A stretch of 35,018 nt of DNA, from positions 1 to 35,018 of the forward strand of contig JASBUK010000142.1 in NCBI GenBank assembly GCA_030147925.1. The letters are read 5' to 3'. Both the position numbers and the translations under genes were made by a program. Position 1 is the first letter of the stretch, and the number at the start of each line of letters is the position of its first letter. The DNA is from Trueperaceae bacterium. Lineage in GTDB: Bacteria; Deinococcota; Deinococci; Deinococcales; Trueperaceae. The notes beneath the pieces are model-generated. The model did no database searches, was not told where the DNA came from, and saw only the letters and a program-made list of their open reading frames with translations. Of the stretch, positions 1 through 35,018 are shown piece by piece.

Positions 1-2
1 TC

Positions 3-128
3 AAAGCTTTCCTCAAACAGCTTAGACCCTCACTTATTCCTGAGCTCATGCTCGCCTTCTCTGACGCTGTCCTTGCTGTTACCCCGCTTGATGTTCAGCA
101 GACCTTTCATCACTGTGGGTATATTTGA
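3..128 (+). pseudogene. IS630-family transposase, C-terminal end (cut by window edge)
   Basis: About 41 codons are open from the window edge to a TGA at 126. The translation starts KAFLKQLRPSL and ends in TFHHCGYI. IS630/Tc1-type DDE transposases typically end this way: a lysine- and leucine-rich helix after the catalytic glutamate region, then a terminal HCGY. Only the tail is visible, so the catalytic D, D and E residues and the element's left end cannot be checked. The right inverted repeat was not identified, but the arsB start lies only 36 bases downstream, so the insertion sequence must end very close to arsB. Whether the full gene is intact is unknown. Confidence 0.72.
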
Positions 129-164
129 TGCAAATGCTACTTGAATCAAACGGAGAAAAAAATT

Positions 165-1505
165 ATGTTGATTGCCCTGCTTATCTTTTTGTTTACCCTG
201 ATATTGGTTATTTGGCAACCTCGCGGCCTTGGTATTGGCTGGAGCGGGCTTATTGGTGCTGCAATAGCTTTGCTGACGGGTGTAGTGAGCCCCAGTGACA
301 TTCCAACGGTCTGGGACATTGTCTGGAATGCCACACTGGCTTTTGTTGCCGTAATTATTATCTCCTTACTTTTGGATGAAGCAGGCTTCTTTGAGTGGGC
401 GGCTCTGCATGTAGCTAAATGGGGACGTGGCAAGGGCAGGATGTTGTTTGTCCTTATTATTTTGCTGGGGGCCGCCGTCGCGGCACTTTTCGCCAATGAT
501 GGCGCAGCACTCATCTTGACGCCCATTGTGATAGAGATGCTTCTTGCCCTTGGTTTTGCCCCGGCGGTCAGTTTTGCTTTTGTCATGGCCACTGGCTTTG
601 TGGCTGATTCCACCAGTCTGCCCCTGGTGGTTTCTAATCTGGTAAATATTGTTACGGCTGACTTTTTTGACATCAGTTTTGCAGGCTACGCCCAGGTAAT
701 GGGGCTCGTTAATTTGGTGGCCTTGGCTGCTACGTTGTTGGTGCTTTATCTTTACTTCCGCAAGGCGATTCCGCACAAATACGAGCTTTCGGTTTTAAAA
801 ACACCGCGTGAAGCTATCAAAGATCAACTTACCTTCCGCTGGGGTTGGGTGGTTCTCGGCCTATTGCTGGTCGGTTATTTTTCTTCGGGACCGCTGGGTA
901 TTCCCGTCTCCGTCATAGCCGTTTTGGGAGCTTTGGTGCTTATGAGTATAGCGGGACGCTGGCCTCAATCAGGACGGCAAATGCACATTCGTGTTGTAAA
1001 TACTTCTGAAACCATCATTCCGATAGGACGTGTGCTACGGAGTGCGCCTTGGCAAATCGTCCTTTTTAGTTTGGGGATGTACCTGGTGGTCTATGGTTTA
1101 AGGAATGTAGGTCTAACCGATCTATTAGCCCAGGTTCTGGAGTTTTTTGCTCAGCAGGGCTTGGTCATTGGTACTGTTGCTACGGGGTTCGTTATTGCCA
1201 CACTGTCGGCTATTATGAATAACATGCCCACAGTCATGGTGGGAGCGCTGGCTATTGAGGCTGTTCAAGGGGTGAGCCCTCTTGCTCGTGAGGCCATGGT
1301 GTATGCCAACGTTATCGGTTCGGATTTGGGGCCTAAAATCACTCCCATTGGGAGCCTGGCGACCTTGCTTTGGTTACATGTCTTGGCCCGTAAGGGTATG
1401 CGCATTGGCTGGGGAACATATTTCCGTATAGGTATTGTGCTTACCCTGCCGATCTTGCTTATCACCTTGCTGGCACTCGCAGCTTGGCTGGTCGTTATTC
1501 GCTAG
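165..1505 (+). CDS. arsB: ArsB arsenite efflux permease
   Basis: This 446-residue protein matches the ArsB family along its full length. ArsB is an inner-membrane arsenite/antimonite extruder, driven by proton motive force alone or by the ArsA ATPase. It is very hydrophobic with about 12 membrane segments. Family-typical stretches are [14 protein letters not shown] near the N-terminus, [28 protein letters not shown] and [20 protein letters not shown] chose ATG 165 because GGAG lies at 151-154 and because E. coli ArsB begins at the same point; an in-frame TTG at 141 is also open. No arsR, arsA, arsC or acr3 gene is in view. The upstream side is an IS630 transposase tail, so the original promoter may have been displaced. 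The stop lies one base from the stop of the convergent polyferredoxin gene. Confidence 0.95.
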
Positions 1506-1506
1506 C

Positions 1507-2853
1507 TTAAGTGCCCTCACTCTCTTGCTTACCGGCCTCTTTCACTGTTATGCGACCTGATAAATCAGCAAACAAACCCATGGTGTCTTGCAAAGGTTTG
1601 GCGTTGCCGCCCGTTTCCCGGCAGGTGAAGCAGAGCGGTTTTTGTGGGTTTGTTGCTAAAGTTGCCATAAACCTGCCGCAGCCATCACAGCTTACCAGGC
1701 CCCCCTGGACAAGCTGTTGAGGCTCTGTCGCTGTAAGCGCTGTTACCGTGATCTGTGATGTGAAGCTTATTGCCTGTTCGGGGCAGGCTTTGGCGCAAAT
1801 ACCACAGTCGATACATTGCGATGCTCGAAAAGCGAGTGAAAAACCTTCCTCACTGCGATGAAATTGTAATGCCGCCCCGGGGCAAAACTTGACACATAGT
1901 TCGCAAGCAGAGCAACAATCAGCGTCAATCTTGAGCTGGGCAAAAGGGATAGAATCTGCCTCAATCTGCTGATCCGTAAAGCCATTTAGCTTTTTAAGTT
2001 GAACTAGCAAGCGTGTACGGGATTCTGATAGATGTTTCGGGAGCCGCTTATTGACGGTCAGCTCGAGCTTATTCTTGTCATCCTGGTTTGACGTTTTTAT
2101 ACTGAATTGCCGGCCCCGATGAGTCAAGGCACTGAAGAACTGTCGTCGTGAAATGCGAGGTTGATTACTGTAGATAAGTGCTTTCGTAGCAGGTCCTGGC
2201 GTCAAGTCCTGTGGCTGTAGGCGGTAGGTGGAAATGACGGGTTTGTGGCCAAGATTTTCGAGTAACTGGTTTACTGCTATAACCATTTTTACCAGGGTGG
2301 CTCGAGCTTTACTGATGGGACAGCTAATACAATGACTATCATCAAGCCAAATTTTCCGGCTGCCGCCGTTGCTGAGTTCTAACAGCGTAGTCAAAGATAT
2401 TGCAGCAAGGCAGCGATGATGCTGGATGACCCGTGTAACTGGGGCTCGAGCCTGACTTGGCTTGGTGTTTCGCTGGCAAACCAGGGCGATTGCGGTGTCG
2501 GGCAGTGTGGCCAGGGTATCGACTAAGGTTGCTTCTACAGTATTGGCTTGGCTGAAAACACCCGACGGACACTGATGCAAACAAACGCCGCAGTTGCTAC
2601 ACAGACTGCTATTTAGTTGTACGTAACCCTCGTAGACGACGATGGCATTGCTCGGGCAAGTTGTCACACATTGCTGGCAATTTGCGCTTTTGTAAGCCGC
2701 GTTTAAACAAAGCTTATCCTGCACTACTACGGGCGCAAGCTTTGTGTTGCTGCGAGGGGAGCGAGAAGAATTAGATCTATGACTTTTCATACTAAGAAAG
2801 GGGCGGTGTACCACAAATTGTGTATTGCAGTTTATGAACTGCGTAACAAGCAC
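1507..2853 (-). CDS. Polyferredoxin with four [4Fe-4S] motifs, last gene of the molybdoenzyme operon
   Basis: Four 4Fe-4S cysteine motifs are arranged in two pairs. Residues 49-66 and 85-95 (CSNCGVCLHQCP) form the first pair. Residues 314-324 (CSACELCVKFCP) and 347-357 (CIDCGICAKACP) form the second. Between them is a domain with VCQRN, RCLAAISL and DDSHCISCPISKA, a pattern seen in electron-transfer proteins beside molybdoenzymes. The C-terminus has a CDGC...CFTC zinc-ribbon-like pair. An internal ISRRQFFSAL sequence resembles a twin-arginine motif but has no hydrophobic stretch after it, so I do not call it a signal. It probably carries electrons to or from the reductase, or serves in its assembly. 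The start is uncertain: GTG 2853 or ATG 2790, neither with a good ribosome site. It lies about 107 bases after the A-subunit gene. Confidence 0.75.
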   Translation of the reverse strand: MLVTQFINCNTQFVVHRPFLSMKSHRSNSSRSPRSNTKLAPVVVQDKLCLNAAYKSANCQQCVTTCPSNAIVVYEGYVQLNSSLCSNCGVCLHQCPSGVFSQANTVEATLVDTLATLPDTAIALVCQRNTKPSQARAPVTRVIQHHRCLAAISLTTLLELSNGGSRKIWLDDSHCISCPISKARATLVKMVIAVNQLLENLGHKPVISTYRLQPQDLTPGPATKALIYSNQPRISRRQFFSALTHRGRQFSIKTSNQDDKNKLELTVNKRLPKHLSESRTRLLVQLKKLNGFTDQQIEADSIPFAQLKIDADCCSACELCVKFCPGAALQFHRSEEGFSLAFRASQCIDCGICAKACPEQAISFTSQITVTALTATEPQQLVQGGLVSCDGCGRFMATLATNPQKPLCFTCRETGGNAKPLQDTMGLFADLSGRITVKEAGKQESEGT

Positions 2854-2960
2854 TGTTTGATAGCTTCAACGCACACGATTTGGGACACCTTCAGAAAGGA
2901 GGTGACCAAGGCGCTTCATAAAACTGCCATTTCGCCCCTCGGTCAAAGAATCCTAAGCGT

Positions 2961-5900
2961 TTACGACACTTTTTCCAACCTCACCCGGGTGTCAAAAAAG
3001 CTGGCGCTGCCACCGATGGGATCAGTTAGGCAGACATTGCCCAAGGCCGGATCGAGACGCATGGCCGGGTTTGGACAAAGGCCGGTACCGCGCCGTTTAT
3101 CACCCTTTATCATCTGTCCGTCCACCTCTACGCTCCGAGAACCGTAGGCCCAGTGGCCATAATGCCAGGAAACAGCCACCACGCCTGGCCGGATGCCCTC
3201 AATGACTTTGACCTTGCCTTCTACCTCGTCCTGCTGGTTGTTGCCCAAGTCAATGATGCCGGTAGAACTGGCTGATACCAGACGTACGATGTCGCCCGTT
3301 CTAAAACCATGTTTGCGGGCGTCAACACTATTGATCAGCACTGGATTTTCTGGCAAGATACTTATCTGGCCCCAATACTGGCCGGGGGTACGGGAATGCC
3401 CACCGGTAATCTCCTTGTGGGTAATCAGTTGGAAGGGGAATTCGTTGGGATCATCCTCAACCGGCTTACCGGCGGCATCCAGTACCGGCTCTAAGTGAGG
3501 CAGCGGGTCGAAGTTTTGACCGGTTAAACTGTGCTTGGCTTGCCCTACGGGCTCGACATAGAAGAACAGTTGCCGGGCAATTGCACTTTTGATGTAGTCT
3601 CCGCTGTATGCCTGATCGAAGGTCTTGAAGCGACCTCCCCGATTGAGCATATAGACCAGTTGCCGCCACAGTTTCTCGTCGCTGCCGAGGGCTTCTTTCC
3701 ATTTACGCTCATCGTATACGGATGGGGGTAGATGGGCGTGAGCCTGCTGGAAGACAAGCATTTCTTCTTCGCTTGCCTCGGGAACGCCGTCCGAACCGTC
3801 ACTCTTATCACCGTAGGCGATGTTTGCACCTAGCCTGATGAAGTAATCTTCGGGGCGATCAAAATTACCATGATCGCCAAAGCCTCCTGGGCCAATGCCG
3901 GGCATGCCTAGCTGTTTGCCGACGGCAATCATAAATGCCTCAAGGCTGATGGGCATATCTTCGCCATCAACATTCACCACTTCCGTGAGTGGCGCGATGG
4001 TGGGTTGGCGGAAGGGGCTGTAACCAACAACGGGTTGTGGCACGGTGTGTGGCGTGCCCCAGCGCTCTAAGTAACTCAAGTCGGGGATGATGTAATCAGC
4101 GTACATGCTGGTCTCGCCAATGACCACATCGCAAGCCAGCAGCAGAGGAACTTTGTCATGGTCTAACAGCACCCGAATATTGTCTTGCCCGGCAGGGCTG
4201 GCCAAGGCGGGTGTGCCCATATGGATAAGCAGGGCCTTGATCGAGTAGGGATAGCCATCCTCCGCGCTTGGTATGACTTCCTGATAGACATTGCCGGTAA
4301 AGGGATACCAGGGCCGTTTGGCCGGATAACCATCCCGAGTAAAGAGCGTGCTGTCTTCGTACTTCACTTTTTCGCGTGTCAGTGGCGGTCCAAAAGCCTT
4401 TAATCCACCTGGGGCGTTTAACGTAACTTCCGGCGGGAAAGGGCCGCCTTTGTCGCCAAACTCATGCCAGTGGCCACCATCGGCACCGAGGCCACCCTTC
4501 CAGTCCATGTTGCCGATTAGCCAGCAGAGGCTTAGGGCGGCTTGTTGTGCATAGTAGCCGTCGGTGTGCTGAACCGGGCCGCGATAAGTATCGATGGCGG
4601 CCTTTTTGCCGTGACTGGTGAATTCATCTGCTAAGCGCGTGATTTGACGCAGGGAAACCCCTGAGCGCTCGACGTATTCATCAAGCGTTTTTTCCATCAC
4701 CCTGGCTTTGTAAAGCGAGAACACGGTCTTTACGGAAATACCGGCAAGATCGCCTTCCCATTCAAGCAAGCCGTGATCGGCGTTGCCGGCTGCTTGAGGA
4801 CCACTAGAAGTCATCACCACGTAATCGGTATTTTCCAGGCTAAAGTCTGGAATACCGAAATCTTCGGCAGGATGCGGCGGATGGGCTATTTCGGACGCTG
4901 GGATTTCTACGGGCGGAGCCGGCTGTACACCCAGCGAAGCTATGTCCGCCACGCGCAGGAACTTGCCATTGTCCTGACGCACCAAGAAGCTGGCATCGGT
5001 CCAACTTTTTTCGCCGTCATTCTCGGCGGCCAGCTTGTTGGGATTACCAAGAAAAGTCTTATCATGACGGTCGTTCTCAATGATCCAGCGTGCCATTGCC
5101 ATGGCCAGGGCCATATCTCCCCCAGGCCTTACGGGTACCCAGAGGTCAGCTTTGGCTGCGGTTTTGCTGAGACGCGGGTCGATGACCGCTTGCCGAAGAT
5201 TACCTTGCGTCATGCCGTCGGTAACGAGTTGTGTGATAGCCGTCGAGCCGAAATTAGCCTCAAAAGCACCGGTTCCCCAGTGAATGACGAACTCGGCGTT
5301 TAGGTAATCTGGTTTGAGGTGAGTCTTTTTGCCGCTGGTCATCTGCTGGGTGGCGATGTGGTGGCTCTGCTCGCAGATGGTAGTGTGCTCGAAGAAGTTG
5401 ATCGAGCCAAAACCATCTTTGGTCCAGCGTTTGCCAAGCTCCTTGCGTCCGTGCTGAATGCGGCCTGCCTGGAAGACAAACTGATTGTTCTTTGGCCCTA
5501 AATCCGGGTGATCAGGGTCAATGAGCATGTCTAAATGATCAGCATGTTTGGCCTTGAATGCGCTCAGGGACATGTCTCCCTTGGCGACAGCCTTGGCGTC
5601 ATCGGCCAGCAGCTTTGATAAAGCCGAATCCCGAAGAACGAAAATGTCTTGTAGGCCGGGAGTGCTGGTCCCGTCGGGAAAGTTAGCACCATTGACTATC
5701 TCGTCAATAGCCTGATTGAAGTCAAGGCTCCGCCACTTATTCTCGCCGCGCTTGCCGTCCCGTTTTAGAACACGCCGGATACGGTAGGGGTCATAAGCAA
5801 TCTGAATGCCGGCCTGGCCCTTCGGGCAAATCTTGCCGTCAACGTTGGCGGCATCGCTAAGTGACGTGTCGTAAGGCAGATTAGGGAGATTATTAACCGC

Positions 5901-6284
5901 CGCAAAGGGGTTGCCGTCAATCTTGACTGCAATACCCTCGAACAGTTTGACCTTAATTAGGCACTTTACGTGACAGTTAAGACAGACGCTATGCAGGATG
6001 TTTTCGGGTTTATTGAGCGGATATTCGACAAATTCACCGCTTTGCAAGCCGCCATCGGTGATGTCGCCCACTCTGGCCATTGCTAGTGGTAACTGGGTGC
6101 TTAAGAGCGCGGTTCCGCCTACGAAAGCCGAGGTCTTAATAAAGTCACGTCGGCTCAGCTCGGAATTAAAGATGCCCTTTTCAACGCACGGAGATGGCCG
6201 CTCATCATGACTAGATGATTTGGCTGGCGACTCGGAGTGCTCGAGCCCCGACTTATCCGGGCCCTTGAATTTGAATTCTTTCAT
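2961..6284 (-). CDS. Molybdopterin oxidoreductase catalytic subunit (TtrA/SrdA/ArrA-like), Tat-exported
   Basis: This 1107-residue protein belongs to the DMSO-reductase superfamily and is the catalytic subunit of a three-part periplasmic reductase. Residues 43-70 form a twin-arginine signal (LSRRDFIKTSAF, then a hydrophobic stretch and AMA) after a 42-residue polar extension. The [4Fe-4S] site is C101-x2-C104-x3-C108 and C153 in CPKG. C304 in TTICEQSHH is a candidate molybdenum ligand. DPRLSKTAAKADLWVPVRPG is the usual pterin-binding segment, and the C-terminus ends in a molydopterin-binding domain (GGHSRTPGQYWG). The B-C-A order and the length fit tetrathionate, selenate or large archaeal-type arsenate reductases. 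The substrate is not resolved. The start has a perfect AAGGAGGTGATC site that lies inside the end of the NrfD gene. Confidence 0.85.
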   Translation of the reverse strand: MKEFKFKGPDKSGLEHSESPAKSSSHDERPSPCVEKGIFNSELSRRDFIKTSAFVGGTALLSTQLPLAMARVGDITDGGLQSGEFVEYPLNKPENILHSVCLNCHVKCLIKVKLFEGIAVKIDGNPFAAVNNLPNLPYDTSLSDAANVDGKICPKGQAGIQIAYDPYRIRRVLKRDGKRGENKWRSLDFNQAIDEIVNGANFPDGTSTPGLQDIFVLRDSALSKLLADDAKAVAKGDMSLSAFKAKHADHLDMLIDPDHPDLGPKNNQFVFQAGRIQHGRKELGKRWTKDGFGSINFFEHTTICEQSHHIATQQMTSGKKTHLKPDYLNAEFVIHWGTGAFEANFGSTAITQLVTDGMTQGNLRQAVIDPRLSKTAAKADLWVPVRPGGDMALAMAMARWIIENDRHDKTFLGNPNKLAAENDGEKSWTDASFLVRQDNGKFLRVADIASLGVQPAPPVEIPASEIAHPPHPAEDFGIPDFSLENTDYVVMTSSGPQAAGNADHGLLEWEGDLAGISVKTVFSLYKARVMEKTLDEYVERSGVSLRQITRLADEFTSHGKKAAIDTYRGPVQHTDGYYAQQAALSLCWLIGNMDWKGGLGADGGHWHEFGDKGGPFPPEVTLNAPGGLKAFGPPLTREKVKYEDSTLFTRDGYPAKRPWYPFTGNVYQEVIPSAEDGYPYSIKALLIHMGTPALASPAGQDNIRVLLDHDKVPLLLACDVVIGETSMYADYIIPDLSYLERWGTPHTVPQPVVGYSPFRQPTIAPLTEVVNVDGEDMPISLEAFMIAVGKQLGMPGIGPGGFGDHGNFDRPEDYFIRLGANIAYGDKSDGSDGVPEASEEEMLVFQQAHAHLPPSVYDERKWKEALGSDEKLWRQLVYMLNRGGRFKTFDQAYSGDYIKSAIARQLFFYVEPVGQAKHSLTGQNFDPLPHLEPVLDAAGKPVEDDPNEFPFQLITHKEITGGHSRTPGQYWGQISILPENPVLINSVDARKHGFRTGDIVRLVSASSTGIIDLGNNQQDEVEGKVKVIEGIRPGVVAVSWHYGHWAYGSRSVEVDGQMIKGDKRRGTGLCPNPAMRLDPALGNVCLTDPIGGSASFFDTRVRLEKVS

Positions 6285-6285
6285 G

Positions 6286-7521
6286 CTAGATCACCTCCTT
6301 TTGACCACGCACAACGGGTAGCAAGTTATAGCCAATGAGGAATAACAAACCTGCTAGCGAAACGACCCAGACGAAGAAAAGCCACTCCATCGTGCTTGGG
6401 AAATAGTCGAAGTTTAGACCAGGGCCGGTAAAAGCCTCTCGTAAGCCCTCCAATTCGCTCACTGCCAGCCCGGGAACGACGATATTGAGACGCACTGAGA
6501 TAAAGGTGATGGCGATAAGGGCACTGGCGGTGGCGATGGCCCCAACAGAACGCCCTCGAAAGGTCAGCAAAATGAGCGGTACGACCACCCCCAAGCCCAG
6601 GTGAATTATCCAGAAAACCCACCAGAAGTTGCCAAACAACACCAGGCGTAAGCTCGCGGCCTCAGCCGGGATTGAAGAATATAAACCAATGGAATACTCT
6701 GCCCACTCCAGCAACACGTCAAAGGCCAGCAGACCCAGCACAATCTGCCCCATGAAGATAAGCAAGTCCTTACGCTCTTTGGCGTTATTATTAGGTCCCC
6801 AGAAGGCAGTGATAAAAGTAAGCAAGGCCCCACCAGATGCCAAAGCACCGATAAGGAAGGTGATGGGTGTAAGCCCACTGTTCCAGTAGGGTCTGGCACC
6901 GACTACGCCAAAGAGCGCACCGACACCACCGTGGAAGGCCACCGCCAGGGGCACGCCAATGGTTCCCAGGATTCGCAAAACTCTATGGTCCTGCGCTACT
7001 GCCTGCTCGGAAATATCCTTACGTCCAAAACTAAGGAAGCGACAGAGCGCACCCTTGAAGCCGGGTTCATTGCCACAGACAGCCAGGTCGCGCCGCATGG
7101 CAAACCACAGCTCGAGCACCAGCAACACAAAGTAAGACGAGTAGAGCCAGGCCATCCAACCCATCATTGAGCGGAAGTTAGTGCGGGCTATTAAGCGCCA
7201 GGCTCGCAGCGGTTGGCCCAAGTCCAACCAGATGAGGAACATGGCGGCTATCAGGGTTATCAGCGCGGTAAACAGTGACAGTTTGCCAATTTTTTCAAGA
7301 CGTTTGACACGAAAGACATAAACTAAAGTTGAAAGCAAGAAGGCACCGGCTGACAGACCGATGAAATAAATATAACCGGCTACCCACAGACCCCAAGGGA
7401 CGTAGGAACCGTAGTTGGCGGCTTCGTGGCCGACCGTCAAGAACTGGTACAGGCCCACCAAGCCAACTAAAAAGCCAATGATGGCAATGATCCAGGCAAT
7501 TCGCTGCATAGTTTTGCCCAT
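6286..7521 (-). CDS. NrfD/PsrC/TtrC-like membrane anchor and quinol dehydrogenase subunit
   Basis: This 411-residue polytopic protein has about ten predicted membrane helices and belongs to the NrfD/PsrC family. Such subunits oxidise quinol in the membrane and pass electrons to a four-cluster Fe-S subunit. Recognisable family features are the N-terminal helix followed by YGSYVPWGLWVAGYIYFIGLSAGAF, the LDLGQPLRAWRL loop, and GWMAWLYSSYFVLLVLEL. It lies between the B gene upstream and the A gene downstream. The A gene's ribosome site is embedded in its final codons, which implies tight translational coupling. Its own start ATG has AAGGAGG about ten bases upstream; a second ATG is four codons on. 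There are no heme-ligand signatures, as expected for this family. Confidence 0.88.
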   Translation of the reverse strand: MGKTMQRIAWIIAIIGFLVGLVGLYQFLTVGHEAANYGSYVPWGLWVAGYIYFIGLSAGAFLLSTLVYVFRVKRLEKIGKLSLFTALITLIAAMFLIWLDLGQPLRAWRLIARTNFRSMMGWMAWLYSSYFVLLVLELWFAMRRDLAVCGNEPGFKGALCRFLSFGRKDISEQAVAQDHRVLRILGTIGVPLAVAFHGGVGALFGVVGARPYWNSGLTPITFLIGALASGGALLTFITAFWGPNNNAKERKDLLIFMGQIVLGLLAFDVLLEWAEYSIGLYSSIPAEAASLRLVLFGNFWWVFWIIHLGLGVVVPLILLTFRGRSVGAIATASALIAITFISVRLNIVVPGLAVSELEGLREAFTGPGLNFDYFPSTMEWLFFVWVVSLAGLLFLIGYNLLPVVRGQKEVI

Positions 7522-7539
7522 TGCATACCTCCTTAAGCG

Positions 7540-8268
7540 TTAAACCAGGTAGTAGACCTTAGGCTCTGTGCCCATTTCTTCTTTTAAGCGAATAGCGTTT
7601 GTCTGCGGGATAAGTTCTGAGACTAAGCTATCGGGATCGTTGGCATCGCCAAAATAATTGGCCATGCCGATACAGGTGGTCACACAAGCGGGCAGTTCGC
7701 CTTGCTCGAGCCGGTGCAAGCAAAAGTGGCATTTGCGCACATTGCCGATTGGCGAGCCGTCGTCGCGCGGCCAGGCCTTGCCGTACTCGAAACTGGCCGT
7801 CATTTCGTATTCGAACTGCTCCGGCGTGTCGTCATCATAGTTGCGTCCCGTATCAAAGGTGCGGGCGCTATAGGGGCAGGCGGCAATACAGTAACGGCAA
7901 CCGATACACTGCTCGTAGTCGATTTCGACAATGCCATCCGCCCGTTTCCAGGTGGCATTCACCGGGCAGACAGGTACACAGGGTGGATTATCACACTGCA
8001 TACAGGGTCTTGGGATGAAGCGCCGGGTCACGTTTGGATATGTCCCGATTTCTTCTTCAAGCACAGGCCGATAGACAACGCCGGGGGGCAGCTTGTTTTC
8101 GGCTATACACGAAACTGTGCAGGCGCTGCAACCGACGCACTTGCGCAAGTCGATCACCATCACCCAATGCCGCTCACTTACTGGCTTTTTTAGCGCCCGT
8201 TTGATGTCTTCTTGCATTCGTAAGATGACATTTTCTTGCTTTAATGCCTCTAATAATACTTCGGGCAT
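7540..8268 (-). CDS. Four-cluster [4Fe-4S] electron-transfer subunit (TtrB/PsrB/DmsB-like)
   Basis: This 242-residue protein has sixteen cysteines in four complete motifs: C44/47/50/54, C89/92/97/101, C121/124/127/131 and C180/183/195/199. It passes electrons from the NrfD-type subunit to the molybdopterin subunit. It has no Tat or Sec signal, so it would be exported as a passenger with the Tat-signalled A subunit, as is known for this family. It is the first gene of the B-C-A-ferredoxin operon, and its start has GGGAGGTGA at good spacing. The 308 bases upstream hold the terminator of the preceding regulator gene and an imperfect tandem repeat. They are the likely site of promoter and activator binding for the whole reductase operon. 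Confidence 0.9.
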
Positions 8269-8477
8269 CCTTTCACCTCCCTTAATGGATTCCTAAACAG
8301 TTAGAGGACAATGACCTTTAGCCATCATCCCCTTTGCAACTACGGCAGGTGACAGCGTTTCCACCGGCACCCTAGCGGCCTGACTACCTTGGGCTGATGC
8401 CCGTAGGTGATTAGGCTCGGGGTCTGTACAATATCCACAAACATCGTAGCGCACAGAAAGTATGTCTGGTAGAGGGA

Positions 8478-8530
8478 AAAGCTTGATTAAATGTCGGGGA
8501 AAGCTTGACGAATTAATAAAAAATGTCGGG
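8478..8530. repeat. Imperfect tandem repeat upstream of the reductase operon
   Basis: Two copies share AAAGCTTGA followed by an AT-rich spacer and ATGTCGGG. The first spacer is 4 bases (TTAA) and the second 14 bases. The inverted copy CCCGACAT at 8537-8544 completes the downstream terminator hairpin. The duplicate could be a leftover of terminator duplication or a pair of regulator half-sites. Confidence 0.5.
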
Positions 8531-8544
8531 AGATTCCCCGACAT
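8518..8544 (-). terminator. Rho-independent terminator of the tatA-sensor-kinase-regulator operon
   Basis: Read on the minus strand, ATGTCGGG and CCCGACAT form an eight-pair stem with a six-base loop, followed directly by a run of six T. It lies 33 bases past the stop of the response regulator gene. It separates the regulatory operon from the reductase operon, so the two are probably transcribed separately. Confidence 0.8.
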
Positions 8545-8576
8545 GGCTTGCTGCGTTGAAGCAAAAATACCTTTAT

Positions 8577-9257
8577 CTATTCTAAATCTTCTTGTAAGAT
8601 GCCCAAGTCCAGAGCAAAACGCACTAAAGTAGCGCGGCTGCGTAGTTCTAACTTCTGCATAAGACGCGTTTTGTAGGTTTCCACGGTCTTGACGCTGAGA
8701 TGCAATGACTTGGCGATTTCGCCATTGCGGTACCCCAGCGCCACCAGCTTTAGAACCTGCGTTTCACGTTCGCTTAAGGACTGGTAGAGTAGCTGTTTAT
8801 CGTCTTTGACCAGTGACTGGTTTTGTCCTTGGTTAAGCGCGTGCTCGAGCAGCACCTTGGTGTGATTTGCCTGGAGGTATGTGCCTCCCTGGTTGACCGC
8901 GCGAATGGCCGAGAGTAGTTCTTCGCTGGCTGATTGCTTAAGAACATAGCCTGAGCCGCCGGAAGTCAGGACCTGGCGGAGATAACCCTCATCATCATGC
9001 ATGGTAAGAATCAGGACGTGACTTTCAGGGACCCGCTGACGCAAGTCTTTAAGCGCCTCTAAACCATTGCAGTTTGGCATATTGATGTCCAGCAAAATCA
9101 CGTCAGGTTGGGTTTCGGATGCTAAGTTTACACATTCCAGACCATCGGCGGCCTCGCCGACTACGGCTATATCAGATTCCGCCTCCAGCAGCACTTTTAA
9201 CCCTGCGCGCAATACGGCATGATCGTCGGCTAACAAAACCCTTATGGTACGACTCAC
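8577..9257 (-). CDS. NarL/FixJ-family response regulator
   Basis: This 226-residue protein has an N-terminal receiver domain and a C-terminal LuxR-type helix-turn-helix. The receiver has acidic D11/D12, phospho-acceptor D57 in [10 protein letters not shown]85 and K107. The output domain covers about residues 155-220 ([25 protein letters not shown]), with [16 protein letters not shown] as the recognition region. The start overlaps the kinase stop by four bases (ATGA), so the two are translationally coupled and surely a cognate pair. Its likely target is the reductase operon immediately downstream, by analogy with TtrR and ArxR systems. It has its own terminator. Confidence 0.93.
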
Positions 9258-10696
9258 AGCGGTACCTCCAGGTAAACGGTTGTACCTTTAAAGCTGCTCT
9301 CGATATCCAGTCGCCCACCCAAAAATTCAGCCCGCTCAGCCATGCCGTAAATCCCGACGCTACGCCCGCTGCGCCGAGCAACCGTGACATCGAAGCCGTG
9401 ACCGTCATCTTCAATGATAGCCAGATACTTATCGTCTCGACGGGAAAGCACAGCGCTAATGGTCTTAGCCCCACTATGGCGAGCGGCGTTGGTCATAGCC
9501 TCCTGTACGATGCGGTACAGGGCCGTTTCAATGACCGGCGATGGCCGTGCCTGTTCACATAACAAGTCTACCGAGATATCCGGATATTGCTTGGAAAACT
9601 CCGTGACATAGAGTTCTAGAGCCGCATTTAGGCCCAGATCGTCTAGTACGCTGGGTCTGAGTTGACGGCTGAGCAGTCGCACTTGTTGCAAGGTTTCCAT
9701 GGCCCGTTGACGCATGTCTTCGGCCTTGGCTTGCATGGCTTGTTGATCATCGAGTTGGCAGGCTACCTTCATGCCAACGGTAAGCGAAGTAAGCGACTGA
9801 CCTACGCCATCGTGTAGTTCACGGGCGATGCGTTTGCGCTCCTCTTCTTGGGCATTGATGAGTTTTTTTAGCAAGCGTCCCCGCGCAATTTCTTTTTCGG
9901 CTATGGCTTGTTGACTGTTGTCAAGGTCGATAATCATTTGATTAAAGGCATCAGCTAAGGCTCCCACTTCGTCATCGGCCCAGTGAGTAGCGCGGACGCT
10001 CAAATCCCCCTGACCAATACGGTGGGTCGTATGAACCAACTCAAGAATGGGCTGCGTCAGTAACCAGGTGAGCAAGATAGCCGCGAAGATGCCGATCAGA
10101 CCGACAACTAAGGTGGTGAACAGCATTTGACCTGTGACCGAGTCAACCGCGCCGTTTAGTCTCGACTCACTCAAACCAAGACGAACTACGCCGGCGCGTC
10201 CGTCAAAAATAGGGGAGGCCAGATCGTGCACGCGACCTTCATTGGATTCGTAAAGCAGATGTCCGCTTTCTTCAGGTGTTTTAGGAGCGTTAAGTGTGAG
10301 CAGTGCGCTGGGAAAGCCCTCATCACCAAAGGTATGGGCCAAAACCTCGCCCTTACCGTTTATCACGAAGGCATAAAGTAAATCTTTATGGCTGGCGACG
10401 GTTTCACTGAGAAGTTGGTACAAAGCAAATGAATCATTGAGTAAAATCGGCTCGGTGCTGCGTGTAGCCAGATCGCTGACAACAGAACGCCCCCGACTTT
10501 CTAATTCGCTGATGAAAACCCTCTCCATGACGGCGCGGACTTGTAGTGTAGCGCCCAGACCAAGGAGGGTGGTCAGGACCAAAACAATACCGAGAATTTT
10601 TGTGCGTACACTCACGCCACCCACCAGCGCCCACAGGCGAGTCAGCCAAGCAGGGGATTTTTGCTCGAAGGGCCTGGTATGGTTGAGTACGCTCAA
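9254..10696 (-). CDS. Membrane sensor histidine kinase (HAMP, HisKA_3, HATPase)
   Basis: This 480-residue kinase has a membrane segment at about 33-52, a periplasmic region of about 135 residues, a second segment at about 191-214, a HAMP domain at about 210-262, and a HisKA_3 domain with phospho-acceptor H295 in [12 protein letters not shown]. The ATPase domain carries [16 protein letters not shown] (N-box) and EDDGHGFD (G-box). The HisKA_3 type pairs with NarL-family regulators, as found downstream. It overlaps its neighbours by four bases on both sides. It probably receives its signal from the periplasmic binding lipoprotein encoded just upstream, the arrangement of the arr/arx XSR systems. 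In TtrS the binding domain is fused to the kinase; here it is a separate protein. Confidence 0.92.
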
Positions 10697-11616
10697 GGTA
10701 TTCCTCCCAGGGAACTCACTACGGCTCGAGCCGTGTCATATATGCTGTCACTTACGGTCACGAAGCGATCAATCCCTAAGTTGGCCAGAATTCGCTGGCC
10801 CTCAGGATTTGAACTCATCTCTAAGAGCGCTTCTTGCAGTAACGCTTTCTGACGAGCTGACATATTCGGCGGTACAACCACTGGCGGGATGCCAAAAGGT
10901 GGCGAGCGGTAAATTACTTTGATCTTTTCTTTCAGCTCGGGATTCTTTTGCAAACTGTTGGCCAGTACCAAGCTGTCAACGGCTGCACCGTCGGCAACGC
11001 CCTCAGCTACTGCCAGAATGGCTTTGTCATGACTGTAAGTAAAGAAGCTGCGGTTGAAGAAGGTCTCGGGAGTCTCATCCAGTTGCTGAACGAGATAGCT
11101 GGGATAGACTCTGCCGCTATAGCTCATCGGGTCGGTAAAGGCAAAGACGGCGCCGCGCAGGTCGCGCATGCTTGTGGCCGGATTGTTAAGGGCAACAATC
11201 AACTCGGAATAATAGACGTGTTTACCGTCTATTTCCGGGGCCGCCAAAAGCTCCATACCAAAGCGTTTTTGACCGTCTACATAGGCACCGGTACAGACAA
11301 AGGCAATATCGACTTCACCTTCTGCTATCAAACTATTTATTTCCGCATAGGTGCGGCGTTGGATCAGTTGAGCGGGCCGACCAAGCTTTTTTGCCAGATA
11401 ATCGGCCAGTTCGCTGTAACTCTCCACGGTGCCCTGTGGTGAAATGATGGCGGCGACGGCTACACGCAGTGGGAGCACTTCGGTCTTTGCTATCGCCGGT
11501 AAAGCCTGTCGCTGGCTTAGGTTTACATAAGGTAGCGGTTTAGAGCTCGAGCGGCAAGAAGCCAGTAGAAATATCAGCGCCACAAACCATAGCTTCCTCA
11601 GGATTGTCCTCATCAT
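10693..11616 (-). CDS. PhnD-like periplasmic binding lipoprotein (ArrX/ArxX-type signal sensor)
   Basis: This 307-residue protein has a lipoprotein signal, with a positively charged start, a hydrophobic core and lipobox LASC at residues 18-21. The mature part is a phosphate/phosphonate-type type-2 periplasmic binding fold: [60 protein letters not shown] and [14 protein letters not shown]. No permease or ATPase gene is near it, and it is translationally coupled (ATGA) to a histidine kinase. It is therefore far more likely a co-sensor for an oxyanion than a transporter component. Such proteins are known partners of the kinases that control arsenate, arsenite and tetrathionate respiration. The ligand cannot be told from sequence. 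Confidence 0.85.
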
Positions 11617-11622
11617 CTATGT

Positions 11623-11835
11623 TTAACCGCTCTCTTTATCGCTGTGATGTTCATCTGTAGTGTCGGCGGTTTTCGTATCAGAATCGTCTTTTATTTCGCG
11701 GACGGCGTTGCGAAACTCTCGGATCGAGCGGCTGATACTTCGGGCCATTTCGGGCAGGCGGCGTGATCCGAAAATCAGCAATATGACCACCAGAAGAATC
11801 AATAATTCCCAGATACCTAAGGGACCAATGCGCAT
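11623..11835 (-). CDS. tatA: TatA/E-type twin-arginine translocase component
   Basis: This 70-residue protein has one N-terminal membrane helix (LGIWELLILLVVILLIFGSRRLPEMARSIS, split here by function into helix and hinge), an amphipathic helix and an acidic hydrophilic tail. These are the hallmarks of TatA. FGSRRLPE is the family hinge motif. It is the first gene of the regulatory operon, six bases upstream of the binding lipoprotein. The operon next to it encodes a Tat-signalled molybdoenzyme, so this looks like a dedicated pore component for that enzyme. No TatC is present in the window. The ribosome site is weak (AGGGAAA). A GGCTCGAGCC palindrome lies about 20 bases upstream of the start. 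Confidence 0.9.
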   Translation of the reverse strand: MRIGPLGIWELLILLVVILLIFGSRRLPEMARSISRSIREFRNAVREIKDDSDTKTADTTDEHHSDKESG

Positions 11836-12353
11836 AACAGGGTTTCCCTTCTTTTGGCTCGAGCCTTCATCTGAACGTAGACGTTTGAGCAGGCCAGGGT
11901 AAGAGACAATTGTCCTGCTAATGTAATGGTGTTTTGTTTATTTGGATTAACAGGGTATGGCAATAAAGCGTTGGCAAGGGCCGGACTTATGCCCTGATAT
12001 TTCCCTTATTCATATAGACCAGATGACGACTAATACTGAATCCGATTAATTCCTGGACGTTATGAAAGGCACTCGGTTCGATTCTTCTCAGCCTATCGTT
12101 CTCGCTATGCTCGGACCCACTCGCATTAAAAAGCCTTATAGGATTCGGCTTTTAAACGGAATCGGTATAAGGATTTGTCTGGAACAAAATTTACAGCTTT
12201 GCTTAAAGGCGCAGCCCTGATTGTGTCGCATGTTTTATGAAAGTTGTCAGGAACGTTACTTAGCAGTTTCAAGGGCAACAATATCAGATAGGTTTTTCTG
12301 TCGAAATAATTAAAGTAAGACTTTATACTTTGCCTAGGGTCACGGCACGGCTG
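11836..12353. other. Gene-free interval (518 bases) with a palindrome and a possible MITE
   Basis: No coding region is supported here. The part near 11836-11960 should contain the minus-strand promoter of the tatA operon and has the palindrome GACAATTGTC at 11908-11917. The middle holds a 140-base unit with imperfect terminal inverted repeats, listed separately. The part from 12180 to 12353 is AT-rich and shows nothing I can name; it is downstream of the minus-strand DUF6504 gene, with no clear terminator. Confidence 0.4.
12031..12170. mobile_element. Possible MITE-like unit with 19-base imperfect terminal inverted repeats
   Basis: The left end TAATACTGAATCCGATTAA (12031-12049) matches the reverse complement of the right end at 12152-12170 at 15 of 19 positions. 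The unit is 140 bases long, has no coding capacity and lies in an intergenic space. Both ends carry a TA, the target preferred by IS630/mariner-type elements, and an IS630 transposase tail occurs at the left of the window. An inner hairpin (AAAAGCC at 12129-12135, GGCTTTT at 12147-12153) sits next to the right end. No second copy is present in this window, so it remains a candidate only. Confidence 0.35.
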
Positions 12354-12590
12354 CTAATCGGATATACAGGACAAAACCCAGCCCTTTTCATCCCGGAACA
12401 GATCTACTACCGAGCGATCTTCTAGCTCGAGCTGAAAATACTCCCGGATGGTTTCACCCAGCCACCAGCGACCCCCATAGCGCCAGCCGTTTAACACGCG
12501 TTTTACCAGCAAAGTGCGACCTTCCCAGTTGAGTTGTGAGGGTAGCTGCGCGTTTGTCTGGACACTTATTCTCGCCCTTAGTCTCCTCAT
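12354..12590 (-). CDS. DUF6504 family small protein
   Basis: This 78-residue protein has the pattern I associate with DUF6504: a W-x-GR core (NWEGRTLLVKRVLNGWRYGGRWWLGE), a phenylalanine- and glutamate-rich strand, then LFRDEKGWVLSCISD. DUF6504 proteins occur mainly in Deinococcota and Actinobacteria, and their function is unknown; in some genomes they lie near DNA polymerase genes. The ATG has GGGAG eight bases upstream, which supports translation. It stands alone, divergent from the riboswitch-controlled met operon. A GGCTCGAGCC palindrome lies at 12621-12630, in its likely promoter region. Confidence 0.75.
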   Translation of the reverse strand: MRRLRARISVQTNAQLPSQLNWEGRTLLVKRVLNGWRYGGRWWLGETIREYFQLELEDRSVVDLFRDEKGWVLSCISD

Positions 12591-12823
12591 CTTTACTCCC
12601 TTTCACAGCCTTAGCGGGCTGGCTCGAGCCCGTAATACTTGCCCATAGCTAATGTCTGTCGCGCGTTAAACCTAACGAGATAATGCAGTAGAGCCTTCTG
12701 CAACAAATACCCCTAAATTTGGGGTATATTTAAGCATAAATAATTACAGCCCTATTGTCAAGACCAAACTTGCACGTAACTGTTTCTTTGTGCTTTACTT
12801 TTAGGCACCACTTGCAAGAGTGG
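12591..12823. promoter_or_regulatory. Divergent promoter region between DUF6504 and the met riboswitch
   Basis: This AT-rich stretch must hold the promoters of both neighbours. A seven-pair inverted repeat, ATACCCC and GGGGTAT (12707-12727, loop TAAATTT), could be an operator or a terminator-like hairpin. A weak candidate for the met promoter is TTGCAC followed 18 bases later by TTTACT, just before the riboswitch. I could not confirm either. Confidence 0.35.
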
Positions 12824-12950
12824 CTCTTATCGAGAGCGGCCCAGGGACCTGGCCCAATGACGCCGCAGCAACCAGCCTTCATCTAGGCGGGTGCTAAATC
12901 CAGCCGCAAGGCCAAGGCTACGATAGCCTGGCCAGCCGGAAAGATAGGGG
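12824..12950 (+). ncRNA. SAM-I (S-box) riboswitch aptamer
   Basis: The sequence has the conserved S-box landmarks in order: CTCTTATCGAGAG at the start, the GGGACCTGGCCCAATGA core, CGCAGCAACC, GTGCTAAATCC, and GGAAAGATAGGGG at the end. The closing helix P1 pairs CTCTTATC (12824-12831) with GATAGGGG (12943-12950), using G-U wobbles. It binds S-adenosylmethionine and lowers expression of methionine genes. It lies upstream of metY-metX, the expected target. No U-tract terminator follows. The downstream sequence instead fits a translational switch: AGGGGC (12946-12951) can pair with GCCTCT (12959-12964), which excludes P1. Confidence 0.95.
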
Positions 12951-13002
12951 CGTAACATGCCTCTTTAGATAAGCCTTGGGAAAAGGCGGAGATTTGGAGG
13001 CA
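12946..13002 (+). promoter_or_regulatory. Riboswitch expression platform: antisequestor and Shine-Dalgarno sequestor
   Basis: TGCCTC (12958-12963) can pair with GAGGCA (12997-13002), enclosing an inner GCCTT/AAGGC hairpin. This buries the GGAGG ribosome site at 12996-13000. The same GCCTCT can pair instead with AGGGGC (12946-12951), which overlaps the 3' side of P1. With SAM bound, P1 forms, GCCTC is free and the ribosome site is hidden. Without SAM, the antisequestor forms and the site is exposed. These pairings are visible in the sequence; their use in the cell is inferred. Confidence 0.6.
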
Positions 13003-13005
13003 GAT

Positions 13006-13071
13006 ATGAATCTTTCTATACCCCTATTTAATCTGATTAATCTGACCAGGCGAATGTCTGTTGCCGCTTAG
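13006..13071 (+). CDS. 21-codon leader ORF between the SAM riboswitch and metY
   Basis: This short ORF starts at ATG 13006 with a strong GGAGG five bases upstream and ends with TAG at 13071. The product is hydrophobic at first (MNLSIPLFNLINL) and then basic (TRRMSVAA). Its ribosome site is the one that the riboswitch platform appears to hide, so the switch seems to act on this ORF first and on metY, 75 bases downstream, only indirectly. It has one internal methionine codon near its end, which is not a convincing attenuator run. It may be a leader peptide whose translation protects the mRNA, or a real small protein. Between its stop and metY is an imperfect hairpin (CGCTTAG/CTATAGCG). Confidence 0.5.
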   Translation: MNLSIPLFNLINLTRRMSVAA

Positions 13072-13146
13072 GCTTCTATAGCGTTATTAGTTATATATTC
13101 GTCTTTAACAGCAGATATCCAGCTTTTTTATTTCTAAGGAGCAGAC

Positions 13147-14421
13147 ATGACTTACCGTTTTGAAACCTTGCAAGTTCACGCCGGGCAAACCGTCGATCCC
13201 AGCAGCAGGGCTCGAGCCGTACCCATTTACGCTACCAGCAGTTATGTTTTTGACAGCGCCGAACATGCGGCGGCGCTTTTTGCCGGTGAATTAGAGGGCA
13301 ACCAGTATGGACGGATGCACAATCCCACCGTCGCAGCCTTTACCGAGCGCTTGCTGGCTCTAGAAGCTGGCAGTGCCGGTCTGGCGCTTAGCTCCGGACA
13401 GGCGGCCAGCACCACCGCATTGCTGGCTTTGGCTTCACCCGGAGCGCAGATAGTTTTTTCCAACGAGCTTTTTGGCGGTACTTTTAGCATCGCCAGAAAG
13501 ATTTTAGAACCCTGGGGCTGTGGCGTTAGCACCGCTGCTCCCACCATGGAAGCAATTACTGACGCCGTTCAGGACAACACCGTCGCCGTCTGGCTTGAAA
13601 CAATTGCCAACCCAAGCTGCACTGTACCCGATCTTGCCGCTATCGCCGCTCTTTGCCAAGAAAGGCAGATTCCCCTGATAGTGGACAATACCTGGGGTTG
13701 CGGTGGCTACCTTTGCCAGCCACTAACACATGGCGCCGATATCGTGATTCACTCGGCGACAAAGTGGATTGGTGGACACGGCAGCTTTATCGGCGGCGCG
13801 ATCATTGATGGCGGCGGCTTTGACTGGGCTAATGCCAAATTTCCCGCTATGCAAAGTTTAGACAGCCGGGGACGAAGCTACCTGACCAGGGCCGAGAAAA
13901 AACCAGGTCAAACTGCCTTTAGCCTGCGTGCTTATGATCTGGGCCTTTTCACTATGGGCATGACCTTATCGCCCTATGCAGCCTTTTTAGGGTTGCAGGG
14001 TCTAGAGACTCTCTCGTTAAGGGTGCAGCGGCAGTGTGATACGGCCCTTGAACTAGCACAGTGGCTCGAGCAGCAAGATGCAGTAAAACGGGTGATCTAT
14101 CCGGGATTACCCTCACACCCTTCGCATGAAACGGCCAAAAAGATGCTAAGACATGGTTTTGGTGCTGTTTTGAGCTTTGAGGCTAAAGATACGGCTACGG
14201 CGCGGCAGTTTTTAGATCGGGTCGAGTTAGCCTCGCACTTAGCCAATATCGGCGATGCCAAAACGGTGGTGATAAACCCCTGGACTACCACCCACGCCAG
14301 CTTAAACGACGAGGCCAAACGCGAGGCCGGTGTGAGTCCGGAGCTTATTCGCGTCAGTGTCGGGCTTGAGGACCCGGCGGATCTAAGGCTTGATTTTGCT
14401 CGAGCCTTACAAGGAGCTTGA
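13147..14421 (+). CDS. metY: O-acetylhomoserine sulfhydrylase (MetY)
   Basis: This 424-residue PLP enzyme of the Cys/Met metabolism family makes homocysteine from O-acetylhomoserine and sulfide, in the cytoplasm. The PLP lysine is K206 in HSATKWIGGHG. Other family features are YGRMHNPT, the SSGQAA phosphate-binding turn, VDNTWGCGGYL, and the C-terminal LIRVSVGLEDPADL. The length is typical of MetY and greater than that of cystathionine gamma-synthase. The usual NTF after the cofactor aspartate is NTW here. AAGGAG at 13136-13141 sets the start. It is first in a metY-metX operon downstream of a SAM riboswitch, and its partner supplies the acetylated substrate. Confidence 0.95.
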   Translation: MTYRFETLQVHAGQTVDPSSRARAVPIYATSSYVFDSAEHAAALFAGELEGNQYGRMHNPTVAAFTERLLALEAGSAGLALSSGQAASTTALLALASPGAQIVFSNELFGGTFSIARKILEPWGCGVSTAAPTMEAITDAVQDNTVAVWLETIANPSCTVPDLAAIAALCQERQIPLIVDNTWGCGGYLCQPLTHGADIVIHSATKWIGGHGSFIGGAIIDGGGFDWANAKFPAMQSLDSRGRSYLTRAEKKPGQTAFSLRAYDLGLFTMGMTLSPYAAFLGLQGLETLSLRVQRQCDTALELAQWLEQQDAVKRVIYPGLPSHPSHETAKKMLRHGFGAVLSFEAKDTATARQFLDRVELASHLANIGDAKTVVINPWTTTHASLNDEAKREAGVSPELIRVSVGLEDPADLRLDFARALQGA

Positions 14422-14425
14422 AATT

Positions 14426-15601
14426 GTGATCAAACGAACGCTGGTTCATGAGACTTGGGGTGACCACGCGGCGCTGTTGGCGCGCGGTCAAACGGATACT
14501 GTTGGTAGCGTTGGAGTAGTGGTTCCACAGGTAGTGGATATAGCTACGCCGACCACACCGCTTGTTTTACAATATGGCGCTACTCTTGAGCATGTGGCGG
14601 TGGCCTATGAAACCTATGGCGAGCTTAACTCCCAGGGAGATAATGCCATTTTGATCTGTCATGCACTGACCGGCTCGGCACATGCCGCCGGAGCTCACGA
14701 TAAACAACAAGTACCCGGTTGGTGGGACCCGTTGATCGGTCCGGGCAAGCCGATTGACAGCAACGAGTATTTTGTGATTTCAAGCAATGTCCTGGGCGGT
14801 TGTTATGGCAGCACCGGGCCAAGCAGCATCAATCCTGTCAGCGGCAGACCCTACCGCTTGAGTTTTCCGCGCTACACCATCCGCGATATGGTGATGGTGC
14901 AAAAGCGCCTCCTGGACAAGCTGGGTGTGACCTCGCTAAAAGCCGTCATTGGCGGCAGCATGGGGGGGATGCAGGTGCTCGAATGGGCGGCAATGTATCC
15001 CGAGCAGGTACGCAGCATCATTCCCATTGGCATTGGTGCGCGGCACTCGGCCTGGGCGATTGGCCTCAATGAAGTGGCCCGCCGAGCGATTACCAGCGAT
15101 CCCAACTGGCAAAACGGCAATTATCCGCCCGAGCAACAGCCGGATGCAGGTTTGGGTCTGGCCAGGGCTATCGCCATGCTTTCTTATCGTTCGCTGGATT
15201 CGCTGGAGGCCAAATTTGGCCGTGAGCGAGTGAGTGCCTCTCGTGACCTTTTAGGGGTCAGCTTTGAGATCGAGTCCTATTTGTCCTATCAAGGTGTGAA
15301 GCTGGTGCAGCGTTTTGACGCCAATACCTATCTCTATATCACCCGGGCCATGGATGACTATGATTTAGCCGAGGGCAGGGGCCGCCTGGCTGAGGTCTTG
15401 GCCAAGATGACTATGCCGGCTTTGGTGATGGGGATTGATAGCGACGTGCTTTATCCCGAGCAGGAACAAAAACAGCTTGTGGAGATCTTGCCCAGTGCCG
15501 AATATGCGCGCATTTGTTCGCCACACGGTCATGACGCCTTTTTGATTGAGTTTCCGCAGTTGGCCGTGCGCCTGCGGCGTTTTTTAAAGGCCGTTACCTA
15601 G
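14426..15601 (+). CDS. metX: Homoserine O-acetyltransferase (MetX)
   Basis: This 391-residue alpha/beta-hydrolase-fold enzyme transfers acetyl from acetyl-CoA to homoserine, the first committed step of methionine synthesis. The nucleophile is S178 in IGGSMGGMQ; the catalytic aspartate is probably in MGIDSDVLYP and the histidine in SPHGHDAF. It also has the family stretch VVISSNVLGGCYGSTGP in the form FVISSNVLGGCYGS. I chose GTG 14426 because AAGGAG at 14411-14416 precedes it by nine bases and straddles the metY stop; an in-frame TTG at 14390 would add twelve residues inside metY. Acetyl versus succinyl specificity is inferred from the MetY partner. It converges on the ABC ATPase gene with 18 bases between stops. 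Confidence 0.95.
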   Translation: MIKRTLVHETWGDHAALLARGQTDTVGSVGVVVPQVVDIATPTTPLVLQYGATLEHVAVAYETYGELNSQGDNAILICHALTGSAHAAGAHDKQQVPGWWDPLIGPGKPIDSNEYFVISSNVLGGCYGSTGPSSINPVSGRPYRLSFPRYTIRDMVMVQKRLLDKLGVTSLKAVIGGSMGGMQVLEWAAMYPEQVRSIIPIGIGARHSAWAIGLNEVARRAITSDPNWQNGNYPPEQQPDAGLGLARAIAMLSYRSLDSLEAKFGRERVSASRDLLGVSFEIESYLSYQGVKLVQRFDANTYLYITRAMDDYDLAEGRGRLAEVLAKMTMPALVMGIDSDVLYPEQEQKQLVEILPSAEYARICSPHGHDAFLIEFPQLAVRLRRFLKAVT

Positions 15602-15619
15602 AGTTTTAGAGACCAAATA

Positions 15620-17161
15620 CTAGGCGTTAGCGCCCTCAGCCAGTTGGGAAAGGCTCGAGCCAGCCATCAGCAGACCCAGTTTTTCGGCGGTGGCTTCCTG
15701 TTGTGAAAGCTCGCCCATAATGCGGCCCTCAAAAAGCACAATGATGCGATCTGAGAGACTCATTACTTCGTTTAAGTCAGCCGAGACCAGCAAAACCGCT
15801 AAGCCCAGATCGCGCGCCCGGATGATTTGTTTGTGGATAAACTCAATGGCGCCAATGTCCACGCCGCGTGTCGGCTGGGAGGCAATCAGGATTTCGGGGT
15901 CGCGCTCGAGCTCGCGCGCGACGATGAGTTTTTGGGCGTTTCCGCCGGAATAGCTTCCTGCTAACACGCTTACAGCTCCCGGGCGCACATCGTAATCTTC
16001 GATGATTTTCTTAGCGTGCGTTTCGATAACCTTGTCGTTGAGAAAGCCGAATCTGCCACTATAAGGTTCATGATAATGGTCGCCCAAAATGCTGTTGGCA
16101 GCGGCATCATAACTGGCGATAAGGCCGCGTTCATAACGGTCTTCGGGAATATGACTCACCCCGGCCTCGCGCACCTTTTTGGCATTGGCATGGCTCATGT
16201 CTTTGCCGTCAATGAATATTTGGCCCGCGTCGATATGGTGCAGCCCAACGATACTTTCTACCAGTTCAGACTGGCCGTTACCGTCAACACCAGCCACCCC
16301 CAGGATTTCTCCGGCGCGAACCTTAAAGGAGACATGATCGACTACAGGCTTGTTCTTAAGCGGGTTAATAACGGTGACATCTTTAAGCTCGAGCTTTACC
16401 CCTTCGGGGCTGGCCAGCTCTTTTTCCACGCTCAAGATCACCTCACGGCCTACCATCATATTGGCAAGCTGGCGCTGGTCGGTTTCTTCGCGGCTAACGG
16501 TGCCAATCATTTGACCGTCACGCATGACGCTCATGCGGTCACAGATTTCCATGACTTCGTCAAGTTTGTGACTGATGAAGATAACGGCGTTGCCCTGTTT
16601 GGCAAAGTCACGCACGAACTGAAACAGGCCCCTGGTTTCCTGTGGTGTCAGCACCGCAGTAGGTTCGTCCATGATGAGGATGCGGGCGTCCCTGTAAAGG
16701 GTTTTGAGGATTTCCACTTGTTGTTGCAGACCTACGGGCAGATCTTCTATTTTGGTGTCCGGGTCAATATCAAAGCCGAACTGCGCGATTAGCTGCCGCG
16801 CTTTGTTTTTAGCGGTGCGATAATCTAAAGTAGGCCCTAAATGGGGTTCTGAACCCAGCACGAGATTTTCGGTCACGGTCAAAGGTTCCACCAGCATAAA
16901 GTGTTGATGCACCATGCCTATGCCGTGGTCAATGGCGGCTCGAGCCGATTTCATTTGCACTTCTTGGCCGTCGATAAAGATTTTTCCTTCATCGGGTTGA
17001 TAAAGCCCGTAGAGAATCTTCATGAGCGTGGACTTGCCCGCGCCGTTTTCACCAATTAGGGCATGTACCTCGCCCCAATTGACTTCGAAATTGACGTGGT
17101 CGTTGGCAAGCACCAAAGGAAAGCGCTTGACGATATCTTTCATGGCAACTGCAGTACCCAT
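15620..17161 (-). CDS. ABC transporter ATPase, duplicated domain (nucleoside/simple-sugar type)
   Basis: This 513-residue protein carries two ABC domains in tandem, as in RbsA and the NupA/YufO-type ATPases of BmpA-dependent nucleoside importers. The first half has [17 protein letters not shown], the Q-loop [17 protein letters not shown] typical of the nucleoside branch, and [14 protein letters not shown]. The second half has a degenerate Walker A ([16 protein letters not shown]) and signature SGGNAQK, as is usual in this family. The reading frame is open much further upstream, into the tmRNA gene. I chose ATG 17161 because a TGTTATACT extended -10 ends seven bases before it, giving a leaderless mRNA, and because homology begins there. 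No permease or binding-protein gene adjoins it, so its partners must be elsewhere. Confidence 0.88.
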
Positions 17162-17168
17162 AGCACTG

Positions 17169-17178
17169 AGTATAACAG
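17169..17178 (-). promoter_or_regulatory. Extended -10 promoter for a leaderless ABC ATPase mRNA
   Basis: On the minus strand TGTTATACT carries the extended TG element and a near-consensus TATACT (17169-17174). Its downstream edge is seven bases from the ATG at 17161, so transcription would begin at or within a base of the start codon. No Shine-Dalgarno sequence precedes the ATG. Leaderless genes with this layout are common in Deinococcota. Confidence 0.6.
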
Positions 17179-17239
17179 TTTGTCTTAAGCGAAAAATCAG
17201 ACTTTCGGCCCGGATAATGCGAGTCATATTGGCCAATTG

Positions 17240-17248
17240 TGCTATAAT
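17240..17248 (+). promoter_or_regulatory. Extended -10 promoter of ssrA
   Basis: TGCTATAAT is a consensus extended -10, 35 bases before the mature tmRNA 5' end. There is no good -35 at normal spacing, which an extended -10 can tolerate. The short precursor leader contains an inverted repeat, GCTGTTAA (17255-17262) and TTAACAGC (17271-17278), which could form a processing hairpin. The promoter diverges from that of the ABC ATPase about 70 bases away. Confidence 0.65.
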
Positions 17249-17283
17249 TAACTTGCTGTTAAGGGCCTCTTTAACAGCTTTAA

Positions 17284-17657
17284 GGGGGTGACCTGGTTTC
17301 GACGGGGTTCGCCGAGGATTTGGTTGCGCGTCGCGGGTGCAGCTGGCCGCGTTAGTAAGCTGCAAAGCCATTAACTGGCAACAATAACAACAGTAGCTTC
17401 GGCTACGCAATGGCTGCTTAATAAACGCAGCTCGCTCGCCAGAAACCTCGCCTGTGGTTCGCTGGTTTGAACGTCATAAAACAGGCTAGCGGCAAGCCTC
17501 TAGTGTCGGGCTAAAGCGAAACCTTTAGACACTTAAGCGCTAGGATTTAGGCGGGTCAACGGGCCTAGCTAGCGTCGACAATCAACCGCTGACTACACGC
17601 GTAGACGCCGGTCCAAAGGAGCTTCGGACGCGGGTTCGACTCCCGCCGCCTCCACCA
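17284..17657 (+). ncRNA. ssrA: Transfer-messenger RNA (tmRNA)
   Basis: This 374-base gene has the tRNA-like ends of one-piece tmRNA. GGGGGTG at the 5' end pairs with CGCCTCC before an encoded ACCA; CTGGTTTCGACGGGG and GGGTTCGACTCCCGCC are the conserved flanks. tmRNA rescues stalled ribosomes and tags the unfinished protein for proteolysis. The tag frame, with GGC at 17377 as the likely resume codon, reads [14 protein letters not shown] and ends in tandem TAA TAA at 17419-17424. The first residues G-N match the Deinococcus pattern; the AMAA end differs from the usual ALAA. The choice of resume codon is inferred. Confidence 0.97.
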
Positions 17658-17661
17658 AAAA

Positions 17662-17689
17662 CCGCCCGGGAGATCCGGGCGGCGCTTTT
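17662..17689 (+). terminator. Strong terminator after ssrA, usable from both sides
   Basis: CCGCCCGG (17662-17669) and CCGGGCGG (17675-17682) form an eight-pair GC-rich stem with a five-base loop, followed by CGCTTTTA. On the minus strand the same stem is followed by TTTTTGG. It lies between ssrA and the convergent hypE gene, so it probably serves both. Confidence 0.9.
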
Positions 17690-17704
17690 ATGAATGAACA
17701 GAGC

Positions 17705-18718
17705 CTAACAGATACGTGGTAGCTGCTCTTCGATAGGCATTTCTAACATGCGGCGGCTACCATAGGCCGTTTCGACAATTGCCCGGCCTTCGGGTTTCTT
17801 GACCACATCGCCCACGATGGCGGCTTGTTGGCCCAGCGGGTGAGAGTGCATTGCCGCTAAGGCGGCCTCGACTTCATTAGGGGGGGCGGCCAATACGACT
17901 TTGCCTTCGTTGGCTGATAGTAGTGGGTCAATACCCAGCATTTCGCTGTATTCGACGACATCATGATGCAGTGGGACTTTAGCGTCAAAGATGCGTACAC
18001 CAAAGGGCTTGCGCATGACCATTTCATTGGCGACTGCCGCTAAGCCACCCCGGGTGACATCACGCATAAAACGGATGTTGGGGGCGGCTGCCAAAACTGT
18101 TTCGATAAGGCCGTTAAGAGGTGCGACATCGCTTTTGAGCTCGAGCGTAATCTCAAAACCCTCGCGCTGCGACATCACGGCAATACCGTGGTCGCCTATG
18201 GAGCCACTGACTAACAGTACATCACCAGGACGAACGTGTTGTGGGCCAATCTTAAGGCCGTCGGGGATAAAACCCAAGCCGGTAGTATTTATAAAGATGC
18301 CGTCACCCTTACCCTTCTCAACGACTTTGGTGTCGCCGGTGACGATCTCAATGCCGGCTTCGTCGGCGGTGGCTTTCATCGAGCGTACGATTTTTGTGAG
18401 CTCTGCTATAGGAAAACCTTCTTCTAAGATAAAGGCCGAGGACAGATAAACAGGTTTGGCACCCATTACGCTCAGGTCATTGACGGTACCGGCTACGGCT
18501 AGTCTGCCAATATCACCGCCGGGAAAAAAAAGTGGTTTGATCGAATGCGAGTCGGTGGCAAAGGCCAAGCGCCCACCGGGATTATCAAGAACGGCGGCAT
18601 CGCAAAGTTCTTTAAGCGGAGCCGAGGCAAAAGTGGCGGCAAAAAGGTCTTCGATCAGTTCCAGCGTCAGCTTGCCGCCGCTGCCATGAGACATTCTGAT
18701 GCGCTCATACCTCGACAT
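17705..18718 (-). CDS. hypE: Hydrogenase maturation protein HypE
   Basis: This 337-residue PurM-like protein is a thiocarbamate dehydratase. It accepts a carbamoyl group from HypF on its C-terminal cysteine and turns it into the cyanide ligand of the [NiFe] active site. It begins MSRYERIRMSHGSGGK and ends in the required PRIC, with the reactive cysteine intact. ATP-site features include ATDSHSIKPLFFPGGDIGRLAVAGTVNDLSVMGA (split across residues about 55-90). I chose ATG 18718, with GGAAAGGAA upstream, which overlaps the hypD end by 14 bases; the frame is open further upstream inside hypD. It is the last gene of hypABFCDE and ends at the shared terminator with ssrA. Confidence 0.95.
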   Translation of the reverse strand: MSRYERIRMSHGSGGKLTLELIEDLFAATFASAPLKELCDAAVLDNPGGRLAFATDSHSIKPLFFPGGDIGRLAVAGTVNDLSVMGAKPVYLSSAFILEEGFPIAELTKIVRSMKATADEAGIEIVTGDTKVVEKGKGDGIFINTTGLGFIPDGLKIGPQHVRPGDVLLVSGSIGDHGIAVMSQREGFEITLELKSDVAPLNGLIETVLAAAPNIRFMRDVTRGGLAAVANEMVMRKPFGVRIFDAKVPLHHDVVEYSEMLGIDPLLSANEGKVVLAAPPNEVEAALAAMHSHPLGQQAAIVGDVVKKPEGRAIVETAYGSRRMLEMPIEEQLPRIC

Positions 18719-19868
18719 GGATGCGTTCCTTTCCCATACCGTAGATATACCAGGCACGGCAAGTGCCCTCATGGCTGACCATGCAGGGGCCATAGGGGTT
18801 ATCGGGTGTGCAAAGTTTGTCAAAAACCGGGCAGTCATCAGGTCTGGCCAGACCCAGGGTTATCTCGGCGCAACGGCAACCCTTGGGGTGTTCATTAACG
18901 CTGCGCTCGGGCGGGTCGGCCAAGACTTCAGCAAAACGTTCCTCGGTGCTGTAGCGGCGATATTTACCCTTTAACTGAAAGCCCGATTCGGGGATGTCGG
19001 CGATGCCACGCCAGCGTTTTGAGCTTCTGGCAAAAACTTCGTCAAGCTCGGCTAAGGCTTTGCGGTTGCCGTCATATTGAATCACCCGGCCATAGGTGTT
19101 TTCCAGACCCGGTTTGTTTTCGACCAGTTGCCGCAAGACCGAGGCTATACCAGCCAGCACGTCCACCGGATCGAAACCAGCCGAGGCGCAGGCAATGCCG
19201 TAATCCGGCAAGTGTTCGTAAATGCGAATGCCGGTGATGGCAGAAGCGTGACCGGGCAGCAAAAAGCCATTTACGTCAAAACCTTCAAGCTCGGGCAGCA
19301 GGTGGGTGGCCGGTGGCGTAAAATAATTTGCTTCAATGATGAAAAAATTATCCGGTGCACCGCGTTTTAGCAAAGCGGCCACGGCCACCACGGTGGTTTC
19401 AAAACCAGCTGAGAAAAAGACGACTTGCTTCTTAGGGTTTGCCTGGGCCAGTTTGGCGGCGTCAAAGACACTGTAAACCGCGCGGACATCGCCACCTCGG
19501 GCTTTGGCGTCGAGCAGGCTCATGCGCACATCGCCTTTGCGCTCGCCCTTTAGGGGAATGCTGCCAGGTACGGCCAGCATGTCGCCAAAAGACGTGAGGA
19601 TGACCTCGGGACTGAGCGCCAGTTGAATGGCCTGGTCGATATATTCTGTGTCGCAGACGCAGACCGGGCAACCCGGTCCGGCCAATACTTCGACATTGTC
19701 CGGCAAGAGGTCGCGCAGGCCGTAGCGCCCCATCTCATGCTCGTGGGTACCGCAGATATGCATGATTTTGACGGGCTCTTTAAACTCCTGGGCTAATTCG
19801 GCGATGCGTTGCTTTAGTCGTGCAACGAGAGTGGGGTCTTTATAAATATCGGGGCTGAAGTTCTTCAT
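18705..19868 (-). CDS. hypD: Hydrogenase maturation protein HypD
   Basis: This 387-residue [4Fe-4S] protein forms a complex with HypC, on which the Fe(CN)2CO unit is assembled. Conserved cysteine sites are all present: MHICGTHEHEM with C39, GPGCPVCVC with C67, C70 and C72, and a C-terminal set starting CRCAEITLG and ending in CMVSHEGTCRAWY. GHASAITG and SAGFDPVDVL are further family signatures. Its start lies three bases after the hypC stop, and its end overlaps hypE. The length is typical for the family. Confidence 0.97.
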   Translation of the reverse strand: MKNFSPDIYKDPTLVARLKQRIAELAQEFKEPVKIMHICGTHEHEMGRYGLRDLLPDNVEVLAGPGCPVCVCDTEYIDQAIQLALSPEVILTSFGDMLAVPGSIPLKGERKGDVRMSLLDAKARGGDVRAVYSVFDAAKLAQANPKKQVVFFSAGFETTVVAVAALLKRGAPDNFFIIEANYFTPPATHLLPELEGFDVNGFLLPGHASAITGIRIYEHLPDYGIACASAGFDPVDVLAGIASVLRQLVENKPGLENTYGRVIQYDGNRKALAELDEVFARSSKRWRGIADIPESGFQLKGKYRRYSTEERFAEVLADPPERSVNEHPKGCRCAEITLGLARPDDCPVFDKLCTPDNPYGPCMVSHEGTCRAWYIYGMGKERIHVEV

Positions 19869-19871
19869 GGG

Positions 19872-20132
19872 TTATTCGCTCGACTCGGCTTTGGCATCTT
19901 TGTCAGCCGGGTCTTTGGCAAAGATATAGCGATTTATAAGCTCTAGGTTTTCGCGGGCGTCTTCCGGGCTGATTTTTTCTACGGCAAAGCCGGCATGAAC
20001 CACCAACCAGTCGCCCGGTTTGACACTGTCGATAAGACCGATAAAGCAGTTTTGCACGCCGCTGCCAACACGAATGCGACAACTATCATTTTCTTGTAAG
20101 TCGATGACTTGATAGGGAATAGCCAGACACAT
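19872..20132 (-). CDS. hypC: Hydrogenase maturation chaperone HypC
   Basis: This 86-residue protein starts with the family signature MCLAIPYQV. The cysteine after the initiator methionine binds the iron unit and is essential in known HypC proteins. LVVHAGFAVEKISPEDARENLELI is the helical C-terminal segment that contacts HypD and the hydrogenase precursor. A charged tail (AKDPADKDAKAESSE) is slightly longer than usual. AGGAGG precedes the ATG. It lies nine bases downstream of hypF and three upstream of hypD. Confidence 0.96.
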   Translation of the reverse strand: MCLAIPYQVIDLQENDSCRIRVGSGVQNCFIGLIDSVKPGDWLVVHAGFAVEKISPEDARENLELINRYIFAKDPADKDAKAESSE

Positions 20133-20141
20133 AAAAACCTC

Positions 20142-22463
20142 CTAATCCTCTTTACTAACTGCCAGCGCAAGCTGACCCAGAGAAATACCGCCGTCTCCGG
20201 GCGGTACTTTTTTGTTCCACCACAGCTTGAATCCTGCTTTTTGCATACCGGTTACGGCCAGACTATGGAGCAATTTGTTTTGCCAGACACCGCCGGAAAG
20301 CACTATGGTGTCAAAAGAATACTGAGAGGATAAGTTAGTGGCCGCTATGCTGAGGGCTCGAGCCAGGCCGTGGTGAAAACGCCAGGCTATGAGTGAAGCT
20401 TCGGTATCAGCCTGTTTGTCGTACAAAATAGCTTCAAGCAAAGGCCGGTAGTCCCAACTCTGCCCGTTAAAGGGGAGGGGATAGACTTTTGTTGGCTCCG
20501 CCGCAAAATCCGCTTTGCCGCTCAGGGCTTTTCTCGCTTGGGTCTCGAGCCAGATGGCTGCTTGCCCTTCAAAGGTCATCCGGCGTTTAAAGCCGCAAAG
20601 TGCCGCCACCGTGTCAAACAGACGCCCCATACTGCTGGTTTTAGGGGTGTTGATACCGCTGTTGATGAGGCTATTGGCCACTTTTATTATTTTCTCAGCC
20701 AAATAAGACTGCCACAAGTCTGTGCTTAAACCATGCAGAAAACCAACAGCAGCCTGTTCTGGATAGCGTGCCGCGGAGTCACCACCGGGCAGCCAGGCTT
20801 CTTGTAAATGACCTACACGTTTAAAACCGCTGTTTAGGGAGCCATAAAATATTTCGCCACCCCAGATATTGCCGTCGTTACCAAGGCCGCTGCCGTCAAA
20901 GCTAAAGCCCAGCACGGTCTTATCCCAGGCTTGCTGCTCGGCCAGCACCGAAGCGATATGTGCCCTGTGATGCTGGACGGCAATTTTTTTGCCCGGGAGG
21001 GTTTCGGCATAGCGGCTTGAAGGGTATTCGGGGTGAAGGTCGTGAATGATCAAGGCATCGGCTAGATTCACGTTATACATCTGGCATAGATCGGCAATGG
21101 TTTCGCTAAAGGCGGTAAAAGCATCGAGATTATCCAGGTCGCCCAGATGCTGGCTTACAAAGGCGTAACCACTATTAGCCAAAGTGATGCTGTTTTTTAA
21201 TCCGGCGCCAAGGGCCAAAACGGGGCGCTCAAAACGCTCTGAACGCAAGACAGGAGCGGGGGCATAGCCACGCGCCCGGCGCAAGATGACCGGCTCACCC
21301 GCCATGATCGAGACTACCGAGTCGTCAACCCTGCGGGCAATGGGGCGCTCGCCGACTAAAAAAGCTTTGGCAATGCCGCTTAAGCGTTCCAGTGCCTCGT
21401 CGTCTTTGATGGCGATGGGTTCGCTCGAGCGGTTAGCGCTGGTCATTACTAGCAGGCTGGGCGCGCCAGCCTCAAAAAGCAGGTGGTGCAGCGGTGTATA
21501 AGGCAACATGACGCCAAGTTCGGCGTTGTCTGGAGCCAGTGCTTCCGGCAGGGCTTGGGAGCCTTTGGGCAGCAGCACGATAGGTCGTGAGCTTAAGTTC
21601 AGCACGGTTTGCGCCACCTCGTCTAAGACGACGTACTCCTGTAAATCCGCTAGGCTTCTGACCATTAAGGCAAAGGGTTTTTCCTTGCGAAACTTGCGCT
21701 GGCGCAAAGCCAAGACCGCAGCCTCATTTTTAGCGTCACAGGCCAAGTGGTAGCCGCCCAGCCCTTTGATGGCCAGAATTTGCCCCTCCTTGAGTGCTGT
21801 GGCGGCAAGCTTGATGACTCTGTCACCACTTGCTAACTCCTGACCAGCCTCATCTAAGTAGTGGATGTTGGGGCCACAGTCGGGGCAGGCTACGGGTTGA
21901 GCATGAAAGCGCCGGTTTACAGGGTCGTGATATTCACCCTCGCAAGGCTCACACAGTGGGTAGTCCTTCATGGTGGTCAGTGGCCGGTCATAGGGCAAAG
22001 CCTCGATGATTGAATAACGTGGGCCACAGTTGGTGCAGTTGATATACGGATAGCGGTAGCGTGGGTCGCTTGGGTTAAAGAGCTCGCTTAGGCAATCCGG
22101 GCAAATGCTGAGGTCAGGAGAGATGAGGGTGGTGATCTTATCGGCAGCGGCGCTTTTTTCAATGACGAAGTGAGTGCCTGTTAAGCCTTTTTGTCGCTCT
22201 AGTTCTTGAATGTCTTCGACTTTTGCCGCCGGTGGAGCATCTTTAGCTATGGCCGCTGTGAATTGCTCAAGTACTGCGCTTGGCCCTGAAGCCTGGATAA
22301 GCACACCGTTTACGTCATTTAGCACCCAACCGCTTAAGTCATAGCTGTGGGCCAGGCGGTAAATGAAAGGCCGAAAGCCGACACCCTGCACCACGCCACG
22401 CACACGCAAGGTGATAGTCAGGGCTTCGCTAGATTCAGACAAGACGCCTCTTAAGATAGCCAT
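20142..22463 (-). CDS. hypF: Carbamoyltransferase HypF
   Basis: This protein of about 773 residues uses carbamoyl phosphate and ATP to supply the carbamoyl group for the cyanide ligands. Domains appear in the usual order: acylphosphatase (VRGVVQGVGFRPF, residues about 20-32); a double zinc finger (CPDC, CTNC, CEPC, CPDC); a YrdC-like adenylation domain (AIKGLGGYHLACDA, TSANRSSEP); and a Kae1-like domain (VQHHRAHIASVLAEQ, FSFDGSGLGNDGNIWGGE, LSGGVWQN). ATG 22463 overlaps the hypB end by 29 bases. A TTG at 22442 with AGAGG upstream is an alternative start and would remove seven residues. The frame is open further upstream inside hypB, but homology does not extend there. Confidence 0.96.
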   Translation of the reverse strand: MAILRGVLSESSEALTITLRVRGVVQGVGFRPFIYRLAHSYDLSGWVLNDVNGVLIQASGPSAVLEQFTAAIAKDAPPAAKVEDIQELERQKGLTGTHFVIEKSAAADKITTLISPDLSICPDCLSELFNPSDPRYRYPYINCTNCGPRYSIIEALPYDRPLTTMKDYPLCEPCEGEYHDPVNRRFHAQPVACPDCGPNIHYLDEAGQELASGDRVIKLAATALKEGQILAIKGLGGYHLACDAKNEAAVLALRQRKFRKEKPFALMVRSLADLQEYVVLDEVAQTVLNLSSRPIVLLPKGSQALPEALAPDNAELGVMLPYTPLHHLLFEAGAPSLLVMTSANRSSEPIAIKDDEALERLSGIAKAFLVGERPIARRVDDSVVSIMAGEPVILRRARGYAPAPVLRSERFERPVLALGAGLKNSITLANSGYAFVSQHLGDLDNLDAFTAFSETIADLCQMYNVNLADALIIHDLHPEYPSSRYAETLPGKKIAVQHHRAHIASVLAEQQAWDKTVLGFSFDGSGLGNDGNIWGGEIFYGSLNSGFKRVGHLQEAWLPGGDSAARYPEQAAVGFLHGLSTDLWQSYLAEKIIKVANSLINSGINTPKTSSMGRLFDTVAALCGFKRRMTFEGQAAIWLETQARKALSGKADFAAEPTKVYPLPFNGQSWDYRPLLEAILYDKQADTEASLIAWRFHHGLARALSIAATNLSSQYSFDTIVLSGGVWQNKLLHSLAVTGMQKAGFKLWWNKKVPPGDGGISLGQLALAVSKED

Positions 22464-23139
22464 ACCAGCCTTCCATGCCCTTACCCGTGTGGGCCGAGAC
22501 CTCGAAAATCTTTGCGCCCGGCGTGACGTTGCGGATGTTTTTAAGGGCGGCCTCGCGGTCAAAGCCCACGACCTCGGCAATATCTATTTTATTGATGATT
22601 ACCACATCCGCCGTTTTAAACATCTTGGGATATTTGAGCGGTTTGTCTTCGCCTTCGGTTACCGCCAGTATTACCACCCGGAAATCTTCGCCCAGGTCGT
22701 AGGAGGCCGGGCACACCAGATTGCCGACATTTTCGATAACCAGGAGCTCGAGCCCTGCCAAATCAAGGTTGGCAGCGGCCTTAGCTATCATGTCGGCTTC
22801 CAGGTGACAGACGCCCCCGGTCGTGATTTGTGCGGTTTTAGCGCCGCTGGCCCTAATGCGTTCGGCGTCGTTATCAGTAGCCAGATCGCCTACGATGACA
22901 CCGGCTTTAAGCCCATTATTTAAATCGCTGAGCGTCCGCGCCAAGAAGGTTGTCTTGCCCGAGCCGGGGGAGGACAGAACATTGAAAACCAGCGTATTGC
23001 TGACCTTAAACCACTGCCGGTTTTGTTCAGCCAATTCCTGATTGCGGCTGATAAGACCCTTCTCGACCTGAATCACTCGGCTTCGTGTTTCTTTAGCGTC
23101 GCTCAAGACGCTCAAGCCGATCTCACGAACATCAGTCAT
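22435..23139 (-). CDS. hypB: Hydrogenase nickel-insertion GTPase HypB
   Basis: This 234-residue SIMIBI-class GTPase inserts nickel together with HypA. The P-loop is SSPGSGKTT at about 56-64. The metal-binding dimer site is C111-H112 in TTGGVCHLEADM. NKIDIAEV is the guanine-specificity motif. There is no histidine-rich N-terminal nickel store and no CxxCGC motif, so it is the short, GTPase-only form. Its ATG follows the hypA stop directly (TAA then ATG), with GGAGG inside the end of hypA, so the two are coupled. Confidence 0.97.
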   Translation of the reverse strand: MTDVREIGLSVLSDAKETRSRVIQVEKGLISRNQELAEQNRQWFKVSNTLVFNVLSSPGSGKTTFLARTLSDLNNGLKAGVIVGDLATDNDAERIRASGAKTAQITTGGVCHLEADMIAKAAANLDLAGLELLVIENVGNLVCPASYDLGEDFRVVILAVTEGEDKPLKYPKMFKTADVVIINKIDIAEVVGFDREAALKNIRNVTPGAKIFEVSAHTGKGMEGWYGYLKRRLV

Positions 23140-23487
23140 TTACACAACCTCCAGGTAGCGTAGCTCGAGCTCAAAACCCTGCCGGATATCTGCGCTTGGT
23201 TCGCTGCAATGGGGACACAGCGCTATGCCAAAACGATCTTTGATCTCAAACTCAAGCTGGCAGTCAGCGCAGAAGCACAGCAGCGGGACATATTCCACAT
23301 CCAGGGTTGCCGTTGCCGCCAAGGTGCCGGCTTTGGCAGTCTCAAAGGCAAATTCCAAGGCTTCGGGTACTACCCCGGCCATCGCGCCAATACGCAAAGC
23401 GACGGTGCGGATTGACTCTGCCCCTTCACGTCGGGCATAATCCTCGGCAATATCAACGATGTTGTGAGCGATGCCTACTTCGTGCAT
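23140..23487 (-). CDS. hypA: Hydrogenase nickel metallochaperone HypA
   Basis: This 115-residue protein starts MHEVGIAHNIV, where H2 and E3 take part in nickel binding. The zinc site uses two CxxC pairs, C73/C76 (CADC) and C91/C94 (CPHC). It delivers nickel to the hydrogenase large subunit with HypB. AGGAGG lies nine bases before the ATG. It is first in hypABFCDE, so the upstream region with three copies of an ACACAGC motif is the likely promoter of the whole operon. Confidence 0.96.
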   Translation of the reverse strand: MHEVGIAHNIVDIAEDYARREGAESIRTVALRIGAMAGVVPEALEFAFETAKAGTLAATATLDVEYVPLLCFCADCQLEFEIKDRFGIALCPHCSEPSADIRQGFELELRYLEVV

Positions 23488-23567
23488 GCTGTGTAACCTC
23501 CTGCGGTTTTTCGGGCTGTAAAGCTCCTTGTGTTACACAGCTTACATGTTAGTGAGTTGTACACAGC
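23488..23567. promoter_or_regulatory. Repeated GTTACACAGC motif upstream of hypA
   Basis: GCTGTGTAAC (23488-23497) and GTTACACAGC (23532-23541) are a perfect ten-base inverted repeat. A third related copy, TGTACACAGC, is at 23558-23567. The middle copy is part of TGTGTTACACA, itself nearly symmetric. This looks like an operator array for a regulator of the hyp operon. One arm overlaps the leader just before the hypA start codon, so an mRNA hairpin hiding the ribosome site is an alternative. Confidence 0.5.
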
Positions 23568-24030
23568 CAGCACAAGTATGAATGTCCTTCTGTGTTTGCC
23601 AAGCAGCGCTAAAACGAAGGGATTGTTTGCTTAATTCACAGCAGGGCTCAGTGTCACCCCGACTACATGACTACAGGCTTAGCTGATAAAACGAGGATGC
23701 AGATGTGCTTCGCGTTCAATGGTGATGTTATCGATCTGCGCCAGCGTTTCCAAAATCGCAATGACGCTGAATTCCTCTCTGCTAAGGATCGGCAGGCTGC
23801 GCGATTTGCTTTCAGCTGACACAATTATGATGGCGTGAAGCAAGCTTGTGTGGTTGTGACGTCTCAGCGATGTTCTCTCTTAGGCATATTCCGAACAACC
23901 TTGACACTCTTACATACTCGCCTTTAGCATAAGATTATTGACAGTGTTGTGACAATATACTGCTAGGTTTTAAATAGTTGCCCTGCACAAAACAATACCG
24001 TGCGGTGCAGTCTTTTGAAGGAGGTAAGGA
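23568..24030. other. Interval between hypA and the ugp-like operon
   Basis: This space holds a weak 47-codon ORF on the minus strand, listed separately, and the plus-strand promoter region of the ABC importer. A TTGACA at 23938-23943 and a TATACT at 23957-23962 are both present but too close together to pair; TATACT may act alone or with another -35. A small inverted repeat, CTGCAC (23983-23988) and GTGCAG (24005-24010), lies in the leader before the AAGGAGG ribosome site. Confidence 0.35.
23679..23822 (-). CDS. Possible small protein of 47 residues or gene remnant
   Basis: From GTG 23822 the frame encodes a mixed amphipathic sequence including LPILSREEFSVIAILETLAQ and then ITIEREAHLHPRFIS. 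Its composition is protein-like, unlike most chance frames, but I see no ribosome site and recognise no family. The frame continues open upstream without a good start codon until a stop near 23881. It may be the tail of a decayed gene. Confidence 0.22.
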   Translation of the reverse strand: MSAESKSRSLPILSREEFSVIAILETLAQIDNITIEREAHLHPRFIS

Positions 24031-25371
24031 ATGAAGGCAAAATGGCTCGTTATTCCCCTAGCGCTGGTTATGAGCCTCGCTCTGGCACAGCAGACCGTGG
24101 TCCTAAAAGCCTGGACCATCGGCCCGGATGATCCGTCGATTACCAGGATGACCAATCTTCAGGCAGCCGCCGAAAAGCTCAATGCCGACCTGGCGGCTGA
24201 AGGAGCGGACTTCCGGATTGAGTTGGACGCCAGCTTTGACTCAACCGATTGGGATCCATACTTACGCCGGGTGCTGTTAGCCTTTGAAAGCGGTGAAGCA
24301 CCCGACATTGTCCAGGCCTCGGCTGCACTGATTGGCACCTGGGCTGCAGGCGGCTTCCTCGCGCCCTTAGACAGCTATGTCCCGCAATTTGAGCAGTTTG
24401 CCGATATGGTGCCGACACTTTGGGACTCTGTCACTTTTCAGGAAACTATCTACGGCATACCACAAGACACCGAAGCTCGCCCACTGTACTTCAACAAAGC
24501 GCTGCTCGCCCAACTGGGCTGGTCAGCTGAAGAAATCGCTAGTCTGCCGGAACGCATCAGCAACGGTGAGTTCACCTGGGATGATGTTTTGGCCACTGCC
24601 AAAGAAGCTCTTGACAAGGGTGTCATCACCGAAGGCAACGGCTACTTCCACCGCCCCAAGAACGGCCCGGACTTTACCCAATGGTACCGCTCTTTTGGTG
24701 GCCAGGTCTTTGATGAAGCTAGCGGCAGGCTGGTTTTTAACAAGGCAGCCGCCCTACGCTACTATAGTTGGCTGGCAGAAGCCGTAAGCGCTGGCGTGCT
24801 CGAGCGCGACCGCTTAGATGGTAGTTGGGACCGCTATCATCAAACGGTCACCGGTGGCGACGTAGGTCAAGTTTTGTTCTTCTCCGGCGGTACCTGGAAC
24901 TGGGCCGAGTGGACCGGCATGGTTGCCGATAAGGGAGGGCAAGACTGGCTCTTTGAGAACTTTGGTTTCGCGCCGCATCCTAGCTGGCAACAGGGGGGCA
25001 GTCCCGTAACGCTCTCCAACCCGCAAGCCTATATGGTATGGACTGGGTCCGAGAATAAGGACCTGGCCATGCGTCTTTTGGCCTACACCACGGTACCCGA
25101 GTTGGATGCCAAGCACGCCGTTGATTCCGGGCACCTGCCGATACTCATGAGCACACCCGGTATCATCGATGATCGCTTTACTGCTGAGGTGAGCTACTTG
25201 CTTAACTTCACAACTTTCCAGCCGCCTCACGCCGAGCTATCCAAGTGGCAAGACGCCCTGTATCAGGGGGTTTCGGCGGTTGAGTCCGGGGATCTTTCGC
25301 CGGAAGATGCGGTAGAAACTATTGCCGCTGTCATGCAACGGCAACTCGGAGATCAGGTCATCATCCGCTAA
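24031..25371 (+). CDS. ABC importer substrate-binding protein (family 1; UgpB-like by context)
   Basis: This 446-residue periplasmic protein has a Sec signal peptide with likely cleavage after A19 (LALA-QQ) and no lipobox. The mature part is a type-2 binding fold of the MalE/UgpB group: FESGEAPDIVQASAALIGTWAAGGFLAPLD in part, YGIPQDTEARPLYFNKALLAQLGW, and NPQAYMVWTGSENKDLAMRLL. It opens a binding protein-permease-permease-ATPase set followed by a glycerophosphodiesterase, the same order as ugpBAECQ. The substrate is therefore plausibly glycerol-3-phosphate or a glycerophosphodiester, though sugar importers look alike. GGAGG lies just upstream of the ATG. A strong terminator directly follows the gene, as expected for a binding protein made in excess. 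Confidence 0.85.
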   Translation: MKAKWLVIPLALVMSLALAQQTVVLKAWTIGPDDPSITRMTNLQAAAEKLNADLAAEGADFRIELDASFDSTDWDPYLRRVLLAFESGEAPDIVQASAALIGTWAAGGFLAPLDSYVPQFEQFADMVPTLWDSVTFQETIYGIPQDTEARPLYFNKALLAQLGWSAEEIASLPERISNGEFTWDDVLATAKEALDKGVITEGNGYFHRPKNGPDFTQWYRSFGGQVFDEASGRLVFNKAAALRYYSWLAEAVSAGVLERDRLDGSWDRYHQTVTGGDVGQVLFFSGGTWNWAEWTGMVADKGGQDWLFENFGFAPHPSWQQGGSPVTLSNPQAYMVWTGSENKDLAMRLLAYTTVPELDAKHAVDSGHLPILMSTPGIIDDRFTAEVSYLLNFTTFQPPHAELSKWQDALYQGVSAVESGDLSPEDAVETIAAVMQRQLGDQVIIR

Positions 25372-25379
25372 ATACACTA

Positions 25380-25414
25380 CCCGGTCGGGCGGCGACCCGA
25401 CCGGGGCTTTTTTT
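25380..25414 (+). terminator. Intra-operon terminator after the binding-protein gene
   Basis: CCCGGTCGGG (25380-25389) and CCCGACCGGG (25396-25405) form a perfect ten-pair stem with a six-base loop, followed by GC and seven T. It lies between the binding-protein gene and the first permease. It probably lets only part of the transcription continue, so that binding protein exceeds membrane components. Confidence 0.92.
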
Positions 25415-25443
25415 GCTTCTCTATATTTTCTGGAGGACGTCAC

Positions 25444-26337
25444 TTGAGGCGATACGCTGCTCCGCTGCTGTTTCTTTTGCCCGCAACTATCCTAATAGTA
25501 CTTTTCTTTTTAATTCCGGTTGTTACCACCGTTTTCTTGTCGCTCACTGATATTTCCACAGTAACTTTTAAAAACCCTAGCTGGGTCGGCCTGCAAAATT
25601 ATCGGGATCTACTCGTCGATCCCTTTATTCCCAAAATTTTTTATAATACGGGCCGTTATGTGGGCTTAACGCTGCTTTTTAATGTCGGCATGGGTCTGGT
25701 GTTGGCGTTGTTAACATCGCTTATTCCCGAACGTCATGGTGACAACTTCAGAACTCTGTGGTTGGTACCACGAATTATGCCCCCCGTCGTTTATGTGTTC
25801 GTATGGCAGGGGTTGTTAGCGCGGGCGCCCTTTGGCATTATCAGCGACCTCACTGGAATCAACCAAGGTTGGATTAACTCCTCTCCCTGGACCACCATCA
25901 TCCTCGCCAACGGTTTTGTCGGGGCTTCGTTTGGCATGCTTATCTTTACTTCGGCGATCCGCGCTATCCCCAGGGACCTCTTTTACGCAGCCGCTGTGGA
26001 TGGAGCAAGCACCTGGCAGACTGTGCGCCGCGTGGTATTACCGCTCTTGCGCTGGCCAATTCTATTCGTGACGGTCTACCAGACCCTTTCTCTGCTCACC
26101 TCGTTTGAGTATATTTTGCTCCTGACCGACGGCGGCCCCGGCCTGTTTAAAACGACCGTCTGGTCGTTGCACGCCTATAAGTTGGCGCTATCAAATTATT
26201 TCGGCAATATCGAGTTTGGCCTAGGCGCGGCCATGGCGACGTTTCTGGTCGTCATTGGCGTGATAGTTTCTCTGGTCTATATGCGCGTTTTTAACTTCCG
26301 CGAACTGGTCAGCGAACCCAAAATAGAGGTTAACTGA
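25444..26337 (+). CDS. ABC importer permease 1 (MalF/UgpA-like)
   Basis: This 297-residue protein has about six membrane helices. The EAA loop that docks on the ATPase is YAAAVDGASTWQTVRRVVLPLL. It begins at TTG 25444, with GGAGG seven bases upstream; no ATG fits. The N-terminal helix pattern (APLLFLLPATILIVLFFLIPVV) is typical of UgpA/MalF-type permeases, without the long periplasmic insert of MalF. Its stop overlaps the start of the second permease by one base (TGATG), so they are coupled. Confidence 0.9.
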   Translation: MRRYAAPLLFLLPATILIVLFFLIPVVTTVFLSLTDISTVTFKNPSWVGLQNYRDLLVDPFIPKIFYNTGRYVGLTLLFNVGMGLVLALLTSLIPERHGDNFRTLWLVPRIMPPVVYVFVWQGLLARAPFGIISDLTGINQGWINSSPWTTIILANGFVGASFGMLIFTSAIRAIPRDLFYAAAVDGASTWQTVRRVVLPLLRWPILFVTVYQTLSLLTSFEYILLLTDGGPGLFKTTVWSLHAYKLALSNYFGNIEFGLGAAMATFLVVIGVIVSLVYMRVFNFRELVSEPKIEVN

Positions 26338-27164
26338 TGCCTTTGTTACCTCAGCGCTGGCGGCTGCTCCTTGTGCTCCTTCTCGTAATCGGCCTACCGA
26401 TTGCCACCGGGCTTATCTGGCTGCTACTTACCGCGTTATTTGACCGGGTTCACGGCCTGATACCGCAGGGCGACTTTGGCTCGGAAAACTGGCGTTTTCT
26501 CTGGCAAGGCTCTGTCAGCGGACGCCCTTCAATCTGGGTTGCGTTGCTTAACTCCGTAATGTTTGCCGGGGCTGTCGCCGTTATCGAGGTTCTGGTCTCG
26601 GCCATGGCTGCCTACGCCATCTCACGAATGCGCTTTCCCCTGCGCTCCATGTATCTCAGGTTTGCACTAATGCTTCACGCCTTTCCAGCCATCAGCTTGA
26701 TTATTGCCATCTTTTATATCTTGCGTATTCTTGGGCTTTTTGACACGTTGATCGGAGTAATTCTGGTCAAGGCCTCGTTAGAGCTACCGCTGGGCATCTG
26801 GCTCATGAAAGGCTTCTTCGATCACCTGTCCTGGGAAATGGAGATGGCCGCTTTGGTTGATGGCGCGTCGCGTTGGACGCTCTTCTGGCGCATCGCCTTG
26901 CCCTTGGTTCGCCCCGGGATTTTAGCGCTGGGTACTTTTGCCCTTTTGTCGGCCTGGGGTGAATTCATTCTGCCGTTTACCCTGATTGTGTCTGGTAAGA
27001 GCTGGACTTTGGCGCTTTATCTGCAAAGTTTTATGGGCGAATCCTTTATTGATTTTGGCCTCATGGCCGGCGTCGGTCTCTTTTACGTCCTGCCGGTGGT
27101 CCTGTTTTTTCTCTTGGGGCAACGTTATCTACTCAATATCTATTCTGGAGGTGCTAAGGGATGA
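26337..27164 (+). CDS. ABC importer permease 2 (MalG/UgpE-like)
   Basis: This 275-residue permease has about six membrane helices. Its EAA loop is MEMAALVDGASRWTLFWRIALPLVRPGI, split by the conserved glycine. It pairs with the preceding permease to form the channel. The start ATG overlaps the previous stop, and its end overlaps the ATPase start by four bases (ATGA). GDFGSENWRFLW is the usual segment between the first and second helices in this subfamily. Confidence 0.9.
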   Translation: MPLLPQRWRLLLVLLLVIGLPIATGLIWLLLTALFDRVHGLIPQGDFGSENWRFLWQGSVSGRPSIWVALLNSVMFAGAVAVIEVLVSAMAAYAISRMRFPLRSMYLRFALMLHAFPAISLIIAIFYILRILGLFDTLIGVILVKASLELPLGIWLMKGFFDHLSWEMEMAALVDGASRWTLFWRIALPLVRPGILALGTFALLSAWGEFILPFTLIVSGKSWTLALYLQSFMGESFIDFGLMAGVGLFYVLPVVLFFLLGQRYLLNIYSGGAKG

Positions 27165-28213
27165 CAGGCGTCACCGTTCGCCTTGAAGGGCTTGTCAAAC
27201 ACTTTGGCAGGGTCCAGGCCTTAAAAGGGATTGACCTTACGCTTACACCTGGAGAACTCGTTGCTTTCCTGGGACCCAGTGGCTGTGGCAAGACCACCAC
27301 CTTGCTACTGATTGCCGGTATCTATAAAGCCACTGCCGGGCAAATTTTTTTTGATGACAGGCGTATAGATCACCTTCACCCCCGTGATCGCGACATTGGC
27401 ATGGTTTTTCAGTCCTATGCCCTTTATCCTCATCTGACGATGTTCGAAAACATCGCTTTCCCGCTACGTTTGCAGCGTGTTCCTAAGGCGGAGGTCAAGC
27501 GTAAGGTAGAACAAACCGCCGAACTCCTGGGTATTTCCGAACAGCTCTTAAGGCGACCTGCGCTGGTGTCTGGCGGCCAGCAGCAACGTGCAGCCTTAGC
27601 ACGCGCTCTAGTCAAGGAACCTCGGGTGCTGTTGCTTGATGAGCCCTTATCCAACTTAGACGCCTTGATTCGCCTCTCGGCTCGAGCCGAGATTCGGCGT
27701 TTGCAAAAGGAGCTCGGTATTACCAGTATCCTGGTGACTCATGACCAGTCGGAAGCGCTCGCCATGGCCGATAGGGTGGCGGTCTTTTCGGTGGGAGAAG
27801 TCGAACAGTTCGCCACGCCGGAAGAGCTCTATAAGGCTCCGGCGACGACTTTCGTGGCTGGCTTTGTTGGCTTTCCACCCATGAATCTGTTTGAAGGCAG
27901 ATTCAACGGCGCCTTCGAAGCCAAGGGACTTAAAATCCCGCTGTCTCCAGGGCATCCTGGTGGCAAAGGCTATTTGGGCATCAGGCCGGAAGATATTCGT
28001 TTCGACGGGGAGATAGCAGCCCGCGTCCTCTTGGTTGAGGTTTTGGGCAAGGACTCGCTGCTCACGCTAGAAGCCGCCGGTCACATTCTCAAAGCCATGT
28101 CGCTCGAAGGTATGCAAGTAGCAATAGGTGACGAATTGTTGCTGAACTTTCCTGTTGAAAAGCTGCATTTATTTGATGCAGAGGGTAAGCGAATCCAACG
28201 GCAAGCAAGCTGA
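27161..28213 (+). CDS. ABC importer ATPase (MalK/UgpC-like)
   Basis: This 350-residue cytoplasmic ATPase powers the importer. Walker A is GPSGCGKTT (about 41-49), the Q-loop is MVFQSYALYPHLT, the signature VSGGQQQRAALARAL, Walker B VLLLDEPLSNLDA and the switch histidine is in VTHDQSEA. A C-terminal MOBE/TOBE-type domain (about 240-350) includes GYLGIRPEDIRF. GGAGG precedes the start inside the permease end. MalK-type ATPases can serve several importers, but the coupled genes show that this one is dedicated at least to this set. Confidence 0.93.
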   Translation: MTGVTVRLEGLVKHFGRVQALKGIDLTLTPGELVAFLGPSGCGKTTTLLLIAGIYKATAGQIFFDDRRIDHLHPRDRDIGMVFQSYALYPHLTMFENIAFPLRLQRVPKAEVKRKVEQTAELLGISEQLLRRPALVSGGQQQRAALARALVKEPRVLLLDEPLSNLDALIRLSARAEIRRLQKELGITSILVTHDQSEALAMADRVAVFSVGEVEQFATPEELYKAPATTFVAGFVGFPPMNLFEGRFNGAFEAKGLKIPLSPGHPGGKGYLGIRPEDIRFDGEIAARVLLVEVLGKDSLLTLEAAGHILKAMSLEGMQVAIGDELLLNFPVEKLHLFDAEGKRIQRQAS

Positions 28214-28437
28214 CAAAAAGCTGACCAGACAATGAAATCCCCCTGACAATGGTGGTTTAAGCTAAAGCCATGAATCGGCGTAAATCCTATGCGCCTTTTA
28301 GCCTCGCCTTCAGGGCGGGGAGGGAATGAGTGAAACTTCACTCTATAGCTTTTGTCGTGTAAGAAACTTGCCTATTTATTCCTAGTAATTAACCTGACAT
28401 CTCAAGAATAGCTGCAAGGTCAGCGGATGCGCCTTTT
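28214..28437. other. Interval between the importer ATPase and phosphodiesterase genes
   Basis: The 224 bases hold an IS200/IS605-like hairpin remnant, listed separately, and the perfect inverted repeat GAGTGAA-AC-TTCACTC at 28328-28343, which could be an operator or hairpin. No -10/-35 pair is clear. No ribosome site better than AAGGT precedes the phosphodiesterase gene. Confidence 0.4.
28270..28329 (+). mobile_element. Remnant resembling the right end of an IS200/IS605-group element
   Basis: GCCTCGCCTTCAGGGCGGGG at 28301-28320 forms a seven-pair stem (CCTCGCC, loop TTCAG, GGCGGGG). This sequence and hairpin are very like the right-end hairpins of many IS200/IS605 elements, where they mark the transposon end and the end of the TnpB guide RNA. 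The surrounding short frame starts MNRRKSYAPFSLAF, ends at TGA 28327, and reads like a TnpB tail, but a stop lies just upstream. No tnpA or tnpB gene is in view. It is a fossil end or a stand-alone palindromic unit. Confidence 0.45.
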
Positions 28438-29859
28438 ATGAGTCATTCCACCCTCCAAAATTTAAAGCCCGTCGTCGAGTCGCTGGAAGATCACAAGTTG
28501 GCCCTGCGTCACAGCCCCAATATTCACTTCGATAACAATGAGCCGTTCTTGCCCTCGGCTGTCGGCTACACCGTTTTCCGTAAGTCAGGCCCTTCTGCCT
28601 CCTTTCCACGGGATATCCACTTACCGGCGGGTGTTACGCATGTTATCGAATATGCGATCTGGTGGGATTATGACATTCAGCATCTTTATGAGCTCGAGCA
28701 TGTTTGGGTTTACCTCGATGCAGACGAGAACCTCGTGGATGCCGAAGCAAGTTGGCACGGTGGCTATCATCGGATGGTGGACGCGAATGACCAACTGCCA
28801 TACGTGAATGGCCGCTTAGCAGTCTATTCCGAGCCCGGCAAGCATGCCTTCGCGCCTTCCCCAAAGTGGCTGCTCGAGCGTGCTAGCACGACTCGTGTTA
28901 GCTGTGGTATCCGCGCCGGCAAGATGGGCGTGCACGTCACCCCGTTATTTTGGGGTCGCATCGAAGCGCGCAAGCCAGGCAACAACCAGCTTGTCCACAC
29001 CTTTTTAGAGCAGCACGCCTTTATCCCCACGTTTGAGTTTGACAAAACACTGGAGCTTAAACAGATCACTCATATTCCCTGGCCAGACCTTTTCAACTGG
29101 GTTCCTGACCGGGTGGCCTACTTAGTAACCGAGCTTCAGAAGCACATTCCCCTGGACAAAAGGCGCGTGCTCCGCATCGCCCACCGTGGCGCGTCGTCAT
29201 ACGCTCAGGAAAACTCAGCGCAGGCACTACACATGTCTGCCGAGTTGGGCGCGGATATGGTGGAAGTTGATATTCGTGTAACTGCGGATCGGCACGCCCT
29301 GATCATCCACGATGAAACACTCGAGCGGTTATTTGGCGTCGAGAGATCGGTTGCAAACATGACTTTGGAGGAGCTGCAAAGCAGCCACTCAGACGATTCT
29401 AGGCCACTGTTAACCCTGGATGACGCCCTGGAAATTTGCAAGGCGGTGGATATGGGTTTATACCTGGATATCAAGCAGATCGGTTTAGCTGAGGATTTAC
29501 TTTCCACAGTAAAGCGGCACAATAACTTGTCCCAGGTGGTTTTTGCCTCGTTTAGACCTGACTGGCTGGCTGAACTCAAAGCCTTAGAACCTGTTGCAAC
29601 AACCTCGATTTTGTTTAGCTCGACGCATATCGATCCGGTACCGTTAGCCAGGTCGGCAGGTTGCAGCTACATTCATCCTTGTTGGGAACGTTTCGAGGAA
29701 CCTCACAAACTTTTGCAAGGGACATGGTTACAACGTGTCAGAGATGCCGAGCTTGGTGTGGTGACCTGGCATGAAGAGCGTCCGACTGAAATCGCTGCTT
29801 TAAAGGCCTTAGGCGTCAATGCAATTTGTTCGAACCAACCGGATCTGCTCTGGCCGTAG
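28438..29859 (+). CDS. Glycerophosphodiester phosphodiesterase with an extra N-terminal domain
   Basis: The C-terminal part (about 245-473) is a GDPD/UgpQ domain, which cleaves glycerophosphodiesters to glycerol-3-phosphate and an alcohol. H249-R250 in IAHRGASS, E258-N259, E276 and D278 in VEVDIR, and H291 in IHDETLERL match the metal and catalytic residues. The first 240 residues are not part of UgpQ. They have a beta-rich, tryptophan- and histidine-rich sequence (EYAIWWDYDIQHLYELEHVWVYLD, split at residue 90) that recalls Vps62/NPP1-like folds, but I cannot name the family firmly. There is no signal peptide, so it acts in the cytoplasm. It follows the importer genes in the order of ugpBAECQ. 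The start has only a weak ribosome site. Confidence 0.82.
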   Translation: MSHSTLQNLKPVVESLEDHKLALRHSPNIHFDNNEPFLPSAVGYTVFRKSGPSASFPRDIHLPAGVTHVIEYAIWWDYDIQHLYELEHVWVYLDADENLVDAEASWHGGYHRMVDANDQLPYVNGRLAVYSEPGKHAFAPSPKWLLERASTTRVSCGIRAGKMGVHVTPLFWGRIEARKPGNNQLVHTFLEQHAFIPTFEFDKTLELKQITHIPWPDLFNWVPDRVAYLVTELQKHIPLDKRRVLRIAHRGASSYAQENSAQALHMSAELGADMVEVDIRVTADRHALIIHDETLERLFGVERSVANMTLEELQSSHSDDSRPLLTLDDALEICKAVDMGLYLDIKQIGLAEDLLSTVKRHNNLSQVVFASFRPDWLAELKALEPVATTSILFSSTHIDPVPLARSAGCSYIHPCWERFEEPHKLLQGTWLQRVRDAELGVVTWHEERPTEIAALKALGVNAICSNQPDLLWP

Positions 29860-30135
29860 CGCCTCTTCCGGTTTACCGTAGCGCTGTATTTTGATTGCCA
29901 GCTAAATAAAACCCGGATGTTTCCTCGCTGGGCTTAGCGGATGCCTGATTTTTCAAGCTGGGGAGGCAAAGAAATGTCTCGATAGACAGGTTATTTTTGC
30001 CATGAACCTGTAGCAAAAGTACAGTGTTTAGCGTATCCGTGGCACAACCCAGCCTCCGTTGAGAGCTAAGGGACTCTGACGGAACATCTTTTTGGGACAC
30101 CAGTCCTATTGTTTTGGCTCTATGATGAGGCTAAC
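29860..30135. promoter_or_regulatory. Interval upstream of the ATPase operon
   Basis: These 276 bases should hold the promoter of the V/A-ATPase operon, but I could not fix one. A nine-base direct repeat, CCGTAGCGC, occurs at 29854-29862 (across the phosphodiesterase stop) and at 29876-29884. An open frame on the minus strand at 29873-30100 has no recognisable product and I do not count it. Confidence 0.3.
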
Positions 30136-30471
30136 ATGCCGGACAACCCCCAGGCTCAGGCCACCGTAAAGCGGTTGCTCGAGGCTGAGCAGCAGGCCAA
30201 AACTCTGCGCGAGGCCGCCGAAAAACACGCCCGGGAGATTGTGGAAACCGCCCACGCCGAGGCCCAAAGGCGGATCGACCAGGCGCGCGAGCAAGCCGAG
30301 CTCGAGCGTCAGCGCCGCCTTGAGCAAGCCAAAGCGCAAGCCAAAGCCGAAAGCAGCGAGCGGCTCGAGGCGGTTCGAAACGATATTCTCGCCCTTCAGA
30401 CTCGAGCCCGACAAGGATTTGAAGGGGCGGTTCAGTACGTCATTGCCTGGGTAAGCGGAGAAAGGGATTAG
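30136..30471 (+). CDS. V/A-type ATPase peripheral stalk subunit G/H
   Basis: This 111-residue protein is almost entirely a charged, alanine-rich coiled coil (EAEQQAKTLREAAEKHAREI onward). It ends with a hydrophobic AVQYVIAWVSGE, as in subunit G/H of bacterial and archaeal rotary ATPases. It would pair with subunit E to form the peripheral stalk. ATG 30136 has GAGG five bases upstream; an in-frame TTG at 30109 would add nine residues. First gene of the operon, one base before subunit C. Four CTCGAG sites fall in this short gene. Confidence 0.85.
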   Translation: MPDNPQAQATVKRLLEAEQQAKTLREAAEKHAREIVETAHAEAQRRIDQAREQAELERQRRLEQAKAQAKAESSERLEAVRNDILALQTRARQGFEGAVQYVIAWVSGERD

Positions 30472-30472
30472 C

Positions 30473-31492
30473 GTGTTAGGGACGGTAGCCTATGCAGCCA
30501 CTCAAGCGCGGATACGCGCGCGACTCTCGCGTTTGATTTCCGCCGGACTGTGGAATCGCCTGGTGGCCACTCCTGATCTCAAGGCATTCATCTCGGAGCT
30601 GCAATACAGCACTTACGCTAAAGAGCTCAACGGCGATCCCAAAGGCCTGGAGCGGGCCTTCAGTGGCCGCCTGGCCCGAGAAGCGCACTCGCTAGCATAC
30701 TTTCTACAGGGAAATGCGCGTGAGGTGGTGGTCTGGTATGCTCGGCGCTTCGAGGTGGCGAATCTAAAGACCGTCCTGCGAGCCCTAAATTATCAGCTGA
30801 GTAAAGAGCGAGCTTTGGCGGTGCTACTACCCCTCGAATTTTCCACCTTGCCCTGGGAAGTTCTGTTGGAAGCAAGCTCCATTGTGGCGCTCATCGAGAG
30901 GTTGCGCCCAACTGCCTATGCCCGGCCTTTAGAAGGGGCACTCGAGCGCTATCAGCAAGAGGGTTTGCTTTACTATCTTGAGGTTAGTCTAGACCTCTTT
31001 TATTTTCAGCGGTTGGTGCGCCTAATCGAGTATCTCACTGGAGAAGACCGTCGGCAGGCCGAGCGTTTTTTGGGCAGTTGGCTCGCGGTTCAGAATTTGT
31101 TGTGGGCCGCCCGCTACCGGCTCTACGCTCGTATGAAGCCTGAGGAGATCGTAAGTTACACGCTACACCGCGCCTTTGCAGCGGGCCTTGAATCGGTGCG
31201 CCGAATTGCCCTGGGAATCCCGTTGTGGCAAGAAGCAGGGCGGCTAGGCTTTGATTTAAATCCTGAGCTGCCCGAGTCCGCGGCACTCATAGAGCTGGAG
31301 AAACTCGCGGCTCGAGCTCTCTACCAGCAGGCCCAAACGACCTTTGGCAGGACGATATTTCATCTTGGGAGTGTCTTGGCTTACCTATTTCTCTTAGAAG
31401 GCGAAGTTGCCGATTTGATGACTTTGCTGGAGGGCAAAATTGCCAGTCTGACACCGGAAGAGCTTCGCGGTCAGCTGCTGAGGGAGGTTTGA
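30473..31492 (+). CDS. V/A-type ATPase subunit C (central-stalk socket, subunit d-like)
   Basis: This 339-residue all-helical protein fits the AtpC/subunit d family, which joins the central shaft to the proteolipid ring. Repeated R-x-x-N-L-x-x-x-L type helices (FEVANLKTVLRALNYQ) are typical. It starts at GTG 30473, just after the previous stop, with AAGGG upstream. It lies before subunit I, not between E and F as in Thermus and archaeal operons. Its end is one base from the start of subunit I. Confidence 0.82.
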   Translation: MLGTVAYAATQARIRARLSRLISAGLWNRLVATPDLKAFISELQYSTYAKELNGDPKGLERAFSGRLAREAHSLAYFLQGNAREVVVWYARRFEVANLKTVLRALNYQLSKERALAVLLPLEFSTLPWEVLLEASSIVALIERLRPTAYARPLEGALERYQQEGLLYYLEVSLDLFYFQRLVRLIEYLTGEDRRQAERFLGSWLAVQNLLWAARYRLYARMKPEEIVSYTLHRAFAAGLESVRRIALGIPLWQEAGRLGFDLNPELPESAALIELEKLAARALYQQAQTTFGRTIFHLGSVLAYLFLLEGEVADLMTLLEGKIASLTPEELRGQLLREV

Positions 31493-31493
31493 G

Positions 31494-33401
31494 ATGCTGA
31501 TCCCGGAACCTATGCATGAAGTCAGCCTGTTCGTGCTCGAGCCGGATTTAGAAACGGTCACCGCCGCCATAGCACACCTGGAGGTGCTCCACATTGAAGA
31601 CAGCCAGCCCGAGGCTTGGACTCCTGCGGGTGAATGGACGCGTTTGGCCGGCAACTATCACAACTTGGCACAGCGGCTCGAGAGCCTGCTGAAGTCACTT
31701 GAGATTAGGGCTGACGGCATTCCGTTTCGCAAAAAACTCCAACCTAGCTATGACTGGCGTGAGCTTGAAGCCCAGGTTACCTTTCTTGAGGGACGGATTA
31801 AGGGCTGGCAACAGCATTTTGATAATTTGCGACAGGAACGTGAGCAACTCGAACTCGCCCGCGTTCAACTGACTTTGCTGTCACCGCTTAAGATGCCGGT
31901 GGAAGAACTCCGTGACTTAAAACAGCTGCGCTTGCTCATCGGTACCATGCCCGCTGAGAACCTGCCTCGTTTGGGTGAAGCGCTGTTTCAAATTCCCTTT
32001 GTCTTGGTGCCGCTTGAGACGGAGAAGGGACGCTCCTTGCTGGTCGCGGCCACCTCTTATGAGCACGCCGCCATCTTTGAGCGCGCGCTAAAAAGTGGCT
32101 TTTTCGAACCGATTGAGCTACCCGCCATCGCCCAGGGGTCGCCGCAGGAAGCTCTTACAACGCTTGAGCAACAGCTGAGTACCAGTCGTCAGGAATTAAC
32201 CAAGCTGCAAAATGAACGGGCGCAGCTGGTTGATGAGTTGGGGTCACGACTTGTCGGCTTGTGGCAACGCGTGCGTGGGAATGCCAGCTTGGCTGAGGCC
32301 ATCCGCCGCTTTCCTTGTCATGGAGAGGTCTATCTGCTGGCTGGTTGGGTGCCGGCACGACGCCTTGACGAATTAAGTCAAACTGTGCGAGAAGTTGCTG
32401 ACAACCAGGTGGTGATCGAAGTGCTCACGCCCCGACTTAAGCGTCAGGGTGTGCCCACCCTGCTTAGTATTCCCAGGTGGCTACGTCCCTTTGCGGACTT
32501 GGTTACGATTTATGGCCTGCCAGGATATCAAGAACTCGACCCCACCCTTATTGCAGCCCCAATTTTCTTGCTGATGTACGGCATGATGTTCGGGGATTTG
32601 GGCCAAGGTTTTCTGCTAATAATGCTTGGCCTAGCTTTGCGGTGGCGAGGCGGCCGCTTGGGTGTGGTGGTGAGTGCCGCTGGCTTTAGCGGGGCACTGT
32701 TTGGCCTTCTTTACGGAACGTTCTTTGGCCTCGAAATTTTACCTCCCTTATGGCTCAGACCGATGGATCACATTGCGGCCCTGCTCATCACTGCAATTGT
32801 CGGAGGCGTCGTCTTACTCAACATAGGCTTTGTGCTTAACCTGGTGAGCACTTGGCGAAGCAGTAGCTGGGCACGATTTTTCCTTGATAAAAACGGTTTG
32901 CTTGGACTTGCCCTTTACTGGGTCTTGCTGGGTGGGGGGTTGGCGGTGGCTCGGGGCGTGTTATCTACAAATCTGTGGTTGCTGTTGCTGCTGATCCCCA
33001 GCCTCCTGCTGTGGCTTCGCGAACCCCTCAGCAGGCGACTTTGGAGTGAACAAGCCGCACCGCTTAGTGAGGTTATGGTCACGGGCTTTTTCGAACTCTT
33101 TGAAGCCATTATCAGCTATGCCAGCAACAGCCTTTCCTTTGTTCGACTGGGCGCCTTCGCGGTTGCCCACGAGGGACTTTCGCGGATGGTGTTGCAGTAT
33201 TCGACTGGCTCCGGGGGATGGCTGATTTTTGTGCTGGGTACGATGCTGATCGTTGGCTTTGAGGGCGTGATCGTCGGAATCCAGGCGCTGCGATTGGAAT
33301 ATTATGAATTCTTCGGGCGGTTTTTCAGAGGCGAAGGAAAATCGTACGTGCCGTTGTCGCTTAAGGGAGGTCGAGATGCGCAAATGGGTGTTCGGATTTG
33401 A
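31494..33401 (+). CDS. V/A-type ATPase subunit I (membrane stator, subunit a-like)
   Basis: This 635-residue protein has a cytoplasmic coiled-coil half (about 1-345) and a membrane half with about seven or eight helices. It forms the ion half-channels next to the proteolipid ring. Family features include FADLVTIYGLPGYQELDPTLIAAPIFLLMYGMMFGDLGQG, read in pieces around residue 350-380, and SNSLSFVRLGAFAVAHEGLS, which carries the essential arginine. GGGAGG precedes its ATG. Its last 26 bases overlap the start of the proteolipid gene. Confidence 0.93.
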   Translation: MLIPEPMHEVSLFVLEPDLETVTAAIAHLEVLHIEDSQPEAWTPAGEWTRLAGNYHNLAQRLESLLKSLEIRADGIPFRKKLQPSYDWRELEAQVTFLEGRIKGWQQHFDNLRQEREQLELARVQLTLLSPLKMPVEELRDLKQLRLLIGTMPAENLPRLGEALFQIPFVLVPLETEKGRSLLVAATSYEHAAIFERALKSGFFEPIELPAIAQGSPQEALTTLEQQLSTSRQELTKLQNERAQLVDELGSRLVGLWQRVRGNASLAEAIRRFPCHGEVYLLAGWVPARRLDELSQTVREVADNQVVIEVLTPRLKRQGVPTLLSIPRWLRPFADLVTIYGLPGYQELDPTLIAAPIFLLMYGMMFGDLGQGFLLIMLGLALRWRGGRLGVVVSAAGFSGALFGLLYGTFFGLEILPPLWLRPMDHIAALLITAIVGGVVLLNIGFVLNLVSTWRSSSWARFFLDKNGLLGLALYWVLLGGGLAVARGVLSTNLWLLLLLIPSLLLWLREPLSRRLWSEQAAPLSEVMVTGFFELFEAIISYASNSLSFVRLGAFAVAHEGLSRMVLQYSTGSGGWLIFVLGTMLIVGFEGVIVGIQALRLEYYEFFGRFFRGEGKSYVPLSLKGGRDAQMGVRI

Positions 33402-33684
33402 ATGGTTTAATGGCTTTTTACTTGTCTTGTCCCTGATGTCCCTGAGCCAAGCCGCTCTGGCCCAGGAAGCAGTAGCAGGGCAGAGTCCTTTCATGGCGGC
33501 GGCCATAGCCACCGGCCTGGCGGCCATTGGGGCGGGGATAGCGGTGGGCATTGCCGGAGCGGCGGCCATTGGTGCGATCTCCGAAAAACCCGAACTCTTG
33601 GGTCGGACGCTGATCTTTGTAGGCCTGGCCGAAGGCATCGTTATTTACGGTTTGATTATTTCCTTCATCATTCTAGGAGCTTAG
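33376..33684 (+). CDS. V/A-type ATPase proteolipid subunit K (rotor ring, c-like)
   Basis: This 102-residue protein has an N-terminal signal-like helix (cleavage near LALAQ) and then a two-helix hairpin, as in the Thermus proteolipid. E86 in GLAEGIVIYGLIISF is the ion-carrying carboxylate. The loop ISEKPELLGR is more like F-type c subunits than most V-type ones. I chose ATG 33376, with GGGAGG five bases upstream, inside the end of subunit I; an earlier in-frame ATG at 33304 has no ribosome site and would add an unrelated extension. The ion (proton or sodium) cannot be decided by eye. Confidence 0.9.
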   Translation: MRKWVFGFEWFNGFLLVLSLMSLSQAALAQEAVAGQSPFMAAAIATGLAAIGAGIAVGIAGAAAIGAISEKPELLGRTLIFVGLAEGIVIYGLIISFIILGA

Positions 33685-34001
33685 TGAGGTCGGGGAAGAT
33701 ATTTGTGATAGGCGACGAAGACGCCGTTTTTGGCTTGGGCTTTCTCGGCTTTGAGGGTATAGCGGTTCAGGATGCCCAGGAGGCGCACAGTGCCATCGAG
33801 GCGGCCCTGGCAGACCCTGCCATAGCACTCATACTATTGACCGAAAACTGGGCTTTGGCTTACCGAGAGCTAGTGGATCGGGCGGCTGCTAATGAAACCG
33901 GTCCGCTTATTGTCGAGATCCCTAGCGCTCAGCCCGTAGAGCGGGCTGAGAGTCTCTTTGAGCGTATCGAGCGGGCTCTCGGTTTCCGTTTGGAGGGCTA
34001 A
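33684..34001 (+). CDS. V/A-type ATPase subunit F (central rotor)
   Basis: This 105-residue protein fits the subunit F family, with a beta-alpha CheY-like fold: KIFVIGDEDAVFGLGFLGFEG, a helix, then IALILLTENWALAYRELVD, then LIVEIPS and a C-terminal helix. It starts at GTG 33684, which overlaps the proteolipid stop by one base, with AGGAG five bases upstream. Its GDEDAVFGLGFLG stretch is the family's most conserved part. Next gene: subunit E, starting one base past its stop. Confidence 0.9.
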   Translation: MRSGKIFVIGDEDAVFGLGFLGFEGIAVQDAQEAHSAIEAALADPAIALILLTENWALAYRELVDRAAANETGPLIVEIPSAQPVERAESLFERIERALGFRLEG

Positions 34002-34002
34002 T

Positions 34003-34620
34003 GTGTCGGAGCTTATTGGCGATTTAGAGGCATTGCTAATCGAAATTCATCGCCGGGCAGAGCAATGGGCGCTGAGCAGCGAAACCGAGGCGCAGGAACG
34101 GGCCAAGGAGATTCTTGTTCAGGCCGAAGCTCAGGCCAAAGAGGCTAGAGAAGACATCCTTCGTCAAACCCAGACGGACATCGAGGTGGTTGAACGTCGT
34201 ATTCTGGCGCAAGGTCGGCTTGAGGCCCAACACCATTATTTGCAAGCGCGAGAGCATCTGCTCGAGCAAGTCTGGCCGGAAGCAGAGTTTAGGCTGCGGC
34301 AGTTGGTTGATAAAGCGACTTATCCTGAGGTCCTGGGCCGTCTCGCCCTGGTGGCTGCACAGGAGCTAGAGGCACAGCGCCTCAGCATAGCTGCCGACCC
34401 AAAGGGACATGAACTGCTGACCTCCGAGCGGCTTGTCAACTGGGGCGAAAAAGCTGATGTAGTCTTTGAGCGGGCTGCCGAAGCAAACAAAACCTGGGGT
34501 GGCCTCCTGATCTGGAGTGGTAGGACCCGCTACGACGCCACTTTCTCCACCAAGCTCGCCCTAGCAAAGGAAGTGTTGCGCGAGGAAGTGTACCGACTGC
34601 TCACCGAGGTTGGAACATGA
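34003..34620 (+). CDS. V/A-type ATPase peripheral stalk subunit E
   Basis: This 205-residue protein has a long N-terminal helix rich in A, E, Q and R (AQERAKEILVQAEAQAKEAR) and a globular C-terminal half, as in subunit E. It forms the stator stalk with G/H and caps the catalytic head. GTG 34003 follows GGAGG by six bases; the frame is open a further 45 bases upstream inside subunit F. It ends in ATGA, overlapping the start of subunit A by four bases. Confidence 0.88.
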   Translation: MSELIGDLEALLIEIHRRAEQWALSSETEAQERAKEILVQAEAQAKEAREDILRQTQTDIEVVERRILAQGRLEAQHHYLQAREHLLEQVWPEAEFRLRQLVDKATYPEVLGRLALVAAQELEAQRLSIAADPKGHELLTSERLVNWGEKADVVFERAAEANKTWGGLLIWSGRTRYDATFSTKLALAKEVLREEVYRLLTEVGT

Positions 34621-34889
34621 AGCACATTGGGCAGATCACCTGGATCAGCGGACCGGTTGCAAGGGTGCGGGTAGAAGGTTCGATAAGCCTATCGGAGCAG
34701 GTTTGGGTCGGTGAGGCCAGGCTGGCTGGCGAGGTGATTGCGCTCGAGCACGACCGGGCCATTATCCAGGTATACGAGGAAACGAGCGGTCTTAAACCCG
34801 GCGAGCCGTTGTTTGGCAGTGGCGAGCCGCTCTCGCTCAGTTGGGTGCGTCCAAGAAATCGGGGCAGACGGAAGAACAAGCTAAAGTAA
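34617..34889 (+). pseudogene. atpA: V/A-type ATPase catalytic subunit A, N-terminal fragment, interrupted
   Basis: The first 75 or so residues match the N-terminal beta-barrel domain of subunit A: MKHIGQITWISGPVARVRVEG, LAGEVIALEHDRAIIQVYEETSGLKPGEPL, and SGEPLSLS. Family members continue with LGPGLL and about 500 further residues, including the P-loop. Here similarity ends at about 34841-34845 and the frame stops at 34889 after a basic run (RNRGRRKNKLK). Restoring the frame by one base does not bring back family sequence, so this is not a simple frameshift. Inserted DNA is the best explanation. If no wild-type copy exists, the enzyme cannot work; the missing part may resume beyond the window. 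Confidence 0.85.
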
Positions 34890-35018
34890 GGGATGAAGCG
34901 AACGAAAGCAGAGATAAAAGCGAACTTGATAGCCCAGTATAGTGAGGCTGTAGATAAGCTACTCGAAGCGAGCGAAAGCCTAGACGACTTTGCCGAGTTA
35001 GAACAAGCGGTGAGTGAG
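34843..35018 (+). mobile_element. Probable left end of a mobile element inserted in atpA (runs off the window)
   Basis: Atypical sequence begins at GGGTGCGTCC (34843-34852), inside the atpA frame, and continues to the window edge. GGG at an end is common among insertion sequences such as the ISKra4 group. The stretch is purine-rich with repeated GCGAACGAAAGC and GCGAGCGAAAGC patterns. GTGCG at 34845-34849 also fits the 5' consensus of a group II intron, a second possibility. Neither the right end nor a target repeat is visible. Confidence 0.5.
34893..35018 (+). CDS. Start of an ORF in the inserted DNA, possibly a transposase (partial)
   Basis: From ATG 34893 a frame stays open for 42 codons to the window edge. 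It begins MKRTKAEIKANLIAQYSEA and goes on with KLLEASESLDDFAELEQAVSE. This helical, charged start resembles the N-termini of some ISKra4- and ISLre2-type transposases, but it is too short to assign. The ribosome site is weak. If the insertion is a group II intron this frame would be fortuitous. Confidence 0.4.
   Translation, partial: MKRTKAEIKANLIAQYSEAVDKLLEASESLDDFAELEQAVSE

Follow-up and report, generated by a model that had tools for sequence, protein, structure and literature searches.

The locus studied here raises the question of what a SAM riboswitch controls when the gene behind it, metY, carries a ribosome binding site of its own. The window, the whole stretch of 35,018 nucleotides of Trueperaceae DNA that was analysed, contains a SAM-I (S-box) aptamer at positions 12824–12950 of the plus strand, with a covariance-model score of 70.9 bits against RF00162 (gathering score 44.4), and this aptamer is the sole one in the genome. 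Downstream on the same strand lie metY (13147–14421) and metX (14390–15601). The metY product belongs to the O-acetylhomoserine sulfhydrylase family; its match to TIGR01326 scored 484.9 bits, just below the cut-off of 495.1, and in a tree it grouped with the family relatives. The homoserine O-acetyltransferase encoded by metX matched NF001209 with 476.3 bits (cut-off 331); the match begins at residue 52, and the true start of metX is probably inside the predicted ORF. No T-box was matched by Rfam at gathering score in the window. Elsewhere in the window, a molybdenum/tungsten cofactor riboswitch (8313–8434, minus strand; RF01055, 77.1 bits) was located just upstream of a ferredoxin, NrfD and molybdopterin oxidoreductase set (7540–8268, 6286–7521 and 2961–6284, minus strand). 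A tmRNA gene was identified at 17284–17657 on the plus strand (RF00023, 171.1 bits); a minus-strand ORF (15620–17410) enters this gene, so its start has probably been called too far upstream.

The P1 helix of the SAM-I aptamer joins a 5' strand at 12823–12831 (GCTCTTATC) to a 3' strand at 12943–12951 (GATAGGGGC) by nine pairs (plus strand), and the two strands co-vary in leaders L018 and L092 (GCCTTTATC/GATAGAGGC). Part of the 3' strand, AGGGGC (12946–12951), doubles as the 5' arm of an anti-P1 helix with 12959–12964. The plus-strand segment TGCCTCT (12958–12964) could act either as the 3' arm of that helix in the ON state or, in the OFF state, as the anti-Shine-Dalgarno (anti-SD) strand, with TGCCTC (12958–12963) pairing with GAGGCA (12997–13002). 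The two helices are mutually exclusive because both use GCCTC. The 3' arm of the anti-SD hairpin, GGAGGCA (12996–13002, plus strand), includes GGAGG (12996–13000), the SD of a short leader ORF, and the predicted fold places a small hairpin, GCCTT...AAGGC (12973–12987, plus strand), within the anti-SD hairpin, where most relatives have inner hairpins of other sequence. AGGGGC, TGCCTC and GAGGCA stand, letter for letter, where the initial annotation had put them, and the set of exclusive pairings that it had described, with GCCTC common to anti-P1 and anti-SD, recurred across the family. The competition of P1 with AGGGGC/GCCTCT was kept in relatives, and in 19 type-A leaders the TGCCTCT arm was able to pair with the one partner or the other; SD pairing was weak in L027, L029 and L091. 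Judged from its sequence, the expression platform is of the translational type. Counting against the model proposed below, the unconstrained fold of the full window leader had the leader ORF SD already masked.

The leader ORF at 13006–13071 (plus strand) is preceded by this SD and has 21 codons (MNLSIPLFNLINLTRRMSVAA) and the stop codon TAG. It had been proposed that the hidden SD serves this ORF and not metY, and our analyses confirmed this, as the arrangement recurred in relatives and metY has a separate SD, AAGGAG at 13136–13141 (plus strand). The SD assigned to metY in the initial annotation was correct, but the distance of 75 bases past the ORF stop is that of the start codon; the SD is 64 nt past the stop. 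A separate metY SD was likewise seen in relatives whose metY start could be read.

Whether the ORF and the pairings are present in relatives had been named as a point on which this reading could fall, so we studied RF00162 matches in 39 genomes of the family, together with relatives in the order, and examined the downstream sequence of each retrieved match. Two weak aptamer matches in an incomplete genome (G010) were kept outside the leader counts. All 28 long metY-type SAM-I leaders of this Deinococcota family kept the leader ORF, and in each it was in frame with a CGA-ATG dicodon, found in the window at 13051–13056 (plus strand). A start that follows AGGAG or GGAGG, shares the frame of CGAATG and reads through the motif without a stop was identified in 26 of the 28, the window included, and in none of them (0/28 each) for the other two frames. 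The two exceptions to the strict SD had a weaker SD (L101) or ACG at the start position (L110). The distance from start to motif ranged from 6 to 135 nt with about 16 distinct values among the 28 leaders, so a common frame would arise by chance with a probability of about 3^-16. Since both recur across the family, the ORF and the pairings are not a chance occurrence, and the initial reading withstood this test.

SAM-I leaders of the family standing over 130 nt from metY all belong to the 28-leader set (for L105, the contig stops short of metY). CGAATG was absent from the leaders with a closer metY (L099, L103, L104, L107 and L108) and from the non-metY SAM leaders. Nearly all aptamers found in the order outside this family likewise lacked it, and several of these resemble terminator types. 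The metY paralogues under direct aptamer control had no leader ORF. More than one kind of platform gates the leader ORF across the family. In five leaders (L023, L090, L017, L019 and L101) its SD lies in or adjoins the P1 3' strand (GATAAGGAGG), so that P1 itself would mask the SD, a different platform with the same target. The GGGGC/GCCTC/GGAGG platform was also observed directly on metY in L108 (G028) and on a decayed metY-like reading frame in L111 (G023), without a leader ORF in either. A similar ORF (ERMQV) in leader L121 of G052 had no convincing SD and was taken as a chance occurrence. We also considered the motif as a phylum-wide element and rejected this, as most of 20 pattern matches examined outside known leaders sit in other coding contexts.

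The main feature of the leader ORF, which the initial annotation overlooked, is the invariant codon context CGA-ATG-Y. In the 28 leaders found by their aptamer the Arg codon was always CGA, the next codon was always ATG, and the base at +6, immediately after ATG, was C or T in every leader. In the metY genes behind these leaders, CGA accounted for only 25 of 618 Arg codons (~4%). The in-frame Met codon after CGA was invariant but single among the 28 leaders; classical attenuators often have several codons of the pathway amino acid. The tRNAs of a single-contig relative (G012), read at all 45 matches, included tRNA-Arg with the anticodons ACG, CCG, TCT and CCT, and tRNA-Arg(UCG/TCG) was not found among them, so that decoding of CGA is expected to rely on an I:A pair, with inosine facing A. 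In E. coli, decoding at a P-site CGA was reportedly found to be slow (Curran 1995). A P-site CGA is slow in yeast and, in yeast mutants, favours +1 slippage (PMC6301793), and translation through four consecutive CGA codons was unimpeded in B. subtilis (PMC10454642); the reported behaviour of CGA decoded by I:A is thus mixed.

Outside Arg-Met the leader peptide drifts: most close pairs gave pN/pS values between 0.45 and 1, and two gave higher ones. These near-neutral residues argue that the codons matter rather than the peptide. A conserved leader peptide, or ribosome-arrest peptide, was accordingly set aside, since for the majority of close pairs pN did not fall clearly below pS, and Arg-Met alone was common to the leaders; relay by the peptide itself, one of the routes first suggested for this leader, is unlikely for the same lack of conservation. 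A second nucleotide element, GCGGY, was observed at a fixed +12 to +16 from CGA, inside or after the ORF, and neither a hairpin nor the reading frame accounts for it. The CGG at +13 to +15 was present in most relatives, even past the ORF stop. In the window this place is occupied by GCCGCT (13063–13068, plus strand), which retains Ala-Ala with codons that differ from the family GCGGY. A hairpin starting 6 nt after the AUG looked conserved by eye and was rejected, as shuffles preserving the 5' part often matched it (6.5% and 33%).

In some leaders the ORF was kept where the aptamer was not. In G011 (L180) the aptamer is gone, and the promoter-like GTGTACT, the SD and an ORF with RRM and CGAATG are kept. 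In G002 the ORF lies behind a degenerate aptamer for which Rfam gave no match even at E up to 1; the aptamer ahead of it in G022 is weak, scoring 22.5 bits, under the cut-off. Because the motif itself led to the cases in G011 and G022, these serve as examples, not as counts. The persistence of the ORF behind lost, degenerate or weak aptamers suggests that it does more than relay SAM.

The spacer between the ORF stop and metY was 75–416 nt at loci with a readable metY, and only in L094 does the ORF reach metY. Translational coupling, also suggested at the outset, is therefore excluded in the form of a stop/start overlap at every such locus save L094. We considered unmasking of the metY SD through leader translation and did not retain it, as folding with the ORF held open left the pairing of that SD unchanged in all but a few leaders, and the changes seen went both ways. 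A search of the window's plus strand from the ORF to metY found no terminator-like site, and no conserved sequence was seen in the spacers of relatives. The spacer was richer in C than in G in most relatives (that of the window's own clade was not C-rich), and Rho was encoded in the four genomes tested. Upstream of the aptamer, a -35-like CTTGCA (12769–12774) and a -10-like TTTACT with TGTGC in front (12794–12799), both on the plus strand and read by eye, could form the leader promoter; an element similar to the latter is kept in G011. A promoter-like pair, CTTGC ... TTTACT/GTACT, was observed about 25–60 nt upstream of the aptamer in L001 and many relatives, and a scan with the sigma-70 consensus did not pick it up. 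In the tree, the leader precedes two metY paralogues, one clade being family-wide and the other comprising the window, G016, G021 and G002. G012 has two metY paralogues in tandem behind its leader (G012:C1:2472403-2475077). Loss of the first copy from such a tandem may have left the second behind the leader, which would explain the paralogue in the window.

Based on these observations, we propose a two-step leader ahead of metY-metX. In the presence of SAM, P1 would take GGGGC, freeing GCCTC to mask the leader ORF SD, so that SAM binding would close the ORF; in its absence GCCTC would pair with GGGGC and the SD would be open. That the SAM-I switch gates initiation on the leader ORF is strongly supported by the comparison of sequences. 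A ribosome admitted in this way would reach CGA-AUG-Y near the end of the ORF and decode CGA via the I:A pair. While CGA occupies the P site, decoding of the Met codon in the A site would be slow, as the yeast work and the E. coli report would lead one to expect, and the dwell time would be set by, and so report, the supply of Met-tRNA. The held ribosome would protect the part of the leader beyond it from Rho or decay, so that this part stays open to transcription, and the position of the ribosome would in this manner be passed to metY, which would then be translated from its own SD. High SAM would stop ribosome loading, ample Met-tRNA would let the ribosome run off, and either would lower metY. 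The invariant CGA followed by a Met codon suggests that two methionine signals are read in succession, and CGA-AUG is probably a programmed slow Met codon that serves as the Met-tRNA sensor. The case for gating and conservation is strong and that for the Met-tRNA sensing step moderate. The whole model, from the SAM-gated ORF through the reading of Met-tRNA at CGA-AUG to the relay to metY, has in our judgement slightly less than an even chance of being correct. We are a little more tentative about a formulation in which the riboswitch admits ribosomes and the I:A-slowed CGA-AUG-Y measures Met-tRNA as a single tuned codon pair, not a run of codons.

Other readings of the same leader were considered. 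The ORF might relay SAM only, by blocking Rho termination or RNA decay, with CGA-AUG-Y a constitutive pause that senses no Met-tRNA. This would draw on the same sequence evidence as the two-step model, Rho is encoded and the spacers are C-rich in most relatives, and a pause site would account for CGA and Y equally well. We nevertheless consider it unlikely, as it leaves unexplained both the invariant Met after CGA in a methionine operon and the persistence of the ORF in G011, which has no aptamer. Conservation at the nucleotide level, with GCGGY kept even after the ORF stop, would fit CGAATGY...GCGGY being an RNA element that is bound by a protein or RNA and merely traversed by the ORF. Such an element would not, however, have to be always in frame with an SD-preceded start across many distances, and the AT-rich member L090 is without GCGGY; this reading is improbable.

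Arrest of the ribosome by a nascent peptide with Arg-Met at its end, triggered by methionine or SAM, would be consistent with the invariance of Arg-Met, often within five codons of the stop, and with the Ala-Ala that the window keeps with different codons. A rule acting on the peptide would permit other Arg codons, yet CGA is invariant, and with flanking residues near-neutral and several leaders lacking Ala-Ala we regard arrest as quite improbable. A programmed +1 frameshift, in which the P-site CGA slips to the overlapping UGY when Met-tRNA is scarce, is highly improbable. The pyrimidine always present at +6 makes the +1 codon always Cys, and P-site CGA promotes +1 slippage in yeast mutants (PMC6301793), but neither the length nor the end of the +1 frame is conserved, and in L022 it stops right after the Cys.

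If the two-step model is correct, a metabolite riboswitch and a ribosome-based amino-acid sensor would act in series on one short ORF, and the tuning of a codon pair, CGA before AUG, would be a natural and conserved bacterial sensor. The evidence from frame, codon and aptamer loss makes the idea directly testable by synonymous changes.

Riboswitch-gated upstream ORFs and the combination of a SAM-I riboswitch with tRNA sensing are each already known; we found no report in the open-access literature of a SAM-I-gated coded leader with a conserved CGA-AUG, of Met-sensing leader peptides or of SAM-I-gated upstream ORFs. In the met operon of Xanthomonas campestris, uncharged tRNA-fMet binds the expression platform of a translational SAM-I riboswitch directly (PMC7270179). 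The present leader resembles it in having a SAM-I aptamer, a sequestered SD, methionine genes and two signals, the second of which is proposed here; it differs in that a ribosome translating the leader ORF would read this second signal, and a word search of the X. campestris report found no mention of a leader ORF.

As with the Mycobacterium tuberculosis B12 riboswitch and uPPE2 (PMC11260477), the switch acts on a short upstream ORF by masking its SD. Here, too, the switch-controlled SD belongs to the upstream ORF (26 of 28 in frame 0), with the metY SD separate. Downstream expression in M. tuberculosis depends on the upstream ORF, through an AUGA overlap with the gene and mainly by termination-reinitiation, and no conserved codon site is described in the sections consulted (PMC11260477). 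In our leaders, by contrast, the relay to metY is our inference, metY has its own SD at 75–416 nt without the overlapping stop and start of ppe2 (the L094 ORF being the sole one to reach metY), and CGA-ATG is invariant.

Amino-acid attenuators and ribosome-arrest leaders such as trp and tnaC are likewise short and translated, precede biosynthetic or related genes and carry a key codon site, and the leader ORF holds, as attenuators do, a codon of the pathway amino acid, its single Met. Unlike in those leaders, no terminator-antiterminator pair was found downstream of the ORF on the plus strand as far as metY in the window, the peptide is unconserved outside Arg-Met, and a SAM switch stands in front. 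The SAM-II riboswitch of Sinorhizobium meliloti metA is of another aptamer class and has no separate leader ORF, its AUG1 and AUG2 being in frame and AUG2 being used, but it resembles the present leader in that the SD of a SAM riboswitch works at a distance on a methionine gene (PMC9373788).
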